A DNA stretch of 64,000 bases, from assembly GCA_013214945.1 (NCBI GenBank), contig JABSRT010000014.1, positions 1 to 64,000 of the forward strand, read 5' to 3'. The notes below the pieces were generated by a model. That model was not told the DNA's origin and did not search any database. It worked only from the letters and a program-made list of their open reading frames with translations. This DNA is from Gammaproteobacteria bacterium (lineage in GTDB: Bacteria > Pseudomonadota > Gammaproteobacteria > Enterobacterales > Psychrobiaceae). The translations under genes were made by a program, and so were the position numbers. Position 1 is the first letter of the stretch. Each line of letters starts with the position of its first letter. This document shows positions 1-64,000 of this stretch, in pieces.

Positions 1-216
1 GCAGGGTGATTAAAGCATAAGCGCGATGGAAGCTGTGTTCTTTAAGGTGAGTGAGTAGCTTTTGATAAAGTAAGCGATAAACCCTTTAATGGTATTCGGT
101 GGCGCGGTATAACCGTTAGTTCGGTTGAATCAACAAAAGCGGCTTTGCTCTGGTAAGCGCTATTATATGCAAAACCAACAATTTGCCCTTACGGGTCTAA
201 GGCAACAAATAAATTA
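1..216 (-). pseudogene. Decayed partial copy of the GNAT acetyltransferase gene
   Basis: This stretch is nearly identical to bases 1612-1828 of the intact acetyltransferase gene, in the same orientation. Small differences (for example gataaacccttt against gaccacaccctt, and a lost A in the cggtataaccg segment) break the frame. It corresponds to about codons 54-126 of the intact gene, so both ends of the protein are missing. Similarity fades after about base 216; bases 217-482 hold nothing I recognise beyond the likely upstream region of the next gene. The copy may extend beyond the left edge of the window. Confidence 0.85.
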
Positions 217-482
217 CTTGAGTGTCTTTTTAAACCCCCCATTACTTGCCGATTTAATAGGCAATACATTGCCACTAAAACTTACGCGTCCAATAATTTA
301 TTAAAATTTAATGAATAATTGTGCGGTAAGGTGAACTGCCCCTAAGTCATATTAGGTCATCCATCAAGGTGCTATACAAAACCTCTGGGCTTGCGGAAAT
401 AAGGTTACACATTGTCTTTTTTTAAATCACTTGTGGCATAAAGTTTGCTATATCAGTTGCAGGTATAAAAAGGGAAATCGGC

Positions 483-1388
483 ATGCAAATAAATTCGACG
501 ACTAATGCATATGCGCATCATCAATTATCTGATGATTCCATATTAAAAATTAATCGGGGTGAAACTCTTGAAGCGACTCCTTATACAGGTACTGCCTTTG
601 ATAATGTGAATCCGAATGGTCCACCTCTTAGCAGTTACAGAACCAACGGCTACTACGGTAAAGAGTCTGCTTCTGTGAGTATAGATGAGAAGAAGACATC
701 TTTAATCGATGCCAGAAAAGAACGTCATACAATACAAAGTTACGAATTGACGGATCGAAATATTGAGAGTTATGCCGACAGCATGCTCGGCCATGCCGAT
801 GAACATATAACCCTATCTACAGTTTCTGTCGGAGGAAATTTTGTCTCACTAGAAACTACTTGGGGTCAAATATCTAGACCTTTTACTTCAGACGCTCCGA
901 CTAATTTCGAGCTAGCTGAAATTGCTAAAGACTTATACGATAATGCAGGTGACAATTCCCCACAAAAGGCGGCACTTGAGAAGTTTTTAGATTCAGACGG
1001 CAGAATGTCACACACAATCACTGATCAGCTTATTGCTGAATCAGGTGGTGATTTTTCAACTTTTGTTGAGAAGCTGGAGGGGCTATTTGGCGAACAGGTT
1101 TCTGTTGAACAATTTTCTGAAGGCGAAGGGCCTACCTACGCAGAGAGTCATTTATTACTTAACGGATCAACCTTTGAAGATTTTGTCACTAGCCAAACCG
1201 ACAAAATGCACAAAGCTAAAGAGCGTTATGAAAGCTTTGATGATGAACTAGCTAAACAAAACGTCCTCGGTAGAAGCACGTACAATACTCTACAAATATC
1301 TGAAAGTGCGTATAATAATCTAGAGTTCACAGATACCAAGAAAGAATCATTTATGAAAACTTATGATGAAATTTCAAAACTAACTTAA
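483..1388 (+). CDS. Hypothetical protein, 301 aa
   Basis: I do not recognise this protein. It starts at an ATG after a purine-rich AGGGAAA ribosome binding site about 8 bases upstream. The product is acidic and hydrophilic, with no signal peptide or membrane segment, few Cys, and a C-terminal half rich in Lys and Glu that is probably helical. The N-terminal 70 residues are polar and low in hydrophobic residues, likely disordered. It lies between two copies of the acetyltransferase sequence, which suggests that it arrived by a duplication or insertion event. No neighbour suggests a function. The reading frame is long and clean with a normal start, so I take it as real. Confidence 0.6.
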   Translation: MQINSTTNAYAHHQLSDDSILKINRGETLEATPYTGTAFDNVNPNGPPLSSYRTNGYYGKESASVSIDEKKTSLIDARKERHTIQSYELTDRNIESYADSMLGHADEHITLSTVSVGGNFVSLETTWGQISRPFTSDAPTNFELAEIAKDLYDNAGDNSPQKAALEKFLDSDGRMSHTITDQLIAESGGDFSTFVEKLEGLFGEQVSVEQFSEGEGPTYAESHLLLNGSTFEDFVTSQTDKMHKAKERYESFDDELAKQNVLGRSTYNTLQISESAYNNLEFTDTKKESFMKTYDEISKLT

Positions 1389-1474
1389 AAAGGAAGAAAC
1401 GGACAGCCAATTCAACTAGAGACGATATCTGCTTGTTCCAATTTCAATCGGGCGAACCTTATTGTTCCTAAACA

Positions 1475-1990
1475 CTAGCCTATAGATTGCTCACAGGCTA
1501 ATTCAAGCAAGGCAACGTCGTGACGTTGATTAAACTTAACACCGACTTGGCTCATTTTGCCTACTTGCTCAAAACCAAATTGCTGATGCAAGCGCAACGA
1601 GCGTGGGTTGGGCAGGGTGATTAAAGCATAAGCGCGATGGAAGCTGTGTTCTTTAAGGTGAGTGAGTAGCTTTTGATAAAGTAAGCGACCACACCCTTTT
1701 ATGGTGTTCTGTGGCGCGGTATAAACCGTTAGTTCGGTAGAATCAACAAAAGCAGCTTTGCTCAGGTAAGCGCTATTATAGGCAAAACCAACGATATGCC
1801 CTTGTGGGTCTAAGGCAACAAATACTCTATAGCGCTCATTGCTAATCAGTTGTTGATACCAGTGTTGACGTTGCTCGAGCGACCATGGGTTAATATCGAA
1901 CGTGATGGCGGTATCAGCAATGTAGTGATTGTAGATGTGATTAATTTGGACTAAGTCGTTGGGTATTGCGAGGCGGATGGTAATCATCAA
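1475..1990 (-). CDS. GNAT family N-acetyltransferase (phosphinothricin acetyltransferase-like)
   Basis: This 171-residue protein has the single GNAT fold of the Pat/MnaT group, which acetylates small amines such as methionine derivatives or phosphinothricin with acetyl-CoA. The N-terminal strand and helix carry the group's RLA..DL..I..IYNHYI pattern. The motif A region around residues 85-105 (VYTAP....GCGRLLY) is the acetyl-CoA pyrophosphate loop, and NPRSLRLHQQFGFE near residue 135 is the usual motif B. The start has two consecutive Met codons and either could be used. The substrate cannot be read from the sequence. A partial, broken copy lies at the left edge of the window. Confidence 0.8.
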   Translation of the reverse strand: MMITIRLAIPNDLVQINHIYNHYIADTAITFDINPWSLEQRQHWYQQLISNERYRVFVALDPQGHIVGFAYNSAYLSKAAFVDSTELTVYTAPQNTIKGCGRLLYQKLLTHLKEHSFHRAYALITLPNPRSLRLHQQFGFEQVGKMSQVGVKFNQRHDVALLELACEQSIG

Positions 1991-2071
1991 TTAGCCCTAA
2001 TAAAGAGCTGACCTAAACAAAACAAAGCTAAATTAAACAAAGCAATGAGTTGTTAGGCCAGCGTAGTGAGA

Positions 2072-2881
2072 TTAAAACTCGAAAGTAGACCAAATTGGCG
2101 CGTGATCAGAGGGCTTTTCAATCGCTCGTAATTCGTAATCAACATCTGACTCGACGCAATACTGGCTTAAATTTGGCGTCGCTAAAATAACGTCAATGCG
2201 TAGGCCGCGGTTATCGTCAAAGCCACGAGAGCGGTAATCGAACCAGCTGTAACATTCGGTGCGTTCAGGATGAATTAAACGGAATGTATCATCAAGTCCC
2301 CAACCTTGCAGCGTCGCTAACCACTCGCGCTCTTCTGGTAGGAAGCTACACTTTTGGGTTTTTAACCATCGCTTGGCGTTGTCTGCACCAATGCCAATGT
2401 CTTTTTCGGCTGGCGAGATATTAATGTCACCCATCACAATAACGTTTTCGTCATTGGTGTGGTTAGTTTCAAGGTATTGCTGTAAATCTTGATAAAACTT
2501 TTCTTTGGCAGGAAATTTGGTTTCGTGCGTACGATTTTCACCTTGTGGAAAGTAACCATTTAACACGCGAACTTTTTGACCCGAGGTGCTGGTTACTGTG
2601 GCCATAATCATTCGGCGCTGGGCATCTTCTTCGTCAGTTTCAAAACCGTATTGCACGTCTTCAACGGCCAAATTGGTCATTAAGGCGACGCCATAGTGGC
2701 CTTTTTGGCCGTGGTAAAATACCTTGTAACCCATTGCTTCTACGGCTTCTAGCGGAAACTGCGGATTATCAACTTTAATTTCTTGCAGGCCGATTACGTC
2801 TGGCTGGTGTTTGTCGATCATCGCTTGTAATTGATGCAGGCGGGCACGAAGTCCATTGATATTAAATGAGATTACTTTCAT
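2072..2881 (-). CDS. xthA: Exodeoxyribonuclease III
   Basis: This is a 269-residue member of the Mg2+-dependent exonuclease/endonuclease/phosphatase fold. It cleaves DNA at abasic sites and degrades 3' ends during base excision repair in the cytoplasm. The opening [14 protein letters not shown], the metal-binding Glu in LQEIK near residue 35, the catalytic [13 protein letters not shown] around residue 150 and the final SDHAPIW are all present. The length matches E. coli XthA (268). The gene stands alone between the acetyltransferase gene and an HD-GYP gene. Confidence 0.95.
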
Positions 2882-2934
2882 GATAATTTGCTCTATTGGC
2901 TTATGTTTTTGCGGTCAGCTGCTATTTTAGCTGA

Positions 2935-4203
2935 TCAACCTAAGTAAAAGTTTATACTTTCACGCGGATTAAGATATTGTGCAATTTCTTGCGGCATGCT
3001 GGTCGGTGCCAGCACTTTGTCGATCTTAATCGATTCTTGTTTGGTATTAATAATGGCCGCTTCATTGCGTGGCACATCTGGATCATAAATTAAAACATTC
3101 GGAAATAACAAACGATTACTGTCGGCTGTGATCACAATGCCATACTGCTCGCTTGATAACTGCACAAATGTGCCCGGCGGGTAAATGCCCATGGTTTTTA
3201 TAAAGGCATTTAGCTGGGTTTGATCGAACAATTTCGCTTTATTTTTAAAGATAAAAGCAATTGCTTGCGCTCGACTGCGAGCCTTAGTGCCTGGCGCGCT
3301 CGGATGACACAACGACTCATAGAAATTGACCAGCGAGACAATTAAAGATAACGGGTGCAGTTGGCTAATAGTTTTACCTGTCGGATAACCGGTGCCATTA
3401 GCAAACTCATGATGCTCCACCACGATTTTTTTAACGGTGTCAGATATATCAGGTGATAAATTAAGATAATCCACCGAATAACTCGGGTGTTTTTCTATCA
3501 CGAATTTACGTTTACTGGGCGTAATATCAGTGCCAGTAAAAAACTGCTGGGGAATTTTCAACTTACCAATGTCGTGTAATAAACCGGCTATGCCCAGTTC
3601 AATCAGTTCGCTCTGCTCTAGACCTAATTGTTTGGCAATCATCATTGCTAGCATCGAGACACAAATGGCGTGTTGCTGCATTTGTGAATCGTCTCTGTCG
3701 TCGTCAACGAGGTGCAGCACAATATTATCTTTAACCAATAGCGCATCACTCATTGAATGAATGACTTCGGTTGCCTCAATCATTGCTTGTAATGGTCTAG
3801 ATTGAACTTTGTGGGTTAACGCGCGTACTTTACTCAAAGCAATATGATAGTCGGACTCACATTTTTTTATGGCCCGGCGATATGCTTGCATTTGTTCAAT
3901 TTGTTGGCTTTTTTGCTCGTTCATTGCCGTTAGTTCAGCGTCTAATTCCTGATCATTTGCCATCACTAAATCATCTTCAGGTGTGGCGGCAGACTCGGGT
4001 AGTGGCTTGGCTGAGCTTTTTGTTGGGATGGCCCACACATGCATAATATTTACTTTACGCAGTAAATCTATTTGCTTGATTGAGCTTATCTTAAACTGAT
4101 TAAACATAAACGGATGATCATTCCAAGCCACAGGCATCTCAATGTAGATGCCGGGCTGGAGCCGCTCAATGGCTAATTTTATCCGTTTGTGATCTGATAA
4201 CAT
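2935..4203 (-). CDS. HD-GYP domain cyclic di-GMP phosphodiesterase with DUF3391
   Basis: This 422-residue protein has an N-terminal DUF3391 region (about residues 1-130), then a coiled linker, then an HD-GYP domain (about 170-340). The metal-binding HDIGK, the second histidine pair VEHHE and the GTGYP motif are intact, so it should hydrolyse cyclic di-GMP and lower its level in the cell. No membrane segment is visible, so it is probably cytosolic. Family members with this layout regulate motility and biofilm formation. It has its own ATG start and is not obviously in an operon with either neighbour. Confidence 0.9.
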   Translation of the reverse strand: MLSDHKRIKLAIERLQPGIYIEMPVAWNDHPFMFNQFKISSIKQIDLLRKVNIMHVWAIPTKSSAKPLPESAATPEDDLVMANDQELDAELTAMNEQKSQQIEQMQAYRRAIKKCESDYHIALSKVRALTHKVQSRPLQAMIEATEVIHSMSDALLVKDNIVLHLVDDDRDDSQMQQHAICVSMLAMMIAKQLGLEQSELIELGIAGLLHDIGKLKIPQQFFTGTDITPSKRKFVIEKHPSYSVDYLNLSPDISDTVKKIVVEHHEFANGTGYPTGKTISQLHPLSLIVSLVNFYESLCHPSAPGTKARSRAQAIAFIFKNKAKLFDQTQLNAFIKTMGIYPPGTFVQLSSEQYGIVITADSNRLLFPNVLIYDPDVPRNEAAIINTKQESIKIDKVLAPTSMPQEIAQYLNPRESINFYLG

Positions 4204-4241
4204 GGATTTGGTTCAACACTAATTAATTGAGTAGCAAGTCG

Positions 4242-4541
4242 TTAAGGCAATACTTTTTTGTAGGGTTTAACCGTAACCTTGGCGTAAACACCTGCTGCTA
4301 CGTAAGGATCAACATCGGCCCATGCTTGCGCGTCAATAAGCGAGTCAAATTCGGCAATCACTAATGAGCCACTAAATCCGGCCGCGCCAGGATCTTCACT
4401 GTCGATCGCGGGAGTCGGGCCAGCAACCAATAAGCGACCTTGTTGTTGCAACTGGGTAAGGCGCGCTAAATGATCAGGGCGTGCTGCTAGGCGTTTTTCT
4501 AAACTGTTTGCGACATCTTCTGCGTAAATCATGTACCACAT
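4242..4541 (-). CDS. yciI: YciI-like protein
   Basis: This 99-residue protein carries the YCII-related fold, a ferredoxin-like alpha/beta domain. It starts MWYMIYAED, keeps a conserved His-Asp pair (RPDHLARL) and the [14 protein letters not shown] segment typical of E. coli YciI, which has 98 residues. The enzymatic role of the family is not settled. It starts 4 bases after the stop of the septation gene and is surely cotranscribed with it. The yciB-yciI pair next to the trp genes is common in gammaproteobacteria. Confidence 0.9.
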
Positions 4542-4545
4542 GGGA

Positions 4546-5088
4546 TTATTTCTCCTCGTTGCTTTGTTCTGGAAAGTATTTATATAGGTAAGCGCCTGTA
4601 ATTACAAACAATACCAAGGTAATAGCTGTTAGGCCAAAGACTTTGAAATTAATCCAAATGTCTAAGTCAAAATTAAAGGCAATGAAATAATTCAATAATG
4701 CCGCAGAGCCACAGGCAATAATCCAACCAATGTTAATATTGCGCCATACATGGTCTGGTGCTTCTATGTCTTTGCCGAGCATTTTCTGTGGAATAGGCTG
4801 GCCTAACCACTGATAACCCGCAAGCAGTACCGCAAATAAGCTGTAGATAATAGTGACTTTCCACTTGATAAAGGCATCGTCGTGGAAATAGAGCGTTAGT
4901 CCGCCAAAGACAACGATCATGCCTAAGGTTAGCCAATGCATCTTTTCGACTTTTTTATATAAAATTTGCAGTAGGGCAATCTGTAAAATGGTCGCGGTAA
5001 TTAACGTACCGGTCGCAATATAAACGTCAAACAGATAATAAGTGATTAAAAACGAAAGTAGGGGCAGGAAATCGATTAATTGCTTCAT
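4546..5088 (-). CDS. yciB: Inner membrane septation protein YciB (IspZ)
   Basis: This 180-residue membrane protein has five or six hydrophobic segments and begins [18 protein letters not shown], the usual YciB opening. The internal [19 protein letters not shown] stretch is diagnostic. In E. coli YciB interacts with divisome and elongasome proteins and affects envelope properties; the molecular function is not established. It is the first gene of a two-gene unit with yciI, separated from trpA by about 120 bases that show no clear terminator. Confidence 0.93.
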
Positions 5089-5208
5089 AAAATACCAAAT
5101 GAAAAAAAATAACTGGCCGGAACGGTCTAATAGTTTCAGTTATGTTAAAACAACCACACCAGAGATGCCATTACTAAATGACAGCTCTGATGATTTAATT
5201 AACGAAAA

Positions 5209-6018
5209 TTAAATTTTGGTTGCGGCCTTCATTGAGCTAATAAATTGATGAAGCTCAGACAGTTGCTGTTGTGGTTTGTTTAAGTTTTGTTCAATAATTT
5301 TAACCACAGCTGAGCCGCTAATGATGCCGTCGGCACCAGCAAGCAGGCCTGATTTAACATCTGCAGGGGTCGAAATGCCAAAGCCTAATAACAACGGCGC
5401 CGAATTTAACTGTTTTAATCGTTCAATAAGGTGGTTTACTGGCATTTGCACTTTGGTTTCGGTACCCGTAACACCAGCGCGGCTTAGCAGGTAAGTATAA
5501 CCTTGGGTGTTCGCAGCTACTTGCTCTAAGGTGGCATCAGAGCCATTAGGCGGCGCAATGAAAATAGCTTGAACCCCAGCCTTATTTGCGGCGGCGATAA
5601 ACGGCTTAGCTTCACGCAGTGGCACGTCCGCCACTAACACCGAATCAACCCCAGCTTGATGACATTGCTGGTAAAAGCTTTCAATGCCGTTTGATACCAC
5701 GAGGTTAGCGTATAACAATAGGCCGATTGGCACGGTTGGGTGCTTTTGACGAATTTTGGCTAATAGCTCAAAACAAATTGGCGGAGTAACGCCGCTGGCG
5801 AGCGCTCGCTCAGCTGCCGCTTGAATGGTTGGGCCGTCAGCACTAGGATCAGAAAACGGAATGCCTAACTCTAGCGCATCGGCACCAGCGTCAATTAAGG
5901 TATCGATAATCGCTAGGCTTTGCTCAGCGTTTGGATCGCCAATACAGACAAAGGGTACAAATGCGCCTTCGTTTTTGGTCGCAAGTTGATTAAATAAATC
6001 TTGATATCTGGTGGTCAT
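5209..6018 (-). CDS. trpA: Tryptophan synthase alpha chain
   Basis: The alpha subunit cleaves indole-3-glycerol phosphate and channels indole to TrpB. The (beta/alpha)8 barrel carries the catalytic Glu in [16 protein letters not shown] and Asp in [10 protein letters not shown], and the phosphate-binding GFGIS and SGSAVV loops. I chose the ATG at 6018 (269 aa) because AGGGGA lies 8-9 bases upstream; the in-frame ATG at 6027 sits directly against that site and is too close. The start overlaps the trpB end (ATG ends 6 bases before the TAA region), showing translational coupling. It is the last gene of the trp operon. Confidence 0.95.
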
Positions 6019-6019
6019 G

Positions 6020-7228
6020 TTAAGCATCCCCTTGCGCGTTTTTGGCCGCGTCTTGTTGTTCGAAAATCTTGGTGACGTGGGCTAAATCTTTATCACCACG
6101 GCCAGATAAATTGACTAATAGTGTCATTGGTTTATCAGCCTGTTGCGCCATTTGATAAGCATAGGCAAGCGCGTGAGACGACTCTAACGCAGGGATAATA
6201 CCTTCACAACTGGCCAACTGTTTAAAGGCAGTTAGGGCCTGGTCGTCGGTCACTGAAACGTACTGGGCGCGGCCAGTTTGCGCTAAATACGCATGCTGAG
6301 GGCCAACTCCTGGGTAATCTAAACCAGCAGAAACCGAGTAAGACTCTTCAATTTGGCCGTGTTGATCTTGCATCAAATACGTGTGCGTACCGTGAATAAT
6401 ACCTTTACGCCCTTGGCCAATCGTTGCGCCGTGATGGCCTGTATCAACGCCTAAACCAGCAGGTTCAACGCCAATCAGCTTAACATCGCTTTCTTTAAGG
6501 AAATCGTTAAACATGCCAATCGCGTTTGAACCACCGCCAACACAGGCAATAACAACATCAGGCAAGCCACCTTCGGCCGCGAAAAATTGCTTTTTCGCTT
6601 CTTCGCCGATCATTTTTTGAAATTCACGAACCATGGTTGGGAACGGATGTGGCCCAGCGGCTGTACCGAGCAGGTAATGTGCCTCTTCATAAGTTGCAGA
6701 CCAATCACGCAGTGCTTCGTTAACAGCATCTTTAAGCGTACCTGAGCCTGCTGTAACTGGGATCACTTCTGCGCCCATTAGCTTCATTCTAAATACATTG
6801 GGTTGCTGACGCTCACAATCTTTCGCGCCCATGTAAATGCGTGCTTTTAAGCCAAGCAGGGCACAAGCCAATGCAGTTGCTACGCCGTGTTGACCCGCGC
6901 CAGTCTCGGCTATAATTTCTGTTTTACCCATACGTTTGGCCAGTAAGGCCTGACCCAATACCTGGTTGGTTTTGTGGGCGCCGCCGTGCAACAGATCTTC
7001 ACGCTTTAAGTAAATTTTTACTAAAGGGTTAGGGCTAAAATTACGACACAAAGTCAGTGCGGTTGGGCGACCGGCATAATTTTGTAATAAATCACCGAAT
7101 TCTTGCTGAAAATCAGGATCGGTTTGGCTCTCAATAAAGGCCTGCTCTAATTGTTCTAAGGCTGGCACCAAAATTTCTGGGACAAACATGCCACCAAAAT
7201 CGCCGAAGTAGGGAGAAAGTTTTGTCAT
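6020..7228 (-). CDS. trpB: Tryptophan synthase beta chain
   Basis: The beta subunit condenses indole with L-serine using PLP. The 402-residue protein carries the PLP lysine in HGGAHKTNQ (about residue 90), the [10 protein letters not shown] loop, and the cofactor phosphate motif [12 protein letters not shown] near residue 235. The length and the opening [20 protein letters not shown] match enterobacterial TrpB. It begins 15 bases after trpCF and overlaps the alternative trpA start. Its signature residues all appear intact. Confidence 0.97.
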
Positions 7229-7243
7229 TTTGTGTTCCTAAAT

Positions 7244-8695
7244 TTAGTAATTTCTAATCGTGGACATTAATTCGTTGATCTTATCGCTGTCTTTAACCCC
7301 AGGGCTCGATTCAACCCCTGAGTTAACATCGAGACCGTAATAGCCGCTGTTGGCCGCTGTTTTTATATTGGCTGGTGATAAACCGCCGGCCAGCATTGCT
7401 TTAGCTCTAATCTGTTGTGGCACTTGTTCCCAGTCAAACGTGTGGCCGGTGCCACCAAATTGAGTACTGTGAGCATTGGTGACTGCGCTGTCGATTAGCA
7501 GTCGGTCGATATTGTCATCACTGACTATTTCGCCGAGTTGGTCACTGCGTACCGCGAGCCAAATTTGGCAGTTAGCATTTAATTGCTGACGCAAGTCGGC
7601 AATGTAATCAGACGCTTCGTTGCCGTGCAATTGAATTACGCTTAAGTTAAGTTCATTGGCGTATTGCACCACCGTCGCAACTTCTTCATTGACGAATACG
7701 CCAATGAAATTCAAGGCGGCGCTCTCACTGATGATTTTCGCTTGAGCCAACTCAACATAACGCGGTGACTTTTTAGCGAAAATAAGACCACCGTAAATAG
7801 CACCTGCGCTGGCAACAACTTGTGCTTGTTCAGGCGTTGTTAGGCCACATACTTTGGTGTTGCCATAAATTAATTTGCGGCAAGCCAAATCGATATCAGC
7901 TTGAGCCATCAATGAACTGCCAACCAAGAAACCATCAACAAAAGGAGCCAGTGCTAAAATTTGCTGGTGGTCGTTAATGCCCGACTCAGAAATAATCACC
8001 CGATCTTGCGGTATTTTAGGCGCTAAGATCTTGGTGGTATTAAGGTTAATCGACAAGTCGCGTAAATCGCGGTTGTTAATGCCAATAATTTTTGCGTCAA
8101 GTAATATCGCGCGTTCGAGTTCTGCTTGGTTGCTTATTTCGGTTAACACATCCATTGAATATTGAGCAGCAACCTTGGCTAACGCTATATACTGCGCGTC
8201 ATCAAGCACTGACAACATCAGTAAAATGGCATCGGCGCCCATGTAACGTGCGAGGTAAATTTGGTAAGCATCGACAAAGAAGTCTTTACAAATAATTGGC
8301 TGTTCTAACATCGAGCGAACCTGTTTTACATATTCAAAGTTGCCTTGAAAATATAGCTCGTCGGTTAATACCGAAATGGCGCTGGCATGCGCTCGGTAGC
8401 CGTCAGTAATTAGTGGCAAGTCAAAATCGGCGCGGATCAGGCCTTTCGACGGCGAGGCTTTTTTACATTCGAGAATGTAGCTCGCTGGGCCTTGGCGCAA
8501 CGCATCAAACAAACTGCGGTTAGAGGGTGCTAACTCGCTGAGAATTTCAGCTTCAGGATACTTAAGCTTAAGCTCGGCAATCTGTTGCGGTTTCGTTGCA
8601 ACTATTTGATCTAATACGGTGCCAGTGAGTTTTGTGCCGCTCACTGGGCCATTTTTTGTATTGATCTCAATCGGGTTCTGTTCAATTGTAGTCAT
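7244..8695 (-). CDS. trpCF: Bifunctional indole-3-glycerol phosphate synthase / phosphoribosylanthranilate isomerase
   Basis: This 483-residue fusion performs two consecutive steps of tryptophan synthesis. The N-terminal half (about 1-280) is the TrpC barrel, with ECKKASPSKGLIR and the catalytic Lys in ICKDFFVDAYQI. The C-terminal half (about 281-483) is TrpF, with KVCGLTTPEQA and the phosphate loops AGGLSPANI and GLDVNSGVE. The fusion is usual in gammaproteobacteria. The start codon follows the trpD stop directly, with GAGGTC as ribosome binding site inside the trpD end. TrpC proper begins about 35 residues in, so the N-terminus is somewhat extended. Confidence 0.96.
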   Translation of the reverse strand: MTTIEQNPIEINTKNGPVSGTKLTGTVLDQIVATKPQQIAELKLKYPEAEILSELAPSNRSLFDALRQGPASYILECKKASPSKGLIRADFDLPLITDGYRAHASAISVLTDELYFQGNFEYVKQVRSMLEQPIICKDFFVDAYQIYLARYMGADAILLMLSVLDDAQYIALAKVAAQYSMDVLTEISNQAELERAILLDAKIIGINNRDLRDLSINLNTTKILAPKIPQDRVIISESGINDHQQILALAPFVDGFLVGSSLMAQADIDLACRKLIYGNTKVCGLTTPEQAQVVASAGAIYGGLIFAKKSPRYVELAQAKIISESAALNFIGVFVNEEVATVVQYANELNLSVIQLHGNEASDYIADLRQQLNANCQIWLAVRSDQLGEIVSDDNIDRLLIDSAVTNAHSTQFGGTGHTFDWEQVPQQIRAKAMLAGGLSPANIKTAANSGYYGLDVNSGVESSPGVKDSDKINELMSTIRNY

Positions 8696-9712
8696 TTATA
8701 AGACCTCGCTACTTGCTTGCGCTAACTGCTGGACAATATCGAAAGGTTTACCACTGTTGATCACTTCATTTGCCAGCGTAACACCCGCAGCTAATGAATC
8801 AACTTTATCACTTAATAATAAGGTAGCAGCAACATTAACAGCTACGGCCGCTTGATGAGCTTCTTGGCCTTGGCCTTTAAGTAATGCCGTGATCAGTATT
8901 GCATTGTGCTTAGCATCGCCACCTTCTAATGCGGCTAGCGGGTAAGTTTTAATGCCCATTTGCTCTGGCGTAATTTGATAGGTGGTAATTTTACCATCTT
9001 TTAACTCAGCAACATCGGTTGGGCCATGAATGGCTATTTCATCGAGACCTGAACCGTTAACCACTAATGCGCGCTCAACACCAACGAGCTTGAGCGTTTG
9101 GGCGATAGGCTCTAATAAGGCCTTGTCGTATACCCCCATCAGCTGTGTTTTTGGCGACGCAGGATTAATCAATGGACCAAGCACATTAAATATCGTTCGA
9201 GTTTTTAAACTCTGGCGCACTGGCACAGCAAAGCGCACACCTTGGTGATATTGCACCGCAAATAAGAAACACAAACCAATCTCATCTAGACACTGGCGGC
9301 TGCGCTCAGGGCTAAGATCAAGCTTAATGCCAAGCGCTTCGAGTAAATCGGCCGAGCCTGATTTAGACGAAACACTGCGATTACCGTGTTTGGCTACTTT
9401 TACGCCGCAGGCTGCTGCAACAAAAGCACTAGCAGTCGAAATATTAATGGTGTTGGCACCATCACCGCCGGTACCGCAACTGTCCAAAAATGGATAATCA
9501 GGGCTAGGGAAGGCTAATGCTTGTGATTTTAGTGCTAGCGCAGCGCCTGCAATTTCTTGCGGGCTTTCGCCTTTAATCTTTAATGCGGTTAACAAAGCAC
9601 TTAATAAAATAGGTTCAACATCGCCACTAATAATTTGATTAAATAACTGTTGTGATTGCTCTAAGGTCAGTGACTGGCCCTGATAAAGTTTTTCCAAACA
9701 AGCGTGAATCAT
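8696..9712 (-). CDS. trpD: Anthranilate phosphoribosyltransferase
   Basis: The enzyme joins anthranilate to PRPP. The 338-residue form has the glycosyltransferase family 3 fold, with the PRPP-binding loop DSCGTGGDGANTIN (about residue 80) and the KHGNRSVSSKSGSADLLEALG segment. I chose the ATG at 9712 because it forms an ATGA overlap with the trpG stop and has AAAGGA 7 bases upstream; the upstream in-frame start would add 11 unlikely residues. Unlike in E. coli, trpG and trpD are separate genes here. Confidence 0.96.
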   Translation of the reverse strand: MIHACLEKLYQGQSLTLEQSQQLFNQIISGDVEPILLSALLTALKIKGESPQEIAGAALALKSQALAFPSPDYPFLDSCGTGGDGANTINISTASAFVAAACGVKVAKHGNRSVSSKSGSADLLEALGIKLDLSPERSRQCLDEIGLCFLFAVQYHQGVRFAVPVRQSLKTRTIFNVLGPLINPASPKTQLMGVYDKALLEPIAQTLKLVGVERALVVNGSGLDEIAIHGPTDVAELKDGKITTYQITPEQMGIKTYPLAALEGGDAKHNAILITALLKGQGQEAHQAAVAVNVAATLLLSDKVDSLAAGVTLANEVINSGKPFDIVQQLAQASSEVL

Positions 9713-10332
9713 GTGCAATCCTTTAGAGTTAGTTGAGTTTGACACAACATATTGAGAGATTGAGATAATAGCGTTTCACCGAGCGGGGTTAAAATCGACT
9801 CAGGGTGGAACTGAAAACCAATAATCGTTTTGGTTTTGTTGGCCACCGCCATCACAATGTCGTCGACATGAGCAATTGCATCGAGCGTTGCTGGCACACT
9901 GTGGGCCATTAACGAATGGTATCTTGCTACTGGCATTGGATTAGCCAAGCCTTCAAACGGCGCGCTATTGTCGTGGCTTATCAGTGACGCTTTGCCATGA
10001 ACGGTTTGCGGTGCCAGCCCGATTTTACCACCAAAGGCTTCGATAATTGCCTGATGACCAAGACAAATCCCAAGCATTGGCACTTTATCAATCGATAACT
10101 TAATTAGTTCGACCAAGCAGCCTGCTTGCGATGGTGCGCCCGGGCCCGGAGATAGTACCAGCACTGGCGGCAGATCGCTGTTAGCCATTTGTTCAATAAT
10201 AAATTGCGGGTCAATATCGTTGCGATATATCGTCACCTGCGCGCCCATGACTCTAAATTGGTCAACGAGGTTGTAAGTGAATGAGTCGAAGTTATCGAGT
10301 AAAAAAACTCGGCAGTTGGTTAAATTACTCAT
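9709..10332 (-). CDS. trpG: Anthranilate synthase glutamine amidotransferase component
   Basis: This class I glutamine amidotransferase supplies ammonia to TrpE. Of its 207 residues, the catalytic Cys lies in LGICLGHQAI (about residue 83), the oxyanion region in LSPGPGAPSQAG, and the His-Glu pair in QFHPESILT near the end. I prefer the ATG at 10332: GGAGG lies 5 bases upstream and the start overlaps the trpE stop. The 15-base longer form lacks such support. It is translationally coupled with both trpE and trpD. Confidence 0.95.
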   Translation of the reverse strand: MSNLTNCRVFLLDNFDSFTYNLVDQFRVMGAQVTIYRNDIDPQFIIEQMANSDLPPVLVLSPGPGAPSQAGCLVELIKLSIDKVPMLGICLGHQAIIEAFGGKIGLAPQTVHGKASLISHDNSAPFEGLANPMPVARYHSLMAHSVPATLDAIAHVDDIVMAVANKTKTIIGFQFHPESILTPLGETLLSQSLNMLCQTQLTLKDCT

Positions 10333-11845
10333 TGATGCCTCCAGCAAGAGAAATAGCGGTGATCACAGCTTGAGCTTTACTGCGTGTTTCGTCGGTTTCG
10401 GCTTGTGGATCTGAATCAAACACCACGCCTGCGCCGGCTTGAATAATGGCTTTGCCATTGCTGACAAAGGCCGAACGAATAATAATACAGCTGTCCATGT
10501 CGCCGGCACTATTGAGATAGCCGACGGCGCCACCGTAACTGCCACGGCGTTGTTGTTCTGTTTGACGAATAAGGTTTGCGGCTTTAATTTTTGGCGCGCC
10601 AACCAAGGTGCCCATGTTCATGCACGCTTGGTAAGCATGCAGTGCATCAAGATCGTCACGTAGTTTACCGGTAACCCGAGACACTAAGTGCATTACATGA
10701 GAATAACGGTCTACTTTTAGTAACTCGGCAACTTTACGGGTTCCTGGTTCTGAAATACGCGCGACATCATTACGGGCTAAATCAACCAACATAATATGTT
10801 CGGCTAATTCTTTTTTGTCGAGGCGTAAATCAAGTTCAATTCGGCCGTCTAAATCATCATTAATTGAACCGTCGTGATTTAACCCGCGGCGTCTGGTGCC
10901 GGCAATTGGGTAAACTTCCACTAGGTTGCTGGCTTTTTCATACTTAAGCGCACTTTCTGGCGACGCGCCAAATAGCACGAACTCGCTGTCTTTAACGTAA
11001 AACATATAAGGCGACGGGTTTGTTATCTTAAGCTGGTTATAAGCGGCTAACGGATTAGGGCAGGGCAGCGTAAATGCGCGTGATGGCACCACCTGAAAAA
11101 TATTACCTTGCACGATCTGTTCTTTAAGCTCAATTACCTGTTGGCTAAACTCATTATCGCTTATGTTAACTTCAACTGGCGTAGTAATTGGTTGGCCACA
11201 GTGATCAAAGTTCTTAAATTGATCAATTTGCAATGCAAACTGCTGGTGGCTGGCTGTTATTGAGGTGAGCAACTCGTCAGCATAAACTTGGGTGGTTAAT
11301 GTGGCTTGCTGACTTTGGTGATCTAACACTAATAAACTTTGGCTCAGGTAAAACACAAAATCGGGACAATGATTATCGCCATTTTTAACTTCGGGCAATT
11401 GCTCGATGCTGGCAATCATGTCGTAGGCAAACGTACCCGCGAGTACTTGATCGTTCTCGATTAACTGAAACAACTCACGCAGCGCAGTAAAAGGCGATGG
11501 CGCTTTTAAGCGTTCGTCTTCGTCAAGCTGGTGCGGTGGCAGCGGATAACTTAATGTTAGTTGCTCGGGTGTTTGATTGGTGATGACACTGGCAAAGTGA
11601 TTGCTTAATGGTGCGATTAACGCTCGGCCATTATCATTTAAAACATCAATCACCACATCACGACCGTGACACGTTAGTTTTAAGGCACTGTCGATAACCA
11701 TCAGGCTCTTTAAGCTGTTTTTGCTGTCGATTTCAGCCGACTCAAGCAGCACTACATTGTGACTATTTTTGGTCAATTGACCAAACAGCTCGGTTGGGCT
11801 GGCGCAATAGCGACAATTAGTACTAATTAATTGATTTTTTATCAT
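10325..11845 (-). CDS. trpE: Anthranilate synthase component I
   Basis: This 506-residue chorismate-utilising enzyme converts chorismate to anthranilate. The catalytic C-terminal half carries the IFQVVPSRAF, PIAGTRRRG, HIMLVDLARNDV, MGTLVGAPKI and GAGVVFDSDP motifs. In the N-terminal region LLESAEID is the Ser-bearing tryptophan feedback motif of TrpE. It is the first structural gene of the trp operon and follows the leader peptide and attenuator by about 70 bases. Feedback inhibition by tryptophan is expected from the family and from the LLES motif. Confidence 0.96.
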   Translation of the reverse strand: MIKNQLISTNCRYCASPTELFGQLTKNSHNVVLLESAEIDSKNSLKSLMVIDSALKLTCHGRDVVIDVLNDNGRALIAPLSNHFASVITNQTPEQLTLSYPLPPHQLDEDERLKAPSPFTALRELFQLIENDQVLAGTFAYDMIASIEQLPEVKNGDNHCPDFVFYLSQSLLVLDHQSQQATLTTQVYADELLTSITASHQQFALQIDQFKNFDHCGQPITTPVEVNISDNEFSQQVIELKEQIVQGNIFQVVPSRAFTLPCPNPLAAYNQLKITNPSPYMFYVKDSEFVLFGASPESALKYEKASNLVEVYPIAGTRRRGLNHDGSINDDLDGRIELDLRLDKKELAEHIMLVDLARNDVARISEPGTRKVAELLKVDRYSHVMHLVSRVTGKLRDDLDALHAYQACMNMGTLVGAPKIKAANLIRQTEQQRRGSYGGAVGYLNSAGDMDSCIIIRSAFVSNGKAIIQAGAGVVFDSDPQAETDETRSKAQAVITAISLAGGINE

Positions 11846-11915
11846 CGGTTTAATTCACCCTTTAAACAGGCACGCTTTAATTAAATTTGTCGCGCCATGT
11901 CGTTTATTTCGAACA

Positions 11916-11946
11916 CAAAAAAACCCGCTAGACTTAGCGGGTTTTT
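11916..11946 (-). terminator. trp attenuator terminator
   Basis: A perfect 9-bp stem (AACCCGCTA with TAGCGGGTT, 4-base loop) is followed on the minus strand by a run of seven T. It lies between the leader peptide gene and trpE. A GCGGG stretch at the leader gene's 3' end (complement of 11986-11990) can pair with the CCCGC of the stem, giving the expected antiterminator. Ribosome stalling at the Trp codons of the leader should favour that pairing and let transcription reach trpE. Confidence 0.9.
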
Positions 11947-11977
11947 GTGTTTCTTAGTTTGTATTATTTACAACAAA

Positions 11978-12049
11978 TCACACTGCCCGCATCGCTTGCA
12001 AGTGCCACCACCAAAATTTAGTAAGACGTAAGCTGTTATTTTGTTGCAT
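11978..12049 (-). CDS. trpL: trp operon leader peptide (23 aa)
   Basis: A short reading frame of 23 codons starts at ATG and contains three consecutive TGG (Trp) codons at positions 13-15, then ends TGA about 30 bases before the attenuator stem. This is the layout of classical trp attenuation: low charged tRNA-Trp stalls the ribosome at WWW and frees the downstream antiterminator segment. The ribosome binding site is weak (ACAGG). The peptide itself has no expected function beyond regulation. It was too short to show up as an ordinary gene. Confidence 0.93.
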   Translation of the reverse strand: MQQNNSLRLTKFWWWHLQAMRAV

Positions 12050-12216
12050 AATACCTGTATCTTATAATTTAGTTGTTGTTCGGACTGTCTTCTGCTGGTT
12101 ATTTAACCAAAAGTGACAAGATGTTTGTTGTTTGTGCCTATAGAAGATAACTTTTCGTTATAAAAGTCAAGTCTCTATTTACATAAGGTTAAAATTTTGA
12201 ATAAGTTGGGTCAAAA

Positions 12217-13050
12217 ATGATTGTTGATTTACATTGCCATAGCACCATATCTGATGGCGTATTGTCGCCGCAAGCCGTTGCAAACAGGGCTGTTGAGCGT
12301 GGTGTTGGCATGCTGGCGTTAACGGATCATGACTCGATTGGCGGACTGGCGTTATTACAAAAAGAAATAACTGATAACAATTTAGATCTGCAATTAATTT
12401 CAGGTGTTGAAATTTCGACCTGTTGGCAAAACAAAGATATTCACATTGTTGGTTTAAATTTTGATCCGAAATCGCCGTTGTTAACAGCTTACTTGCTTGA
12501 GCAAGACGAAATTCGTGAACAACGGGCGCGTGACATCGCTGCTCGTTTATTAAAGGCTAAACAAATTCCTGATGTTTACGAAGGCGCTAAAGCCATTGCG
12601 GGCGACGCTCAAATTACTCGCTCACACGTTGCGCGTTATTTAATCCAGGCGGGTATCGTAAAAGACAATGCCAGCGCGTTTAAAAAATTGTTAGCGCGCG
12701 GTCAGGCAGGTTATGTACCAAGTCCGTGGCCTTCAATGGCCTCAGCCATTGAAGTGATTACAAAAAGTGGCGGCCAGGCGGTACTGGCTCACCCAATGGG
12801 TTATAAACTCTCGGGTAAATGGTTACGGCGTGTGATTGTTGACTTTAAAGCCGCTGGTGGCCACGCGATAGAAGTTGCCGGTTGCCAATTAGCCGCGCAA
12901 CAACGCAGTCAATTGGGGCAATATTGTCTTGAATATGATTTACTGGCGTCGCAAGGCAGCGATTTTCATTTTCCAGCCAGTTGGATAGAGTTGGGGCGCA
13001 ATTTGTATTTACCTAAAGATGTTACTGGCGTGTGGGAAAGTTGGTCGTAA
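12217..13050 (+). CDS. rnm: PHP-domain phosphoesterase / 5'-3' exoribonuclease RNase AM
   Basis: This 277-residue PHP-domain protein starts MIVDLHCHSTISDG and keeps the metal ligands of the family: DLHCHS, LTDHDS near residue 40, the Glu of ISGVEIST, HIVGLNF, SHVARYL, LAHPMG and a final GSDFHFP. The E. coli orthologue YciV (Rnm) trims 5' ends of short RNAs and rRNA precursors and was earlier described as a 5'-nucleotidase. It is divergent from trp, with the leader and both promoters in the intervening 370 bases. It leads a run of five plus-strand genes. Confidence 0.9.
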   Translation: MIVDLHCHSTISDGVLSPQAVANRAVERGVGMLALTDHDSIGGLALLQKEITDNNLDLQLISGVEISTCWQNKDIHIVGLNFDPKSPLLTAYLLEQDEIREQRARDIAARLLKAKQIPDVYEGAKAIAGDAQITRSHVARYLIQAGIVKDNASAFKKLLARGQAGYVPSPWPSMASAIEVITKSGGQAVLAHPMGYKLSGKWLRRVIVDFKAAGGHAIEVAGCQLAAQQRSQLGQYCLEYDLLASQGSDFHFPASWIELGRNLYLPKDVTGVWESWS

Positions 13051-13134
13051 TACCAATTATTATAAATAACATCTTGTTTGAGCTATTATTACCATCGTTA
13101 TTCGCGTAAATCACCTTAATAAATTGGAGTTCGT

Positions 13135-13755
13135 ATGAGTCAGTTTTTTTATGTCCACCCCGATAATCCCCAGGCTCGATTAATCGACCAGGCGGCTAAG
13201 ATCATCAGTGATGGCGGTGTGGTGATTTATCCGACCGATTCAGGTTATGCAATTGGCTGTCAACTCGACAACAAAAGTGCGTTTGATAAAATATGCCGGA
13301 TTAGAGACATCAGTAAAGAACACAATTTTACCCTGATGTGCAGTGATTTATCGCAAATATCAAATTATGTTCGGTTTGATAATCAGTGTTTTAGAGCGCT
13401 GCGCAATAATACCCCTGGTGCTTATACCTTTGTTTTTAGGGCGACCAAAGAAGTGCCAAAACGGGTTCAAAATGCCAAAAGAAAAACCATTGGCATTCGG
13501 ATCCCCAACAACATTATTGCTTTGGCGTTGCTCGAAAAATTAGCCGAGCCAATTTTGTCGACCTCACTTATTTTGCCCGGCTCGGTAATGACCGAGTCAG
13601 ATCCGGAAGATATTAGAGACAAGCTTGAAAAACACGTTGAGCTAATCATCAACGGTGGCCACCTTGGTGAACACCCAACAACAGTCGTCGATATGTCTGA
13701 CGGTGATTTTTCTATTATTCGGGTCGGTAGTGGCGACGTGGCCCCATTCGAATAA
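13135..13755 (+). CDS. yciO: YrdC/Sua5-family protein YciO
   Basis: This 206-residue protein has the YrdC fold that binds double-stranded RNA and, in TsaC/Sua5, makes threonylcarbamoyl-AMP for tRNA t6A. The opening IISDGGVVIYPTDSGYAIGCQ and the KRVQNAKRKTIGIRIP segment fit the YciO branch, where activity is weaker or less certain than for TsaC. A good GGAG site lies 8 bases before the ATG. It sits 84 bases after the PHP gene, as in many gammaproteobacteria. I call it YciO rather than TsaC because of this context. Confidence 0.85.
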   Translation: MSQFFYVHPDNPQARLIDQAAKIISDGGVVIYPTDSGYAIGCQLDNKSAFDKICRIRDISKEHNFTLMCSDLSQISNYVRFDNQCFRALRNNTPGAYTFVFRATKEVPKRVQNAKRKTIGIRIPNNIIALALLEKLAEPILSTSLILPGSVMTESDPEDIRDKLEKHVELIINGGHLGEHPTTVVDMSDGDFSIIRVGSGDVAPFE

Positions 13756-13859
13756 CATTCACTAATTGTGGTATGAAATTCGTTGTAATGTGAAACTGGC
13801 TGCAATTTCAGCCCTTTTATTCTCTTTGTATTTTTTTGTTTTAAGGTTATACCGTTATA

Positions 13860-14678
13860 ATGACGATAGACGTCGAACTAGCCCCTGAGCCAATTGCGAT
13901 GGTTGCAGGGCTGCCCTTTGTCAAACAACCCAGTGATTTGTTTATTCCTCCTGATGCATTGCAAGTATTCTTGCAAGCTTTTGAAGGACCGCTAGATCTA
14001 TTATTGTATTTAATTCGTAAACATAAATTCGATATTATCGATTTACCCATTTTTGAAATTACCGAACAATATATGGAATATATCGAGGTAATCAATGATC
14101 TCGATTTAGATTTAGCGGCGGAATATTTATTGATGGCGGCGATCTTGGCCGAGATTAAATCACGCATGTTATTGCCTGTTAAGCAAGAAACATACGACGA
14201 CGAAGAAGAACAAGATCCACGTTTAGCCTTAGTTGAACATTTAAAAGAATATGAGCGTTATAAACAAGCGGCATTAGATCTTGATTTACTGCCTCGCAGC
14301 GATCGTGATTATCAGCAAGCGCAAGTCGCATTGGCCGATAATTTAGCGCCAGTGGTATTGCCAGCTGAGGTCGAGTTAGGCCAACTGTTTGCCGCTTATA
14401 GCGCGGTGTTAAAAAGAGTGGATAGCCAAACTCACCATAAGGTCGAGCGCGAAAAATTATCGACCCGAGCACGGATGACCCAAATATTAGCGCAATTAAA
14501 CCAGGTTGAGTTTTTGCCATTTGAGCAATTATTTGAATTAAGTGAAGGACGCAGTGGCGTGGTCGTGTCATTTATTGCGGTGCTGGAGTTGGCTAAAGAG
14601 CGTTTAATATCTTGGCGAGAAACCACCGAGCCTAACCAATTAATAGTGTTTAAACGAAATGATAACAACCAAGACTGA
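13860..14678 (+). CDS. scpA: Segregation and condensation protein A
   Basis: This 272-residue kleisin bridges the two heads of the SMC dimer in the bacterial condensin complex and recruits ScpB. The N-terminal FEGPLDLLLYLIRKHKFDI is the family signature; the middle is acidic, and the C-terminal winged helix region contains FLPFEQLFE. About 35 extra residues precede the signature, and the ATG chosen is the first one available. The gene overlaps scpB by 20 bases. No smc gene is in this window. Confidence 0.93.
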   Translation: MTIDVELAPEPIAMVAGLPFVKQPSDLFIPPDALQVFLQAFEGPLDLLLYLIRKHKFDIIDLPIFEITEQYMEYIEVINDLDLDLAAEYLLMAAILAEIKSRMLLPVKQETYDDEEEQDPRLALVEHLKEYERYKQAALDLDLLPRSDRDYQQAQVALADNLAPVVLPAEVELGQLFAAYSAVLKRVDSQTHHKVEREKLSTRARMTQILAQLNQVEFLPFEQLFELSEGRSGVVVSFIAVLELAKERLISWRETTEPNQLIVFKRNDNNQD

Positions 14679-15249
14679 ACCTAATAGTGCAAGTAATATT
14701 AAAGCACTGATTGAAGCTGCGATTTTCTCGGTCAGCAAACCAATTAGCGTTGCACGAATAAAACAAACAATATTGGCAGATACTGATATTAGCTCGCGGC
14801 AAATAACTGATACAATAGCGCAGTTGCAAACTGAATATCAGGATCGCGGAATTGTATTGCTAGCCACTGCTAGCGGTTATCAATTTGTCACCCGTCCTGA
14901 ACTTAGCGCCAGTTTAGCCATTTTATGGCAAGAAAAAGCGCCGCGTTATTCGCGAGCACTGCTAGAAACATTGGCACTAGTTGCTTACAGACAACCGATA
15001 ACCCGTGGTGAAATAGAACAATTACGTGGTGTCGCAGTAAGTAGTCAGATTATGAAAACCCTTATTGAGCGGCAATGGGTCAAGGTGGTTGGGCACAAAG
15101 AAGTGCCCGGTAAGCCATCAATTTATGGCACCACCAATCAATTTTTAGATTATTTTGGTCTTGATAAACTGGCTCAGTTGCCGGTGTTGTCAGACAATCA
15201 ACTCGAAGCGGCAATTAGCGACTTCGAGCAACAACAGGTATCACCATGA
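14659..15249 (+). CDS. scpB: Segregation and condensation protein B
   Basis: ScpB (196 aa) is a dimer of winged-helix domains that binds the ScpA linker in the SMC condensin complex. The hallmark stretch [20 protein letters not shown] lies near residue 115, followed by [18 protein letters not shown] and GKPSIYGTT. The reading frame starts inside the end of scpA and overlaps the start of rluB by 4 bases (ATGA), so the three genes form one tight unit, as is common in this group of bacteria. Confidence 0.95.
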
Positions 15250-16190
15250 GTGAAAAGTTACAAAAAGTATTAGCCCGCGCTGGGCAAGGTTCCCGCCGTG
15301 AGCTGGAAAAATGGATTAACGACGGTCGAGTTAGTGTTAATGGCGATATCGTGGGTCTTGGTTGCCGCGTTGAGGCAACTGACGCAGTACGTGTCGACGG
15401 CATTAAAATTGATATCGTCAAATCAAGCGAGCAAGTGTGCCGAGTAATTGCTTATCATAAGCAAGAAGGCGAAATGTGTACTCGGGTTGATCCGCAAGGT
15501 CGCGAAACTGTGTTTGATCGTTTACCTAAGATTAAAGATGGTCGTTGGGTTGCAATTGGTCGTCTTGATATCAATACCTCAGGTTTATTGTTATTTACCA
15601 ATGATGGTGAATTGGCTAATCGTTTAATGCATCCGTCACACGAAGTTGAACGTGAATATGCGGTACGAACTTTTGGCGAAGTGACCGACAAAGTGATTCA
15701 AAACTTACGTTCTGGCGTTACTTTGGAAGACGGCGTGGCCAGTTTTTCTAAAGTGAAAGCTTCAGGTGGTGAGGGTGTTAACTCTTGGTACCATGTGACC
15801 TTAGCTGAAGGACGTAACCGTGAAGTGCGCCGGATGTGGGAATCGCAAGAAGTTCAAGTTAGCCGATTAATCCGTGTTCGTTATGGTGACATCGCGTTAG
15901 AGAAAAGCTTACCGCGTGGCGGTTGGCAGGAACTTGAATTAATCCCGGTTAATTACCTGCGTAAAATGGTCGGCCTGGAAGAAGAAACAGTTTCATTCCT
16001 AGCGGTTCGTGAAGAGCATCGTAATAAGTCAGCTCGGATCCGTCGTGCGGTTCGTCGTCATGCAACGATTCAAAAGAAAAAAGCCGATGAAAGTGGCGGC
16101 CGTAAGAAAAGTGCTCGCGCTAGTACTGGCAGTCCTAAACGATTCCCTAGTAAGAAAAAGTCGACGCAAAAACGCAGAATTCGCGATTAA
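15246..16190 (+). CDS. rluB: 23S rRNA pseudouridine(2605) synthase
   Basis: The enzyme converts U2605 of 23S rRNA to pseudouridine. Residues 2-48 form an S4 RNA-binding domain ([15 protein letters not shown]), and the catalytic Asp is in [18 protein letters not shown] near residue 105. The C-terminal 60 residues are strongly basic (Lys, Arg, Ser), an extension often seen in RluB. The length of 314 fits E. coli RluB (291) plus this tail. It is the last gene of the scpA-scpB-rluB run and is followed by a clear terminator. Confidence 0.92.
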
Positions 16191-16229
16191 TAGCCATTGA
16201 GCTAATGTAACGTTAGTTCTGACATTATT

Positions 16230-16265
16230 AAAAAGCCGCTAGTCATGTTGATAGCGGCTTTTTTA
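16230..16265 (+). terminator. Rho-independent terminator after rluB
   Basis: The stem AAAGCCGCTA / TAGCGGCTTT (10 bp, 10-base loop) is followed by a T-run on the plus strand, 40 bases after the rluB stop. The A-rich left side could let it work in both directions. Confidence 0.9.
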
Positions 16266-16346
16266 TTGGGTGTTAGCAAGTGGTTTGGAAGTGGTTTGTG
16301 GTGCACTGCATATTGAATTCGGGCCATCTAACTTAATGATGTGGCT

Positions 16347-17249
16347 TTATACCCGATTAGAAATTTCAAAGATTAGTTCGCGGATCCAGCGGTGAGCATC
16401 ACTGTCGTGAGTCCGTTCATGCCATGCCATTATTTTTGTAAACCCGGGAACCTCAAAGGGTAAGCTCATGGTGGTTAAACCTTGTGTATTTTTTATTAGT
16501 CGTTTGGGTACTACAGCGCAGAGATCACTGCTTGTTAATATATCGACCAAGGATAAAAAACTGGGCACGGACAATACCACGCGTCGTTGTTTGCCCAGAG
16601 AATTAAGAACATTATCAGTAACCCCTTCAAATGCGCCGCCAACATATGACACGATAGCGTGGTCAATACTACAAAACTGTTCAATGCTTAGTGCGTTCTC
16701 ATTACAAAGTGGGTGTCCATTTCGCAACACACAGACATAAGATTCATCAAATAATTTCTTGGCTCGTAAATTTTCAGGACACACATTGGGGGTCGATAAT
16801 GCAATGTCTACAATTCCGCGTTCCATTTGATCAAATAACTTATCTTCATCAATCCAACGAATGGACACTTTGATATTCGGTGCTTGTAACCTTAATTGAA
16901 TTAACAGAGGTTCAATGATGGCTTTTAACGAATAATCAGTCGCTGCAATCGACAGTGTTAGCTCAGCTGATTCGGGAATAAATAGAGTGGGCTCTAAAAC
17001 TCTGTCGAGCTCTTGAAGTAACTTCTTAATAGGTGCTGCTAGTTCATTAGCCCGAGTGGTTGGAATAACCCCATGCTGACTGCGTACAAAAAGCTGATCG
17101 CCTAGGCTATGGCGCATTCGTGTCAGCATTCCACTAACGGCCGGTTGACTCACCGCCAGTTTTTCGGCAGCTCTTGAGACATTTTTTTCGTCCATTAAGG
17201 TATCGAATACCCTAAGAAGATTCAGATCGAGATTTTTTAGGTTTGCCAT
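16347..17249 (-). CDS. LysR family transcriptional regulator
   Basis: This 300-residue protein has the LysR layout: an N-terminal winged helix-turn-helix (NLDLNLLRVFDTLMDEKNVSRAAEKLAVSQPAVS, given here only by its ends LDLNLLRVF and SQPAVSGML) and a periplasmic-binding-like effector domain from about residue 90. It resembles the NodD/LinR/SyrM-like branch that begins with LDLNLL. It lies 87 bases downstream of the SRPBCC gene on the same strand; the inducer and targets are unknown. Confidence 0.9.
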   Translation of the reverse strand: MANLKNLDLNLLRVFDTLMDEKNVSRAAEKLAVSQPAVSGMLTRMRHSLGDQLFVRSQHGVIPTTRANELAAPIKKLLQELDRVLEPTLFIPESAELTLSIAATDYSLKAIIEPLLIQLRLQAPNIKVSIRWIDEDKLFDQMERGIVDIALSTPNVCPENLRAKKLFDESYVCVLRNGHPLCNENALSIEQFCSIDHAIVSYVGGAFEGVTDNVLNSLGKQRRVVLSVPSFLSLVDILTSSDLCAVVPKRLIKNTQGLTTMSLPFEVPGFTKIMAWHERTHDSDAHRWIRELIFEISNRV

Positions 17250-17336
17250 AAGTTAGTGCAATTATTGATAACTGATTGTGTTGATTATAGAGTAAAAACT
17301 GTTTTTTATTTGGCACAAAACGGCTTTTATCTTTAG

Positions 17337-17846
17337 CTAGACAAGTGCTTTGCGTGCGGCATCAACTAAGCCATCTAACCACTCTTGATGACCATTTATC
17401 ATTGGGTTTGGCTTTGTTACTGCCAGCTCTTTGGCAGGGGCACCGTTTTGTGTTTCTTGAGTTAGGATCCTAACGCGGTTATTAGAAAGATCTTCGATCA
17501 ACCATGCGTGATGCACATCTAACCGAGTTTCACCTTCACCTGTCCAGCCGTGCCATGCTATACGAGCAGCTTGCCCTTTGACTGGCGCTATATGTTCGAC
17601 ACATTGAGATTCAACTGGGAACCCAAAGGTTTCAAAATAGAAACGGACATTATTTTCTAACGCAGGGCCTTGATCATTATAGAATCGAGCATTAGCTGAG
17701 TTAGCGTAATAGGTTGGCCAAAGCGATGGCGTGTTCAGTAGCGGCCAAATATCTTCAGTTGATAATCCCTCAACGATCACTTCATTAGAACAGTAGTTAT
17801 CGGTAAAGCCAGGTACAAAATTTTCAGGCCAAATGATATCGCTCAT
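17337..17846 (-). CDS. SRPBCC (START-like) family protein
   Basis: This 169-residue protein fits the SRPBCC helix-grip fold with a hydrophobic ligand cavity. It shows the START-like pattern of an early ...EDIWPLLNTPSLWPTYY helix, then a series of beta strands and a long C-terminal helix (WLDGLVDAARKAL). The ligand or reaction cannot be inferred. It lies just upstream of the LysR gene on the same strand, and the two may be cotranscribed. Confidence 0.7.
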   Translation of the reverse strand: MSDIIWPENFVPGFTDNYCSNEVIVEGLSTEDIWPLLNTPSLWPTYYANSANARFYNDQGPALENNVRFYFETFGFPVESQCVEHIAPVKGQAARIAWHGWTGEGETRLDVHHAWLIEDLSNNRVRILTQETQNGAPAKELAVTKPNPMINGHQEWLDGLVDAARKALV

Positions 17847-18046
17847 AAATATATTTCCTCGGATAATGTTGTCGTAAAAACAAGCTGTTTAATTAATGAG
17901 GCTATCTTCGGATATTTTATGTTATTACTTCAATCAGCAATAAGGATAATCCATATTAGGTATACTTATATCTGAGAGGGTTAATGATTACTGCTGAGCA
18001 CGAATGTTTAGGAACAATTAAGTTTGCCCTCTAGAATTTGGGATAT

Positions 18047-18217
18047 TTGCAGTACCAAAAGAAAATACGATTAAATGAAGCCAAGCGTTTTATGCTAACA
18101 GACAAGTTCGACGCAGCAACCGCCGGTTATAAAGTGGGTTACGAAAGTGCCTCTCAGTTTAGTCGTGAATATAGCCGCATGTTTGGTGCGCCACCACGGC
18201 GTGATATAAAATCTTAA
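18047..18217 (+). pseudogene. C-terminal remnant of an AraC-family regulator
   Basis: A 56-codon frame without a start codon encodes the second helix-turn-helix of an AraC-type DNA-binding domain: [17 protein letters not shown], then [19 protein letters not shown] and a final MFGAPPR. An in-frame TAG sits just upstream, so the front of the gene is gone. The region 17847-18046 before it holds no further recognisable coding sequence. It is a dead gene left between the SRPBCC and MocR genes. Confidence 0.8.
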
Positions 18218-18275
18218 GGCGATTAAATTAAGCGAATTAAGCTAAGAAAATTAAGCTAAGTATTTAGGCTAAGTA

Positions 18276-19616
18276 TTAAAACGGAAATGGCGCATTGGCC
18301 GGTTCCGCCAGCAATTCTTTTAATAAAATGAGGCCTTGTTCTAGGCGTTGCTCGGTGCTGATCGACATCAGTGAAAGTCGAATATGCGCGGCCTCATTGC
18401 CTGACACATCAAAGTAACTGCCACTGCTAACAATTATGCCACGATTTTTTGCTTCTATGATTAAGCGCTCTGGTTTCCAATGAGCCGGAAGCGGCAGCCA
18501 AAGGTGATATCCCGTTGAGTCGCAGGCTATTTGTGGCAATATTTTTCGAGCCAAGGCTTGGCGTTCAACAGCTGTTTGACGCTGAACATCAGCCATTACA
18601 AAGGCTTGTCCCGAGACAATTAACTGGGTCGCTGCAAGGTAGTTGATTGGCGATGACAACCAAATGTTGGCGCGAATATGAGCATTTAGCAGCGCAACCT
18701 GACTCGCTGGCGCTTTAATATAACCGCAACGCATTGCTGGGCTCAGCGCTTTTGACAGCGCCGATACATGAAAGGCTAATTCAGGAATAAAATTACTAAT
18801 CGCAGCAATAGGTTGTTGGTTTAGGAAACCATAAATATCGTCTTCAATCAGCCAAATTTCTCGCTGGTTGATAATGTCTGCTATTTCGCGGCGGCGCTGT
18901 AATGGCATGGTAATGCCCGTAGGGTTTTGGTGCGATGGGATCACAACCACTAATTTAGGCTGATGCTGGGTAATAACCTGATCCAATGCTTGCGGGTCCA
19001 TGCCCTGTTTATCCATAGCAACACCAACCACATTACGTCCTGACATACTGGCAATGGCCAAAATACCCGGATAGGTTAACGCTTCTACCGCAATGGTGTC
19101 TCCGGGTTGGGTCAAGGCGTTTATAAGCAGTGACAGTGCGTGTTGAGCGCCGTTGGTCAACAGGGTATTGCTAGTATCGCCACCGGTTAAGCCAAAGTGC
19201 TTAGCCCAAGTAACCCCACTTTGGCGATGAACTTCGTGGCCTGAATGTTCGGTATATCCAATCATTTGTGCGGTCAGTTGATTAGCCGCAGCTTGATAAG
19301 CCTGTTGCAGTCCCTGCACATTTTTGTATAAACACGGCTGAAGAATTGAAAAGTTAAAGTTGTCGTGTTCTTCCGGTGCCTGAATGGCCTGATTTAAATT
19401 AGCTTGGTCACACACAAAGGTGCCGCGGCCAACAAATGACTCAAGTCGTCCCTTGTCAGCTAATAATTTATAGGCTTTGGCGATAGTCGCTGGCGTTGTG
19501 TCTAATTCAGTGGCAAGTAATCGATGAGTTGGCAGTTTGGATTGCAATGGGTATTTGCCTTGATCAATCCGCTGCTCAATGATTTGCGCAATTTTACTGA
19601 ATTTAACGTCGCTCAC
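18276..19616 (-). CDS. MocR-type regulator (GntR winged helix fused to aminotransferase domain)
   Basis: The protein has a GntR DNA-binding domain at residues 1-70 (SKLPTHRLLATELDTTPATIAKAY) joined to a fold-type I PLP aminotransferase domain. The PLP lysine lies in HVSALSKALSPAMRCGY. Such MocR proteins regulate vitamin B6, GABA or amino acid genes using PLP as sensor. I prefer the GTG at 19616 (446 aa) because AGGAAAG precedes it by 5 bases; an in-frame ATG at 19652 is possible. It is divergent from the hydroxyisobutyrate dehydrogenase-like gene, which it may control. Confidence 0.88.
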   Translation of the reverse strand: MSDVKFSKIAQIIEQRIDQGKYPLQSKLPTHRLLATELDTTPATIAKAYKLLADKGRLESFVGRGTFVCDQANLNQAIQAPEEHDNFNFSILQPCLYKNVQGLQQAYQAAANQLTAQMIGYTEHSGHEVHRQSGVTWAKHFGLTGGDTSNTLLTNGAQHALSLLINALTQPGDTIAVEALTYPGILAIASMSGRNVVGVAMDKQGMDPQALDQVITQHQPKLVVVIPSHQNPTGITMPLQRRREIADIINQREIWLIEDDIYGFLNQQPIAAISNFIPELAFHVSALSKALSPAMRCGYIKAPASQVALLNAHIRANIWLSSPINYLAATQLIVSGQAFVMADVQRQTAVERQALARKILPQIACDSTGYHLWLPLPAHWKPERLIIEAKNRGIIVSSGSYFDVSGNEAAHIRLSLMSISTEQRLEQGLILLKELLAEPANAPFPF

Positions 19617-19811
19617 TTTATCTTTCCTAATGTCTTTATTTAGCCATATCAATTGTCACTAAGCGTGACCGATTTTGACTTATGTTGAATTATTTGACTT
19701 TGAGCTAGTTTAATCCGATTTAAAAAGGAATCAATTGTTTTGATAAATAGACATTGACATATGTCATTAAGATCGATTAAGTTAGTTCAAAACATAAAGA
19801 GGAAATAAATC

Positions 19812-20687
19812 ATGGAAATAACAAACGTTGCGTTTATCGGCTTGGGTGTCATGGGTTATCCAATGGCGGGGCATTTAGCCAGTGCAGGATTCAATACCAC
19901 GGTATACAACCGCACGGTAACTAAATCACAACAGTGGACAGCTGAGCATGTTGGCACATTTAAACCGACGCCAAACCAAGCAGCGCAGGGCGCAGATCTG
20001 GTGGCCATTTGTGTTGGCAACGATCAAGACGTGCGCAGTGTCGTTTATGGTGAAAATGGAGTGCTTGGGGCAATGAAACCCGGTGCCGTGTTAATAGACC
20101 ACACAACGACCTCAGCAGATCTAGCCGAAGAATTGGCAATAGCTTGTGCAGACAAAGGCGTTCACTTTATTGATGCGCCAGTTTCTGGCGGCCAAGCGGG
20201 TGCTCAAAATGGTGCTTTAACCATTATGTGTGGCGGTGAGGCTGACATTTTTAACAGCGTTTCCGGTGTTATTAATACCTATGCTAAACAGGCAACTTTA
20301 CTTGGAGGCCATGGTCAAGGCCAGCGCTGCAAGATGGTTAATCAAATTTGTATCGCAGGCATTTTAAAGGGCTTAAGCGAAGCGGTGTTATTGGCTAAAC
20401 AATCGAACTTAGACATTGAGCAAGTTGTTGATGTGCTTAAACATGGCGCGGCTGGATCATGGCAAATGGAAAATCGTGCTTTGACAATGTCACAGGGCGA
20501 GTTTGACTTTGGTTTTGCCATAGATTGGATGCGTAAAGATTTGGGCATATGCCTAAGTGAAGCGACTAAGCATGGTTTGGCACTGCCATTAACCCAGCAA
20601 GTTGATAGTGAATATGCCACTTTGCAAACGCAAGGCTGTGGGCGCATGGACACCTCGGTATTGATTAAGGCCAGCGAAAATAGCTAA
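19812..20687 (+). CDS. NAD(P)-dependent beta-hydroxyacid dehydrogenase (3-hydroxyisobutyrate dehydrogenase family)
   Basis: This 291-residue protein has the Rossmann motif IGLGVMGYPMAGHL at its N-terminus, the substrate-binding DAPVSGGQAGAQNG loop near residue 118, and the catalytic Lys region GQRCKMVNQIC near residue 170. It should oxidise a beta-hydroxyacid such as 3-hydroxyisobutyrate or tartronate semialdehyde reductase substrates; which one is not decidable. An AGAGGAA site precedes the ATG. It is divergent from the MocR regulator and followed by a broken TSUP transporter gene, suggesting an uptake-and-reduction unit that is now partly inactive. Confidence 0.85.
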   Translation: MEITNVAFIGLGVMGYPMAGHLASAGFNTTVYNRTVTKSQQWTAEHVGTFKPTPNQAAQGADLVAICVGNDQDVRSVVYGENGVLGAMKPGAVLIDHTTTSADLAEELAIACADKGVHFIDAPVSGGQAGAQNGALTIMCGGEADIFNSVSGVINTYAKQATLLGGHGQGQRCKMVNQICIAGILKGLSEAVLLAKQSNLDIEQVVDVLKHGAAGSWQMENRALTMSQGEFDFGFAIDWMRKDLGICLSEATKHGLALPLTQQVDSEYATLQTQGCGRMDTSVLIKASENS

Positions 20688-20747
20688 TGGATAAGAGCAC
20701 ACGGACAAGCGCACATAAATAACAGCCAATAAAAATAGGGGTTAAAG

Positions 20748-21537
20748 ATGCAATGGTTAGCAAGTGATATTACGTTTTGGGTGCTGTTAGCATTGATGGT
20801 TTCAGCGTTCGCGGCAGGGTTTATTGACAGCGTGGCTGGCGGTGGCGGGCTAATTTTAGTGCCGTCGTTTATTCTGGCTGGGTTGCCGCCGCAAGTTGCG
20901 CTGGGGCAAGAGAAAATAGTGAGTACTTTAGGTACACTTGCCGCAATTAGGAACTTTGTTCGCCATAAGCGAGTGGTGTGGACAGCTGTCGCAACCGGTA
21001 TTCCCGCATTTCCAATGGTCACGGGTATATATTGGCGCCGAAGCGATTTTATATTTTGATCCCGATACCATTGGCAAAATTATTTTGGCGATGCTGCCCA
21101 TTGGCATTGTGCTGTCGTTTATTCCTAAGCAAAGTCGAGCGCAGGGCGACCGTGATAAAGTCAGTAAAACAGTTATCTTGTTTGGGGTACCTGCTGCGGT
21201 ATTAGTGATCGGGTTTTACGATGGTTTCTTTGGGCCTGGCACCGGCAGTTTTTTGGTTTTAACGTTGCACTATTTGCTACGGTTTGATCTGGTTGAGGCT
21301 TCTGCAACCTCAAAGCTGTTTAACTTTGCTTCAAACATTGGTGCGCTTATTGCCTTTATGATTGCTGGCAATGTGTTGTATCTGTTAGCTATCCCGTTAG
21401 CGTTAATGAATTTGGTTGGCAACCACTTTGGCAGTGCGTCGGCGTTAAAATATGGCTCTAAGCTGATTCAACGCACGATATCTTTGTCGCTTGGTTTATT
21501 GATGTGCTCGCTCGGTTATAAGTTTTTAATTGCTTAA
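20748..21537 (+). pseudogene. Frameshifted TSUP (TauE/SafE, YfcA-like) transporter
   Basis: Two overlapping frames together make one TSUP-family permease of about 262 residues. The first frame (from 20748) encodes the N-terminal half with AGFIDSVAGGGGLILVPS and LGTLAAIRNFVRHK. It shifts near 21020-21030, where the second frame continues with IGAEAILYFDPDTI, then GFYDGFFGPGTGSF, another family signature. One extra base (or two missing) in the GGGTATATATTGG region would explain it. Unless this is a sequencing error, the transporter is inactive. Family members export or import sulfite, sulfoacetate or related organic anions. Confidence 0.85.
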
Positions 21538-21785
21538 CCAATAGCGCGTTATTGCTCGCTTAAAACGCTTACTAAAGGCGTGCTTAGGCGAGCGTTAAAA
21601 TATTGGTAGTTCATCAGTATTAAATTAAAGCTATAAACTAAAGCACTAAATTAGAACATGTTGCAGCAACCTTCCCCCTTCATTATAAATCTCAAGTTGC
21701 AACTTTTAGCGCTGCAAATGACTTGAGAGTCCTTAAATATTCGTTAAGATAGAACTATAAATAATGCAATATTGTCGAGATATAA

Positions 21786-22688
21786 ATGAATCCAATTATT
21801 AAGCCTATTATGACGCAGGTGAGCCAAATTTTATTAGGCAAAGAGGTCCAGATTCAGCTGTCGCTCTGTTGTTTAATTGCGCGTGGTCATTTATTGCTTG
21901 AAGATGTGCCCGGAGTCGGTAAAACCACGCTAGCCAATAGCCTAGCGCAAAGTTTGGGGTTGTCTTATCAGCGGGTGCAATTTACCAGCGATATGTTGCC
22001 GGCCGATTTATTAGGCGTGTCTATTTTTAATCAAGAATCTCAGGAGTTTACTTTTCACAAAGGGCCTGTATTTAGCCAGTTAGTATTAGGTGATGAAATA
22101 AACCGTGCGAGTCCTAAAACCCAAAGTGCTTTGTTAGAAGCGATGGCCGAAGGGCAAGTGAGCATCGACGGTAAAACGTATGAGTTGCCCCAGCCATTTT
22201 TCGTGATTGCGACTCAAAACCCGACGGAGCATTCAGGCACCTTTGAGTTGCCTGACTCACAACTCGATCGTTTCTTAATGCGCGTTACCATCGGTTTTCC
22301 TGAGGTAGAAGCTGAAAAAGCGATGTTGCAACAAACAACGACCGTTAAACAGCAATCACCAGTTATTGATTTAAATTCATTGGTTAGCATTCAACAACAA
22401 GCGCAGCAAGTAGCAGCGTCAGAAGCGGTTATTGATTACATTCTTCGTTTGGTCGGCGAAACACGTCGTAACAATCAATATGTGCAAGCGCTGTCTCCAC
22501 GTGCGACTCGCGCCTTGTTAGCAGCGAGCAAAGCATGGGCCTTTATTGAAGGGCGTGATTATGTATTGCCCGAAGATGTGCAGGCGGTGTTACCGAGTGT
22601 TTGTGAACACAGATTACGTGGTGGAAACCATGGTCACTCGCAAAGTTTAAGTGAGCAATTACTTCACAGCGTTAACCCATTGGCTTAG
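21786..22688 (+). CDS. MoxR family AAA+ ATPase
   Basis: This 300-residue ATPase has the Walker A loop EDVPGVGKTTLA near residue 40, Walker B LGDEINRASPKTQSALLEAM near residue 105, sensor ATQNPTE and the LPDSQLDRFLMR arginine-finger region. MoxR proteins act as chaperones or activators of partner proteins and nearly always stand before a DUF58 gene, as here. The next two genes complete the common MoxR-DUF58-transglutaminase unit. Confidence 0.93.
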   Translation: MNPIIKPIMTQVSQILLGKEVQIQLSLCCLIARGHLLLEDVPGVGKTTLANSLAQSLGLSYQRVQFTSDMLPADLLGVSIFNQESQEFTFHKGPVFSQLVLGDEINRASPKTQSALLEAMAEGQVSIDGKTYELPQPFFVIATQNPTEHSGTFELPDSQLDRFLMRVTIGFPEVEAEKAMLQQTTTVKQQSPVIDLNSLVSIQQQAQQVAASEAVIDYILRLVGETRRNNQYVQALSPRATRALLAASKAWAFIEGRDYVLPEDVQAVLPSVCEHRLRGGNHGHSQSLSEQLLHSVNPLA

Positions 22689-22700
22689 GCTAAGCAGGTT

Positions 22701-23747
22701 ATGAAAATGCAATTTAGAAATTATTTTAAGCGTCATTTGAAAAATCAGACTCAAGGGCCATTGCAAAAGTCTGCTCAAGGATTTTTGCAAAGACCTTTGC
22801 AGCGTTTTTTTCAAAAGCAGTGGATAAGCTGGCTTAAACGTACCATGCCAGTGCTTGATGAAGTTCGGTTACACCGACGCAATATTTTCATTTTTCCGAG
22901 TAAATTTGGTGGTGGCTTTAGCATATTAATTATTTTGTTATTTGTGCTTGGGGTAAATTATCAAAATAATTTGGTGATCATTTTAAGCTACTTTTGTTTT
23001 TCACTCTTTATAACCACCATGTTGCTGTGTTATCAGAACATGGCAGGCATTTTAATTCGGCCTAAAGCCCATCGTGAATATGTTGCAGACCAATTAATTA
23101 GCATGCAATGCCAGTTAAGCAGTGATGATACTAAACAGGGATTAAGGCTCAATTATCGTGATGAACCTGTGGCCGATGTGAGTTCGCTGCCCGGGCAAAG
23201 AGACGTCGCGCTAACATTAAATCAGCGTCAGCGAGGAACCAACAGATTGCCGCGGTTAATAATCGCCAGTGAATATCCGCTTGGGTTATTTAGAGCATGG
23301 ACAAATTTAGAATTTGAACAAGACATTGTCGTGTTCCCTGCATCTGTTCCTTATGTCGAAAAGCTCACTGCGATTGAACAAGGCAATGGCGCGTATACAT
23401 CGCGACGAACGGTCAGTGGTGATAGTTTTTCTGGCTTAGAACCCTTTCGCGCAGGTGAATCGTTAAAGCGGGTCGCTTGGAAACAGTTGGCGCAGGGCAA
23501 GGGCATGTTAACTAAGCAGTTTGAGCAAACGTTAGGCGAGCCTCAGTGGCTAGATATTAACGATATTGAAGCCGTTGATATTGAACAGAGCTTAAGCCAT
23601 TTGGCTTATTTAGTGAATCATTTCTCAAGTAAAAACCAGCCATTTGGTTTGCGGTTAAAGCATCAAGTGCTACCGGTCGATCAAGGTAATTTGCATCGCC
23701 ATGCGGCATTAACCTTATTGGCTAACTATGGTGGCGGCCATGAATAG
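22701..23747 (+). CDS. DUF58 domain membrane protein
   Basis: This 348-residue protein has a basic N-terminus, two hydrophobic segments around residues 75-115 (a short hairpin into the membrane), and a DUF58 domain near residues 210-260 with the motif GDSFSGLEPFRAGESLKRVAWKQLA. DUF58 proteins are related to VWA domains and function with MoxR ATPases, possibly in envelope processes. It starts 12 bases after the MoxR stop and overlaps the transglutaminase gene. Confidence 0.88.
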   Translation: MKMQFRNYFKRHLKNQTQGPLQKSAQGFLQRPLQRFFQKQWISWLKRTMPVLDEVRLHRRNIFIFPSKFGGGFSILIILLFVLGVNYQNNLVIILSYFCFSLFITTMLLCYQNMAGILIRPKAHREYVADQLISMQCQLSSDDTKQGLRLNYRDEPVADVSSLPGQRDVALTLNQRQRGTNRLPRLIIASEYPLGLFRAWTNLEFEQDIVVFPASVPYVEKLTAIEQGNGAYTSRRTVSGDSFSGLEPFRAGESLKRVAWKQLAQGKGMLTKQFEQTLGEPQWLDINDIEAVDIEQSLSHLAYLVNHFSSKNQPFGLRLKHQVLPVDQGNLHRHAALTLLANYGGGHE

Positions 23748-25728
23748 CGATTGGCTGGTTAGTCGTCACATTGTGATATGGATGATTGCTGCTTACTTCA
23801 TCAATATCATGCTGCTGATAGAATATATTCCCTGGTGGATCTTGCCATTGAGCGGGCTGGTGATCGGTTGGCGCTGGTTTTATGTGATAGGCAAAGTTAG
23901 CGTATTTAATCAAGTTGGACAAAAATCCCTGACCTTTGCAGCAATTGTTATGTTAATCATTTCAAGCTTAAACAGTGGCATGATGGAAAACATGGTCAAT
24001 TTGTTACTGCTTGCTTATGGTTTGAAATTTATTGAGTTAAATAAAAAACGAGACGTATTAGTGCTGGTCATGCTGGGGTTTATTACCATCGCTATTGTAT
24101 TTATTTATAAAGAAAGCCTACTAACCACCTTAGTCGTTGCCGGATCTATTGTGTTGCAGCTTAGTATTTTGGTGGCGCTCAATGCACCTGATGTCGCTTG
24201 GTTTGGCCAGCTTAAAACAGCCTTCAAAATTGGCGCGTTGTCATTGCCGTTAACTGTGAGTTTGTTTTTAATTATGCCGCAGCTAGGGCCGTTGTGGTCG
24301 ATGTCGTTTGCCAGCGGTGCGACAACTGGGCTGTCTGACAATTTATCGCCTGGCGACATTGCGCAACTTCGTGGCAGTGATGCGCTGGCATTTAGTGTGA
24401 TTTTTGATGATGATGTTGTGCCCGTTAAGCAGCGATATTGGCGCGCATTGGTATTAGATCAATTCGACGGTCGGCAATGGCAGCAACGAGTCACACCTTC
24501 ACGCTGGCGACCTTATGAAAATGACATTACTTGGCCTGATTTATCAAATGAACCGAGTCTTAGTTATAAGGTCATTGCCAAATCGAGTAATCAGCCTTGG
24601 TTGTTTGGGCTTAATATTGCCACCAGTACCGACAGCGACGTAAAACAGCTGGCTGATTTAACCTTAAAATATGCAATGCCAGTAGCCTCGACCACCGCTT
24701 ATCGTGTCACGAGTTATCCTAACTTAGCCAGAAAACTATCGTTATCGAAAAAACAGCAGCAACAGAACTTGCAACTGCCTGCCGATAGCAATCAGCAAAC
24801 GAAGCGCTGGGTAAAAGAGTGGCGCGCTAAAATTAGCGATGATCACCAGTTTGCCGAGTTTGTGTTGAAATACTTTAACCAACAACCCTTTTATTACACC
24901 CTTAACCCGCCCTTATTAGGAGAGGACAGTGTCGATGATTTTATGTTTAATACTCGGCAAGGGTTTTGCTCTCATTATGCCAGTGCTTTTTCATTAATTA
25001 TGCGATATGCCGGCATTCCATCGCGGGTTGTTACTGGGTACCTCGGTGGAGAATGGAATGAAGAAATTGGTTACCTTAATGTTTATCAATATGATGCCCA
25101 CGCATGGAATGAAATTTGGATTGCCGGTTTGGGCTGGCTACGCGTTGATCCCACTGCCAGTATTGATGCTAAGCGAATTGTCTCAACCTTAGAAAATCAA
25201 CAAAACCAGCCTTTTTTTGGGGGTAACAGGTTTAGCTTAGTACGTTATAAAGAAGTCCCTTGGATCAATAGCTTGCGGTTGTCTTTGGCAAATGTTGAAT
25301 TTTACTGGAGCCGCTGGGTGGTTGAATATAACAACGAGAAGCAGCAAAAATTATTAGAAATGTTGTTAGGTAAGCTGAGCAGTTTTAAAATAATTACGTT
25401 TACCATCAGTTTGTTACTTGGTATTGCTTTGTTGTTATGGTGGCAAAGTGGTTTTAAGTTCCGCCGATTAACGCCACAACAGCGCTTTGACCGTGTTTAT
25501 TTAACCATGGTAAAGCAATTAGAGCGACACGATGTTATTCGGGCAATACATATGAGCCCTAATCAATATTGCCAGCTTGTGGTGGCTAAATATCCGGTTG
25601 TCAGCGATGAAATTCGTGCGTTTACCCATTACTATAATGACATAACATACGGCTCTAAAACGCCGGTAACAAAGCAAGACGTGCAGCAATTAAATAGACT
25701 ATTGCGCCAAATAGTTAAGAAAATTTAA
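23740..25728 (+). CDS. TgpA-like transglutaminase membrane protein (DUF3488/transglutaminase/DUF4129)
   Basis: This protein has about five or six N-terminal membrane helices (DUF3488), a periplasmic transglutaminase-like cysteine protease domain near residues 390-480, a further membrane helix near residue 550 and a C-terminal DUF4129. The catalytic triad is visible: Cys in NTRQGFCSHYASAF, His in YDAHAWNEIW, Asp in LRVDPTAS. The P. aeruginosa homologue TgpA is essential, with an unclear substrate. I chose the ATG at 23740, inside the end of the DUF58 gene; 23728 is an in-frame alternative. It ends the MoxR operon. Confidence 0.88.
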   Translation: MNSDWLVSRHIVIWMIAAYFINIMLLIEYIPWWILPLSGLVIGWRWFYVIGKVSVFNQVGQKSLTFAAIVMLIISSLNSGMMENMVNLLLLAYGLKFIELNKKRDVLVLVMLGFITIAIVFIYKESLLTTLVVAGSIVLQLSILVALNAPDVAWFGQLKTAFKIGALSLPLTVSLFLIMPQLGPLWSMSFASGATTGLSDNLSPGDIAQLRGSDALAFSVIFDDDVVPVKQRYWRALVLDQFDGRQWQQRVTPSRWRPYENDITWPDLSNEPSLSYKVIAKSSNQPWLFGLNIATSTDSDVKQLADLTLKYAMPVASTTAYRVTSYPNLARKLSLSKKQQQQNLQLPADSNQQTKRWVKEWRAKISDDHQFAEFVLKYFNQQPFYYTLNPPLLGEDSVDDFMFNTRQGFCSHYASAFSLIMRYAGIPSRVVTGYLGGEWNEEIGYLNVYQYDAHAWNEIWIAGLGWLRVDPTASIDAKRIVSTLENQQNQPFFGGNRFSLVRYKEVPWINSLRLSLANVEFYWSRWVVEYNNEKQQKLLEMLLGKLSSFKIITFTISLLLGIALLLWWQSGFKFRRLTPQQRFDRVYLTMVKQLERHDVIRAIHMSPNQYCQLVVAKYPVVSDEIRAFTHYYNDITYGSKTPVTKQDVQQLNRLLRQIVKKI

Positions 25729-25788
25729 AATCTGGGATCACAGCCGCGAGAAAATTGGCTAAGCCGCTTTGTTACTATTGTCGCTTGG

Positions 25789-26541
25789 TTATCGCTTTAG
25801 TGCATAGGCATATTGAAGTTGCCAGTTTATTGATATTTGTTCTTTGGTTTCGCTAATACCAACAATATCGGCGACAGCATCAATTATTTGAGGTATCGAC
25901 GCTTGGTCGATCCCAAACAGCAGCTGGCAAAATTGACCAAGTTGATTCAAGTTATCAAAATGCCATGGAACATCAACTAGTTGATTTGACTCGACACAAA
26001 AACCAACATCGGTTAACGAATCTTGAAACTCTTTATCACTAATAAAATCACCTTGATGGCCTTGGCTATTATTTTGATTAACAAAGCCATTTAAAAATTG
26101 TGCGGTAGGGGTGTCGGCTCTGACATCGGCAACCGCTAATTGGCCTGCTGACTTTAGTCGTTGATACCAATGGTGATAAATATCCACTCGATTGCAACAA
26201 TGGTGTAGCCCAGCTAGACTTAAAATTAAGTCACAGCTGCTGTGTTGTAGTTGTGTGTTATCAATTGGACTGTTTAGCACGCTAAAATCAGCTGGAATGG
26301 TCGCGGCAAAAGATTGTGAAGGCTCGACACAATAAAGCTTTTTATAAGGGCGCTGCAGTGCTTGTATTCTTGAGGCAACAACGCCACCGCCAGCAGGAAT
26401 ATCAACGATTGTCATTTGATTATTAATTTCAACTAATGACAGTAATTGGTCTATTTCGCCCAATCTAGCTTGGGGAGAAATAAGCGAAGCGCTATTGTAG
26501 TCATGTCCTCTGGCATCAAATATTTCCTTATAATGTTTCAT
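25789..26541 (-). CDS. Class I SAM-dependent methyltransferase
   Basis: This 250-residue protein has the Rossmann-type methyltransferase fold: the SAM loop IVDIPAGGGVVASRI near residue 47, an acidic residue at the end of strand 2 (YCVEPS), and DLILSLAGLHHC in strand 4. The loop motif differs slightly from the usual DxGxGxG (DIPAGGG). The substrate is unknown. It is divergent from an ATP-grasp gene with only 14 bases between start codons, so the two share one control region and probably one pathway. Confidence 0.8.
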   Translation of the reverse strand: MKHYKEIFDARGHDYNSASLISPQARLGEIDQLLSLVEINNQMTIVDIPAGGGVVASRIQALQRPYKKLYCVEPSQSFAATIPADFSVLNSPIDNTQLQHSSCDLILSLAGLHHCCNRVDIYHHWYQRLKSAGQLAVADVRADTPTAQFLNGFVNQNNSQGHQGDFISDKEFQDSLTDVGFCVESNQLVDVPWHFDNLNQLGQFCQLLFGIDQASIPQIIDAVADIVGISETKEQISINWQLQYAYALKR

Positions 26542-26555
26542 TAGTAGGTCCCTAT

Positions 26556-27818
26556 ATGAATTTTTTTAATGATGATGTTCAGCAAAAAAACGATGTCGTG
26601 ATCCTCGTTGGACTGCCTGCGTACAAGCTCGATTTATTTAATAATCTTAGCAAAGGATATAGCTTTGTGCTGTTAGTTGAGCCCGAAACGGCGCTTGAGC
26701 ATCTTGACTTAGCCATGGTGGTCAAGCGCGTTTCTTTCACAGATACACATGCAATGACCAAGCTATTTGAACAACTAAGTGCTCGTTATCATGTGATCGC
26801 ATGTGTGGCAAATAGCGAAGCGAGTATGATGTTTTCGTCTTACGTTAATCGGTTCTTTAATCTCGATGGTGTGTCGCCAGAACAGGCGCTGTCGTTACGA
26901 AACAAACATTTAATGGCGCAAGCGTTAGCAAAGTATCAAGTAAAGATCCCGCAATATTCGCTGCTCGATGGCAATGACATTGAAGCATCGATTAAGCTCG
27001 CTGGTGGCTTTCCACTCATTAGCAAGCCCTTGGCTGGGTTTGCGAGTCAGGGAGTTATTCGTTCTGACAATATGGAGCAACTTAAACGTGCCGTCACGCG
27101 AACACGGCGCGAAAATAAGTTTGTGATGAAAAAATATTATCAAGATGATAGCTCATGCCACAGCTTGTTGATTCAGCAATATCTTAGTGGTGAGGAGGTT
27201 GCAATAGATGGCTATATTCATAATCATCAATTTGTCGGCTTAGTCTTGGCAGAAAAACCGCACTTAAGCCAAGGTCCTTATTTTGATGACAGAATGCATG
27301 TATTAACGCCTTGCACAATTGTGCCGCTGGCGCCAGAGTTACAACAAATTTGTCAGCAAGCAGCAGGCGCGTTAGGTTTAAATAATATGCCAATGCACAT
27401 TGAGGTAAGGAAGCACAACGGCCAATGTTTTGTTTTAGAATTAGCAGCGCGGTTAGGTTTTATTACCAGTTTAAATTTATTCCACGACATCAATCCCATT
27501 AACTTTATGGTCGACTTAGCACTGGGAAAAAAGCCTAACTATCATCTTAAGGATACCTTTAGCGGTAGTTACTGTATCTCTGCTGATAAAGTGGGAAAAT
27601 TTAGCGGGATAAAAAATAGTGCGGCGGTTGTCGCTATTCCTAGCATCGAAAAACTGGTTCAAATTGCCACGACCAATGCCTTGGTCGTGGCTCCGCCGAT
27701 GGGCAGTAATTATCTCGCGATGCTGTTTGCGAATGCCAAAGGTAAGCAAATGGTGATTGAAGCATTAGAGTGTGCTAGAACCACCTTGGATTATGAAATT
27801 ATTAGTGCCAGCAAGTAA
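26556..27818 (+). CDS. ATP-grasp domain ligase
   Basis: This 420-residue protein fits the ATP-grasp superfamily (carbamoyl-phosphate synthetase L-chain/BtrJ or L-amino acid ligase type). The central part has SLRNKHLMAQALAKYQVKIP, GGFPLISKPLAGFASQGV for ATP binding, IQQYLSGEEVAIDGY, and the metal-binding HIEVRKHNGQCFVLELAARLG near residue 280. Such enzymes join a carboxylate to an amine through an acyl phosphate. The substrate is not known. The divergent methyltransferase suggests a small two-gene pathway for a modified amide or dipeptide. Confidence 0.82.
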   Translation: MNFFNDDVQQKNDVVILVGLPAYKLDLFNNLSKGYSFVLLVEPETALEHLDLAMVVKRVSFTDTHAMTKLFEQLSARYHVIACVANSEASMMFSSYVNRFFNLDGVSPEQALSLRNKHLMAQALAKYQVKIPQYSLLDGNDIEASIKLAGGFPLISKPLAGFASQGVIRSDNMEQLKRAVTRTRRENKFVMKKYYQDDSSCHSLLIQQYLSGEEVAIDGYIHNHQFVGLVLAEKPHLSQGPYFDDRMHVLTPCTIVPLAPELQQICQQAAGALGLNNMPMHIEVRKHNGQCFVLELAARLGFITSLNLFHDINPINFMVDLALGKKPNYHLKDTFSGSYCISADKVGKFSGIKNSAAVVAIPSIEKLVQIATTNALVVAPPMGSNYLAMLFANAKGKQMVIEALECARTTLDYEIISASK

Positions 27819-27925
27819 CGCATGATTAAACTAAGCATCGCTGCGATGGGCCAAGCCTAATTCAAACTAGAAACTAACCGCCAACGATTTCTCTTTAATG
27901 AAGTTGTTGGAAAAGTACTGGCGGT

Positions 27926-28873
27926 TTATCGGGTCATTTTTTTGACAAAGACCACCACAAACAGCGCGAGAGTAAAGCTACCAAATAGTGCTTCAGCCGA
28001 GGCCAATATTCGTGATATTGCACCAACCGGGGTTATATCGCCATAACCTAAGGTTGTGAAGGTGACGATGCTAAAGTAGCCACAGTTTATAAATGCTTCA
28101 AAGTTGTCTGTCAGGCTTTGGTTTAAATCTAGCCCGATCGAATTACCTGCATATTGTAATCCTGAGAAAAAAAATAATATCGCAAAAAATAATATAACGG
28201 CCCAAGTAAACATCACGACTCGAATCGGTAGTTCGCCGTAACCACAGAACAAGTCGACTATTTTTGATAAGCCGCGTCTAATTGAAAAGCGTGGCATTTG
28301 TTTGCGCCGCATCGTCATTTCACGTTGAAAAAATGTACCCGCTATTTCGAACAAGCCTTGCTGCTCGGAGACCAGTCTTAAGTTGCGATATATTTCTTCG
28401 GCTTGCTGATAAAAATCAATTTTTTTATCAACAGACTTAGCACTTTCGCCCTGATATTCCTGCAATACCTTGTCGCCCCACTGCACATGTTCCAGTTTTG
28501 CGCCATCAAAAATAGTACCGAGTAAGTTACAGCCGTTAAGATTGGCACAATGTAAATTAGCGCCTGAAAAGTCGGCTTTCATTAAAGAACTGCCGCTTAA
28601 ATTGAGCTTAAAACAGTGGGAATTTTTAAAATTGGCGCGATAAAAGTCACCATTAGTTAGGGCATAACCAGATTTAGAACCCTGCTTTACTAAGTTTATC
28701 GATTCGAGTTGTGCTTTGGGCAAGGAAAAATTAAGCATTGGTTGGTTATTGCTCGCGCGGCGTGTCAAAAACAACTTGAGGTTATGTTCTTGGCATAGCT
28801 CACCGCTACACCATTGTTGCTCGCTAAACAGATCGGATGGTATGTCGGCAGGGGTAAATGTTGAGTCGGCCAT
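27926..28873 (-). CDS. Pentapeptide-repeat protein fused to a two-helix potassium-channel-like domain
   Basis: The N-terminal half (about residues 50-130) contains tandem pentapeptide repeats (A(D/N)LxG units such as ADFSGANLHCANLNGCNLLG). The C-terminal half has a membrane helix near residue 225, a pore loop with the K+ selectivity filter TLGYGD near residue 280, and a final membrane helix. This makes a two-helix ion channel with a cytosolic pentapeptide beta-helix. I chose the ATG at 28873 (315 aa) because AGGGAA precedes it; a TTG 8 codons upstream is the alternative. What gates the channel is unknown. Confidence 0.85.
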   Translation of the reverse strand: MADSTFTPADIPSDLFSEQQWCSGELCQEHNLKLFLTRRASNNQPMLNFSLPKAQLESINLVKQGSKSGYALTNGDFYRANFKNSHCFKLNLSGSSLMKADFSGANLHCANLNGCNLLGTIFDGAKLEHVQWGDKVLQEYQGESAKSVDKKIDFYQQAEEIYRNLRLVSEQQGLFEIAGTFFQREMTMRRKQMPRFSIRRGLSKIVDLFCGYGELPIRVVMFTWAVILFFAILFFFSGLQYAGNSIGLDLNQSLTDNFEAFINCGYFSIVTFTTLGYGDITPVGAISRILASAEALFGSFTLALFVVVFVKKMTR

Positions 28874-29042
28874 TGGTATAAATTCCCTATTCTTCAATCA
28901 AGGGGCAAAAAGTACAATTGCTTAAGCCTAGTGCAAATTGGCGATAAAGAATGCTGAGTTTATATTTTTTAGCCGGGTTGGTCGCAGTGAAGAACAAGAT
29001 ACGGTGGCCGACAGCAATGTTCTAACACGGGCTGAATAAGAA

Positions 29043-29068
29043 AAAAGGGTGCAATAAGCACCCTTTAA
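29043..29068 (-). terminator. Terminator after dld
   Basis: The stem AAAGGGTGC / GCACCCTTT (9 bp, 5-base loop) lies 45 bases beyond the dld stop and is followed on the minus strand by a T-run (complement of the A-run at 29040-29046). Confidence 0.85.
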
Positions 29069-29111
29069 AATTAGTTTATATCAATTTGAATTGATATTAC
29101 TTACCAACAAA

Positions 29112-30824
29112 TTAAGCGTCTGGCTCAGCCCAGTGTTTGCACTTAGTGGTTTTACCTATGCCCGGATTAAACGAGTTGGTTGGGTCTAGCTCGCGGTAGA
29201 ACGACTTTAAAGTATCTTTTGCTGCATACTCGTGACCTACGTTGTGCTCGGCAGGGTACTCGGCGCCGCGTTCGTCAAAAGTGGCTAAAATTTTGTTTTT
29301 CAAAGTTTTAGCGTCGACACCTTTTTTGAGAATATAATTTTGGTGCATAACATGGCAGAACAGGTGACCGTAATAAAATTTCACCGCGATTAAATCGTCG
29401 ATTTCTGGTGCTAGCGTTTCAAACCATTGTTTTTCGTTACGCGGGAACGCGACGTCTATGGTCATTAAAGCGCCCAAATCTTTAGCGTGCATGGTTTGGT
29501 AACGGCCAATTGCGCCGCCAACCACAAAGCGATGCAGTATCGCTTGCTCGCCTTCTTTTTTAGTACACTCGAAGAAGTTGCCATCGTTGTTTTTAAAGAA
29601 CTCTTCAAGATAGACGCGCGCTTCGTCGACGCCATCATTACTCATTTCCACAATCCAGTGGTGTTCGTATTGATCGCGGTAGTCATTCATTCTTTTAGGC
29701 AGGTGACTAGGCCATAGGTAACTTAAATACTGCATCGCGATGTCTGAGAATTTACTCGGTAAAAACTTGAAGTTACCGGCAATACGATCGACGTAACGTT
29801 TGATCGCAAACATTTTAGGAATGTATTTTGAGCCAAGCTTGTCGATAACGATAAAGGTGTCTTTACCGTATTTTTCGCCAGCATTGTAGCAATCGCGGTG
29901 CAGGTATTCGCCAGACACTGGCAGGTTTTTAAAGCCGCCAAGCATGTCACGACGAATTTTTGCCAGCGCCTGCGGATCGTTGGTGCCAATATAAAAAACT
30001 TGCTGCTTTTTAGCGATTGGGTAAGTGTCGATACGCACGGCAAATACCGCTAATTTTCCAGCTGAGCCAGCCGCTTGGTAAAGGCGACGTCCGTCGTTGT
30101 TAAAACGTGATGGCGTATCGGCGTCGATGTCTCTTACTCGTTCATGGTACTCATTGTCTGATGCACGCTCTGAAGGGGTGCCGACATCGCTCGCGCTGTA
30201 ATTTTGCTGCTGTAAATTGTTTAATATTTTCTCTGGCGTATCACCAAGCTCGATCCCTAAGTTGTTAACCAGTGAAAGCCGCCCTTGGTCATCAATTTGT
30301 GCGTAAAGCGCCAATTCAGTGTAAGCGGGGCCGCGTTGTACCAAAGCGCCACCGGAATTATTACAAATACCACCGACAATTGATGCGCCAATGCACGAAG
30401 AACCAATCACCGAGTGCGGTTCACGACCATGTGGCTTAAGCACATCTTCTAAACCAAATAAGGTGCTGCCTGCGAGGCCGACAATTTGTTCTGCGTTGTT
30501 GATCAGTTGAATATCGCTAATCCGCATGGTGCTAATGATAACAATAGAGCGATCATAATTGTTGCCATCGGGCGTCGAACCGCCCGTAAGGCCGGTATTG
30601 GCCGCCTGCATAATGACCACGACATCAGCAGCAACACAAGCTTCAAGTACCTGCCAAATTTCAAACAAAGTGGCCGGTCGAACAACGGCTAGCGCCTCAC
30701 CAGCGCCAAAGCGAAACCCCTTACAATAAGGTTGCTTTTTAGCCGCATCAGTCAGCGTAAATTTAGCGCCGACAAGGGCAACTAAATTATCAATAAGTGC
30801 GTTGTTTGTAACTTGACCAGTCAT
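29112..30824 (-). CDS. dld: Quinone-dependent D-lactate dehydrogenase
   Basis: This peripheral membrane FAD enzyme oxidises D-lactate to pyruvate and passes electrons to quinone. The 570-residue form matches E. coli Dld (571). The FAD-binding PCMH domain carries QAANTGLTGGSTPDG and SVIGSSCIGASIVGGICNNSGGALVQRGP; the C-terminal cap domain contains HNVGHEYAA and the final SFNPGIGKT. I chose the ATG at 30824 because the 21 residues upstream of it in the longer frame are not conserved in character and GAGAA lies 7 bases before. It stands alone with its own terminator. Confidence 0.95.
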   Translation of the reverse strand: MTGQVTNNALIDNLVALVGAKFTLTDAAKKQPYCKGFRFGAGEALAVVRPATLFEIWQVLEACVAADVVVIMQAANTGLTGGSTPDGNNYDRSIVIISTMRISDIQLINNAEQIVGLAGSTLFGLEDVLKPHGREPHSVIGSSCIGASIVGGICNNSGGALVQRGPAYTELALYAQIDDQGRLSLVNNLGIELGDTPEKILNNLQQQNYSASDVGTPSERASDNEYHERVRDIDADTPSRFNNDGRRLYQAAGSAGKLAVFAVRIDTYPIAKKQQVFYIGTNDPQALAKIRRDMLGGFKNLPVSGEYLHRDCYNAGEKYGKDTFIVIDKLGSKYIPKMFAIKRYVDRIAGNFKFLPSKFSDIAMQYLSYLWPSHLPKRMNDYRDQYEHHWIVEMSNDGVDEARVYLEEFFKNNDGNFFECTKKEGEQAILHRFVVGGAIGRYQTMHAKDLGALMTIDVAFPRNEKQWFETLAPEIDDLIAVKFYYGHLFCHVMHQNYILKKGVDAKTLKNKILATFDERGAEYPAEHNVGHEYAAKDTLKSFYRELDPTNSFNPGIGKTTKCKHWAEPDA

Positions 30825-31218
30825 TTGTATTCTCAGTTTATTCAGTGAATTAGAAGAGCGTAATTGGTGCGCAAAATTATACCTCAATGGCCAGATGCAG
30901 GTATATATTTTTAAAGCATTGTTAAGAAGATATGTAAATTATTGGGCAGGTTGTTAATGACATAATGCGCTAGCAATAGAATGTTACAAAATTCCCGCCG
31001 TTCAGGCACCGATAACAACGAGTTTCATCGTTAGTTCACAAGGTCGATAACTTAGGTCAATGGTAGTCATGTCGTCGCTCTCGACTAAGTTGTAACTGAA
31101 GTTATTTCAATTAGATGCTAAGGTATTTCAATATTTAGTAACTATGCATCGGCAATGACTTTTACTGGTCGATGAATATCAGGCTCGCTCGATCACGCTT
31201 AACCCAAAGGAGAGTTTA
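30825..31218. other. Intergenic region between dld and the hydroxyacid dehydrogenase gene
   Basis: These 394 bases separate two divergent genes and should hold both promoters. I see no convincing coding sequence, RNA gene or repeat. An AAAGGAG ribosome binding site for the right-hand gene lies at its end. Confidence 0.6.
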
Positions 31219-32166
31219 GTGAAAATAGCTATATTGGATGATTATCAAAATGTGGTCAAAGATCTAAAATGCTTTGAGCTACTTGCAAGCCATGATGTCA
31301 CCATTTTTACCACAACATTGTCAGAGCCAGAGCTTATTACTGAGCTTGCCGATTTTGATGCGTTGGTTTTAATTCGTGAACGAACCGTTATTACGCAATC
31401 ACTGCTCGCTCGGCTGCCTAAGCTTAAATTAATCAGTCAAACCGGCAAAGTGAGTAACCATATTGATCCGCAGCTGTGCGAAGAATATGGGGTTAAGGTG
31501 CTTGAAGGGCGTGGATCACCAGTTGCGCCGTCGGAGCTGTGTTGGGCGCTGTTAATGTCTGCTTCTCGTCATATCCCGACTTACGCCGCTAACCTCAAAG
31601 CTAACAATCAATGGCAATGTGCGGGAGAACTCGGTTTAGGTCGCAGCTTAAACGGCTTAACACTCGGTATTTGGGGCTATGGAAAAATTGGCCAGCGCAT
31701 TGCTCAATACGCTAAAGCTTTTGAGATGTCGGTGGTTATTTGGGGCAGTGAACACGCTCGAAAACTTGCTGCTGAACATGGGTTCGAAGCGGCAACGTCT
31801 AAGCAGGCATTTTTCGCCCAGTCAGACATTGTGTCATTACACTTGCGCTTAAACGAAGCAACCATGGCCTGTGTAACCGCTGATGATCTAAAAGTAATGA
31901 AACCAGACTCGTTATTTCTCAATATTAGCCGCGCTGAACTGGTTGAGAAATCGGCTTTGTATAATGAAATGTGCTCGGTCCCAACCAAGCGAGCAGCAAT
32001 CGATGTTTATGACATTGAACCAGCAACAAAAGACAACGAGCCTTTATTGTTATTGCCTAATGTAACGGCAACGCCTCACTTGGGTTACGTTGAGCACAAT
32101 AGTTATGAGTTGTATTTCAAAATAGCTTTCGAGAACATTTTGGACTACCAGCAGGGCGCTGTATAA
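31219..32166 (+). CDS. D-isomer specific 2-hydroxyacid dehydrogenase family protein
   Basis: This 315-residue NAD-dependent oxidoreductase has the C-terminal Rossmann motif GIWGYGKIGQRIAQYA near residue 152, the conserved Arg in LHLRLNEATM, the Glu/Asp in DVYDIEPA, and the catalytic His in TATPHLGYVEHN. It begins at GTG, with AAAGGAG 7 bases upstream. Related proteins include phosphoglycerate and glyoxylate/hydroxypyruvate reductases; here the substrate is undetermined. It converges on an AraC-type gene. Confidence 0.85.
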   Translation: MKIAILDDYQNVVKDLKCFELLASHDVTIFTTTLSEPELITELADFDALVLIRERTVITQSLLARLPKLKLISQTGKVSNHIDPQLCEEYGVKVLEGRGSPVAPSELCWALLMSASRHIPTYAANLKANNQWQCAGELGLGRSLNGLTLGIWGYGKIGQRIAQYAKAFEMSVVIWGSEHARKLAAEHGFEAATSKQAFFAQSDIVSLHLRLNEATMACVTADDLKVMKPDSLFLNISRAELVEKSALYNEMCSVPTKRAAIDVYDIEPATKDNEPLLLLPNVTATPHLGYVEHNSYELYFKIAFENILDYQQGAV

Positions 32167-32192
32167 ATAATTAGCTTAGCCGCCACTTACGT

Positions 32193-33218
32193 TTATTCGG
32201 TTGTTTGTTTAATAGTAACGTCATTATCGCGCTGTAAATAAACTTTGGGCGAGCAGCCGTGCCAGCGTTTAAACGCCCGGTTTAAAGAGCTTTGCTCATT
32301 AAAGCCAAGTTGTAGCGCCAAGTCACTTAGGTTTAACGTGCCGATAAGTGTTTGGGCACGTTGCTGGCGTTCTAGATCTAATAATTGACCAAATTGGCTG
32401 TGTTCATTTTTTAATTTTCGTTGCAATGTCCGCGGCGAAATATTTAGTAGGCTGGCAAAATTCACCAGTGTGCATTGCTGTAAATCGTGCTGGTTATTAA
32501 GCAGGGCACAAACCTGATGTTTTATATTATCGTCAGCTTGGTTGTCGTTTAGCTTGGTTAATTGTTGTTGTGACAGGGCAACCATCGCTTGATGTAATGA
32601 GCTGTTGTCAGTCCTAAATTTACGGGTTAAAAACTCGAGTGGGAAATCGATTTGGTTTATCACTTTATTGCACTGAACCGGGCAAGCAAACCATTGACTC
32701 AGATAAGTTAGTTGCTGCTTGGTATAATGTCCTTGCAGCGATACTTTTATTGGATTTAACTCATCGCTAAGCAGTCGTCTGGCGGTGGTTAACCAAGCGG
32801 TCATATTGCGTAAAATGATCTGATCAGTGCATTGCTCGTAAGGTAGCCAGCTAATGGAAGCATGATGCTCACTAATATCAAATTTAGATTGGCCGATATT
32901 AGCCACCAAGCGATCAAATTTGAGCAAGTTATTAATCGCGCCCGCTAAGTTTTCACTCGATTCAATCAAATAACCCAGCACACCGTAGTCGACATTGTGA
33001 ATGTCGCGGCCTAGGTGGAAGCCAAATAACGGATCGTTCAGCTGTATTACGCCGTAGTCTAGCATGGCACTGTAATGTTCTAAGCTCACTCGTTGCTGCG
33101 CGCTGTAATGACTAAACTCAGGAAAACCGATGGCATTGAGTGCTACCGCTGGTTCAATTTCCCGCTGCTTGAGGAAATTTAATACGCTGTTAAAGTACGC
33201 TTGAGATGTGTTTTTCAT
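32193..33218 (-). CDS. AraC family transcriptional regulator
   Basis: This 341-residue protein has an N-terminal AraC-type arabinose-binding-like domain of the OruR/ArgR branch (about residues 20-200, DUF4123/PF12625 type) and a C-terminal AraC helix-turn-helix pair: LLNISPRTLQRKLKNE and LALQLGFNEQSSLNRAFKRWHG. I chose the ATG at 33218 with AGGTG 5 bases upstream. It is divergent from an SRPBCC and sterol desaturase-like gene pair, which are plausible targets. Confidence 0.88.
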   Translation of the reverse strand: MKNTSQAYFNSVLNFLKQREIEPAVALNAIGFPEFSHYSAQQRVSLEHYSAMLDYGVIQLNDPLFGFHLGRDIHNVDYGVLGYLIESSENLAGAINNLLKFDRLVANIGQSKFDISEHHASISWLPYEQCTDQIILRNMTAWLTTARRLLSDELNPIKVSLQGHYTKQQLTYLSQWFACPVQCNKVINQIDFPLEFLTRKFRTDNSSLHQAMVALSQQQLTKLNDNQADDNIKHQVCALLNNQHDLQQCTLVNFASLLNISPRTLQRKLKNEHSQFGQLLDLERQQRAQTLIGTLNLSDLALQLGFNEQSSLNRAFKRWHGCSPKVYLQRDNDVTIKQTTE

Positions 33219-33317
33219 TGTGTCACCTAAAGACAAAAATAATGTCACGCTGTGGCAAGTCTGCCACGGATCTATTTATTATTCTATAAGTTGCTAATCA
33301 TTCATGTAGAACACATT

Positions 33318-33761
33318 ATGCTCAATATTAAATTCTCTAAAACAATTAATTCCAGCCCAGCAGTGGTGCGAGAACTGTTGCTTGACCATGCCAATTTAGG
33401 ACTTTTCTTTAACGCAAAATACGAATTGGTTAAAGCCCAAAACAGCGATGAGTTACCGGGCGGGGTGGGTGCTATTCGCCGGCTTACTATGCGAGGTTCA
33501 ACATTCTTAGAGCAAATTATTGTTGCTGGCGACCAGCACATTGCTTATAAAATAACGGGTAAAGGGCCGGTAACCAACCATCGAGGTGATATTTATCTCA
33601 CGAATAATGGTTTGGCAACAAATCTTGATTACACCATCAAATGCAGTGCCCCGTGGTGGCAGCCAGACTGGTTAGTTGCCTTGGTTATTAAGCATGATAT
33701 TGGCAAGGGTTTAGATAATATAGTGCAATATTTTGCGCTTGTCAGCGAGCAACCGCAATGA
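33318..33761 (+). CDS. SRPBCC family protein
   Basis: This 147-residue protein fits the helix-grip START-like fold (polyketide cyclase/dehydrase type): an N-terminal strand MLNIKFSKTINSSPAVVREL, a short helix, antiparallel strands and a C-terminal helix. The ATG at 33318 is preferred over an in-frame upstream start that adds a hydrophobic 22-residue stretch of unlikely character. Its stop overlaps the next start as ATGA, so it is coupled to the desaturase-like gene and may bind a lipid substrate or product of that enzyme. Confidence 0.75.
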   Translation: MLNIKFSKTINSSPAVVRELLLDHANLGLFFNAKYELVKAQNSDELPGGVGAIRRLTMRGSTFLEQIIVAGDQHIAYKITGKGPVTNHRGDIYLTNNGLATNLDYTIKCSAPWWQPDWLVALVIKHDIGKGLDNIVQYFALVSEQPQ

Positions 33762-34609
33762 ACGTCGCCTTGATCTTATTGGCGATTAGCCCAATATTTT
33801 TTGTGTGCATTGCGTGGGAAGTAATTAAACATCGTCGTCATTATCAGCTACAAGACTCCATAGCCAATACGGCCTTAGCCTTAATGCACCAAGGCTCGGA
33901 TGCAGTTGCTTTGTTTTTGCTGATGCCATTTTTTTATTGGCTGCATCAATTTCGATTGTTTGAAATTGAGTTAAATGTATGGACGTTGTTTACTGCCTTT
34001 TTACTGCAAGATTTTTTGTATTATTGGTTTCATCGCGCCTCGCATAACATTCATTGGTTGTGGGCCGCCCATGTGGTGCATCATAGTTCAACTAAGATGA
34101 ATTTCACCACCGCCTTTCGGCAAAGCCTGATGTATCCAATCGCTGGCATGTGGGTGTTTTGGATGCCGATGATCTTGCTTGGTTTTGAACCTAACATTGT
34201 CTTTAGCGTGGTAGCGCTTAATTTAGCCTTTCAGTTTTTCGTGCATACCCAAACCGTTGGCCAGCTGGGAGTTTTTGAAAAAGTGTTTAATACACCGTCA
34301 CATCACCGAGTGCATCATGCGACGAATGAAGGTTATATCGACCGCAATTATGCCGGGGTCCTGATTATTTGGGATAAGCTGTTTTCTACTTATGCGCAAG
34401 AGGATCTCAACAAGCCGATCACTTATGGCATTGTTGGGCAAATTAACAGTAATAACCCACTCTTTATTACGTTTCACCAGTGGCAATATTTACTGGCGCA
34501 AGCTAAGCAGCAGCAAGGGCTGGTGGCTAAACTTAAGGTGTTGTTTGCTTACCCGACTATAGCTGCTCAAACAAATTCTTTGCCTGAGCCCGCTGCCAAT
34601 AAAGAATAA
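33758..34609 (+). CDS. Sterol desaturase / fatty acid hydroxylase family membrane protein
   Basis: This 283-residue di-iron membrane oxygenase has four or so hydrophobic segments and the family's histidine clusters: WFHRASHNIHW (HX3H), AHVVHHSS (HX2HH) and a C-terminal THSHHRVHHATN-like cluster reading SHHRVHH. These ligate the two irons that activate oxygen for hydroxylation or desaturation of a lipid chain. It is translationally coupled with the SRPBCC gene. The exact lipid is unknown. Confidence 0.88.
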   Translation: MNVALILLAISPIFFVCIAWEVIKHRRHYQLQDSIANTALALMHQGSDAVALFLLMPFFYWLHQFRLFEIELNVWTLFTAFLLQDFLYYWFHRASHNIHWLWAAHVVHHSSTKMNFTTAFRQSLMYPIAGMWVFWMPMILLGFEPNIVFSVVALNLAFQFFVHTQTVGQLGVFEKVFNTPSHHRVHHATNEGYIDRNYAGVLIIWDKLFSTYAQEDLNKPITYGIVGQINSNNPLFITFHQWQYLLAQAKQQQGLVAKLKVLFAYPTIAAQTNSLPEPAANKE

Positions 34610-34805
34610 GCGTAACCGGTTGTAGCTTTAAATTTCTATGGGAATATTTGCTACTGGTTACGCTTGTTTAAGTCGATAAAACTTTGATTTGGCCTTACTT
34701 ATTGATTTATTTAAACAAATGTGACTTAAAGTGTTTTGGTAGAGTTAGAAGCTTATTTAGGTCATACTCGATTTTTCAGTAATTACTACTTGTAGGCGTA
34801 AAAAA

Positions 34806-36473
34806 ATGACTTATAAAAATATCGCTTTAACCACCTTAGCGCTAGCTATTACAGCCGGTTGTTCTAGTTTAAATACCGAACAATCGAATAGAGCAATGAC
34901 TAGCCATGATTGGATCCAAGATAAAACATATAATTTGACCATTTTGCATACCAACGATAATCACGGTAATTTCTGGCAAAACAAATATGGTGAACGTGGC
35001 ATGGCTGCGCGTGCTACCTTGATTAAAAATATCCGCGCCCAGGTGAAGTCTGCTGGTGGTTCGGTGCTGCTATTATCGGGTGGAGATATTAATACCGGTG
35101 TTCCAGAATCTGATCTGCAAGATGCCGAGCCTGACTTTATCGGGATGAATATGATTGGCTACGATGCAATGACATTAGGTAACCACGAATTTGATAACCC
35201 GCTCGACGTTCTGGCAAAGCAAGAAAACTGGGCAAATTTCCCCTTTATTTCAGCCAACATCTATAAAGATGGCCAGCGGATGTTTGACGCTTACAAAATT
35301 TTTAATAAAAGCGGGATCAAAATTGCGGTTATTGGCTTAACCACTGAAGATACTGCCAATATTGGTAACCCTGAATTTATCAGTGAATTAGAATTTCGCG
35401 ACCCAAAAGTCGAAGCTAAAAAGGTAATAGCGCAACTAAAGGCGACTGAAAATCCAGATGTAATTATTGCAGCTACTCACATGGGCCATTATTTAAACGG
35501 TGCCAATGGTTCGAACGCGCCGGGGGATGTGCAATTGGCACGTTATCTTAACGCAGGCGATCTCGACATGATCGTGGGCGGTCACTCTCAAGAGCCGGTC
35601 TGTATGGAAGGCGCACAATACGCAAGCTTTAAACCTGGCCAAGCTTGTATGCCTGACGTGCAAAACGGCACCGATATTGTGCAAGCGCATGAATGGGGTA
35701 AATATGTTGGCCGTGCTGATTACAGCTTTAAAAATGGCGAATTTATGCTGCAGTCGTACCAGCTTATTCCTGTTAATTTAAAGAAAAAAATCAAAGTCGA
35801 CGGCAAGAAAAAGCGGGTCTTAATCCAAGCTGAAATAGCGCAAGATCCTAGCGTTTTTGCCAAGCTGAAACCTTTTTATCAGAAAGGCCAAGCAGCATTA
35901 AGTCTTAAAATTGGCCAGACGGACGGATTACTGCAAGGAGAGCGTAACGTGGTTCGTAATAATCAGACCAACCTCGGCCGTTTAATTGCTACTGCTCACA
36001 TGCAACGCGCCAAAGCCGATTTTGGGATAATGAATTCAGGCGGAGTGCGGGCGTCGTTTGAAGCTGGCGTAATCACTTACAAAGATATTTTAACCGTGCA
36101 GCCGTTTGGTAACATTGTGACTTCTGTCGACATGTCAGGTGCGCAGTTGATGGATTATCTAAATGTTGTCGCGACCAAACAAAAAGACTCTGGCGCGTTC
36201 GCCCAATTTGCCAACATCTCGATGAGCGTGGCCAATGGCCAGGTATCGAACGTAGTCATTGCAGGTAAGGCAATCAACTTGAACAATACATATCGTTTTA
36301 CTATTCCGTCGTTTAATGCCGCAGGTGGTGACGGTTATCCAAACATCACTGCTCACCCTGCGTTTGTTAACACCGGTTATGTCGATGCCGAAGTGCTTAA
36401 AGAATATATCGAAGTAAATTCTCCGATTAATCCTGCTGATTTTGCGCCAAATAATGAAATTACGTATCGTTAA
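34806..36473 (+). CDS. 5'-nucleotidase / UDP-sugar hydrolase family lipoprotein
   Basis: This 555-residue protein begins with a lipoprotein signal peptide ending in ITAGC, so Cys19 or so becomes the lipidated residue. The metallophosphatase domain holds ILHTNDNHGNF, the GGDINTG Asp, LGNHEFDNP and GGHSQEP motifs. The C-terminal nucleotide-binding domain has the NSGGVRASF and NAAGGDGYP loops. It should hydrolyse extracellular or periplasmic nucleotides to nucleosides and phosphate, a UshA-like scavenging role. A single gene with its own promoter region. Confidence 0.92.
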   Translation: MTYKNIALTTLALAITAGCSSLNTEQSNRAMTSHDWIQDKTYNLTILHTNDNHGNFWQNKYGERGMAARATLIKNIRAQVKSAGGSVLLLSGGDINTGVPESDLQDAEPDFIGMNMIGYDAMTLGNHEFDNPLDVLAKQENWANFPFISANIYKDGQRMFDAYKIFNKSGIKIAVIGLTTEDTANIGNPEFISELEFRDPKVEAKKVIAQLKATENPDVIIAATHMGHYLNGANGSNAPGDVQLARYLNAGDLDMIVGGHSQEPVCMEGAQYASFKPGQACMPDVQNGTDIVQAHEWGKYVGRADYSFKNGEFMLQSYQLIPVNLKKKIKVDGKKKRVLIQAEIAQDPSVFAKLKPFYQKGQAALSLKIGQTDGLLQGERNVVRNNQTNLGRLIATAHMQRAKADFGIMNSGGVRASFEAGVITYKDILTVQPFGNIVTSVDMSGAQLMDYLNVVATKQKDSGAFAQFANISMSVANGQVSNVVIAGKAINLNNTYRFTIPSFNAAGGDGYPNITAHPAFVNTGYVDAEVLKEYIEVNSPINPADFAPNNEITYR

Positions 36474-36605
36474 ATTACTATAAATATGTTTTTGGTAGTG
36501 GTACCGTGATTTGAGCTACTTCACCAAGGAAAGGTATCGCTACTGAGACTGCATGGACAGTAACTAATACATTGCCCTAAATCTAATTATCATAAAGGAG
36601 TTGAT

Positions 36606-37094
36606 ATCAAATTATTTATAAGACAAAGCTTTACTCAAGCCGATGAGCAACAGCAAGGCATTATTCAAACTGTGCTTGACGGTATTATGAGTGAACATCC
36701 TAGGGTTGAATTTGTAACGGGCGCAAATGCGCTAAATAAAGACTCGTTTAAAAGTGACTTTGAACAGCGGACTAAATTGGCATTTACTGCCAAAAACTTT
36801 AGAGATTACAGGTTAGGGCTTATCGATGAATGCGATGCAATGATCTTTATTAGAACATCAATGAGCGAAAGCGGGGCATATGAACTGGCCTATAACATTC
36901 ACTCGAGCAATCCCAAGCCGGTGTTTTATGCATATATGTCAGATGCTCCCATTAAAACAACCCTATTAAGAGAGCTAGACCAAGACTACCAGGTTAGTTA
37001 TCAGGCGTTTGATTGTGCCCAAGATGTGCTTGATAGTCTCAAAGAGTTCTTTGATGAGTTTAACCTAACCGAGCATCAAAGCTGCTCGGCCTAA
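36606..37094 (+). CDS. Nucleoside 2-deoxyribosyltransferase-like small protein with unusual ATC start
   Basis: The usual start-codon search gives 140 residues from a GTG at 36672, but the frame continues upstream through a convincing N-terminus (KLFIRQSFTQADEQQ) to an ATC codon at 36606, with a perfect AAAGGAG 5 bases before it. I therefore give a 162-residue protein. The KLFI opening and SESGAYELAY with a central Glu resemble the nucleoside 2-deoxyribosyltransferase/TIR-like fold. The function is unknown. Either ATC serves as a rare start or an ATG has been mutated. No operon partner is evident. Confidence 0.6.
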   Translation: MKLFIRQSFTQADEQQQGIIQTVLDGIMSEHPRVEFVTGANALNKDSFKSDFEQRTKLAFTAKNFRDYRLGLIDECDAMIFIRTSMSESGAYELAYNIHSSNPKPVFYAYMSDAPIKTTLLRELDQDYQVSYQAFDCAQDVLDSLKEFFDEFNLTEHQSCSA

Positions 37095-37154
37095 TATGGG
37101 ACTTAGCAGTGAATCATTTTAAGCCCTAACTTGAGCTATATTTATTTACTACGC

Positions 37155-38330
37155 TTACTCATTTAGGGTCCTTAATACTTCCAGACATGCCCCCAATGTA
37201 TGATAATCACACTTAGCGCCAGCACTACTTTTTTCATTCGAGTTTTTAACGTTGTCTCGGCTTAATACTCTAAACCATGCGCCATAAACATGATCGACAA
37301 AGTGCTGATCACAATATTGCCAAATAGCATTATATTGGTCTAAATATTTTTGCTCTTTAGTCTGTGCATACAATAACGCTGCACTAGCAAAACTTTCTGC
37401 TTGAACCCAAAAATACTTTTCGTCATCACACCACTTATTGGTGGGATCAAAACCGTAAATAAGCCCACCAAATTCAGCGTCCCATGCTAGGTCGTAAGCG
37501 CTGTTGTGCAAAAATGTCGCCCGTTCAACTAACCACGCCTCAGGTGCATGCCGGTTAAGCATTAACAATAGTTTGGCCCACTCTGTTTGATGTCCTGGCT
37601 GGAAACCCCAAGGGCGATAAAGGTTTTTGGGGTCGTCTTTATTGTATTGCCAGTCTGGCTGAAAGTTAAGGGTGTAATGTTCCCAAATTAAGTTGTCGGT
37701 CAGGCTGGCTTGTCTTACTGCAATATTGTGCGCCAGTAACTTGGCGCGATCTAAAAATAACGAATTATTAGTCGCTTCATAGGCTGCAATCATCGCTTCA
37801 CATAAATGCATATTTGAATTTTGGCCACGATAGGTACTTAAGATGCCAGCAGGGCTTATTTCATCGGCATATAAACCAAAATCATCTTGCCAAAATTTTT
37901 GTTCGAGCATCTCGTAGGTCGCAATTAGCTTGTCGTCATTAGCAATAATTCCGGCCTTTTTAGCCGCAGCGTAGGCCAATAACACAAAAGCGTAACCATA
38001 GGCTTGCTCTGTCATGTCCTCAGGCTCATTATTAGCAATAGCCCAAGCGTAACTGTGGCTATCGGCTTGCCAATGGGCATTTTCTAAATAATCTAAGCCG
38101 TGTTTAGCAATGGCCAAATAGTCTTCATTATTAAAGGTAATAGCAGCTAAAGCGTAATTGACAATAATGCGAGTGCTACTGACTAAATGTTTTTTGTCTT
38201 TCGAAAAAAGCGTTGCGTCATCATGATAATTTTGAAAATATCCGCCATTAGTATCAACCACATGAGGGGTGTAAAAATCTAAGATGCTTTTGCAGTGCTG
38301 CTGTAAAAATTCATTCGTTAAATATTTCAT
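37155..38330 (-). CDS. AGE family sugar epimerase/isomerase
   Basis: This 391-residue protein has the (alpha/alpha)6 barrel of N-acylglucosamine 2-epimerases and mannose isomerases. Family patterns visible are NSNMHLCEAMIAAYEAT, the catalytic His in WGFQPGHQTEWAKLL and KYFWVQAESFASAALLY, with a second His in GAKCDYHTLGACLE. It interconverts mannose/fructose/glucose or N-acyl sugars; the substrate cannot be fixed from sequence. It stands alone, divergent from the chemoreceptor gene. Confidence 0.9.
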   Translation of the reverse strand: MKYLTNEFLQQHCKSILDFYTPHVVDTNGGYFQNYHDDATLFSKDKKHLVSSTRIIVNYALAAITFNNEDYLAIAKHGLDYLENAHWQADSHSYAWAIANNEPEDMTEQAYGYAFVLLAYAAAKKAGIIANDDKLIATYEMLEQKFWQDDFGLYADEISPAGILSTYRGQNSNMHLCEAMIAAYEATNNSLFLDRAKLLAHNIAVRQASLTDNLIWEHYTLNFQPDWQYNKDDPKNLYRPWGFQPGHQTEWAKLLLMLNRHAPEAWLVERATFLHNSAYDLAWDAEFGGLIYGFDPTNKWCDDEKYFWVQAESFASAALLYAQTKEQKYLDQYNAIWQYCDQHFVDHVYGAWFRVLSRDNVKNSNEKSSAGAKCDYHTLGACLEVLRTLNE

Positions 38331-38598
38331 TTTTGCTCTCTAGTTATACTTATTGTTATACCTATTGTTGTACTTATTCTTGCACACTAATAGTCATCTA
38401 AATATATCGAAAAATATCATGACAAAACTGATGTCGGTAACTCGTGTGCTATGCCCCATGGTGGTTTTACGCAATTTAAACTATAATCATCGGCGTAGAA
38501 AAACCGATACCAGTATCACACTTTGTAAACCTACACCTCACACATCTAGCATGGATAGCTATACTTTCGAAAGTACGTCGCCAACTAAGAGACTCCCT

Positions 38599-40503
38599 AT
38601 GCTAAAATCATTATCTATTCGTTATAAACTATCGGGCATCATTGCCGGCTCATTGCTTATTAGTATCATTATCACCACACTGATGACCAGCAATGCAATG
38701 CACAGCCTCGTATCGTCACGTATTAATCAGCAAGAAATCCCGCTAACTCTCAATAATGTGGCTTATGGTGTTAGCCAACAAATACAGCATGCTATTATCA
38801 CCTCTAAAGGTATGGCAAATAATACGCTGATATCAGCGCAAGCACTCGATCAAGATCATAGTAGTTCACTGGTCGAGTATCTTCACCATATAAAAACTAA
38901 AAATCAAGCAATTACCGCATTCTACCTCGATGGTAAAGACAAAGGTTTTTATACCGAAAATGGTTTTATTAGAAACTTTAGTGCGAATGCAGCAAGTGAT
39001 CAGTGGTATTACCAATTTATAAATAGCGGGAAAGATTATGTCCTAGCTATTGATATCGACGAACAAAATAAATCACCGACGCTATTTATTAATTATCGTG
39101 CTAAAGGTGAAAATTCCGTTGCTGGGATCGGCCTAGGTTTGCCACAGTTGTCTGACTTTATCACTCAGTTCAAGGTGGGGGTAAATGGATATGTTCTTCT
39201 TGCCGATGCGACTGGCAAGGTGATGTTACAACCTCAAGGCCAATCGGCTAAAGGCGATAATATTAATACCTTATTTGCTGGTGCACAGTCCCAATTGCTT
39301 AATAACACCGGCGTAAATATTGTTGAGTTAGAGCAGCAAGCATTAATCGTTGCCTCTAAATATATTCCAGAGCTTGATTGGTACGCCTTGGTCGTCTTGC
39401 CAAGTGACGAAGTGTACGGATCAATCAACCAAGCAATAATATCTTTAGTACTAATAAGTTTAGTGGTCGCCCTGGCTTTAATTGCCGCAGGCTTATGGCT
39501 GGCTATCACCGTTGCTCGCCCGATAGAAGAAGCGTCAAATATGCTGGGTGATATCGCGTCAGGCGATGCTGATTTAACCAAAAAGTTGGTTGTGCACAGC
39601 GAAGACGAAGTGGGAAAATTATCAACCTCGTTTAATCAATTTACCGCTCAGTTACAAGAAATAGTCGCTGGCGTGGTGCAAAATGCCAAACAGATTAATA
39701 CAATATCTAGTCAGCTTTCTACAGGTTCAAACAGCACGTTAGTGAATATTGAACATCAACAACGTAGTATCGACATGATCGCAACGGCAGTGACCGAAAT
39801 GGCGGCCTCTATTCGTGAAATTTCGCTCAACGCTCAAGACACAGTCGATGCGGCCGCGCATTCGGCCCAAGAGTCAGAACAAGGTAAGGTCGTTGTCACT
39901 CAAACGATCAGTAAAATAAACTTGGTCTACGAAGAAATTAATACCGCGGCAGGCGTGATTGAAAACCTGGCTAAAGATATTGGCGATATTAGCGGTATTC
40001 TTAGTGTGATTAGCGGCATTTCAGATCAAACAAACTTACTGGCGCTAAATGCTGCAATCGAAGCGGCCCGCGCGGGTGAGCAAGGGCGTGGCTTTGCCGT
40101 TGTCGCTGATGAGGTACGAACCCTAGCCTTGCGTACACAACAGTCTACTGGCGAAATTAGTCAAATGATTAAGAAACTGCAAATAGGGGCCGAAGGGGCA
40201 GTTAATGCAATGTCGACTGGGCTAAGTTTGGCCAGCGACTCGGTTGCTAGCGCCAACGAGGCAGGAGACAGCTTAGAAAAAATTGGCAGCGCAATTGACA
40301 CTATTTCTAACTTGGGCATTCAAGTGGCCGCCGCGACTCAGCAACAAGCCAGCGTTGTTGAAGAGCTTAATACTCATATTATCGATGTTAAAGATGCATC
40401 AGATTTAAACGCGCAAGAATCGGAAAAAATAAACGGTTCATGCGAGAATTTGTCATCAACAACTCAAGATTTAAATAACTTGGTTAGTAACTTTAAAATT
40501 TAG
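38599..40503 (+). CDS. Methyl-accepting chemotaxis protein
   Basis: This 634-residue chemoreceptor (start ATG 38599; the open frame continues upstream to 38353 but that part is not protein-like) has an N-terminal membrane helix, a periplasmic sensor of the Cache type (about residues 30-275), a second membrane helix near 285-305, a HAMP domain, and a long cytoplasmic coiled coil. The signalling tip [21 protein letters not shown] is intact and binds CheA/CheW. The ligand is unknown. A terminator follows the stop. Confidence 0.92.
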
Positions 40504-40511
40504 TCGAAAAT

Positions 40512-40548
40512 AAAAAGCCAACATCATAAAAGTGACGTTGGCTTTTTG
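40512..40548 (+). terminator. Terminator after the chemoreceptor gene
   Basis: The stem AAAAGCCAAC / GTTGGCTTTT (10 bp) with a 14-base loop ends in a T-run on the plus strand, just after the stop; the A-run on its left side suggests it may also serve the convergent gene at 40564. Confidence 0.88.
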
Positions 40549-40563
40549 ATCTAAGATCAAAAG

Positions 40564-41334
40564 TTACTGACTGTTTTTAGCGTCTTGCTGTTTTATCACT
40601 TTATGCCCATCTTCTGTTACCCCTTGCTTCCAGTAACTACTCAGATAGATGTTTTCGCGCGGCACTTGTTTGTCATTTCTAAAATAATTGCGTAAAGCCC
40701 GCATTGAGTCAAATTCACAGGCGGTCCAGACACTAGCGACACCGTCTAACCAAGGTAAGGATTCTACTTGGTTAACTAGCGATTCTTGGTCGGTTAACCA
40801 AATTACTTTGAAGTTTGTCGGCGCGTCTATTGGCTGGGCATCAGCCGATTCAATCACCTTTATTACCGCGTAACCTGTCGCGTCTCGTGGCAGCAGGCGA
40901 ATTTTTGCAGATAAAGCCGGTAATGCTGTCATATCAGCGACCATCAAGAACCAATCAGCGTCTGTGCTCATGTCGTTAATGTTACCTGGCCCTACAATGT
41001 TAATTGTCTCGCCAACTTGAACATGCATTGCCCATCGCGCCGCGAAACCACATTGTAAATCGGCAGTCACATGACGAACAAAATCAACTTCAATGGTATT
41101 TTCAGCCGATGAAAATTGAGCAATGGTGTAAGTTCGCATAACCGGACGCTCGCCCCCAGCGATTGAGCTTAAATCAGTAGTGCCAGTGCTATTAAATAAC
41201 AGCTTAATATAGCTACCTGCACACTCTGGCGGAAACTCGGCTAGTGCATCGCCATGTAAGGTAATACGCTGCATATTGGGCGTGATCTGCTTTGAATCTA
41301 AGACGGTTAGTTGTTTCGGCGAAGGCTTTTTCAT
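40564..41334 (-). CDS. Siderophore-interacting protein (FAD-dependent ferric reductase, ViuB-like)
   Basis: This 256-residue protein has the SIP family layout: an FAD-binding barrel with RTYTIAQF (near residue 67), then a NAD(P)H-binding C-terminal half with FLMVADMTALPAL and SVWTACEFDSMRALRNYFR. Such proteins reduce iron in imported siderophores and release it in the cytoplasm. No siderophore transport gene is nearby and no Fur box was recognised with confidence. Confidence 0.88.
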   Translation of the reverse strand: MKKPSPKQLTVLDSKQITPNMQRITLHGDALAEFPPECAGSYIKLLFNSTGTTDLSSIAGGERPVMRTYTIAQFSSAENTIEVDFVRHVTADLQCGFAARWAMHVQVGETINIVGPGNINDMSTDADWFLMVADMTALPALSAKIRLLPRDATGYAVIKVIESADAQPIDAPTNFKVIWLTDQESLVNQVESLPWLDGVASVWTACEFDSMRALRNYFRNDKQVPRENIYLSSYWKQGVTEDGHKVIKQQDAKNSQ

Positions 41335-41603
41335 ACGCTACTCGATAATGGTTTGCATTTACAACTGAGACTAACAGCACTGTGAGCCAGTGGATATAAC
41401 TTTTAATAAAATCTGAATCGCTCGATCGGAAAATTATCCAACATTTTGGGCGGCGGCTCATATTAAAGCTGGCTAATTTGTCACTTATTACGCTGCTAGC
41501 TTATCGGTGATTGATTACGGCGTAAAATACGTTTGGTCTTAAAACGTGTTTAATATCCATAATGTTATTATGGACGTTCTATCTATAAACACTATCTTTG
41601 AGC

Positions 41604-41637
41604 AAAAAAAAATGGCAAACCCGAAGGTTTACCATTT
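41604..41637 (-). terminator. Terminator of the cold-shock gene
   Basis: On the minus strand the stem AATGGTAAACC / GGTTTGCCATT is closed by a stable TTCG loop and followed by eight or more T (complement of the A-run at 41604-41612). It lies about 50 bases after the csp stop. One G-T pair is present in the stem. Confidence 0.92.
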
Positions 41638-41684
41638 ATAACATCTTATCTTAGCCTGAAGAACAGGCTAAAAGGCATCTAAAA

Positions 41685-41894
41685 TTAGATAGCAACGATG
41701 TTGTCAGCTTGAGGACCTTTCTGGCCATCACTAACTGTGAATTCTACTTTTTGGCCTTCAATAAGAGTTTTGAAGCCGTCACCTGAGATAGCGCTGAAGT
41801 GAGCGAAAACGTCTGGGCCAGAAGCTTGCTCTAGAAAACCAAAACCTTTAGATTCGTTGAACCACTTAACGGTACCTTGTACTTTATTAGACAT
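41685..41894 (-). CDS. Cold-shock family protein
   Basis: This 69-residue OB-fold protein binds single-stranded RNA and DNA and melts RNA structures. RNP1 (KGFGFL) and RNP2 (VFAHF) are both present, and the opening [18 protein letters not shown] is typical of CspA-type proteins. I chose the ATG at 41894 with AGGA 8 bases upstream; 13 extra residues in the longer frame belong to the leader. The leader is probably long, as for cspA, since the next plausible promoter elements lie 150 bases or more upstream. Confidence 0.94.
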
Positions 41895-42275
41895 AATATT
41901 ATCCTGTAATTTTAATAAAAATGTTGCCTTCAATAGGCTTGAATAGCGTAAAAACAGACTGAAACTTAAAAACTACAGAGCGAGGTATTATTAATAAAAC
42001 AACGAAATGGAGAACGTAAACAAAAGGCTTTCTTTCTTGCTGGGGAGTACTCTATAGAATTTGAAGCATAAGTCAATCGTTGGTTAAAAAACAAACAGAG
42101 AAGTGAGAGGTGCGCCGCTTTAATCTAATAACTTTTACTGCCTGTTTAGGTATAAAAGAATACTGTTAGGCGCTTTTTCCCGATAGCGACTGTTAGAACT
42201 ACTGTGAGACCGCTGTATGTCGGTTAAAGTGGCAAAGTACGGCCAACTTATAGACACTGTGCTTTAATCTCTAGC
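41895..42275. other. Upstream region of the cold-shock gene and island boundary
   Basis: This gap should hold the csp promoter and long untranslated leader: a TTGACT and a TATAGA-like element appear on the minus strand at about 42050-42075, but the spacing (14 bases) is short, so I do not call them firmly. Beyond about 42100 nothing coding is seen until the LysR remnant. Confidence 0.4.
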
Positions 42276-42383
42276 TTAATAACGCCTTAGTTCGGACTTG
42301 AATGTATTGAGCAATAAATTTGATTCATCGTATTTTTTAAATACTTCGCTCAGTAATTCTATGAACTGTCTTGTCTTAGTAAA
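42276..42383 (-). pseudogene. C-terminal remnant of a LysR-type regulator (probable)
   Basis: About 35 codons without a start encode KTRQFIELLSEVFKKYDESN followed by a short tail and stop. The F(I/V)(D/E)(F/L)L(S/A)EVF pattern is usual at the end of LysR regulators. An in-frame TGA cuts the reading frame just upstream. The assignment rests on a short match by eye. Confidence 0.45.
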
Positions 42384-42497
42384 TCAATGGCTTAGTGTCG
42401 TTGCGCGCTCCGACTTTTGGTGGTAAATAGTTTCACTAAAATGAATGGGGCTTTAAAAGTCATTAAATATTAGTCAGATTTTTATGGCTGTCCCAAA

Positions 42498-42596
42498 TTT
42501 ACTTCGTTTCGTTATATTCATTGGCTACCTCATTATCAGCGTGAGCAAGATAGCCAATTCGATTTACTTGAGCAATTAGGCCACGGTGATGAGTAG
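42498..42596 (+). pseudogene. Tail of a gene overlapping the IS91 transposase, possibly its tyrosine recombinase partner
   Basis: About 30 codons (FRYIHWLPHYQREQDSQFDL and a short rest) run into a TAG that overlaps the transposase start as ATGAGTAG. Many IS91-type elements carry a tyrosine recombinase-like gene coupled in this way, and this piece looks like its C-terminus. The frame is closed upstream by a TAG at 42471, so the rest is missing. That it is the recombinase is inference. Confidence 0.5.
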
Positions 42597-43713
42597 CGGT
42601 GCCTTTAAACACATTATCGAGGATGGGCTGATTAATTTAGATTCGTCGTCAGTATCACCGCGTCAATGGCAGGTCTTGCACCATCTGAAAGCTTGCCGTA
42701 CCAGTGCATTGGGCACTTATCAATGGCACAGCGACCACTGCGAGAAAGATACACAATGGTACTGCTCTTGCCGTGACAGACATTGTCCTGTCTGCCAAGG
42801 GCAAGCGCGGGAGCAATGGGTTAATGCGCGAGAAAAGGACATGTTGCCATTAACCTATCATCACTTGGTATTTACCTTACCGCATCAATTTAATGGCTGG
42901 GCAACGATGCACCCTAAGGTGATTTATGATGGGTTGTTTAAGGCTGTTTGGGCAACCTTAAGCGCCTTTGCTAATCCCCGGCACCACCTTGATGGCAAGC
43001 TGGGTATGATGTGCGTTTTACACACTTGGGGCCAGCAGCTCAATCGGCATATTCATTTACACTGTTTGATCCCTGGTGGGGTGCTCACATCAAATCAACG
43101 CTGGTGCAATGCACGGAAAGAAGGATACTTATTCCCAGTTAAAGCGTTGTCAGTTAAATATCGGGGCAAGATGCTGGCTTATTTATCTGAAATGAGTAAA
43201 GAGGGAGAATTGTTTCGTTTAACACCTGATGATGTCGTTCAAACATTGCATGCAGCTACGAAAAAACCGTGGGTTGTTTATAGTAAACCAGCCTTACAAC
43301 ATGCGAATACGGTGGTGAAATATTTAGCTCGTTATTGCAATCGTGTTGGTATTAGTGAAAGCCGATTGGCGTTAAACGATCAAGGGCAAGTTGCGCTAAA
43401 TTATTTGGATTATCGTTCCCGAGACCGCAAAACCATGCATTGTTCGACCAGTGAATTGTTACGACGCTTCTTGCTGCATGTGTTACCTAAAGGGTTTATG
43501 AGGCTGCGTTATTACGGTTTTTTGGCTAATTCAGTGAGGCGAAAATCATTAGTGGTTATACGCGATAGTTTAGCTCTACCAGCTGTGATAGATAAAAATG
43601 AGGTGACCAGCGATGAAATTGGTCCTGTTTGCCCGCATTGCCATCACTCAGGCATGAAGTTAATTAATCTAGTATTGCCAGCTCGCTTGGGGAGGGTGAA
43701 ACGAACGAGATAG
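42589..43713 (+). CDS. IS91 family transposase (HUH/Y type)
   Basis: This 374-residue rolling-circle transposase has an N-terminal zinc-binding region (CEKDTQWYCSCRDRHCPVCQ), the HUH motif in NRHIHLHCLIPGG near residue 155, the Tyr region VVKYLARYCNRVGIS near residue 245, the LRYYGFLANS block, and a C-terminal CPHCHHSGM zinc ribbon. It nicks one strand of DNA and replicates out through the neighbouring sequence, so such elements can carry adjacent genes with them. ATG at 42589 is chosen; a GTG precedes it. The element's terminal sequences were not identified. Confidence 0.9.
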   Translation: MSSGAFKHIIEDGLINLDSSSVSPRQWQVLHHLKACRTSALGTYQWHSDHCEKDTQWYCSCRDRHCPVCQGQAREQWVNAREKDMLPLTYHHLVFTLPHQFNGWATMHPKVIYDGLFKAVWATLSAFANPRHHLDGKLGMMCVLHTWGQQLNRHIHLHCLIPGGVLTSNQRWCNARKEGYLFPVKALSVKYRGKMLAYLSEMSKEGELFRLTPDDVVQTLHAATKKPWVVYSKPALQHANTVVKYLARYCNRVGISESRLALNDQGQVALNYLDYRSRDRKTMHCSTSELLRRFLLHVLPKGFMRLRYYGFLANSVRRKSLVVIRDSLALPAVIDKNEVTSDEIGPVCPHCHHSGMKLINLVLPARLGRVKRTR

Positions 43714-43926
43714 TGTAAGCATGCTATTAATAAAGCGTTGTAAAGCAACGAGGTAATAGATCTGTCCCGCTATATTATTCGGAGAGTTTTTAAGCTAGAC
43801 TCTTTGCTAAAGAGGCTGTGTTGACGTATGAAGTTAATAGTAATTAAAGAAATTTGTTATTATTTTGAACATATGGGCTGGCGGTAAAATAAACAAAAAC
43901 CATATTAAGCCGAGTCACATGGTTTC

Positions 43927-43987
43927 GTCCAACAGACATTTATCTCTCATGCTTCGCAGACGAGAGATAAATGCTTAAGAGTTAGCC
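43927..43987 (+). other. Integron attC-like recombination site 1
   Basis: The 61-base site has a left core GTCCAAC (fits RYYYAAC), a perfect 12-bp inverted repeat (CATTTATCTCTC and its complement GAGAGATAAATG) around a small inner TGC/GCA stem, and a right core GTTAGCC (one mismatch to GTTRRRY). Size and order of parts match short attC sites. The unequal spacers between core and stem (3 and 7 bases) are also usual. It stands 28 bases before the start of the next gene. Confidence 0.7.
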
Positions 43988-44015
43988 ATCAAATTGAAAG
44001 ATCGGAGATTTATAA

Positions 44016-44624
44016 TTGGAAGAGTTCAATACAGGAAAAAGGGTCGCTTTCGATGAGTTCAAATTGTTCTATGAATCAGCAGAAAAAGTAACCGATAGAC
44101 GCCATTCAGCTAACAGATGGAATTATTCAATTTGCATAGCAATTTTAGGCGCCATTGCCGCAATAATAAGCTGGAGTCTGGGCAAGCCTGCCTTTCTAAT
44201 AACTGGCATCGTTAGTGTCGTATTACTGGCGGGAATGGCTGCTCTATACTGTACGCTTTGGATTGGTCAAATCAGGGATTTTAAAGAGCTCAATAATGCC
44301 AAATTCGCTGTAATCAATGAGATGGCAAGATTCGTATCGTTTGGTGATGGGAATAATGAAAATTTGATTTCCTATAAGCCATTTGAAAAAGAATGGGATG
44401 CTCTGACTAAAGCTAAAATTGCGGAAGAAGTTAAAAGTATAAACATCGTTGCACTGAAATCCTCACACATTGAATATTTAATCCCTAAAGCATTTCGAGC
44501 TTTATTCGTCCTAATTGTATTGGCTGTTCCATTGGAAGGGTGGCGAAACTACGAATCAATATCGAAAATACAGTCTACGCCATCGCCAATTGTTAAAGCT
44601 GAAATCCAGGAGGCTAAAAAATAG
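44016..44624 (+). CDS. RipA-like multi-pass membrane protein
   Basis: This 202-residue protein starts at TTG with GGAG about 10 bases upstream. It has two close membrane helices (about residues 45-64 and 68-90) and a third near 164-182, with a conserved cytosolic core (FKELNNAKFAVINEMA and PFEKEWDAL). That core matches the RipA family of octameric inner-membrane proteins as I remember it. It overlaps the next gene by one base (TAGTG) and shares a cassette with it. A membrane protein paired with a TIR-like enzyme fits an effector/sensor pair of a defence system, but this is inference. Confidence 0.7.
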   Translation: MEEFNTGKRVAFDEFKLFYESAEKVTDRRHSANRWNYSICIAILGAIAAIISWSLGKPAFLITGIVSVVLLAGMAALYCTLWIGQIRDFKELNNAKFAVINEMARFVSFGDGNNENLISYKPFEKEWDALTKAKIAEEVKSINIVALKSSHIEYLIPKAFRALFVLIVLAVPLEGWRNYESISKIQSTPSPIVKAEIQEAKK

Positions 44625-45013
44625 TGTTTTTCCATGTTGTTATGCCTATAGGCCCAAACCCGAATAAAGATAAGTGTCAAAAATTGATATCTGATGTTGC
44701 ACATGATCACGGGTTGCGCCCTCATTTTCCACGTTATGCAACAGAAGATCCGGTTTTTAATCTTCAGTCAACGTTACAAGATCTGAGTAAATCTGAGTTT
44801 GTTCTTGTTGACTTGTCCCTTGAAAGACCTAGCTGTTACTACGAACTCGGGCTTGCGGAAGCACTTGGGAAGCCGGTGTATTTGATAGCAATTGAAGGTA
44901 CAGATATACACCAAACAGCATCTAGAAAATTGGTTAGGTTTTATAAAAACAACGATGATCTTGTTGATTTAGTTCGTGATATTTTATCTGGAGCGGTGGG
45001 TGAAAATGGCTAA
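44624..45013 (+). CDS. Nucleoside 2-deoxyribosyltransferase/TIR-like enzyme
   Basis: This 129-residue protein begins at GTG with a strong AGGAGG site 11 bases before it. It has a Rossmann-like fold with VLVDLSLERPSCYYELGLAE near residue 70, where the Glu of YELG matches the catalytic Glu of NDT and TIR NAD-cleaving enzymes, then GKPVYLIAIEG. I expect cleavage of a nucleoside or NAD-type N-glycosidic bond. Its TAA stop lies within the left core of the following attC site, as in true integron cassettes. It is coupled to the RipA-like membrane protein. Confidence 0.75.
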   Translation: MFFHVVMPIGPNPNKDKCQKLISDVAHDHGLRPHFPRYATEDPVFNLQSTLQDLSKSEFVLVDLSLERPSCYYELGLAEALGKPVYLIAIEGTDIHQTASRKLVRFYKNNDDLVDLVRDILSGAVGENG

Positions 45014-45097
45014 CAAGGCAATGAAATTGACGCGCCTAAGCGTGTCTCTCACTTCGTTCGTTTACACTAATGCACGCAATTTATTGCAGCGTTATGT
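45008..45097 (+). other. Integron attC-like recombination site 2
   Basis: The 90-base site runs from GGCTAAC to GTTATGT. Its arms (GGCAATGAAATTGACGCG on the left; GCACGCAATTTATTGCAGC on the right) pair with two unpaired bases (G and A) in the left arm only, the extrahelical bases that mark attC sites. A second inner pairing (GTGT/ACAC) lies in the loop. The left core GGCTAAC is the exact complement of GTTAGCC at the right end of site 1, as expected if 43982-45091 was once a free circular cassette. Confidence 0.82.
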
Positions 45098-45129
45098 GTT
45101 TACCAATTTCTCAACAAATGGAGTTTTAA

Positions 45130-45558
45130 ATGAGTACTAAACAAATTCACGTATTTATCAGTCATGCCTGGGCGCACTCAGATCACTACGATACACTATC
45201 AGATTGGATCTTCGAGCAATCTTGGAGCGCCGGCCAAGCTTCACTTAATTTTCACAATTACTCTGTTCCGAAAGATGACCCAATTCATGATGCCGATGAT
45301 GATAAACAATTGAAAGATGCTTTATATAATCAAATCTCAAGAAGCCATGTAATCGTAATACCAATGGGTATGTATGCGAACTATAGCAAGTGGATTCAAA
45401 AAGAGCTTGATGGGGCTGCTGAATACGAAAAACCAATTTTAGCTGTAAACCCTTGGGCTCAAAAGCGAAAATCTAGTGTTGTAGGTGATGCTTCAAATAA
45501 AAAAGTCGGCTGGAATAGTAAGTCCGTAGTTGGCGGTATTTGGGAATTATATAAGTAG
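45130..45558 (+). CDS. ThsB-like TIR-domain protein (DUF1863 type)
   Basis: This 142-residue protein is a single TIR-like domain of the MTH538/DUF1863 group, to which ThsB of Thoeris belongs. It opens with HVFISHAWAHSD, carries FHNYSVPKDDP (the conserved NYS/DYS stretch), and SKWIQKELDGA with the putative catalytic Glu near residue 91, then KPILAVNPWAQ. ThsB proteins make a NAD-derived signal on phage infection. No ThsA (SIR2/SLOG) partner is in the window. It begins 33 bases after attC site 2 and may be a second cassette that has lost its own attC. Confidence 0.85.
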   Translation: MSTKQIHVFISHAWAHSDHYDTLSDWIFEQSWSAGQASLNFHNYSVPKDDPIHDADDDKQLKDALYNQISRSHVIVIPMGMYANYSKWIQKELDGAAEYEKPILAVNPWAQKRKSSVVGDASNKKVGWNSKSVVGGIWELYK

Positions 45559-45577
45559 GATCATAAAGAAAATAAAA

Positions 45578-45629
45578 GGGACAGTCATAAATTTTAGCCA
45601 TTTAACAGTCTAAAATTTGTGGGTGCCCC
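45578..45629. repeat. Long imperfect hairpin between convergent genes
   Basis: Two 20-base arms starting GGGACAGTCA and ending TGGGTGCCCC pair at 16 of 20 positions around a 12-base loop, with an AAATTTTAG core. It lies 20 bases after the ThsB-like stop and before the convergent TIR-TPR gene, with a T-rich stretch after it, so it can act as a terminator. The sequence also resembles small mobile palindromes common in marine gammaproteobacteria; I cannot tell which it is. Confidence 0.6.
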
Positions 45630-45760
45630 ATATTTTTATTTACTCTGACCTATTTATCATTGGACATACTATCTAATTGGTTATTGTGTAATCAATAGGG
45701 CATGTTAACTATTTTAAAAGTGAAACTGTTACATGAAATTATGATCTTTGAGTTCAAAAA

Positions 45761-47074
45761 TCATAATTTAAGATTAAATTCAACAACCAGTTTATGTGTT
45801 ATATCTGATGGAACACTAAGAACTCCAAGTAACCGTTCTAGCTGAGTTGCAGTAGACTGAATACTTCCTGTTTCATGCTGATGAGCAACACGCGCAGCAT
45901 GATATAAATTCACAGATTGTTCCCAGTCACCTTTAATTAAAAGAGCTTCTGGTTCAGTAACACGCTCCCAATAATCATGAGATGGTCTTCCATCACGTTC
46001 ACTATCCATTTCTTTCAGTTGTTCTAGCACCTTATCGGCTAAGGCTATTGCCTCATCCATTTCACCTAACAGGACTGATTTAGAGGCTGCGTTTATCCCT
46101 GTGTATGTATCAGAGGGGACTTTGCTAAAGCCCTCTTTGTAAAGATTTCGTGAATGTTCCAATGCATCGCGCGCGCCTGATATATTATTAATTTTTTTCC
46201 GATGCTCCCATAAATCTGCCCATACTGCTGCAAGAATCCCTAATGTTTCGGTATCACGATGACCTTTTTCGAGCAACAGATTTAACTCATAAGCAGCGTT
46301 ATCGAGCTTACCTGCTCGTCGTAGTGCAAGCCCATATAATTGTTGAAGTCGAACCGAATTTGGAAATGTCTTTAAAGCGAACTCTGCCATCTGGATTGAC
46401 TCTTGATACTGTTTGCCACGAATAAGTAGATCAATTGCAACACCTGATAATGTTGCTGAGGAAGTATATGCAGGTTCGTTACTTACAATGCGTTCCTTAA
46501 TTTTGTCAAATAGCTGAGCTTTTGCCATTGCTCGAAGTTTTATTGGCTCTTCAGTCATAGATTTTTCGAATTCCATGACATGTCTGACAGCCGTAGTACT
46601 AAGTGCTTTTCCTGCCAACCCGCAAGTTAACCTGACAAGGTCTGCGCCCATGGGACCATCAACGTATTCAGAGAAATCAAGATAGAGTTGCCCACCCTGA
46701 AGCCCTGGGGGTTTTTGCCCATCTAATGATGCAACAACAAAGAAAAACGGAGAATCAGTACCTATAGTTTCATTCTTTTTGTGCATCATGGAATCTAGCT
46801 CGGCCTCTACCCATTGGGAATCAGCAGTATTTTGAGACCAGATCAAGACCCCACTAGCACTACTATCAAGATTTTTACCAAGTTGTGAGGCTAACCCCTT
46901 TCCTGGTACAAGAACAAATTGGTCAAGAAATACAGTATAACCACACTGTGTTAACATGTCGTACAATGAAATAGCCCAAATCCGATCTAAAGAACGATAG
47001 GAAATAAAAACATCCCACTTAAAGTTTTCCGGCCGTGGTCGAGGTAATTCGCAGTGCTCAATCCAGTAATTCAT
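45761..47074 (-). CDS. TIR domain protein with TPR / TRAFs-binding-like C-terminus
   Basis: This 437-residue protein has an N-terminal TIR domain (about residues 15-165): WDVFISYRSLDRIWA, LDQFVLVPGKG, and QWVEAELDSMM with the putative catalytic Glu near residue 90. The rest (about 180-437) is alpha-helical with TPR-like units and the stretch SDTYTGINAASKSVLLGE, resembling the MAP3K TRAFs-binding (DUF4071) region often joined to bacterial TIRs. It is the last gene of the operon, 11 bases after the SLATT gene. It could be an NAD-degrading effector or a scaffold; this is inferred from the domain makeup. Confidence 0.85.
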   Translation of the reverse strand: MNYWIEHCELPRPRPENFKWDVFISYRSLDRIWAISLYDMLTQCGYTVFLDQFVLVPGKGLASQLGKNLDSSASGVLIWSQNTADSQWVEAELDSMMHKKNETIGTDSPFFFVVASLDGQKPPGLQGGQLYLDFSEYVDGPMGADLVRLTCGLAGKALSTTAVRHVMEFEKSMTEEPIKLRAMAKAQLFDKIKERIVSNEPAYTSSATLSGVAIDLLIRGKQYQESIQMAEFALKTFPNSVRLQQLYGLALRRAGKLDNAAYELNLLLEKGHRDTETLGILAAVWADLWEHRKKINNISGARDALEHSRNLYKEGFSKVPSDTYTGINAASKSVLLGEMDEAIALADKVLEQLKEMDSERDGRPSHDYWERVTEPEALLIKGDWEQSVNLYHAARVAHQHETGSIQSTATQLERLLGVLSVPSDITHKLVVEFNLKL

Positions 47075-47085
47075 GCAATATCTCT

Positions 47086-47523
47086 CTATCGTTTGTTCTG
47101 GTCATCAGGGGTTTTAGCTATATATTTTCCCCAATCGGAGTTTTCTTTAGATATTATTGACTCAATATCATTTACAAATATATCAAATGAATCATCGTCC
47201 TTGTAAGGAGTAGAACTCGTCAAGAAAAGGTGTTTTAAATGTTTTAACGTTTCACAAGTTGTACGATAATTAATCCAACGCTCTTGATATTTACATAAAG
47301 ATAATAAAGCTGTTGCACATGTAACTGCCACACCCAATAACGCGGTAATCCATTCGGAATAATTTATATCATCAGAAAAACCTGAAACCAGAGGGATTAT
47401 AGCCCCGGAAATAATTTGAATGACAGATAAGCCCTTATACATACTTTGACTAGATTTGCTTTTAGTGTCATAGAATGCAATTTGATCATCTACTCTTTTG
47501 TTAGTGTACTGCTCAGGATTCAT
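47086..47523 (-). CDS. SLATT domain (DUF4231) membrane protein
   Basis: This 145-residue protein has two membrane helices (about residues 33-48 and 60-78) between helical ends. The opening YTNKRVDDQIAFYDTKSKSSQ and the segment KYQERWINYRTTCETLKHLK after the second helix match DUF4231, a branch of the SLATT domains. SLATT proteins are predicted pore-forming effectors in nucleotide-signal-dependent immunity. The start directly follows the stop of the TIR gene with no gap, so the two are translationally coupled. Confidence 0.85.
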   Translation of the reverse strand: MNPEQYTNKRVDDQIAFYDTKSKSSQSMYKGLSVIQIISGAIIPLVSGFSDDINYSEWITALLGVAVTCATALLSLCKYQERWINYRTTCETLKHLKHLFLTSSTPYKDDDSFDIFVNDIESIISKENSDWGKYIAKTPDDQNKR

Positions 47524-48024
47524 CTATCTCACCATTGATGCTTTGTTCACAGCAGCCATTATTGCATCATGATTCCATTGAACTGTTGAGCTAACATTAT
47601 CGCTAATATAGGAAGGTGTATTAGCGGGAGGAGTATTGCCTTTATGCACTGCGATAACTCCCTTTCCCATTTTTATACTTTGCTCAACTTCCCATTTAAC
47701 CCATTTACTCTTAATACTTTTATCAGATAAATAAACCATAGTGACCGATGTGTTTTTTATTTTTTCGCGAATTTTTCGTTTAATATAATCAGAATCTTCA
47801 CTATCAAAAGCCTTTTTTACTGAGTAATCAGAAAATTCTAAATCACTATTGTCGTTTTTTGACTGACCACGTAATAAATTTACTTCATTCATATCTTCAT
47901 GTGAAAAACTTATAAAGACATTTCGGGTTTTCATATTTCCCGCCTGTTCAATTTTTTCTTTCGCCTTTTGCTCCAACTGACTCTTATCAGTAGGAGAAAA
48001 ACCGAAGCCACCACCACCGCCCAT
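47524..48024 (-). CDS. TIR-like (DUF1863) protein with N-terminal polyglycine (M-G-G-G-G-G)
   Basis: The true start is the ATG at 48024, giving 166 residues: TAAGGAG overlaps the upstream stop and ends 6 bases before it. A longer in-frame form from 48087 would read through the end of the QueC-like gene and is rejected. The protein opens MGGGGGFGFSPTDKSQ, then a short helix, then a ThsB-like TIR fold: NVFISFSHEDMNE, LEFSDYSVKKAF and SKWVKWEVEQ with the putative catalytic Glu near residue 111. The bare glycine N-terminus next to a QueC-like enzyme suggests N-terminal conjugation of a deazaguanine. It takes the position a CD-NTase would hold in type IV CBASS. Confidence 0.88.
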   Translation of the reverse strand: MGGGGGFGFSPTDKSQLEQKAKEKIEQAGNMKTRNVFISFSHEDMNEVNLLRGQSKNDNSDLEFSDYSVKKAFDSEDSDYIKRKIREKIKNTSVTMVYLSDKSIKSKWVKWEVEQSIKMGKGVIAVHKGNTPPANTPSYISDNVSSTVQWNHDAIMAAVNKASMVR

Positions 48025-48034
48025 ATCAAGCTCC

Positions 48035-48616
48035 TTAATTGTTAAATTCCATACAAGAAATACAAGTGCCACAAGGTGTTTCGCCACCTACATGGCACGA
48101 ATATGACGATATAATCCCTCTTTCCTTAGCAAGTTGGATGACATCTTTTTTATAAAAGTCCCGTAAAGGCGTAATTATCTCTATTTTTCTTCCAAGTGAT
48201 TTTGATATTGCATATTCCGCAGAAAAAAGAAAATCATCTGTTTGGTCAGGAAAAATTGCTGTTTCTTCTCTAAGGAGCCCTATTGAAACAGAAGAGCACT
48301 CATTTTGAACAGCGAAAGAGCTTGCCATTAGCAACAGCATCATATTTCGGCCAGGTAAAAATGCCTCATCAACCACATTTTTAGTTGGGTCTGTCAGACC
48401 TGAAGATATAACCTTACCAAAGCCGCTTATATCCATAATTTGGGGCTGTCTCAGCCCAAATTGTTTAGTATGTTTTATTGCTCCTTGTAACTCACGCTCC
48501 AAATTAATTTGTCCGTAATTAATGAACAATGGCAATTGATTCTGGCCAACTTCTTGAGCTAAAACAGTCATCAGACAAGAATCTAATCCACCGGATAGTA
48601 ATGTTACTATGCTCAT
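48035..48616 (-). CDS. QueC-like PP-loop enzyme (Cap9-like, type IV CBASS)
   Basis: QueC makes 7-cyano-7-deazaguanine from the carboxy form using ATP. This 193-residue relative keeps the PP-loop LLSGGLDS at residues 6-13, FLPGRNMMLLLMA near residue 95, and the C-terminal zinc site C..GGETPCGTCISC. It is shorter than E. coli QueC (231). The start at 48616 forms an ATGA overlap with the glycosylase gene, with GAAGG upstream; 13 residues of the longer frame are dropped. Context (TGT-like, OGG-like) makes it the Cap9-type defence paralogue rather than the queuosine enzyme. Confidence 0.9.
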   Translation of the reverse strand: MSIVTLLSGGLDSCLMTVLAQEVGQNQLPLFINYGQINLERELQGAIKHTKQFGLRQPQIMDISGFGKVISSGLTDPTKNVVDEAFLPGRNMMLLLMASSFAVQNECSSVSIGLLREETAIFPDQTDDFLFSAEYAISKSLGRKIEIITPLRDFYKKDVIQLAKERGIISSYSCHVGGETPCGTCISCMEFNN

Positions 48617-49314
48617 GTCACAACCTTCATATTTAACGCCCTCATTACGAACCACATTGCCTGATCGACAACAGAAACTGAATACTTAAATTTACGTACT
48701 ATTGATATAAAACGAATTTCCACTTCTTCATATTTATCGATACGAGCAAGCTTGGATATATTTAAATGTTTATCGCCAGCAATCTCCATATAACGAATTA
48801 TATGCCTATCAATAATTGCCACTTCATCCGTATAGCCGATATTTTTAAGAAAATGACTTGCTTGCTTGGGGCCTATACCTGGACAAATACGAATCAACTC
48901 TCTCCTTAATGCAAAGGAACCTAGATCTAAACTAACTAATTTCTTTAAAGAGCCATAGTCGGAGTAAATGTTAAATAATGATTGTGATATGCAATTTGCA
49001 CCACGTGCAGGATACCTATATCGCTTATACATTTTATCAGTTGTTTTTGCGTGTACAGGCATAGTTAAAAATTGTTGTATGGCAGAACTAGATTCATTTT
49101 TTAATACCATTTTTTTAGATACCAATCTAGAACGCCTAATACCTGCGGCATAAGCAACAGCAATTTCATATCTAACTCCGCTTCCTAGTATGCAAATTAA
49201 TAACTCATAAACAAGTTGTGTCTCTGTCATCTCAGCAACACTAATACGTTTGACGAGTTGATTTACATCACTGCATAAATTATTGACTGCATGATCAATT
49301 TGCCATAATTTCAT
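48613..49314 (-). CDS. OGG-like HhH-GPD DNA glycosylase family protein (Cap11-like)
   Basis: This 233-residue protein resembles the Ogg2/AGOG branch of helix-hairpin-helix glycosylases. The hairpin ICPGIGPKQASHFLKNIGY has the catalytic Lys near residue 150, and the Asp lies in VAIIDRHIIRYM about 18 residues later, so both active-site residues are kept. The family removes damaged bases such as 8-oxoguanine from DNA; here the target may be a deazaguanine-linked or modified substrate (inference). The start at 49314 overlaps the end of the TGT-like gene by 20 bases and has GAGG upstream. Confidence 0.85.
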   Translation of the reverse strand: MKLWQIDHAVNNLCSDVNQLVKRISVAEMTETQLVYELLICILGSGVRYEIAVAYAAGIRRSRLVSKKMVLKNESSSAIQQFLTMPVHAKTTDKMYKRYRYPARGANCISQSLFNIYSDYGSLKKLVSLDLGSFALRRELIRICPGIGPKQASHFLKNIGYTDEVAIIDRHIIRYMEIAGDKHLNISKLARIDKYEEVEIRFISIVRKFKYSVSVVDQAMWFVMRALNMKVVT

Positions 49315-50290
49315 ATAAAGCCTCGTCGATTTTTATATCACTTGTTAATGCTGATGCAACAGTATCGAAAAATTGAGGGGGAAGGTAGTGTTGCAACATA
49401 ACTTCTATTTGATCCGTTTCTATAGTTTGTTGTAGATAGGGCATCCAATTTTTGTAAAATTCAAGGTTATGCATATAACAACTTGTGAAAAAATTTATAT
49501 CGGTGTTTTGCCCCCACTTACTTTGATGCTTATATAAATCCAATTGAAGCGGATGGTGAAGTGTTCCTTTTTCAAAATCAACGACTGTTTGACACCAATC
49601 AAGTCCATCAAACGAATCAGCTCCTGCAAAAGCATATAGCATCATAGATATAGGGTTACCAGTGCCAAGTATGTGTAATGTTTGATATTTGTCTAATGTA
49701 TTTAAAGAAGTTCGGATTTTTTTGATATTGAGAAGGATTTCTAAAACCCCTCTGCCTAGCTCTCTTTCCGGTATAGCGATTAATTTAGGCTTACAACTCT
49801 GACTAACCGCCATGCAGAGTGCTGGGTATTCAAGTGGATTTTTACAATGGATAATTGGCGATATATCTGATGTGCTAGCTTGTTTTATAGTTTTTTGGAT
49901 AGATGAAGTAATAATTGAAGAATTTTGTGTTTTTTGATTTAAGCAAAAATCATCAAAGCTAAATGCATATGAAACGTCATTTCTTTTTAACGTCTTTATA
50001 TAACGTTTTTTACACCACCGCTTTGAACGAGACCAAACCATTTCATAAAGGCCAGAGTCCCATAAAACTACCTGGCTCTGCTCTTTAGCTTTTTCTAAGG
50101 CCAACTGAAGCCGGCTATTATTCTGATTCTTATAAACATCAAAACAAGAAACCAAAAACTGAGGATAGTCACAAGCGACTAATAATTCAACATGATCAAT
50201 TACAGACCAATTGTTTTTTGAAACACCTGAAACCGAGGGGTAGAATATTGGGGTTGGTAACCCGCCAATTGTATTTTTTACTTTAACCAT
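49295..50290 (-). CDS. tRNA-guanine transglycosylase-like protein (Cap10-like)
   Basis: This 331-residue protein is a diverged TGT barrel. Recognisable pieces are VVLWDSGLYEM (TGT DSGGFQ region), IAIPERELGRG, and HILGTGNPISMMLYAFAGADSFDGLDW, where the Asp of FDG corresponds to the TGT nucleophile. The usual C-x-C-x2-C zinc site of TGT is not evident. TGTs swap guanine for a deazaguanine in tRNA; the type IV CBASS version Cap10 is thought to act on or bind a protein partner. It is the first gene of the operon, with AAAGGA before the ATG. Confidence 0.82.
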   Translation of the reverse strand: MVKVKNTIGGLPTPIFYPSVSGVSKNNWSVIDHVELLVACDYPQFLVSCFDVYKNQNNSRLQLALEKAKEQSQVVLWDSGLYEMVWSRSKRWCKKRYIKTLKRNDVSYAFSFDDFCLNQKTQNSSIITSSIQKTIKQASTSDISPIIHCKNPLEYPALCMAVSQSCKPKLIAIPERELGRGVLEILLNIKKIRTSLNTLDKYQTLHILGTGNPISMMLYAFAGADSFDGLDWCQTVVDFEKGTLHHPLQLDLYKHQSKWGQNTDINFFTSCYMHNLEFYKNWMPYLQQTIETDQIEVMLQHYLPPQFFDTVASALTSDIKIDEALYEIMAN

Positions 50291-50311
50291 AAATCATTCC
50301 TTTGATATTCC

Positions 50312-50341
50312 ATTATAGTACCTAGACTTACTCTAAATCTA
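50312..50341 (-). promoter_or_regulatory. Promoter and operator-like palindrome of the deazaguanine/TIR operon
   Basis: A perfect TATAAT -10 box lies on the minus strand at 50317-50312, about 22 bases before the TGT-like start. Just upstream, where the -35 box would be, is an inverted repeat TAGACTTA-CTC-TAAATCTA (7 of 8 positions match) at 50323-50341. No good -35 hexamer is seen, so the promoter may be controlled by a protein binding this palindrome. Confidence 0.55.
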
Positions 50342-50423
50342 ATCCTTTTAATATACCTAATACACCACAATCAATATTATTGTAGATCAATCATAGACAA
50401 CATGAGACATTCATACTTTTCTA

Positions 50424-50500
50424 TCAATTTACCTGACCTTCAAATTTTAGGTCAATGCCGTCGAGTTGGGATCCGTCTATTTCCTGTGGCGCGTACTGGA
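50424..50500 (-). pseudogene. Remnant of a second S24/LexA-type repressor
   Basis: About 25 codons on the minus strand (FQYAPQEIDGSQLDGIDLKF and a short tail to TGA) match the C-terminal part of the S24 fragment at 50844 (QYNPWEIHKSQLDGTDLEL). At the DNA level both share GCCGTCGAGTTGGGAT. The rest of the gene is gone. Confidence 0.75.
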
Positions 50501-50542
50501 ATTTTTGTTATCCAGAATCAGCAACTATAGCTGTTACATATC

Positions 50543-50838
50543 TCACCAGCCTAAAAGCATAGCTTTTATCTTATCTGACGCTTCCTCGGTCGTTAACTGC
50601 CCGGCTTTATGCTGTTCAAAGATTGACGGTATCGAGTCTATCAGGCGGGCGTATTCTGCATTTTCTGCATCTGAATCATCCGATGGAATTTCTTCAAATT
50701 CTAAGTAAGTCCGAGGCATATCATGAATGATCCGCTTAAGATGTACAAAATGATAATCATCACCAACTACAATTTCTGCATCATGAGGTACTTTTTTTCA
50801 ATTTGCTGAAGTTTTTTTATTAATTCTGATGTTTTCAT
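50543..50838 (-). pseudogene. Frameshifted small hypothetical gene (98 codons)
   Basis: The ATG at 50838 starts MKTSELIKKLQQIEKK, then the frame breaks at a run of seven A; one more A would continue it as VPHDAEIVVGDDYHFVHLKR, through a region rich in Asp, Glu and Ser, to KAMLLGW and TGA at 50543. The reconstructed 98-residue protein is acidic and unknown to me. It could be a true mutation or a homopolymer sequencing error. It follows the repressor fragment directly, as small genes in phage-type regions do. Confidence 0.75.
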
Positions 50839-50843
50839 ATTTG

Positions 50844-51194
50844 TTACATCCGTTGCCCAGTCCAAACCACACGGCCGATTAGTTCTAGATCTGTGCCGTC
50901 GAGTTGGGATTTGTGGATTTCCCAAGGATTGTATTGAGTGTTGTCTGATTTCACTTTGATGATGCCGCCAGGCAACATTTGTAGTCGTTTAACTAATAGA
51001 GTGTTGTCGTGACGCATGACGTAAACACCGTCGGACAGGTTGTTAAAATTTCGGTTAACCATAATCATTGAACCGTCTTTCAAGGTTGGATACATGCTGT
51101 CGTCATTGATTAACATTAAAAAAACATCATTAGGATTTACCCCAATTTCTTTTTGTAACCAATTTAGTTCAAACGAAACCGTGTCTGTTTGCTG
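50844..51194 (-). pseudogene. Truncated S24/LexA-type phage repressor
   Basis: The open frame covers only the C-terminal peptidase-like half of a cI/LexA-type repressor: the Ser in NDDSMYPTLKDGSMI and the Lys in LLVKRLQMLPGG are both present. Upstream, 26 further codons (DTVSFELNWLQKEIGV and so on) belong to the same protein, but a TAG at 51197-51195 closes the frame and the N-terminal helix-turn-helix is missing. An internal ATG at 51116 could give a 90-residue piece of no DNA-binding use. Confidence 0.8.
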
Positions 51195-51197
51195 CTA

Positions 51198-51584
51198 TTT
51201 ATCTATCAACATCGGTTAAAAACAAGAAAAATAAATTCAGTCTATGCTTTTGATTATATGAGAGTTAGAGGTGGTTAGCAAGCGCTCGCTATCGATTTTC
51301 TGATTGGTTTTTTTGATTGTTTATGACTCTAGTTATCGAGCTTATTACGAACTGAGCACGCCCTTAACAGAATAAGGATCTTTTACTGTCATGCATGCTG
51401 GGCAATATAATAGACAGTCCAATTTAACCTAGCATTTTAGGTCCTTGATAGACCAATACTCAATTGTTCTGTTACTATTAACTCAATTGTAATTATCGTG
51501 AATAAGTTTGTGCTTACTGACACTGTAAGTCACGTTATTCATTAGTTTTTGATGTTGAAATAATTTTTTAAGGATAAGTCAATT
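51198..51584. other. Intergenic region with an imperfect inverted repeat
   Basis: No gene is seen in these 387 bases. An imperfect hairpin lies at 51499-51541 (TGAATAA with TTATTCA outside and CTTAC with GTAAG inside). The TTG start of the following gene has AAGGAT 9 bases before it. Confidence 0.5.
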
Positions 51585-52373
51585 TTGTGTGAATTGCTTG
51601 GGATGAGCGCTAATGTGCCGACCGATATTGTTTTTAGTTTTACCGGCTTAGTTGAACGGGGTGGGGTAACAGGTCCACATTCCGATGGTTGGGGAATTAC
51701 CTTTTATGACGGCAAAGGCTGTCGTTCTTTTCGCGATCCGCTGCCAAGCTGTCAATCAGAAGTCGCTAAATTAGTTAAAAACTACCCAATTAAGAGCCAA
51801 GCGGTTATTAGTCATATTCGTCAGGCGAATCGTGGTGGGGTATCACTTGAAAATACTCATCCGTTTGGTCGTGAACTGTGGGGCAAGAATTGGACTTACG
51901 CTCACAATGGTCAGCTGAGCGATTATGAAGATAAAATTACTTCGGAGCGTTTTCTGCCGATTGGTCAAACAGACAGTGAGCTGGCTTTTTGTTGGCTGCT
52001 CGACCAAATGGCGAAACAATTTCCTAGCCAGCCTGAAGACTCTAAGCAGTTATTTGAATTTTTAAATCAGCAATGTGATTACTTGCGTAGTTTTGGTGTT
52101 TTCAACATGTTGTTGTCAGATGGCGAGTTTGTTTTTGCCTACTGCACCAATAATTTGTGTTGGATTACGCGCCGTGCGCCGTTTGGCAAGGCCAAGTTAA
52201 TTGATACCGATATGGTGATCGATTTTCAAAAAGAAACGACACCTTACGATGTCGTGACTGTTATTGCGACTAAACCGTTAACCAATGACGAAGCCTGGCA
52301 AAAAATGGGCTGTGGCGGCATGGTAATGTTTCGCCATGGCGAGCTCGACATGGCGTTTGAGCCTCAAGTATAA
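51585..52373 (+). CDS. yafJ: Class II glutamine amidotransferase (YafJ-like)
   Basis: This 262-residue protein starts with TTG followed by the catalytic Cys2 (MCELLGMS), which must be exposed after Met removal. Other Ntn-hydrolase features are SDGWGITFYD, SHIRQANRGGVSLENTHPF and TYAHNGQLSDY. It matches E. coli YafJ (255). The ammonia acceptor is not known. AAGGAT lies before the TTG. It marks the return to core genes right of the island. Confidence 0.9.
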   Translation: MCELLGMSANVPTDIVFSFTGLVERGGVTGPHSDGWGITFYDGKGCRSFRDPLPSCQSEVAKLVKNYPIKSQAVISHIRQANRGGVSLENTHPFGRELWGKNWTYAHNGQLSDYEDKITSERFLPIGQTDSELAFCWLLDQMAKQFPSQPEDSKQLFEFLNQQCDYLRSFGVFNMLLSDGEFVFAYCTNNLCWITRRAPFGKAKLIDTDMVIDFQKETTPYDVVTVIATKPLTNDEAWQKMGCGGMVMFRHGELDMAFEPQV

Positions 52374-52409
52374 CGAAATTGGCTTGGCCATTTAGCCTTA
52401 GCCTACATA

Positions 52410-53138
52410 TTAGTCTTCGCTAAATTTCAACCAAGCCAATTGCAAATCTGCTTGTTCTTTGCCTTCTTTAAACTGGGTTAATTTCACCATCGTATAGTTT
52501 AACGAGGGCGCGACCCATAATAGGGTTTTTCGGCGCGACGATTCTCTGATCCGTTCAATTTTAATCGCGTTAATTTTACCATAAGGCAGGCTCAGCTCTT
52601 CGGTGGCGACAACTTTAAACTTGTAGGTCACTTCTTTGCCACGATGAATAATCGGATACTCAAACTCCTTATCGCCGGCAATCAGTTGTTGCTGCATCGC
52701 CAGTTGATAAAGTTGGGGGTCTAAAATGTCTGGTTGGGCGGTAAACTCACGCGTTTTACTTTTATAAAGACTGACAATTTTGTTTTGGTCAAAACTGAGT
52801 TTGGTGTGGCGATCTCGCCCGGTGCCAGTGCGTTTATAATTATAGGCCAGCGGTACAATTTTGTTTTGGTTAAGCTTAAAGGTGCTGCGCTCGTGCCGGC
52901 TGTCAGATAAAAACAACCAACTTATTTGGCTATCTGTTTCCAGTAGATACTGACCATCAATGGTGGTTAGTTGACGATACGCTTCGCCCAATTCGCTGCC
53001 TTTTCGAAACACTTTATAGTTTGCTTTAAATGGTTTAAAGGCTGTGTCGGTCGTTGTTTCAGCAAGTAAAGTTACAGGATTTAATGCAATTGTGGTGATT
53101 AATGGCAATAAAACTTTCTTAAGAAATTTGATAATCAC
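52410..53138 (-). CDS. DUF3108 domain exported protein
   Basis: This 242-residue protein has an N-terminal signal peptide (basic start, hydrophobic LLPLITTIALNPVTLL, cleavage near residue 27) and a DUF3108 domain: FKANYKVFRKGSELGEA, PLAYNYKRTGTGRDRHT, and the final LLWVAPSLNYTMVKLTQFKEG. It should be periplasmic and rich in beta strands. The function of the family is unknown. It is divergent from the DUF3025 gene. Confidence 0.85.
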   Translation of the reverse strand: MIIKFLKKVLLPLITTIALNPVTLLAETTTDTAFKPFKANYKVFRKGSELGEAYRQLTTIDGQYLLETDSQISWLFLSDSRHERSTFKLNQNKIVPLAYNYKRTGTGRDRHTKLSFDQNKIVSLYKSKTREFTAQPDILDPQLYQLAMQQQLIAGDKEFEYPIIHRGKEVTYKFKVVATEELSLPYGKINAIKIERIRESSRRKTLLWVAPSLNYTMVKLTQFKEGKEQADLQLAWLKFSED

Positions 53139-53229
53139 TCCCCTAGACTACTCGTTTTTAAGTAGGGTTATGTAGCAAAAAACGTTACAATAACGCGTAT
53201 GTTACTAAAGATATAATAGTTTTGACCCA

Positions 53230-54030
53230 ATGATGCAACCATGGCAACCAGATTTTTTAGAATCTAACCCATTATTTAGCGATCTCAAATCATTATTAGC
53301 CAATAAAGCTTGGACTAATTGGCCCGATTGCAATGAACTTAACCAACTGATGGACGCCGATGTTATTAATCAGCAAGGGCATCAACTGACGTTGGTTGAG
53401 CAAACCGATAAGCTGCTCAGTGATGGTTTGTATTACGAAGAGCGTATTTATTTGCATGCGCAAGTACCGACCCGACCTTGCAGCTGGCATGACTTTTTTA
53501 ATGCGATGATTTATATTTTGTTTCCAAAAGTAAAACAAGAAATAAACCGGCTCCATTATCAGGATATTGTCAGCAGCGGAAAAATAAAGCGCACCAAATG
53601 TCGTAACGCATTAACCTTATTAGATGAATGTGGGGTGATTATTGCCTATTGTGATGATAAGCAAAAAGAGGCGTTAACCGAGCAGTTTTGGCACCAAGCT
53701 TTTGTCGCTAACCGCAGTCAATGGGGCGACAATATTGCTGGCTTTATTATTGGCCATGCCAACTATGAAAAGGCGCTGGCGCCTTACATTGGTTTTACGG
53801 CCAAGGCGTTATATGTCAAGGTTGAGCCTGACTTTTTCAGCCGTGATAAATTCGAACAATACCGTCAATTAGATACGATGGTTGCGCAAGAACTCGAGAC
53901 GCTGATGGTTGATAATCGACACCTATACCCGCTACCTATTTTAGGTATTCCACATTGGTGGCCTGATAACATCAACCCGAACTTTTACGACAACGTCGAT
54001 TATTTCCGCCCGAAAAGGATAGCTAAGTAG
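53230..54030 (+). CDS. DUF3025 domain protein
   Basis: This 266-residue protein fits DUF3025: PTRPCSWHDFFNAMIYILFPKVK near residue 80, INRLHYQ, and the C-terminal PILGIPHWWPDN. No catalytic pattern is known for the family. No signal peptide or membrane helix is visible. It is followed 2 bases later by the lipid A acyltransferase-like gene, with which it is probably cotranscribed. Confidence 0.85.
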   Translation: MMQPWQPDFLESNPLFSDLKSLLANKAWTNWPDCNELNQLMDADVINQQGHQLTLVEQTDKLLSDGLYYEERIYLHAQVPTRPCSWHDFFNAMIYILFPKVKQEINRLHYQDIVSSGKIKRTKCRNALTLLDECGVIIAYCDDKQKEALTEQFWHQAFVANRSQWGDNIAGFIIGHANYEKALAPYIGFTAKALYVKVEPDFFSRDKFEQYRQLDTMVAQELETLMVDNRHLYPLPILGIPHWWPDNINPNFYDNVDYFRPKRIAK

Positions 54031-54032
54031 CC

Positions 54033-54977
54033 ATGGCACTCACTCAAGAAAAACATTTATTTAATCCAAAATTTCAATGGGCGTGGCTAGCGCCAAAATA
54101 TTGGGGCGCGTGGTTAGGCATTATGTTGTTATTTATATTGGCTTATATTCCGCCGATTATTCGCGACCCAATGGCGCGTTCGTTGACCTCGCTGGTACTT
54201 AAAGTGTCTAAAAAACAACGGCGCATTGTTGAGATAAATTTAACTCAATGTTTTCCACAGATGAGCAGCGATGAACGCAGTGCGTTAATGCGTAAAACGA
54301 TTGAGATCTTTTTGCAAACGGTGTTCGCTCAAGGTGAATTGTTGTTGCGATCGCCGCAATACATTATGAACCGGGTTGAGGTTGATGGTTGGCAACACGT
54401 TGAGAAAATTATTAAAGATGGTGATAAGGCGATCTTCATTTGTCCGCACTTATGGGGGCTTGAGTTTGCGCCAACCTATTTTATGTGTAAAAAGGTTCAG
54501 ATGGTTGCGATTATCAATGAACATAAAAATCCATTGTTTAATTGGTTAACCGCCATGCAACGTAATCGCTTTGATTCAAAAATATACGTGCGCCAAGCAG
54601 GCATCAAGGTGCTAATGAAAGGCAGCAAGGCCGGACTGCATATGTTTTATTTACCAGACGAAGACTATGGCCCAGACAAATCAGAATTTGCGCCGTTTTT
54701 TGGTACCACTAAAGCAACCTTGCCTGTGGTTAATCGTATTGCACGTTGCAGTGGTGCTAAAGCGATGTCGGTTGGCATTGCCTATGATCCGCCAAGTCGT
54801 AAATATAAGTTAACCATTGAAGCGCCGCTCGATTGCAGTCAAGATCAAAGCAAAGAAGAAGAAGCCTTGTTTTTAAATCAACAAGTTGAACGGATTATTT
54901 TACGTGACTTAAGCCAATATATTTGGATTTTACGAGTATTAAAAACCAGACCACCAGGTGAGTCTCCGTTATATTAA
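54033..54977 (+). CDS. LpxL/LpxM-family lipid A acyltransferase
   Basis: This 314-residue inner membrane enzyme has one N-terminal membrane helix (about residues 24-42) and the acyltransferase HX4E motif in CPHLWGLEFAP near residue 140, the conserved RQAGIKVLMKGSKAG, LPDEDYGP, and a final WILRVLKTRPPGE typical of LpxL/LpxM. It adds a secondary acyl chain to the Kdo2-lipid A precursor. Which of the two positions it uses is not decidable by eye. Confidence 0.9.
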   Translation: MALTQEKHLFNPKFQWAWLAPKYWGAWLGIMLLFILAYIPPIIRDPMARSLTSLVLKVSKKQRRIVEINLTQCFPQMSSDERSALMRKTIEIFLQTVFAQGELLLRSPQYIMNRVEVDGWQHVEKIIKDGDKAIFICPHLWGLEFAPTYFMCKKVQMVAIINEHKNPLFNWLTAMQRNRFDSKIYVRQAGIKVLMKGSKAGLHMFYLPDEDYGPDKSEFAPFFGTTKATLPVVNRIARCSGAKAMSVGIAYDPPSRKYKLTIEAPLDCSQDQSKEEEALFLNQQVERIILRDLSQYIWILRVLKTRPPGESPLY

Positions 54978-55012
54978 TGCTAAGCAATACTTAATCACGG
55001 GGAAATAGGGCA

Positions 55013-55960
55013 GTGAGTTCTTTATTAACAGATCAACTGTTGCTGCAAGTAATTAATAAATTGCCCAGTTTCAATGAAATTACGATTGAGAATATTAGCC
55101 GCTTAGCGGGTGGTTTATGTAACGTTAATGTGTTGGTCGAGCAGCAGAATAGCAGCCAAGTCATCCGTTTTTTAACCGCCGTCGATTTACAAAACGGGGT
55201 TGATCGAGAGCGCGAATTTAATCACCAACGGCTTGCTGCAAATAGTCATTTCACCCCGGTACCGCGACAATATTATACCAGCGGCCAGTTACAACAGCTC
55301 TGTGGTGAGCAGTGGCATCAGTTAACCAACTGGTGTCATGGCATAATGATTGTTGATTATTGCAGTGGGCGCTCATTAGCATCGCTTAAGGTACTAAACT
55401 CGGCTGAGCTTAAAGCGCTGGCCAATTTAGTGGCAGGTGTCCATCAAATCCCAAATCAAGAACATATGATTGCTGGTGAGTCGGTTTCACCATTTAAGCG
55501 ACTTAGTGACTATTGGCATTTATGTACGAGTAACAACGAGCAATTTAAGGGCCGTCATCAAATTGTGGTGACCGAGCTTATTAATCGACTTAAAGAACTG
55601 ACTTCTCATACTTATTGCCTTATTCATGGTGATATTAATCGCGGTAATATTATTGTCGGGGCAACGCAATTGTGGCTAATAGACTGGGAGTTTAGTGCTT
55701 TTAATGATCCTTATATTGATTTAGCCAGTGTGATGGTCGAATTGAAATTAGCGGCTCAGGATCGTGCGCAGTTTATTGCTCAATACGCGCAAGTTAGCTT
55801 TGAAGTTGATCAAGCAAGGTTACAACTCTTTGAATGTTATTACTGCGCAATGTGTTGGTTGTGGCTGCAATTGCAGCCCAATGAAATGATCAGTAATGCA
55901 GACGGCGAATATTATTATCGCCGGATGCTTGAGCTAAGTAATAGTTTAGCTAAGCAATAG
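55013..55960 (+). CDS. APH/choline kinase-family phosphotransferase
   Basis: This 315-residue protein starts at GTG with a GGGG-rich site upstream. It shows the kinase-like fold of the choline/thiamine kinase group: LAGGLCNVNVLVE near residue 32, the catalytic loop CLIHGDINRGNIIV near residue 203 and the metal-binding LWLIDWEFSAFNDPYIDLA. Thiamine kinase (ThiK) and LPS or choline kinases are candidates. Its end overlaps the convergent YvcK-type gene by 11 bases. Confidence 0.82.
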   Translation: MSSLLTDQLLLQVINKLPSFNEITIENISRLAGGLCNVNVLVEQQNSSQVIRFLTAVDLQNGVDREREFNHQRLAANSHFTPVPRQYYTSGQLQQLCGEQWHQLTNWCHGIMIVDYCSGRSLASLKVLNSAELKALANLVAGVHQIPNQEHMIAGESVSPFKRLSDYWHLCTSNNEQFKGRHQIVVTELINRLKELTSHTYCLIHGDINRGNIIVGATQLWLIDWEFSAFNDPYIDLASVMVELKLAAQDRAQFIAQYAQVSFEVDQARLQLFECYYCAMCWLWLQLQPNEMISNADGEYYYRRMLELSNSLAKQ

Positions 55961-56903
55961 TTGCAGTACGTAATAGTTGCTCGGTTAAACTGGTAATGGC
56001 TTGGCGCAGTTTTTTTCTGTCATGGCAACGAGCAGTGTCTTGCGCAATATCACGAAAATAAAAAGGCTCACAATCTTTATCTTTTTCGCTATGAATCAAG
56101 ACGGCATCAGGCGCAGGCAGGTTGGTCATTCGTTGACTCCAGCTCAATAATTGCTGTTCAGTTAATACGCCAGCCGGACTATCTTCGGGCACTAAATTGG
56201 TGATAAAAATCTTTTTTGCATCGCTATTAGCAATCGCTTGACGTAACTCGGGCAATAATAATGGCGGCATAATGCTGGTTAAAAAACTCCCAGGGCCAAT
56301 GATGATCAGCTGAGCTTGATTAATGGCTTCAATCGCTTCGGCTGTTGCCTTAACTGGTGGGTCTAATTTTAAAGCATGTGGCATGGTTTGCATTTTGTCG
56401 ACTTCGATTTCACCAAAGATATGTTGCTGATCATCGGCTACTGCAAGCAAATGGGTTGGGCTTTCTGACATCGGAATAATGAGACTTTTGACATGGAGCA
56501 TATCGCGAATAATATTAATGGCATCAAGCGGACGGGTTGCCATATGGTCTAGCGCTAACAACATTAAGTTGCCTAAGTTATGCTTGGTCAATTCTCCTGG
56601 ACCTCTAAAGCGATACTCAAGTAATAAACTTGCTGGTGTTGGATGAGTGACCAATTGTTGAATGCATCTTCGGAGGTCTCCCCAAGCAATACAATCTTGA
56701 GTGTCACGGAGCCGACCCGTTGAGCCACCATTGTCTGTTGTGGTGACAATACCTGTTAGGCATGGCCCTAAATGATTTAACGACGATAAAACGCGACCCA
56801 AACCGTGGCCGCCACCGATAGCAACGACACGCTCAAGTTGTTCTAATTTTGGTTGAACCCGGCTGGGATTTGTTAAGGGTAAATAGATGCTTTGATTTTT
56901 CAT
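55950..56903 (-). CDS. ybhK: YvcK/YbhK family protein (CofD-like fold)
   Basis: This 317-residue protein has the glycine-rich opening VVAIGGGHGLGRVLSSL, TTTDNGGSTGRLR and GDLRRCIQQL, then KHNLGNLMLLAL and LIIIGPGSFLTSIMPPLL. B. subtilis YvcK binds UDP-GlcNAc and affects growth on gluconeogenic carbon and peptidoglycan synthesis; E. coli YbhK is the counterpart. The neighbouring genes do not suggest a special role here. Confidence 0.9.
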   Translation of the reverse strand: MKNQSIYLPLTNPSRVQPKLEQLERVVAIGGGHGLGRVLSSLNHLGPCLTGIVTTTDNGGSTGRLRDTQDCIAWGDLRRCIQQLVTHPTPASLLLEYRFRGPGELTKHNLGNLMLLALDHMATRPLDAINIIRDMLHVKSLIIPMSESPTHLLAVADDQQHIFGEIEVDKMQTMPHALKLDPPVKATAEAIEAINQAQLIIIGPGSFLTSIMPPLLLPELRQAIANSDAKKIFITNLVPEDSPAGVLTEQQLLSWSQRMTNLPAPDAVLIHSEKDKDCEPFYFRDIAQDTARCHDRKKLRQAITSLTEQLLRTATIA

Positions 56904-57113
56904 TGTTAAGCAAGTCCTTGCAGAGACGAATTATCAAATGACTTATTTAAGCATAACAAAAAATTTAGAATTTGCGTTATTTGTATTGGGGAAACTCAAG
57001 CCAATACGAGGTCACCGATTAACTCGAAAAAGTTTGGTTTACGGCATATATTAGGGTGCCTTGAGCATGGTTGGCTCAAGGTGAATAAAAGCTAGCTGTT
57101 CGTAGCAAGGAGT

Positions 57114-57677
57114 CTAACAAACCGATTTTCTAAAACATTGATTTGAATGATCGTTTATTAGTCCGGTTGCTTGTAGATGTGAATACAGGGTCGTTGAACC
57201 AAGAAACTTAAAACCACGCTTTTTCAGGTCTTTTGCTAACTGATCACTAATAGCTGACGTCGCAACGTAATCTTCAGGCTTTTCAATGTCATTGACAATG
57301 GTTTTATTATTAACATAAGACCAGATGAATTTACAAAAGCTGCCATATTCATTTTGTATTTCAATAAAGCGTTGCGCATTGTTAATCGCTGCGGCTATTT
57401 TTTGTCGATGACGGACGATTGAGGGATCTTGCATTAAACGTTCGACATCGTCATTGGTGAACTTAGCGACTTCGGTGACATTAAAATTTAAAAACACCTT
57501 ACGGTAACCTTCACGTTTTTTAAGAATGGTATACCAACTCAAACCAGCTTGTGCCGACTCTAACACCAGAGATTCGAACATTGCTGTGTCATCGTGCACC
57601 GGAACGCCCCATTCATGGTCGTGGTACTCAACATAATCAGGCTTGCTGGTGTCTAACCAAGGGCAGCGCTTACACAT
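57114..57677 (-). CDS. tag: DNA-3-methyladenine glycosylase I
   Basis: This 187-residue helix-hairpin-helix enzyme removes 3-methyladenine from DNA. Zinc ligands Cys4 and His17 (CKRCPW and YHDHEWG) and the C-terminal His and Cys (NDHSNQC) are all present; LVLESAQAGLSWYTILKKRE holds the active-site Glu. The length equals E. coli Tag (187). The gene is monocistronic as far as can be seen. Confidence 0.95.
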   Translation of the reverse strand: MCKRCPWLDTSKPDYVEYHDHEWGVPVHDDTAMFESLVLESAQAGLSWYTILKKREGYRKVFLNFNVTEVAKFTNDDVERLMQDPSIVRHRQKIAAAINNAQRFIEIQNEYGSFCKFIWSYVNNKTIVNDIEKPEDYVATSAISDQLAKDLKKRGFKFLGSTTLYSHLQATGLINDHSNQCFRKSVC

Positions 57678-58093
57678 TGTTAGCTCCTTTAGCGGTGGTC
57701 ATTCTCAGCTCCTGCACGTGAAAAATCGCCGATTGTGGTGCCATTAAACTCTTATTCATGTGGTCACTCCACTGGTTAATCTATATTAGTGGATTAAAAC
57801 TAGCAGTTAATGCTGTGGATGTATTGATTTTTAATATAACATTTATTAGTTAACGATAGTTTTACCAGCCGTACTCATGGACTGAATAGCAGCTGTATTT
57901 CGTTAATAAACCGCAAACCAAAGCCAATCCGTCGCTAATCTTATAACGTTTAACATATCAATATAACGAACGTAGTGATCGGTTGTAGCCTGAACCTTGG
58001 TTAATAAGCCAATTAATATTTATATATAATATAAGTGGGCTAGGCTTAGCCCGTAACAACTCTTTTTATTGTCACTAGCGCAAGGAGCATTTA
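57678..58093. other. Intergenic region between tag and a small membrane protein gene
   Basis: These 416 bases are A+T-rich and hold no evident gene. A short hairpin GGGCTA/TAGCCC lies at 58037-58052. An AAGGAG site ends the gap before a GTG start. Confidence 0.5.
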
Positions 58094-58564
58094 GTGAAAA
58101 AACAAATATCAAACAGTACATTTTTTGACAAGAAGGTTTTCCCCAGCTTGTTGTTTACATTTTTGACTTTTATGGTGATTTCGGTGCCGTTGGCAGCCGG
58201 AGAGAATGGCACGACTACGATGGGATCCATAGCGATATTAGCCGCAATATTAATGGCCATTTTTGGTTATATATTTATGCAGGAACAATTTTTTGATTTA
58301 ATGGACGAAGTTTATGACGACGGTGATGCGTTAGTCTTTAAAAATTCAGGTAAGGAAATACGGGTTAACCTGCGCGACATTCTTGATCTCAGTAGTGAAA
58401 TGACCAGTGCGCGGCGAAAAGTGACGTTACTACTTAATCATGAGACTGAGTTAGGCCATAAACTTACCTTTTATACCCGAGGTAACTTCTTGCCTCACCA
58501 GAACAATTTAGCGGTAAACCTTGAAGAGCTTAACAACCGCATTACGCTAGCCCGCGGTCATTAA
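58094..58564 (+). CDS. Small membrane protein of unknown function
   Basis: This 156-residue protein starts at GTG with AAGGAG 7 bases upstream. It has two membrane helices (about residues 17-37 and 46-63), then a soluble C-terminal part of about 90 residues with beta strands (ALVFKNSGKEIRVNLRDILDLSS). The C-terminal part looks like a small PH-like domain, but I cannot name it with confidence. No operon partner. Confidence 0.7.
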   Translation: MKKQISNSTFFDKKVFPSLLFTFLTFMVISVPLAAGENGTTTMGSIAILAAILMAIFGYIFMQEQFFDLMDEVYDDGDALVFKNSGKEIRVNLRDILDLSSEMTSARRKVTLLLNHETELGHKLTFYTRGNFLPHQNNLAVNLEELNNRITLARGH

Positions 58565-58664
58565 TCTGTTTGTCATATGATTTTCTCAGAGTAACTCACC
58601 CCACTAGCTTTACGTAATGTGGGGATTTGAGTATTAAACCTATGTTACTTTGAGCTTCATATTT

Positions 58665-58901
58665 TTATTGAGCTGACTTCACTCGAATTTTGTTCTTTGC
58701 TACTTTTGATTCGTTTAAGCTAGCAATTGCCGCTAATGCTTCTTTTTCATCAAGCATTTCGATAAAAGCAAAGCCTTTTGATTGACCTGTTGCTTGGTCT
58801 AATACTAAGTTACACTCGGTTACTGTACCGTGAGTTGCAAATAAGGTGTTAAGTTCTTGCTCGGTGGTGTTCCGGTCAAGGTTACGAACTAATAGTTTCA
58901 T
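58665..58901 (-). CDS. RNA-recognition-motif (RRM) protein
   Basis: This 78-residue protein is a single RRM: RNP2 LLVRNLD at residues 3-9 and RNP1 SKGFAFIEM near residue 45, with the aromatic positions kept. Such short RRM proteins (Rbp type) occur in cyanobacteria and marine gammaproteobacteria and are often cold-induced. It is expressed alone; a stretch of A and T bases follows the ATG upstream, with no clear regulatory element. Confidence 0.92.
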   Translation of the reverse strand: MKLLVRNLDRNTTEQELNTLFATHGTVTECNLVLDQATGQSKGFAFIEMLDEKEALAAIASLNESKVAKNKIRVKSAQ

Positions 58902-59085
58902 AATAAGCCATGTTATTTATAATTAATGACTAATTATCTCAATTTATGTCTGATTGACCAAGCTATTTTATTGGAAATAATAACGAGGTTGTGACAGGTA
59001 TCAACGGCGAAGCTAGCTAGACCTTATTTTTATTGCTGCGGGCTTGTATTGGCCTCAACTAATAATAATAAATGGAGTAAATCCT

Positions 59086-59643
59086 GTGAAATCTGCCCAA
59101 GAACAATTATCGAATTATAAAAGTGTCCACCTTAATTCGCGTAATATCAAAACTCACTTTATTGGCATTCCGCTGATTATCTGGTCGATATTTTTGTTGC
59201 TTAATCTCATTCCATTTCAGATTGCGGTGCTGGACGCGCTAAACGACTATTTTCCGGTTAACGTCGCCACGCTATTTGCTATTGGAGTGCTTGCTTATTA
59301 TTCATTGTTGCATGTTCGATTGGCATTCGGCTTGGCGATTTTTATTTTGCCGGTATTGTATACATCGTATTTGGTCGCTCAACAGGCGGGTGCCGGGTGG
59401 ATTGCTTTGGTGGTGTTTGCTGTAGGTTGGGTATTGCAGTTAATAGGTCACCATTATGAACAGGCTAAACCGGCATTTATCGACGATTTAAATCAGTTGT
59501 TTATTGGTCCTTTTTTTCTGATGGCAGAATTGTATTTTCTATTAGGCTTAGAAGCTGAGCTCAACAAAAGCATAACCCCGTTAGCTATTACCAAAAGACG
59601 GCAGTTAGAGAAAAAATTAAGTGATAATCAGCAGGTGAGCTAA
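59086..59643 (+). CDS. DUF962/Mpo1-like membrane protein
   Basis: This 185-residue protein starts at GTG 59086 with GGAG 8 bases before it; 14 residues of the longer frame from 59044 are dropped. It has four or so membrane helices and the family's conserved histidines: SVHLNSRNIKTHFIGIPL near residue 15 and LIGHHYEQAKPAFIDDL near residue 115. The yeast homologue Mpo1 is an iron-dependent dioxygenase that shortens 2-hydroxy fatty acids. A similar lipid role is possible here but not shown. Confidence 0.85.
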   Translation: MKSAQEQLSNYKSVHLNSRNIKTHFIGIPLIIWSIFLLLNLIPFQIAVLDALNDYFPVNVATLFAIGVLAYYSLLHVRLAFGLAIFILPVLYTSYLVAQQAGAGWIALVVFAVGWVLQLIGHHYEQAKPAFIDDLNQLFIGPFFLMAELYFLLGLEAELNKSITPLAITKRRQLEKKLSDNQQVS

Positions 59644-59753
59644 CACCAATGGCCAGAGGCTATTGTGATAAGTTAGTTCAACGTGGTGTCATCACTGCCA
59701 TTGAACTAACTTCGACGTTATTGTTTAATCCATACTCATCGCGAAATATGAGC

Positions 59754-62036
59754 TTATTCAGCAGTCAGGCTATTTAAAGCATAACCGCCAACCACATGGC
59801 CAATATTACTAAAACCTAAACGTGCTAAGGCTTGGGCTGCTATGTGCGAGCGGCTGCCACTGCGACAAATTAAGGCCAACGGCGCTTGTTTGTTGTGTTG
59901 GTATTGCCGCACAAACTGGACCAGCCGTGATACCGGCACATTAGTATATGATTGGGCATCGTGGCCTAAGGCATATTCATGGGGCTCTCGAATATCAATC
60001 AATTTCAGCGCACCAGATTGTGCCATCGCCACACCTAAGCTAGTGCTTGAATATGCCTTCACTTGGCTTTTGTTGCCGTTGCCGACAAAGGCCCCACACA
60101 TTATTTCTGCGCCGGTCTCATCAACAATATGTTGGTCTAATAAGGTCTTTTGACGCGAAAAATCGACCAAGGTGATACCGTTGAAAATGACTAGCGCTAA
60201 TAATTTATTGCGTGACAGCTCGGCGCTAAAGCTGGTGGCAAATTCATTATGATAGTCATGACTTGGGCAGATAATGGTGTTGTTGCCGATAAGCCGATGC
60301 AATTGCTGGAGACTGGAAAACAAGCCATCAGTGCTACTGGTACTGAAATTGGTCCGCCCGAGACTGCCGATTAAAATGGTGTCGCCGCAAAATGCATATT
60401 CTACTTGCCATGCTTGAGCCGTCGTTGGCAGAGATTGGCATAACAACAGACTAATGCTGTCATTAGTGTGACCTGCAGTGGCGACTTTAACTAAGTATTG
60501 CTGACCAATGGCTACATATTGATAGGTGTTGCCGTCAACGGTAAACGATGGAGAATTAAGCGGCCAGCCAAGATGATCGCTGTGCTGGTTTGGCAGTAAG
60601 TGGTCTGCAATAAGCCCACGACACGACACATGATCGGCATGACCATGGGTATCGATAACCGCGATTAGTTGCAACGATTGGCAGGCCAGTAAGGTCGTAA
60701 TACGCTGCTCTAGTTCAGGTAAGGGATCAATGATAACCGCTGTTTTTTCTACGTTGTCAACATATAACCAAGTGCAACTTCCGCCTACTTTAAATTGGAT
60801 TAGTCCCGCTAATTCAACCGGGTTGTTGGTTTGTGCCAGATCATGAGTAAAGCAACTCATTGTCAATGCTTGGGCGCATAGTTGGATCCGCTCACAGGCA
60901 ATATCGACTTGCGCTTGAGTCATTGCTGGGCCAAAAGACATGCGAATAGCAGACTCGCTTTGCCACTGCGCTAACCCCATCGCGTCAAGCACAAAACTAC
61001 GGGTTACTTTCGAGCTACAGGCCGAGCCAGAACTGACCCTAATATTGGCAGCATCAAATAAATCCATCATTTCTTTTGAGCTAAGGTTTGGCACCGAAAA
61101 ATTAATCGTGGTTGGCACGCTATTATCAAAGTGATGGTTCAATACAATGCTTGGGAAGGCGGTGGTTAATGCCGCGACGAGTTGCTGGCGAAATTGCTCG
61201 AGCTTAACGGCTGGGGTAAAGCTGTGCTGGCTTTGATTGAGTAACATCGAGAATATAACACTTAGGGCCGCCATGCCGGGCAGGTTTTCAGTGCCAGAAC
61301 GCAAACCACCTTCTTGACCGCCGCCAGCGATAAATGAGGTGAACGGTGCATTTTCTTTAATATATACAAAACCAATGCCTTTAGGTGCATAAAGCTTGTG
61401 ACCACTAAAAGGGGCGTAATCTATGCTGGTATTAGCCAGATTGAGACTCATTTTCCCCAATGCTTGCACGCAATCGACCATCCAAAACACATCTTGATTA
61501 TGGCCTCTGATCGTTTGATCTAATAACTCAATATCTTGATAAACACCAGTCTCGTTATTAACGGCCATGGTGCAAATCATTAAGGCATTAGGTACTTCAC
61601 GGGCGATAAAGTCCAAATCGAGTTGGCCGCTCTTATCAACCGGAATCGCTTTAATTTGAGCATTAATGCCAAGCAACTCATTCCAATGTTTGAGTGATTC
61701 TGGCACTGCTTTATGCTCGGTAGCGCCATATAACAAACAATAATCTTGGGTATTTTTAATGCTGGCTCTAGCGTGGCATAGTGCCGACAAAATAGCGGTT
61801 TGGATGCCCTCAGTTGCGCCACTGGTAAAAATAACCTTGCCGTGACCAGCGCCAATGATCTCTGTTGCCTGATGACGGGTTTTATCCATGATCTGTTTAG
61901 CTTGCAGGCCGCTAATATGGCTGCTGCTTGGATTACCAAATAGCGTTTCCATTGCCGCAAGTGCCGCAGCCGCGGCTTGAGGTAATACCGGAGTCGTTGC
62001 ATTCTCATCGAGATAAATTTGCGTGAGCTGGTCCAT
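59754..62036 (-). CDS. Three-domain fusion: cysteine desulfurase, metallo-beta-lactamase (persulfide dioxygenase-like) and rhodanese
   Basis: This 760-residue protein joins three sulfur-handling domains. Residues 1-390 are an IscS/NifS-type PLP cysteine desulfurase: PLP Lys in FSGHKLYAPKG near residue 213 and active Cys in SSGSACSSKVTR near residue 340. Residues about 400-640 are a metallo-beta-lactamase fold with IDTHGHADHVSCRG near residue 462, resembling glyoxalase II/persulfide dioxygenases. The C-terminal 85 residues are a rhodanese domain with active Cys in CRSGSRS near residue 724. It is divergent from an Lrp-type gene, which probably controls it. Confidence 0.92.
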   Translation of the reverse strand: MDQLTQIYLDENATTPVLPQAAAAALAAMETLFGNPSSSHISGLQAKQIMDKTRHQATEIIGAGHGKVIFTSGATEGIQTAILSALCHARASIKNTQDYCLLYGATEHKAVPESLKHWNELLGINAQIKAIPVDKSGQLDLDFIAREVPNALMICTMAVNNETGVYQDIELLDQTIRGHNQDVFWMVDCVQALGKMSLNLANTSIDYAPFSGHKLYAPKGIGFVYIKENAPFTSFIAGGGQEGGLRSGTENLPGMAALSVIFSMLLNQSQHSFTPAVKLEQFRQQLVAALTTAFPSIVLNHHFDNSVPTTINFSVPNLSSKEMMDLFDAANIRVSSGSACSSKVTRSFVLDAMGLAQWQSESAIRMSFGPAMTQAQVDIACERIQLCAQALTMSCFTHDLAQTNNPVELAGLIQFKVGGSCTWLYVDNVEKTAVIIDPLPELEQRITTLLACQSLQLIAVIDTHGHADHVSCRGLIADHLLPNQHSDHLGWPLNSPSFTVDGNTYQYVAIGQQYLVKVATAGHTNDSISLLLCQSLPTTAQAWQVEYAFCGDTILIGSLGRTNFSTSSTDGLFSSLQQLHRLIGNNTIICPSHDYHNEFATSFSAELSRNKLLALVIFNGITLVDFSRQKTLLDQHIVDETGAEIMCGAFVGNGNKSQVKAYSSTSLGVAMAQSGALKLIDIREPHEYALGHDAQSYTNVPVSRLVQFVRQYQHNKQAPLALICRSGSRSHIAAQALARLGFSNIGHVVGGYALNSLTAE

Positions 62037-62163
62037 AAATTTCTCTTAGCTAAATATAGTTAATAACAATAGAAATTATTTCACAGAGAGCGGGGTATTT
62101 TGTTGCGAAATTGACTAACAATAACTGTAATTTTGGAATACCATTCCTATTAAGGCTTGTTAA

Positions 62164-62643
62164 TTGAAATTAAATACCATGATTATGGATTCGTTCGATA
62201 AAAAGATTCTACATTTGTTACAGCAAGATTGTACTGTCGCTATCAGCAGCATTGCAGAACAGGTTGGTTTATCAACTTCACCATGTTGGCGTCGTATTCA
62301 AGCAATGGAACACGCTGGCATTATTACCGGACGAGTCGCGTTGGCCGATCCCGCTAAACTCAATCTCGGACTTACGGTGTTTGTGATGATCAAAACGAGC
62401 AAACATAATCCGCAGTGGTTAGAAAAATTCTCTGACGTTGCTGACGACTTTAGCGAAATAGTAGAGTTTTACCGCATGAGCGGCCAAGTCGATTATTTGT
62501 TAAAGGTGGTCGTGCCTGACATGAAGGCGTTTGATAACTTTTATAAGAGCTTAATTACTCGCGCTGATTTTTCGGATATTAGTTCGAGTTTTTCAATGGA
62601 AGAGATTAAATACACCACCGCATTGCCCGTCACTTATATTTGA
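62164..62643 (+). CDS. Lrp/AsnC family transcriptional regulator
   Basis: This 159-residue regulator has an N-terminal winged helix-turn-helix (ISSIAEQVGLSTSPCWRRIQAME) and a C-terminal RAM/AsnC effector domain (FYRMSGQVDYLLKVVVPD). The start may be TTG 62164 (AAGG upstream) or the in-frame ATGs at 62179 and 62185. The overall type resembles DecR/YbaO, which senses cysteine in E. coli. Being divergent from the cysteine desulfurase fusion, it may respond to cysteine or sulfide; that is inferred from position. Confidence 0.85.
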   Translation: MKLNTMIMDSFDKKILHLLQQDCTVAISSIAEQVGLSTSPCWRRIQAMEHAGIITGRVALADPAKLNLGLTVFVMIKTSKHNPQWLEKFSDVADDFSEIVEFYRMSGQVDYLLKVVVPDMKAFDNFYKSLITRADFSDISSSFSMEEIKYTTALPVTYI

Positions 62644-62815
62644 TGTATTTACGGGTTTACGTTAAATGAAACATTATCTGTCATAAATCACGTTCAGCTT
62701 GAGTACCAATGGCATGTTTTAGTGTGACATTTGGCTCGGGCGCTACTTTCGAGCGCCCGCAACAAACATCGCACAACAGCAATGGTCTTTATATTGCGCG
62801 ATTAAGGGATACATA

Positions 62816-63526
62816 ATGACATTGACAAAAAAATTAGCCGCAGAATTTATTGGCACATTTTGGTTGGTCCTCGGGGGGTGTGGCAGTGCGGTGTTAGCCG
62901 CGGGCTTTCCCGACGTTGGCATTGGTTTATTAGGGGTGTCGTTAGCGTTTGGTCTTACCGTGTTAACCATGGCCTATGCTATTGGTCATATTTCGGGTTG
63001 CCACCTTAATCCTGCAGTTTCTGTAGGTTTATGGGCTGGAGGACGTTTTGCACTGGCTGAACTTGGCCCTTATATCGCTGCGCAAGTAACAGGTGGTGTA
63101 GTGGGTGCGGCGACTTTATATGTTATCGCATCTGGCCAAGCTGGTTTTGATGTGTCGGCCGGTTTTGCAGCCAATGGTTATGGCGAACACTCGCCTGGTG
63201 GTTATGGCTTAATTGCGGCACTGGTCACTGAAGTGGTGATGACCTTAATGTTTTTATTTATCATCTTAGGGGCGACCGACAAACGAGCGCCACAAGGGTT
63301 TGCGCCGATAGCGATTGGGCTTGGGCTTACTCTTATCCATTTAATTAGTATTCCGGTGACTAATACGTCGGTTAATCCAGCGCGCAGCACGGGCGTTGCA
63401 ATTTTTCAGGGAGATTGGGCGTTGTCACAACTGTGGTTATTTTGGTTAGCACCGATCGCTGGCGCCATATTAGCAGGGGTGATTTATCGTTGGTTTGAAA
63501 GTAATCAAGCAACAGAAACTAACTAA
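62816..63526 (+). CDS. aqpZ: Aquaporin Z
   Basis: This 236-residue water channel has six membrane helices and both half-helix motifs: [11 protein letters not shown] near residue 63 and [11 protein letters not shown] near residue 184. The opening [25 protein letters not shown] is typical of AqpZ, whose E. coli form has 231 residues. The selectivity filter fits a water channel (Phe, His and Arg in expected places). It has its own upstream region of about 170 bases. Confidence 0.95.
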
Positions 63527-63654
63527 GCTTTATTGCTAGCGGTATTACTCGCTGTATTGTTAGCTTTGCTTATATTGTTGACACTGGTTGTAAACGATAT
63601 AAGTGCAAGCTCGAGAACTTCATAACCCCCAAGCTTACTTATTCGCAGCTCAGG

Positions 63655-63918
63655 TTAATAAACGCTAGAAATATCGATGTCAGAAGTAGGGCGGGTACAA
63701 CAGGTTAAAATTTCACCGTCGCGAATATAGGCCAGCGGTTCTAGGGTATAAACTACTTGGCCAGTATTTAACTTACAACGACAAGCGCCACAGGTACCAT
63801 CACGACAATGATAATCTACGGTAAACCCCTGAGCTTCTAAATACTCTAAGGTGGTTTGCTCGCTGCGTTGTTCGAATTTCTTATCGCACAACACATTGTT
63901 GTAAGTTACTGCTTTCAT
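63655..63918 (-). CDS. yfaE: Plant-type [2Fe-2S] ferredoxin, YfaE-like
   Basis: This 87-residue ferredoxin carries the cluster Cys residues in HCRDGTCGACRC near residues 38-46 and the fourth in ILTCCTRP near residue 73. YfaE in E. coli maintains the diferric-tyrosyl cofactor of class Ia ribonucleotide reductase, and its gene follows nrdB. Here it lies 46 bases after the nrdB stop, in the same orientation, which supports this assignment. Confidence 0.92.
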   Translation of the reverse strand: MKAVTYNNVLCDKKFEQRSEQTTLEYLEAQGFTVDYHCRDGTCGACRCKLNTGQVVYTLEPLAYIRDGEILTCCTRPTSDIDISSVY

Positions 63919-63964
63919 TATTTAGCGTTAAACCTTTATCGTGTTAAATCAAAAGTTCGTTTGA

Positions 63965-64000
63965 TTATAAATCAAAGTCATCGAATTCATCACTGTCTAA
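63965..64000 (-). CDS. nrdB: Ribonucleotide reductase beta subunit, last 11 codons (partial)
   Basis: The right edge encodes LDSDEFDDFDL and a stop on the minus strand. The acidic tail with a final hydrophobic DDFDL resembles the C-terminal peptide of NrdB that docks into NrdA (E. coli ends in LSNFQL). The yfaE-type gene that follows supports the call. The rest of the gene lies outside the window. Confidence 0.75.
   Translation of the reverse strand, partial: LDSDEFDDFDL

What the first reader, a model, noticed from the sequence alone, without database searches (positions are those of the whole stretch)
47086..50290. Type IV CBASS ancillary trio (TGT-like, OGG-like, QueC-like) coupled to TIR and SLATT genes with no CD-NTase
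Seen: five tightly packed or overlapping genes encode a TGT-like, an HhH glycosylase, a QueC-like, a TIR and a SLATT protein. Known: the first three families are the Cap10, Cap11 and Cap9 ancillary proteins that define type IV CBASS, where they accompany a CD-NTase and an effector. Inference: here a TIR protein takes the place of the cyclase, so the deazaguanine machinery is not tied to cyclic oligonucleotide signalling and may serve a TIR/NAD-based immune system with a SLATT pore as effector.
Basis: partly seen in the sequence, partly recalled or inferred. Interest (0 to 1): 0.92.

Follow-up and report, generated by a model that had tools for sequence, protein, structure and literature searches.

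The report
Immune TIR enzyme with deazaguanine-tagging genes
A bacterial defence operon joins enzymes known for attaching a modified guanine-like base to the start of an immune protein with a TIR-type immune enzyme that carries the expected glycine attachment signal, which suggests that this rare protein tag also controls TIR-based immunity.

Summary
On the minus strand, Cap10/TGT-like, HhH glycosylase-like, Cap9/QueC-like, ThsB-type TIR and SLATT genes form one tight unit; a sixth gene, TIR+TPR-S, follows 11 nt later. No CD-NTase is present.

The unit recurs: in 52 of 54 loci examined all four of TGT-like, HhH, QueC-like and TIR are found, always in that order, in seven bacterial phyla and one archaeal phylum. 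A CD-NTase search of 50 such genomes or records found none inside a locus.

The true TIR start (ATG 48024) gives MGGGGGFGFS, resembling the MGGS motif of type IV CBASS CD-NTases, where Cap9 attaches deazaguanine. Of 54 trio-type TIRs, 52 begin MGG. None of 15 ThsB-type TIRs without the trio has a glycine-rich tail. The TGT-like model matches the solved Cap10-CdnD (NDG) complex best.

Best reading: a CD-NTase-free deazaguanylation immune system in which Cap9-like tags the TIR N-terminus, Cap10-like reads the tag, and SLATT or TPR-S proteins execute. It is not type IV CBASS. Modification, NAD chemistry and phage defence are untested. I found no description of it in the library searched.

The parts
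49295..50290 (-). Cap10-like (TGT-family) protein, 331 aa; proposed reader of the NDG tag
   Evidence: PADLOC TGT 8.6e-25; the only PDB sequence hit of its profile is Cap10 9ntn, 1.8e-11; best Foldseek hit of the model is 9ntn Cap10-CdnD with NDG, TM 0.71
48613..49314 (-). HhH-GPD / Ogg-like protein (Cap11-like), 233 aa
   Evidence: Pfam Ogg-HhH 2.4e-20; PADLOC OGG 3.2e-5; K150 and D169 kept in 53 of 53
48035..48616 (-). Cap9-like (QueC-family) protein, 193 aa; proposed ligase that attaches CDG to the TIR N-terminus
   Evidence: Pfam QueC 2.1e-35; PADLOC CBASS QueC 1.4e-21; PDB Cap9 9nto_B 2.1e-15; below the canonical QueC cut-off, 116.3 vs 150.3 bits; ATP-loop, Y/F-x-Q, R-N, aromatic-x-D and Cys residues kept in 53 of 53
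47524..48024 (-). ThsB-type TIR protein, 166 aa, N-terminus MGGGGGFGFSP; proposed deazaguanylation client
   Evidence: Pfam ThsB_TIR 1.1e-22; start and ribosome-binding site; 52 of 54 homologues begin MGG; catalytic-type Glu112 in 54 of 54
48001..48024 (-). codons for the glycine tag MGGGGGFG at the TIR N-terminus
47086..47523 (-). SLATT_1/DUF4231 two-TM protein, 145 aa; proposed membrane effector
   Evidence: Pfam DUF4231 1.2e-26 and SLATT_1 2.1e-15; NCBIfam SLATT_1 1.3e-37
45761..47074 (-). TIR_2 + TPR-S protein, 437 aa; probable sixth gene (effector or sensor)
   Evidence: Pfam TIR_2 7.7e-18 and TPR-S 6.3e-17; 11 nt after the SLATT stop

Best explanation
This is a CD-NTase-free immune operon built on protein deazaguanylation. 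Inferred mechanism: host QueE makes 7-carboxy-7-deazaguanine (CDG). After removal of the initiator Met, the Cap9-like QueC-family enzyme joins CDG to the N-terminal glycine of the ThsB-type TIR protein. The Cap10-like TGT-family protein binds the tagged tail and holds the TIR in a licensed complex. On phage infection the TIR, whose ThsB-type catalytic glutamate is kept, consumes NAD+ or makes an NAD-derived signal, and the partners (SLATT membrane protein, TIR-TPR-S protein) execute growth arrest or death. Shown here: gene order, families, the conserved glycine tag only in trio-linked TIRs, kept active-site residues, no CD-NTase in the loci, and canonical queE/queC elsewhere in the genome. Inferred: every chemical and immune step.
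For: (1) In 54 loci taken (window, 4 plasmid records, 49 loci), 52 hold all four genes and in 52 of 52 the order TGT-like, HhH, QueC-like, TIR is kept on one strand. The two others: L037 (contig edge, no TGT-like) and L057 (4.2-kb contig, no trio found by profile). (2) 52 of 54 TIRs begin MGG; the two Thermoplasmata ones begin MGATGGGGG and MTAGGGGG. At 70% identity the 54 fall into 19 groups, 18 MGG and 1 MGA. Positions 2 and 3 each use all four Gly codons, so selection is on the amino acid. (3) Controls: 15 ThsB-type TIRs without the trio within about 3 kb (no profile hit): 0 of 15 has a glycine-rich tail. (4) The tag resembles that of a non-homologous client: the type IV CBASS cyclase of Pseudanabaena begins MGGSGGGFFSNSD, and the published CBASS motif is MGGS and the QatB motif MGTS (PMC13279940, section 9, read). 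(5) QueC-like: catalytic residues kept in 53 of 53; its aromatic and Asp of the YPDC-type motif are kept (51 F, 2 Y; 53 D), the substrate-recognising pair that QatC has lost. (6) TGT-like: best structural match Cap10-CdnD with NDG. In 72,556 plasmid records a CBASS Cap10 query found only itself and 13 rhizobial records with this TIR system. (7) QueC-like proteins of the 53 loci form one side of a branch, support 88/90. (8) CDG supply: QueE 333.5 bits vs cut-off 200, canonical QueC 207.9 vs 150.3. (9) TIR Glu112 aligns with ThsB E85 (alignment; E85 from passages of PMC10022894).
Against: No modification, NADase or phage result exists for this operon. The two archaeal TIRs break the strict MGG rule and one has Thr at position 2. 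I chose MG-type starts where one existed, so start choice could flatter the count; the annotators' starts agree in the 4 plasmid records checked. One control TIR (L090) begins Met-Gly, without a tail. L057 has the tag but no QueC-like gene on its short contig. By sequence the QueC-like profile scores canonical QueC (2pg3, 1.7e-24) better than Cap9 (2.1e-15). Canonical QueD was only a sub-threshold hit (21.6 vs 22.4 bits). The HhH protein has no proven role in CBASS either (recalled), and the Pseudanabaena CBASS locus gave no HhH profile hit. No directly following same-strand gene was found in 24 of 55 loci, so the effector is not uniform.
Confidence: 0.68

Rival explanations
1. The tag is a brake, not a licence: deazaguanylation of the TIR N-terminus, held by Cap10-like, keeps a toxic TIR silent, and infection (for example loss of CDG, ATP or the complex) releases it.
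For: Same anatomy as the best explanation. A tightly coupled writer gene just upstream of the TIR, -14 to +21 nt, would fit an antitoxin-like role. ThsB TIRs are reported to be inactive without a trigger (PMC10022894 passages).
Against: In type IV CBASS the modification is required for defence, not for silencing (abstract of PMC11996544).
Confidence: 0.17
2. The trio acts on nucleic acid: it makes or senses a 7-deazaguanine base in DNA or tRNA, the HhH protein excises modified bases of phage, and the TIR and SLATT proteins respond.
For: All three families have nucleic-acid ancestors. The HhH protein keeps K150 and D169 in 53 of 53, the positions of the glycosylase Lys and Asp (recalled). PDB relatives of its profile are Ogg enzymes, 3.5e-23.
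Against: The TGT-like model fits the protein-binding Cap10 (TM 0.71) better than tRNA TGTs (TMq 0.55-0.63 in the list). It gives no reason for a Gly tag found only on trio-linked TIRs.
Confidence: 0.1
3. It is a decayed or split type IV CBASS whose CD-NTase lies elsewhere in the genome.
For: 13 of 50 genomes or records with the TIR system hold a PF18144 match somewhere, the window's own genome included, on contig C8.
Against: 37 of 50 hold none. None of the matches lies in a locus: contig numbers, lengths or positions differ. The QueC-like clade and gene order are ancient and shared across phyla.
Confidence: 0.02
4. Two independent defence modules, a TIR+SLATT pair and a deazaguanine trio, that sit side by side in a defence island.
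For: TIR+DUF4231 pairs exist alone in Staphylococcus phages, a Streptococcus satellite phage and a Natronomonas plasmid. The window region is an island: in 8 other species of the genus the TIR is absent.
Against: The QueC-like/TIR junction is kept across phyla (52 of 52), and the lone TIRs lack the tag.
Confidence: 0.03

Closest known systems
Type IV CBASS (CdnD, Cap9, Cap10, Cap11, effector)
   Same: Cap10-like, HhH and Cap9-like trio; a partner protein with an N-terminal MGG tag; SLATT-type effectors occur in both (Pseudanabaena L067 has a weak SLATT_4 match)
   Different: no CD-NTase; the tagged partner is a ThsB-type TIR; in rhizobial records the TGT-like protein carries its own N-terminal TIR domain and a PfkB-like gene lies upstream
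qatABCD
   Same: a QueC-family enzyme paired with a partner that has a flexible, Gly-starting N-terminus (PMC13279940, sections read)
   Different: QatC is longer and has lost the canonical Tyr/Asp pair; QatA, QatB and QatD families are not here; the client is TIR
Thoeris (ThsB TIR)
   Same: ThsB-type TIR domain with the catalytic-type Glu (E85 of ThsB = E112 here)
   Different: no SIR2-SLOG or macro ThsA among the six genes; a 28-42 residue glycine-tagged tail; deazaguanine enzymes attached
Autonomous TIR + DUF4231/SLATT gene pairs (Staphylococcus phages X2 and SN8, Natronomonas plasmid)
   Same: same two families side by side
   Different: no trio, no glycine tag

Membership tests
Type IV CBASS | CD-NTase in the operon | tested here: not met
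   No CD-NTase among the six genes; PF18144 in 13 of 50 genomes or records but in no locus; positive control Pseudanabaena found
Type IV CBASS | Cap10 (remodelled TGT family) | tested here: met
   PADLOC TGT 8.6e-25; Foldseek top hit 9ntn
Type IV CBASS | Cap9 (short QueC family with kept catalytic core) | tested here: met
   193 aa; motifs kept in 53 of 53; PADLOC QueC 1.4e-21; but canonical QueC scores higher in PDB
Type IV CBASS | OGG-like ancillary (Cap11) | tested here: inconclusive
   PADLOC OGG only 3.2e-5; Pfam Ogg-HhH 2.4e-20
Protein deazaguanylation systems (Cap9/CdnD; proposed QatC/QatB) | partner protein with exposed N-terminal Gly on a flexible tail | tested here: met
   52 of 54 MGG; model pLDDT 43-56 over residues 1-30, of which 12-29 are drawn as helix
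Protein deazaguanylation systems (Cap9/CdnD; proposed QatC/QatB) | covalent NDG on that Gly, needed for defence | not testable with these tools
   needs mass spectrometry and plaque assays
Thoeris | ThsB-type TIR domain | tested here: met
   PF08937 1.1e-22; PDB 8fz9 and ThsB 6lhy
Thoeris | ThsA effector (SIR2-SLOG or macro-TM) | tested here: not met
   none among the six genes of the window unit; not tested in the other loci
qatABCD | QatB/QatC with QatA and QatD | tested here: not met
   PADLOC QatC only 0.066 for the QueC-like protein; no Qat match for the other eight proteins scanned

The most novel reading that the evidence does not exclude
Deazaguanylation is a general immune licence code: a QueC-family writer plus a Met-Gly-tagged client that can be swapped. 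Known or proposed clients are a CD-NTase and QatB; here the client is a TIR, and in a further family (Cupriavidus, Neotabrizicola, Proteus) it is a small protein beginning MG[ST]SGS/MGSTGSGSF beside QueC-like and PfkB-NDT genes. In TIR systems the tag is a docking handle: Cap10, fused in many loci to a second TIR, reads the tag and brings two TIR domains together to complete an NAD-using active site.
Probability: 0.35. Interest if true: 0.92.

Novelty: new variant of a known kind. Interest (0 to 1): 0.82.

Why it matters
Protein deazaguanylation is known from one experimentally shown system (type IV CBASS) and one proposed one (qatABCD). A third, TIR-based client class, with the tag conserved across phyla and absent from trio-free relatives, would separate the modification from cyclic-nucleotide signalling. 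It would make a general question directly testable: how does a nucleobase on a protein's first residue license an immune enzyme? It would also add a new kind of control over TIR NADases.

Tried and rejected
Rejected: canonical queuosine role for the QueC-like gene (the genome has another QueC, 207.9 bits; this one lies below the equivalog cut-off). Rejected: CD-NTase just outside the unit. Rejected as the sole reason for MGG: overlap with the QueC reading frame; the TIR start lies beyond the QueC stop, or abuts it, in 36 of 53 loci, among them the window. Rejected: SLATT as an obligatory partner (14 of 55 loci have a directly following gene with two or more predicted TM segments; 7 of 55 have a TPR-S-type opening instead, of which one, L026, was Pfam-tested).

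Led nowhere: PADLOC TGT in 369 genomes of the class found only the window's own genome; E. coli genomes, no match; viral contigs gave one contig with the system, L063/L065; scans for CBASS Cap10/Cap9 relatives in viral contigs gave 0 and 1 loci, the one (L086) not studied. Literature: the paper search. I saw the abstract only of PMC11996544; named sections of PMC13279940 and PMC13329287 (6, 7, plus a term search that found no TIR); passages of PMC10952713, PMC7272460, PMC10022894 and PMC12578639. The full Wassarman paper and Burroughs 2015 were not available, so prior mention there cannot be excluded.

Dropped rows: of 53 loci, L056 (TIR frame broken, trio present) and L060-L062 (no trio) were left out of the 54-TIR counts; L063/L065 was not counted among the 54. 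L053, L055, L057 and L059 were not in the CD-NTase search (50-locus limit).
Full report
Check of the observation. The five genes are at 50290-47086 on the minus strand, in the order TGT-like, HhH, QueC-like, TIR, SLATT, with overlapping or nearly touching ends. Pfam, PADLOC and NCBIfam agree on the families. A sixth gene, TIR_2 plus TPR-S (45761-47074), follows 11 nt after the SLATT stop and is probably co-transcribed (inference from spacing). The mechanical ORF list starts the TIR at a GTG inside the QueC-like gene; the better start is ATG 48024, ten bases after the QueC-like stop and preceded by AAGGAG. The protein then begins MGGGGGFGFSPTDKSQ. No TIR+QueC arrangement of this kind was known to me, so I looked for relatives.

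Recurrence. tblastn of the QueC-like protein on 72,556 plasmid records gave 13 records at 52-54% identity, and the next best fell to 32%. The same 13 records gave the best TIR hits, at 51-53%. The four whose regions I opened carry the unit, with a TIR domain fused in front of the TGT-like protein (Pfam TIR_2 in L006) and a PfkB-like gene upstream. One scan of 84,980 species genomes with the TIR alignment returned 53 loci. With window, plasmid and genome loci together I took 54 TIRs: QueC-like and HhH profiles match in 53 loci each, TGT-like in 52. All four are present in 52 loci and in 52 of 52 the order and strand are the same. Hosts span Pseudomonadota, Campylobacterota, Bacillota, Bacteroidota, Thermodesulfobacteriota, Minisyncoccota, Nitrospirota and the archaeal Thermoplasmatota (names). 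One viral contig (L063/L065) also carries it. Within the window's genus the TIR is absent from 8 of 8 other species genomes searched, so here it is probably horizontally acquired.

No CD-NTase. PF18144 was sought in 50 genomes or plasmid records that hold the TIR system, plus the Pseudanabaena plasmid as positive control. The control was found at its type IV CBASS genes. Thirteen of the 50 hold a match somewhere, the window's genome included (contig C8, while the window is on C14). For five genomes I compared contig lengths and they differ from the locus contig. In the rest the matches lie on other contigs, beyond the end of the locus contig, or at least 44 kb away if the contig is the same (positions). 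One of two matches in G373 (C192) had no length check; the same stretch of the locus contig codes for the QueC-like and TIR proteins.

The glycine tag. Of 54 TIRs, 52 start MGG, one MGATGGGGG and one MTAGGGGG. Glycine makes up 54% of residues 2-10 and 3.6% of residues 41 to the end; positions 2 and 3 each use all four glycine codons; a Shine-Dalgarno-like motif (lenient pattern) precedes 53 of 54 starts; the tail before the TIR fold is 28-42 residues. I picked the MG-type start where one existed; the annotators' starts agree in the 4 plasmid records. In 15 ThsB-type TIRs from loci without any trio profile hit, 0 have a glycine-rich tail; 14 do not start Met-Gly and one (L090) starts MGLARTF, directly on the TIR fold. 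Starts in L091 and L092 are uncertain, and L091 is a broken frame. The tail is predicted with low confidence: mean pLDDT 43, 56 and 50 in the first three blocks of ten, with a helix drawn at 12-29.

What the tag means. In type IV CBASS, Cap9 joins a 7-deazaguanine to the N-terminal Gly of the CD-NTase, and Cap9, Cap10 and the modification are needed for defence (abstract of PMC11996544; PMC13279940 sections 4 and 9). The published motif is MGGS for CD-NTases and MGTS for QatB. The Pseudanabaena CD-NTase, which is not homologous to TIR, begins MGGSGGGFFSNSDITKELREAEA, close in style to MGGGGGFGFSPTDKSQLEQKAKE here. The QueC-like enzyme keeps SGGxDS, Y/F-x-Q(x5)E, RN, aromatic-x-D, P-L(x4)K and the Cys set in 49 to 53 of 53 rows, the catalytic letters in 52 or 53; compare the Cap9 signature in PMC13329287 section 7. 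The TGT-like model (mean pLDDT 89.4) has as best PDB matches the two Cap10 chains of the NDG complex 9ntn (TM 0.71), ahead of tRNA TGTs. The 53 QueC-like proteins form one side of a branch with support 88/90, apart from one CBASS Cap9, three members of another family and two QueC-type sequences (only one CBASS Cap9 was available, on a long branch).

Chemistry available. The genome encodes QueE (333.5 vs cut-off 200) beside canonical QueC. QueD was only sub-threshold. The TIR keeps Glu112 in 54 of 54; it aligns with ThsB E85 (alignment; residue role from passages of PMC10022894; the offset of the chain numbering is my count).

Effectors. A gene with two or more predicted TM segments directly follows the TIR in 14 of 55 loci and a protein with a TPR-S-type opening in 7 of 55; 24 of 55 have no directly following same-strand gene. 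Pfam on chosen examples gave SLATT_3+SLATT_1 (L012, L022), 8xMP (L058), TPR-S (L026) and TIR+TPR (L048). TIR+DUF4231 pairs exist without the trio in phages and a plasmid, so the pair looks like an older module to which tagging was added (inference).

Mechanism and odds. I commit to TIR deazaguanylation as the core (0.68), with a licensing role more likely than a braking one because CBASS needs the tag. In the boldest form the Cap10-like protein, fused to a TIR in many loci (41 of 52 TGT-like frames are longer than 450 aa; start choice is loose and few were domain-tested), reads the tag and pairs two TIR domains. Composite TIR active sites are recalled knowledge.

Verdict. Not type IV CBASS (no CD-NTase), not Thoeris as defined (no ThsA in the window unit), not qatABCD. 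It works like type IV CBASS at the tagging step and probably like Thoeris at the enzyme step: a new variant of deazaguanylation-based immunity. In the literature searches named in Tried and rejected I found no description of it, with the caveat that key full texts were not held.

Noticed in passing
L066:3275-3652; L087:about 2796-3173; L088:about 2789-3166: A small protein of about 125-130 aa beginning MGSSGSGNFSDY / MGSTGSGSFSDY / MGSTGSGSFTDY precedes PfkB-NDT-like, QueC-like and a further gene. It may be a further deazaguanylation client; it has no Pfam match.
   Followed up: partly
L077, L078, L079, L068: Two-gene DUF4231/SLATT + ThsB-type TIR pairs in Staphylococcus phages X2 and SN8, a Streptococcus satellite phage and a Natronomonas plasmid, without the trio.
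   Followed up: partly
window 44016-45558: A second plus-strand cluster: 8xMP membrane protein, Nuc_deoxyrib_tr-like protein, ThsB-type TIR.
   Followed up: no
window 42586-43713: A frame that looks like a transposase beside the defence genes; named from recall, not tested.
   Followed up: no
L057:1260-2144: A 295-aa protein with a sub-threshold TGT match (0.0071) directly upstream of an MGGG-tagged TIR, no QueC-like gene on the 4.2-kb contig: perhaps a divergent Cap10.
   Followed up: partly
L006:2664-3812 and relatives: A PfkB-like kinase gene sits upstream of the TIR-TGT fusion in the four rhizobial records (Pfam in L006), and similar openings appear in several genome loci; role unknown.
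   Followed up: no
L067: The Pseudanabaena type IV CBASS locus has QueC, TGT, CD-NTase and a SLATT-type gene but no HhH profile hit within about 5 kb.
   Followed up: partly

What the first reader, a model, noticed from the sequence alone, without database searches (positions are those of the whole stretch)
47977..48037. Polyglycine N-terminus on the TIR protein as a likely deazaguanylation site
Seen: the start codon with an ideal TAAGGAG site gives a protein beginning M-G-G-G-G-G-F-G-F, directly downstream of the QueC-like gene. Known, from memory: QueC-like enzymes of type IV CBASS and Qat systems have recently been reported to attach a 7-deazaguanine to the N-terminus of a partner protein. 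After Met removal this TIR protein would expose a flexible glycine stretch, a natural acceptor. Inference: the TIR protein is the substrate of the QueC-like enzyme, and the TGT-like protein binds or removes the mark.
Basis: partly seen in the sequence, partly recalled or inferred. Interest (0 to 1): 0.9.

Follow-up and report, generated by a model that had tools for sequence, protein, structure and literature searches.

The report
TIR protein with deazaguanine-acceptor glycine tail
A bacterial immune (TIR) protein in this window starts with a run of glycines that is kept in all 19 operons found where it sits beside a QueC-like enzyme, which suggests that bacteria use a recently discovered protein tag, a guanine-like base put on the first glycine, in a second, TIR-based type of anti-phage defence.

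Summary
The minus-strand ATG at 48024 has a TAAGGAG site (the TAA is QueC's own stop codon) and gives MGGGGGFGFSPTD..., a ThsB-type TIR protein. It lies in a six-gene operon: TGT-like, OGG-like, QueC-like, TIR, SLATT, TIR/TPR-S. I found 18 further TGT-OGG-QueC-TIR operons in Pseudomonadota, Campylobacterota, rhizobial plasmids and one viral contig. All 19 TIRs start MGG[G/S], with varied glycine codons, followed by a ~30-residue tail. TIRs of the same family without this QueC do not (1 of 41, doubtful). Three type IV CBASS CD-NTases, whose MGGS start is the proven acceptor of a deazaguanine, have a very similar start; four CD-NTases not beside QueC lack it. The QueC keeps the ATP loop, zinc cysteines and the aromatic/Asp pair that Cap9 uses to hold the base. 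The TGT-like protein's nearest solved structure is Cap10 bound to the modified tail. The TIR-linked QueCs form their own clade with a diagnostic PDQ (not PDC) motif. Best reading: a TIR counterpart of type IV CBASS in which the TIR, not the cyclase, is deazaguanylated. No chemistry was tested; the held literature does not describe the system.

The parts
47524..48024 (-). TIR protein, 166 aa, ThsB-type; disordered Gly tail (residues 1-9), helix 12-30, then the TIR domain; proposed acceptor Gly2; W108-V-K-W-E112 holds the invariant Glu at the usual TIR catalytic position
   Evidence: PF08937 E=1.1e-22; tail and E112 invariant in 19 loci; AlphaFold pLDDT below 50 for residues 1-9, helix 12-30; PDB fold matches 8fz9, ThsB 6lhy, EcThsB 8wcf
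47977..48024 (-). N-terminal acceptor tail MGGGGGFGFSPTDKSQ
48031..48037 (-). TAAGGAG ribosome-binding site of the TIR gene, overlapping the QueC stop codon
48035..48616 (-). QueC-like enzyme, 193 aa from ATG (an ORF extension to a GTG at 48655 exists); SGGLDS loop, YGQ, GRN, F122-P-D124-Q, four zinc Cys
   Evidence: PF06508 E=2.7e-35; PDB matches to QueC 2pg3/3bl5 and Cap9 9nto; alignment A9; tree
48613..49314 (-). OGG-like helix-hairpin-helix glycosylase, 233 aa, keeps the K150 and D169 positions of archaeal-type Ogg
   Evidence: PF22175 E=2.4e-20; alignment A4; PDB match to N-glycosylase/DNA lyase 3fhf, 6.3e-22
49295..50290 (-). TGT-like protein, 331 aa (Cap10-like); keeps DSGxYE and FDGL aspartates; zinc site of tRNA-TGT absent
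   Evidence: PADLOC TGT of type IV CBASS 8.6e-25; only PDB sequence match is Cap10 9ntn, 6.7e-9; top Foldseek match 9ntn, E=1.9e-12, ahead of tRNA-TGTs
47086..47523 (-). SLATT (two-TM) putative effector, 145 aa, directly after the TIR gene
   Evidence: DUF4231 1.2e-26, SLATT_1 2.1e-15; SLATT neighbour recurs in other loci
45761..47074 (-). TIR_2 + TPR-S protein, 437 aa, putative signal receptor/effector, last gene of the operon
   Evidence: PF13676 7.7e-18 and PF20308 TPR-S 6.3e-17; TPR-S proteins recur beside relatives

Best explanation
This is an anti-phage type operon in which the QueC-like enzyme uses ATP to activate 7-carboxy-7-deazaguanine (CDG, made by host QueE) and joins its carboxyl group, as an amide, to the N-terminal glycine of the TIR protein after Met removal. 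The Cap10-like TGT protein then binds the modified tail and holds or positions the TIR. On infection the TIR acts on NAD+ to make a signal, or to consume NAD+, and the SLATT membrane protein and/or the TPR-S protein carries out the response. Shown here: the operon, the conservation of the tail and its restriction to this QueC context, retained CDG-contact residues, Cap10 kinship, host QueE. Inferred: the modification, binding by the TGT-like protein, TIR catalysis, the trigger and the effector steps.
For: 19 of 19 MGG[G/S] starts in this operon type against 1 of 41 in TIRs of the same family elsewhere. Type IV CBASS CD-NTases, the proven substrates, begin with a similar tail: MGGSGGGFFSNSDI, GGSFGSGFDPRDI of 9ntn, MGGSGGGSYIPDRW. 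Similarity to the TIR tails exceeds shuffles that keep MGGS by z 4.4-5.3. CD-NTases not beside QueC lack it. Cap9 contacts the base through Y115/D117 (PMC13279940); the equivalent positions here are F122/D124, with D invariant and the aromatic kept, and in E. coli QueC Y131F keeps partial activity (PMC13329287). Cap10 with NDG-tailed CdnD is the top structural match of the TGT-like protein. The tail is predicted disordered. QueE and canonical QueC are present elsewhere in the genome. SLATT or TPR-S genes lie beside all 19 loci, by scan or by annotation and evident similarity.
Against: No mass or activity data. The PDC cysteine kept in Cap9 and canonical QueC is Gln here, so the product could differ. 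Most of the tail similarity to CdnD sits in the first 10 residues; beyond residue 10 it is weak (z 1.8-2.9). The TIR-linked QueC clade does not group with the two Cap9 sequences available. The role of the OGG-like gene, present in all TIR operons but absent from the type IV CBASS locus L064, is unexplained.
Confidence: 0.72

Rival explanations
1. The QueC-like enzyme modifies the TIR N-terminus, but with a different carboxylate or a different deazapurine than CDG.
For: PDQ replaces PDC in 16 of 16 TIR-linked QueCs but in none of 10 Cap9/canonical rows. QatC, also with altered recognition residues, is thought to make a distinct product (PMC13279940).
Against: The residues that contact the deazaguanine in Cap9 (aromatic, Asp) are retained here, unlike in QatC, and the TGT-like partner keeps the deazaguanine-type pocket aspartates.
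Confidence: 0.13
2. QueC, TGT and OGG form a small-molecule or nucleic-acid modification module (preQ0-like base made, placed in or removed from DNA/RNA); the TIR tail is only a docking peptide or linker.
For: Canonical QueC and TGT act on small molecule and tRNA; the OGG-like gene keeps glycosylase residues; DNA deazaguanine systems exist (established knowledge).
Against: The TGT-like protein lacks the zinc/RNA-binding part and matches Cap10 best. The exposed Gly at position 2 itself is invariant and the tail is absent from TIRs without QueC. The host already has canonical QueC.
Confidence: 0.1
3. The glycine start is shared by descent in one TIR lineage and has nothing to do with QueC.
For: All 19 TIRs are one related group (47-74% identical to the window TIR), so the 19 are not 19 independent events.
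Against: Identity falls to 47%, only M1, G2, G3 and D13 are invariant in the first 16 residues while the spacer between varies, and unrelated CD-NTases beside a QueC carry the same start.
Confidence: 0.05

Closest known systems
Type IV CBASS (CdnD, Cap9 QueC-like, Cap10 TGT-like)
   Same: QueC-like plus Cap10-like genes beside a signalling enzyme with a disordered MGG[S/G] start; SLATT-type effectors also occur in CBASS (from memory); PADLOC models for its QueC, OGG and TGT match here
   Different: The signalling enzyme is a ThsB-type TIR, not a CD-NTase; QueC belongs to a separate clade with PDQ; TGT often fused to a second TIR in Alphaproteobacteria
qatABCD (QatC with QatB)
   Same: QueC-family enzyme with a partner whose N-terminus is MGTS on a disordered tail, essential for defence (PMC13279940)
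   Different: No QatA, QatB or QatD; QatC has large extensions and Thr/Thr in place of the base-recognition pair, whereas this QueC is minimal and keeps aromatic/Asp
Thoeris (ThsB TIR with ThsA)
   Same: TIR of the ThsB family (PF08937; PDB matches to ThsB)
   Different: No ThsA; an N-terminal Gly tail and QueC/TGT/OGG genes; candidate effectors are SLATT and TPR-S proteins

Membership tests
Type IV CBASS | CD-NTase (cyclase) gene | tested here: not met
   None of the six operon genes matches a CD-NTase in Pfam, PADLOC or NCBIfam
Type IV CBASS | QueC-like gene (Cap9) | tested here: inconclusive
   QueC family gene present, matches Cap9 9nto, but the tree puts it in its own clade, not with Cap9
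Type IV CBASS | TGT-like gene (Cap10) | tested here: met
   Sequence and fold matches to Cap10
Type IV CBASS | Deazaguanylated N-terminal Gly on the partner protein | not testable with these tools
   The glycine start is present and conserved; the adduct needs mass spectrometry
Thoeris | ThsB-type TIR | tested here: met
   PF08937 1.1e-22 and PADLOC ThsB 6.4e-21
Thoeris | ThsA-type or other described Thoeris effector | tested here: not met
   No ThsA among operon genes; SLATT and TPR-S proteins instead
qatABCD | QatA ATPase, QatB, QatD TatD nuclease beside QueC | tested here: not met
   None among the operon genes

The most novel reading that the evidence does not exclude
N-terminal deazaguanylation is a portable regulatory module: a QueC-like ligase and a Cap10-like reader plus a glycine tail that has been attached to unrelated immune enzymes (cyclases, TIRs, QatB, perhaps more). 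The TIR system here is a distinct, undescribed defence type spread over several classes of bacteria.
Probability: 0.65. Interest if true: 0.87.

Novelty: new variant of a known kind. Interest (0 to 1): 0.82.

Why it matters
Deazaguanylation of proteins was reported in 2025 for one substrate type, the CD-NTase of type IV CBASS, and is suspected for QatB. A TIR substrate would show that the tag is a general way of controlling immune signalling enzymes. It would also give a tractable new case, with a small substrate (166 aa), in which to ask what the tag does. It would connect two main bacterial second-messenger defences, cyclic nucleotides and TIR signals, through one shared modification.

Tried and rejected
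Longer GTG starts of the TIR gene: rejected, no ribosome site and not conserved. Polyglycine as a DNA repeat artefact: rejected, codons vary. TIRs next to any QueC: a canonical (PDC) QueC beside a TIR (L030) goes with MTQRHK, no glycines, so only the special QueC counts. Filing as type IV CBASS, Thoeris or qat: rejected on missing defining genes. Searches that gave nothing: phage records with the TGT-like protein, Cap10 and CdnD in viral contigs, 369 class genomes beyond our own, 249 genomes of the Sulfurimonas-side class beyond the known one. A profile-HMM test of tail similarity failed technically and was replaced by pairwise alignment against shuffles. The Science 2025 paper itself is not held, so its Cap10 residue details and any mention of TIR operons could not be checked.

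Full report
What is there. On the minus strand lie six consecutive genes: TGT-like (49295-50290), OGG-like (48613-49314), QueC-like (48035-48616), ThsB-type TIR (47524-48024), SLATT (47086-47523) and TIR_2/TPR-S (45761-47074). Neighbours overlap or nearly abut, so they read as one operon. The TIR starts at ATG 48024 behind TAAGGAG and reads MGGGGGFGFSPTDKSQLEQKAKEKIEQ, then the TIR domain from about residue 33.

Relatives. A scan of 85,000 genomes with the TGT-like protein gave six loci, all TGT-OGG-QueC-TIR. Rhizobial plasmids gave four more loci that I read (further near-copies were not counted), a viral contig one, sampled Pseudomonadota genomes four, and a second class sample three new ones. 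With the window that is 19. Every TIR starts MGG followed by G or S. In L010 the glycine run is two residues longer. In L015 and L053 two ATGs stand in tandem, so MMGG cannot be excluded. In the 19-row alignment M1, G2, G3 and D13 are invariant in the first 16 residues, and E112, the usual TIR catalytic Glu position, is invariant. Shine-Dalgarno-like sites precede most starts, and glycine codons differ from locus to locus.

Is the start tied to QueC? In two samples of PF08937 TIRs drawn only by family, the four with this QueC in the 1.5-kb flanks all have MGG; of 41 without, one has a candidate MGG start, in an 807-aa frame at a GTG (P = 3.4e-5). Most small TIRs without QueC begin 3-9 residues before the domain; the QueC-linked ones have about 30 more. 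A TIR beside a canonical QueC (L030) has no glycines. The 19 TIRs are one related group, so phylogenetic independence is limited; the independent support is that unrelated CD-NTases beside Cap9 have the same start and four CD-NTases elsewhere do not.

Tail comparison. TIR and CdnD tails share MGG, further glycines, an aromatic in many, and an Asp followed by a charged stretch. Against shuffles that keep MGGS the similarity has z 4.4-5.3 (0-2 of 2000 shuffles as good). If the first ten residues are also kept, z is 1.8-2.9 (19-107 of 2000). So the shared part is mainly the glycine-rich start; common ancestry of the whole tail is not shown.

The enzyme. The QueC-like protein keeps SGG.DS, YGQ..E, GRN and the four zinc cysteines. 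Published work assigns Y115 and D117 of Cap9 to recognition of the deazaguanine; QatC has Thr/Thr (PMC13279940). Here the positions are F and D, the D invariant. Y131F of E. coli QueC retains partial activity (PMC13329287). The next residue, Cys in canonical QueC and Cap9, is Gln in all 16 TIR-linked rows. The tree supports the TIR-linked QueCs as one group (98/97), separate from Cap9 (95/94) and canonical QueC (97/95); only two Cap9 rows were available, and long branches make the order among groups unsure. The genome also has canonical QueC and an adjacent QueE-like gene, the CDG source.

The TGT-like protein is matched in the PDB by sequence only by Cap10 9ntn (6.7e-9). Its AlphaFold model (pLDDT 89.8) has the Cap10-CdnD-NDG entry as top match, ahead of tRNA-TGTs. 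Invariant D78-S-G, D113 and F-D228-G-L line up with the pocket aspartates of TGT as I know them; that assignment is from memory. The tRNA-TGT zinc cysteines are absent. In the alphaproteobacterial-type operons (L009-L012, L015, L050-L053, L061, L062) the TGT-like protein is about 460-490 residues long with an extra N-terminal part, a TIR domain where annotated or readable.

Effectors. SLATT genes (one or two SLATT domains) or TPR-S proteins flank all loci; both occur in the window (some loci by annotation, or by evident similarity). The variety resembles the exchangeable effectors of CBASS. That TPR-S senses a TIR-made signal is inference.

Setting. The region upstream of the conserved gene at 51585 differs between relatives of the genus, as expected of a variable defence region.

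Mechanism. Steps shown by sequence: gene set, conserved acceptor start, retained active-site residues, Cap10 kinship. Steps inferred: amide formation at Gly2, binding by the TGT-like protein, TIR signalling or NAD+ loss, effector action. The OGG-like gene has no role in this model; it is present in all TIR operons but not in the type IV CBASS locus L064.

Novelty. The two QueC papers held (PMC13279940, PMC13329287) do not mention TIR, and searches for QueC with TIR, CBASS and TGT, with SLATT or with Thoeris found no description. The 2025 Science paper could not be read, so prior mention there cannot be excluded. I rate it a new variant of a known kind.

Noticed in passing
L101:2400-6059 (Moraxella osloensis plasmid NZ_CP024445.1): Another QueC-linked operon: a 120-aa protein starting MSGSGGGINTYNDYS, a PfkB/deoxyribosyltransferase-like protein, a divergent QueC without the PDC motif, and a protein annotated as anti-phage dGTPase. 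This looks like the PfkB-linked QueC 'Cluster 4' of PMC13329287, there read as purine salvage; it may be a further defence type with a glycine-rich acceptor.
   Followed up: partly
L009:1067-2200, also L010-L012, and similar genes in L015, L053, L061, L062: A PfkB-like kinase gene stands just upstream of the TIR-TGT gene in alphaproteobacterial-type operons; its GSGGRA region resembles the PfkB of the Moraxella operon.
   Followed up: partly
window 44016-45558, + strand: A separate three-gene set beside the operon: 8xMP membrane protein, a nucleoside deoxyribosyltransferase-like protein and a second ThsB-type TIR (MSTKQIHVFISHAW). A similar TIR stands upstream of the TGT gene in L008.
   Followed up: partly
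L030 (G141:C45): A ThsB-type TIR gene directly follows a canonical (PDC) QueC gene; it lacks the glycine start.
   Followed up: partly
sampled Pseudomonadota genomes: The TIR-type operon seemed commoner than type IV CBASS: 5 against 0 of 398 genomes and 4 against 1 of 385.
   Followed up: no
window 42586-43713, + strand: An ORF that reads like an IS91-type transposase lies near the defence genes (by eye only).
   Followed up: no
window 48613-49314 and all TIR operons: The OGG-like glycosylase keeps its likely catalytic Lys and Asp in the seven rows aligned and is always present, with no role in the deazaguanylation model; it might sense or process modified phage DNA.
   Followed up: no
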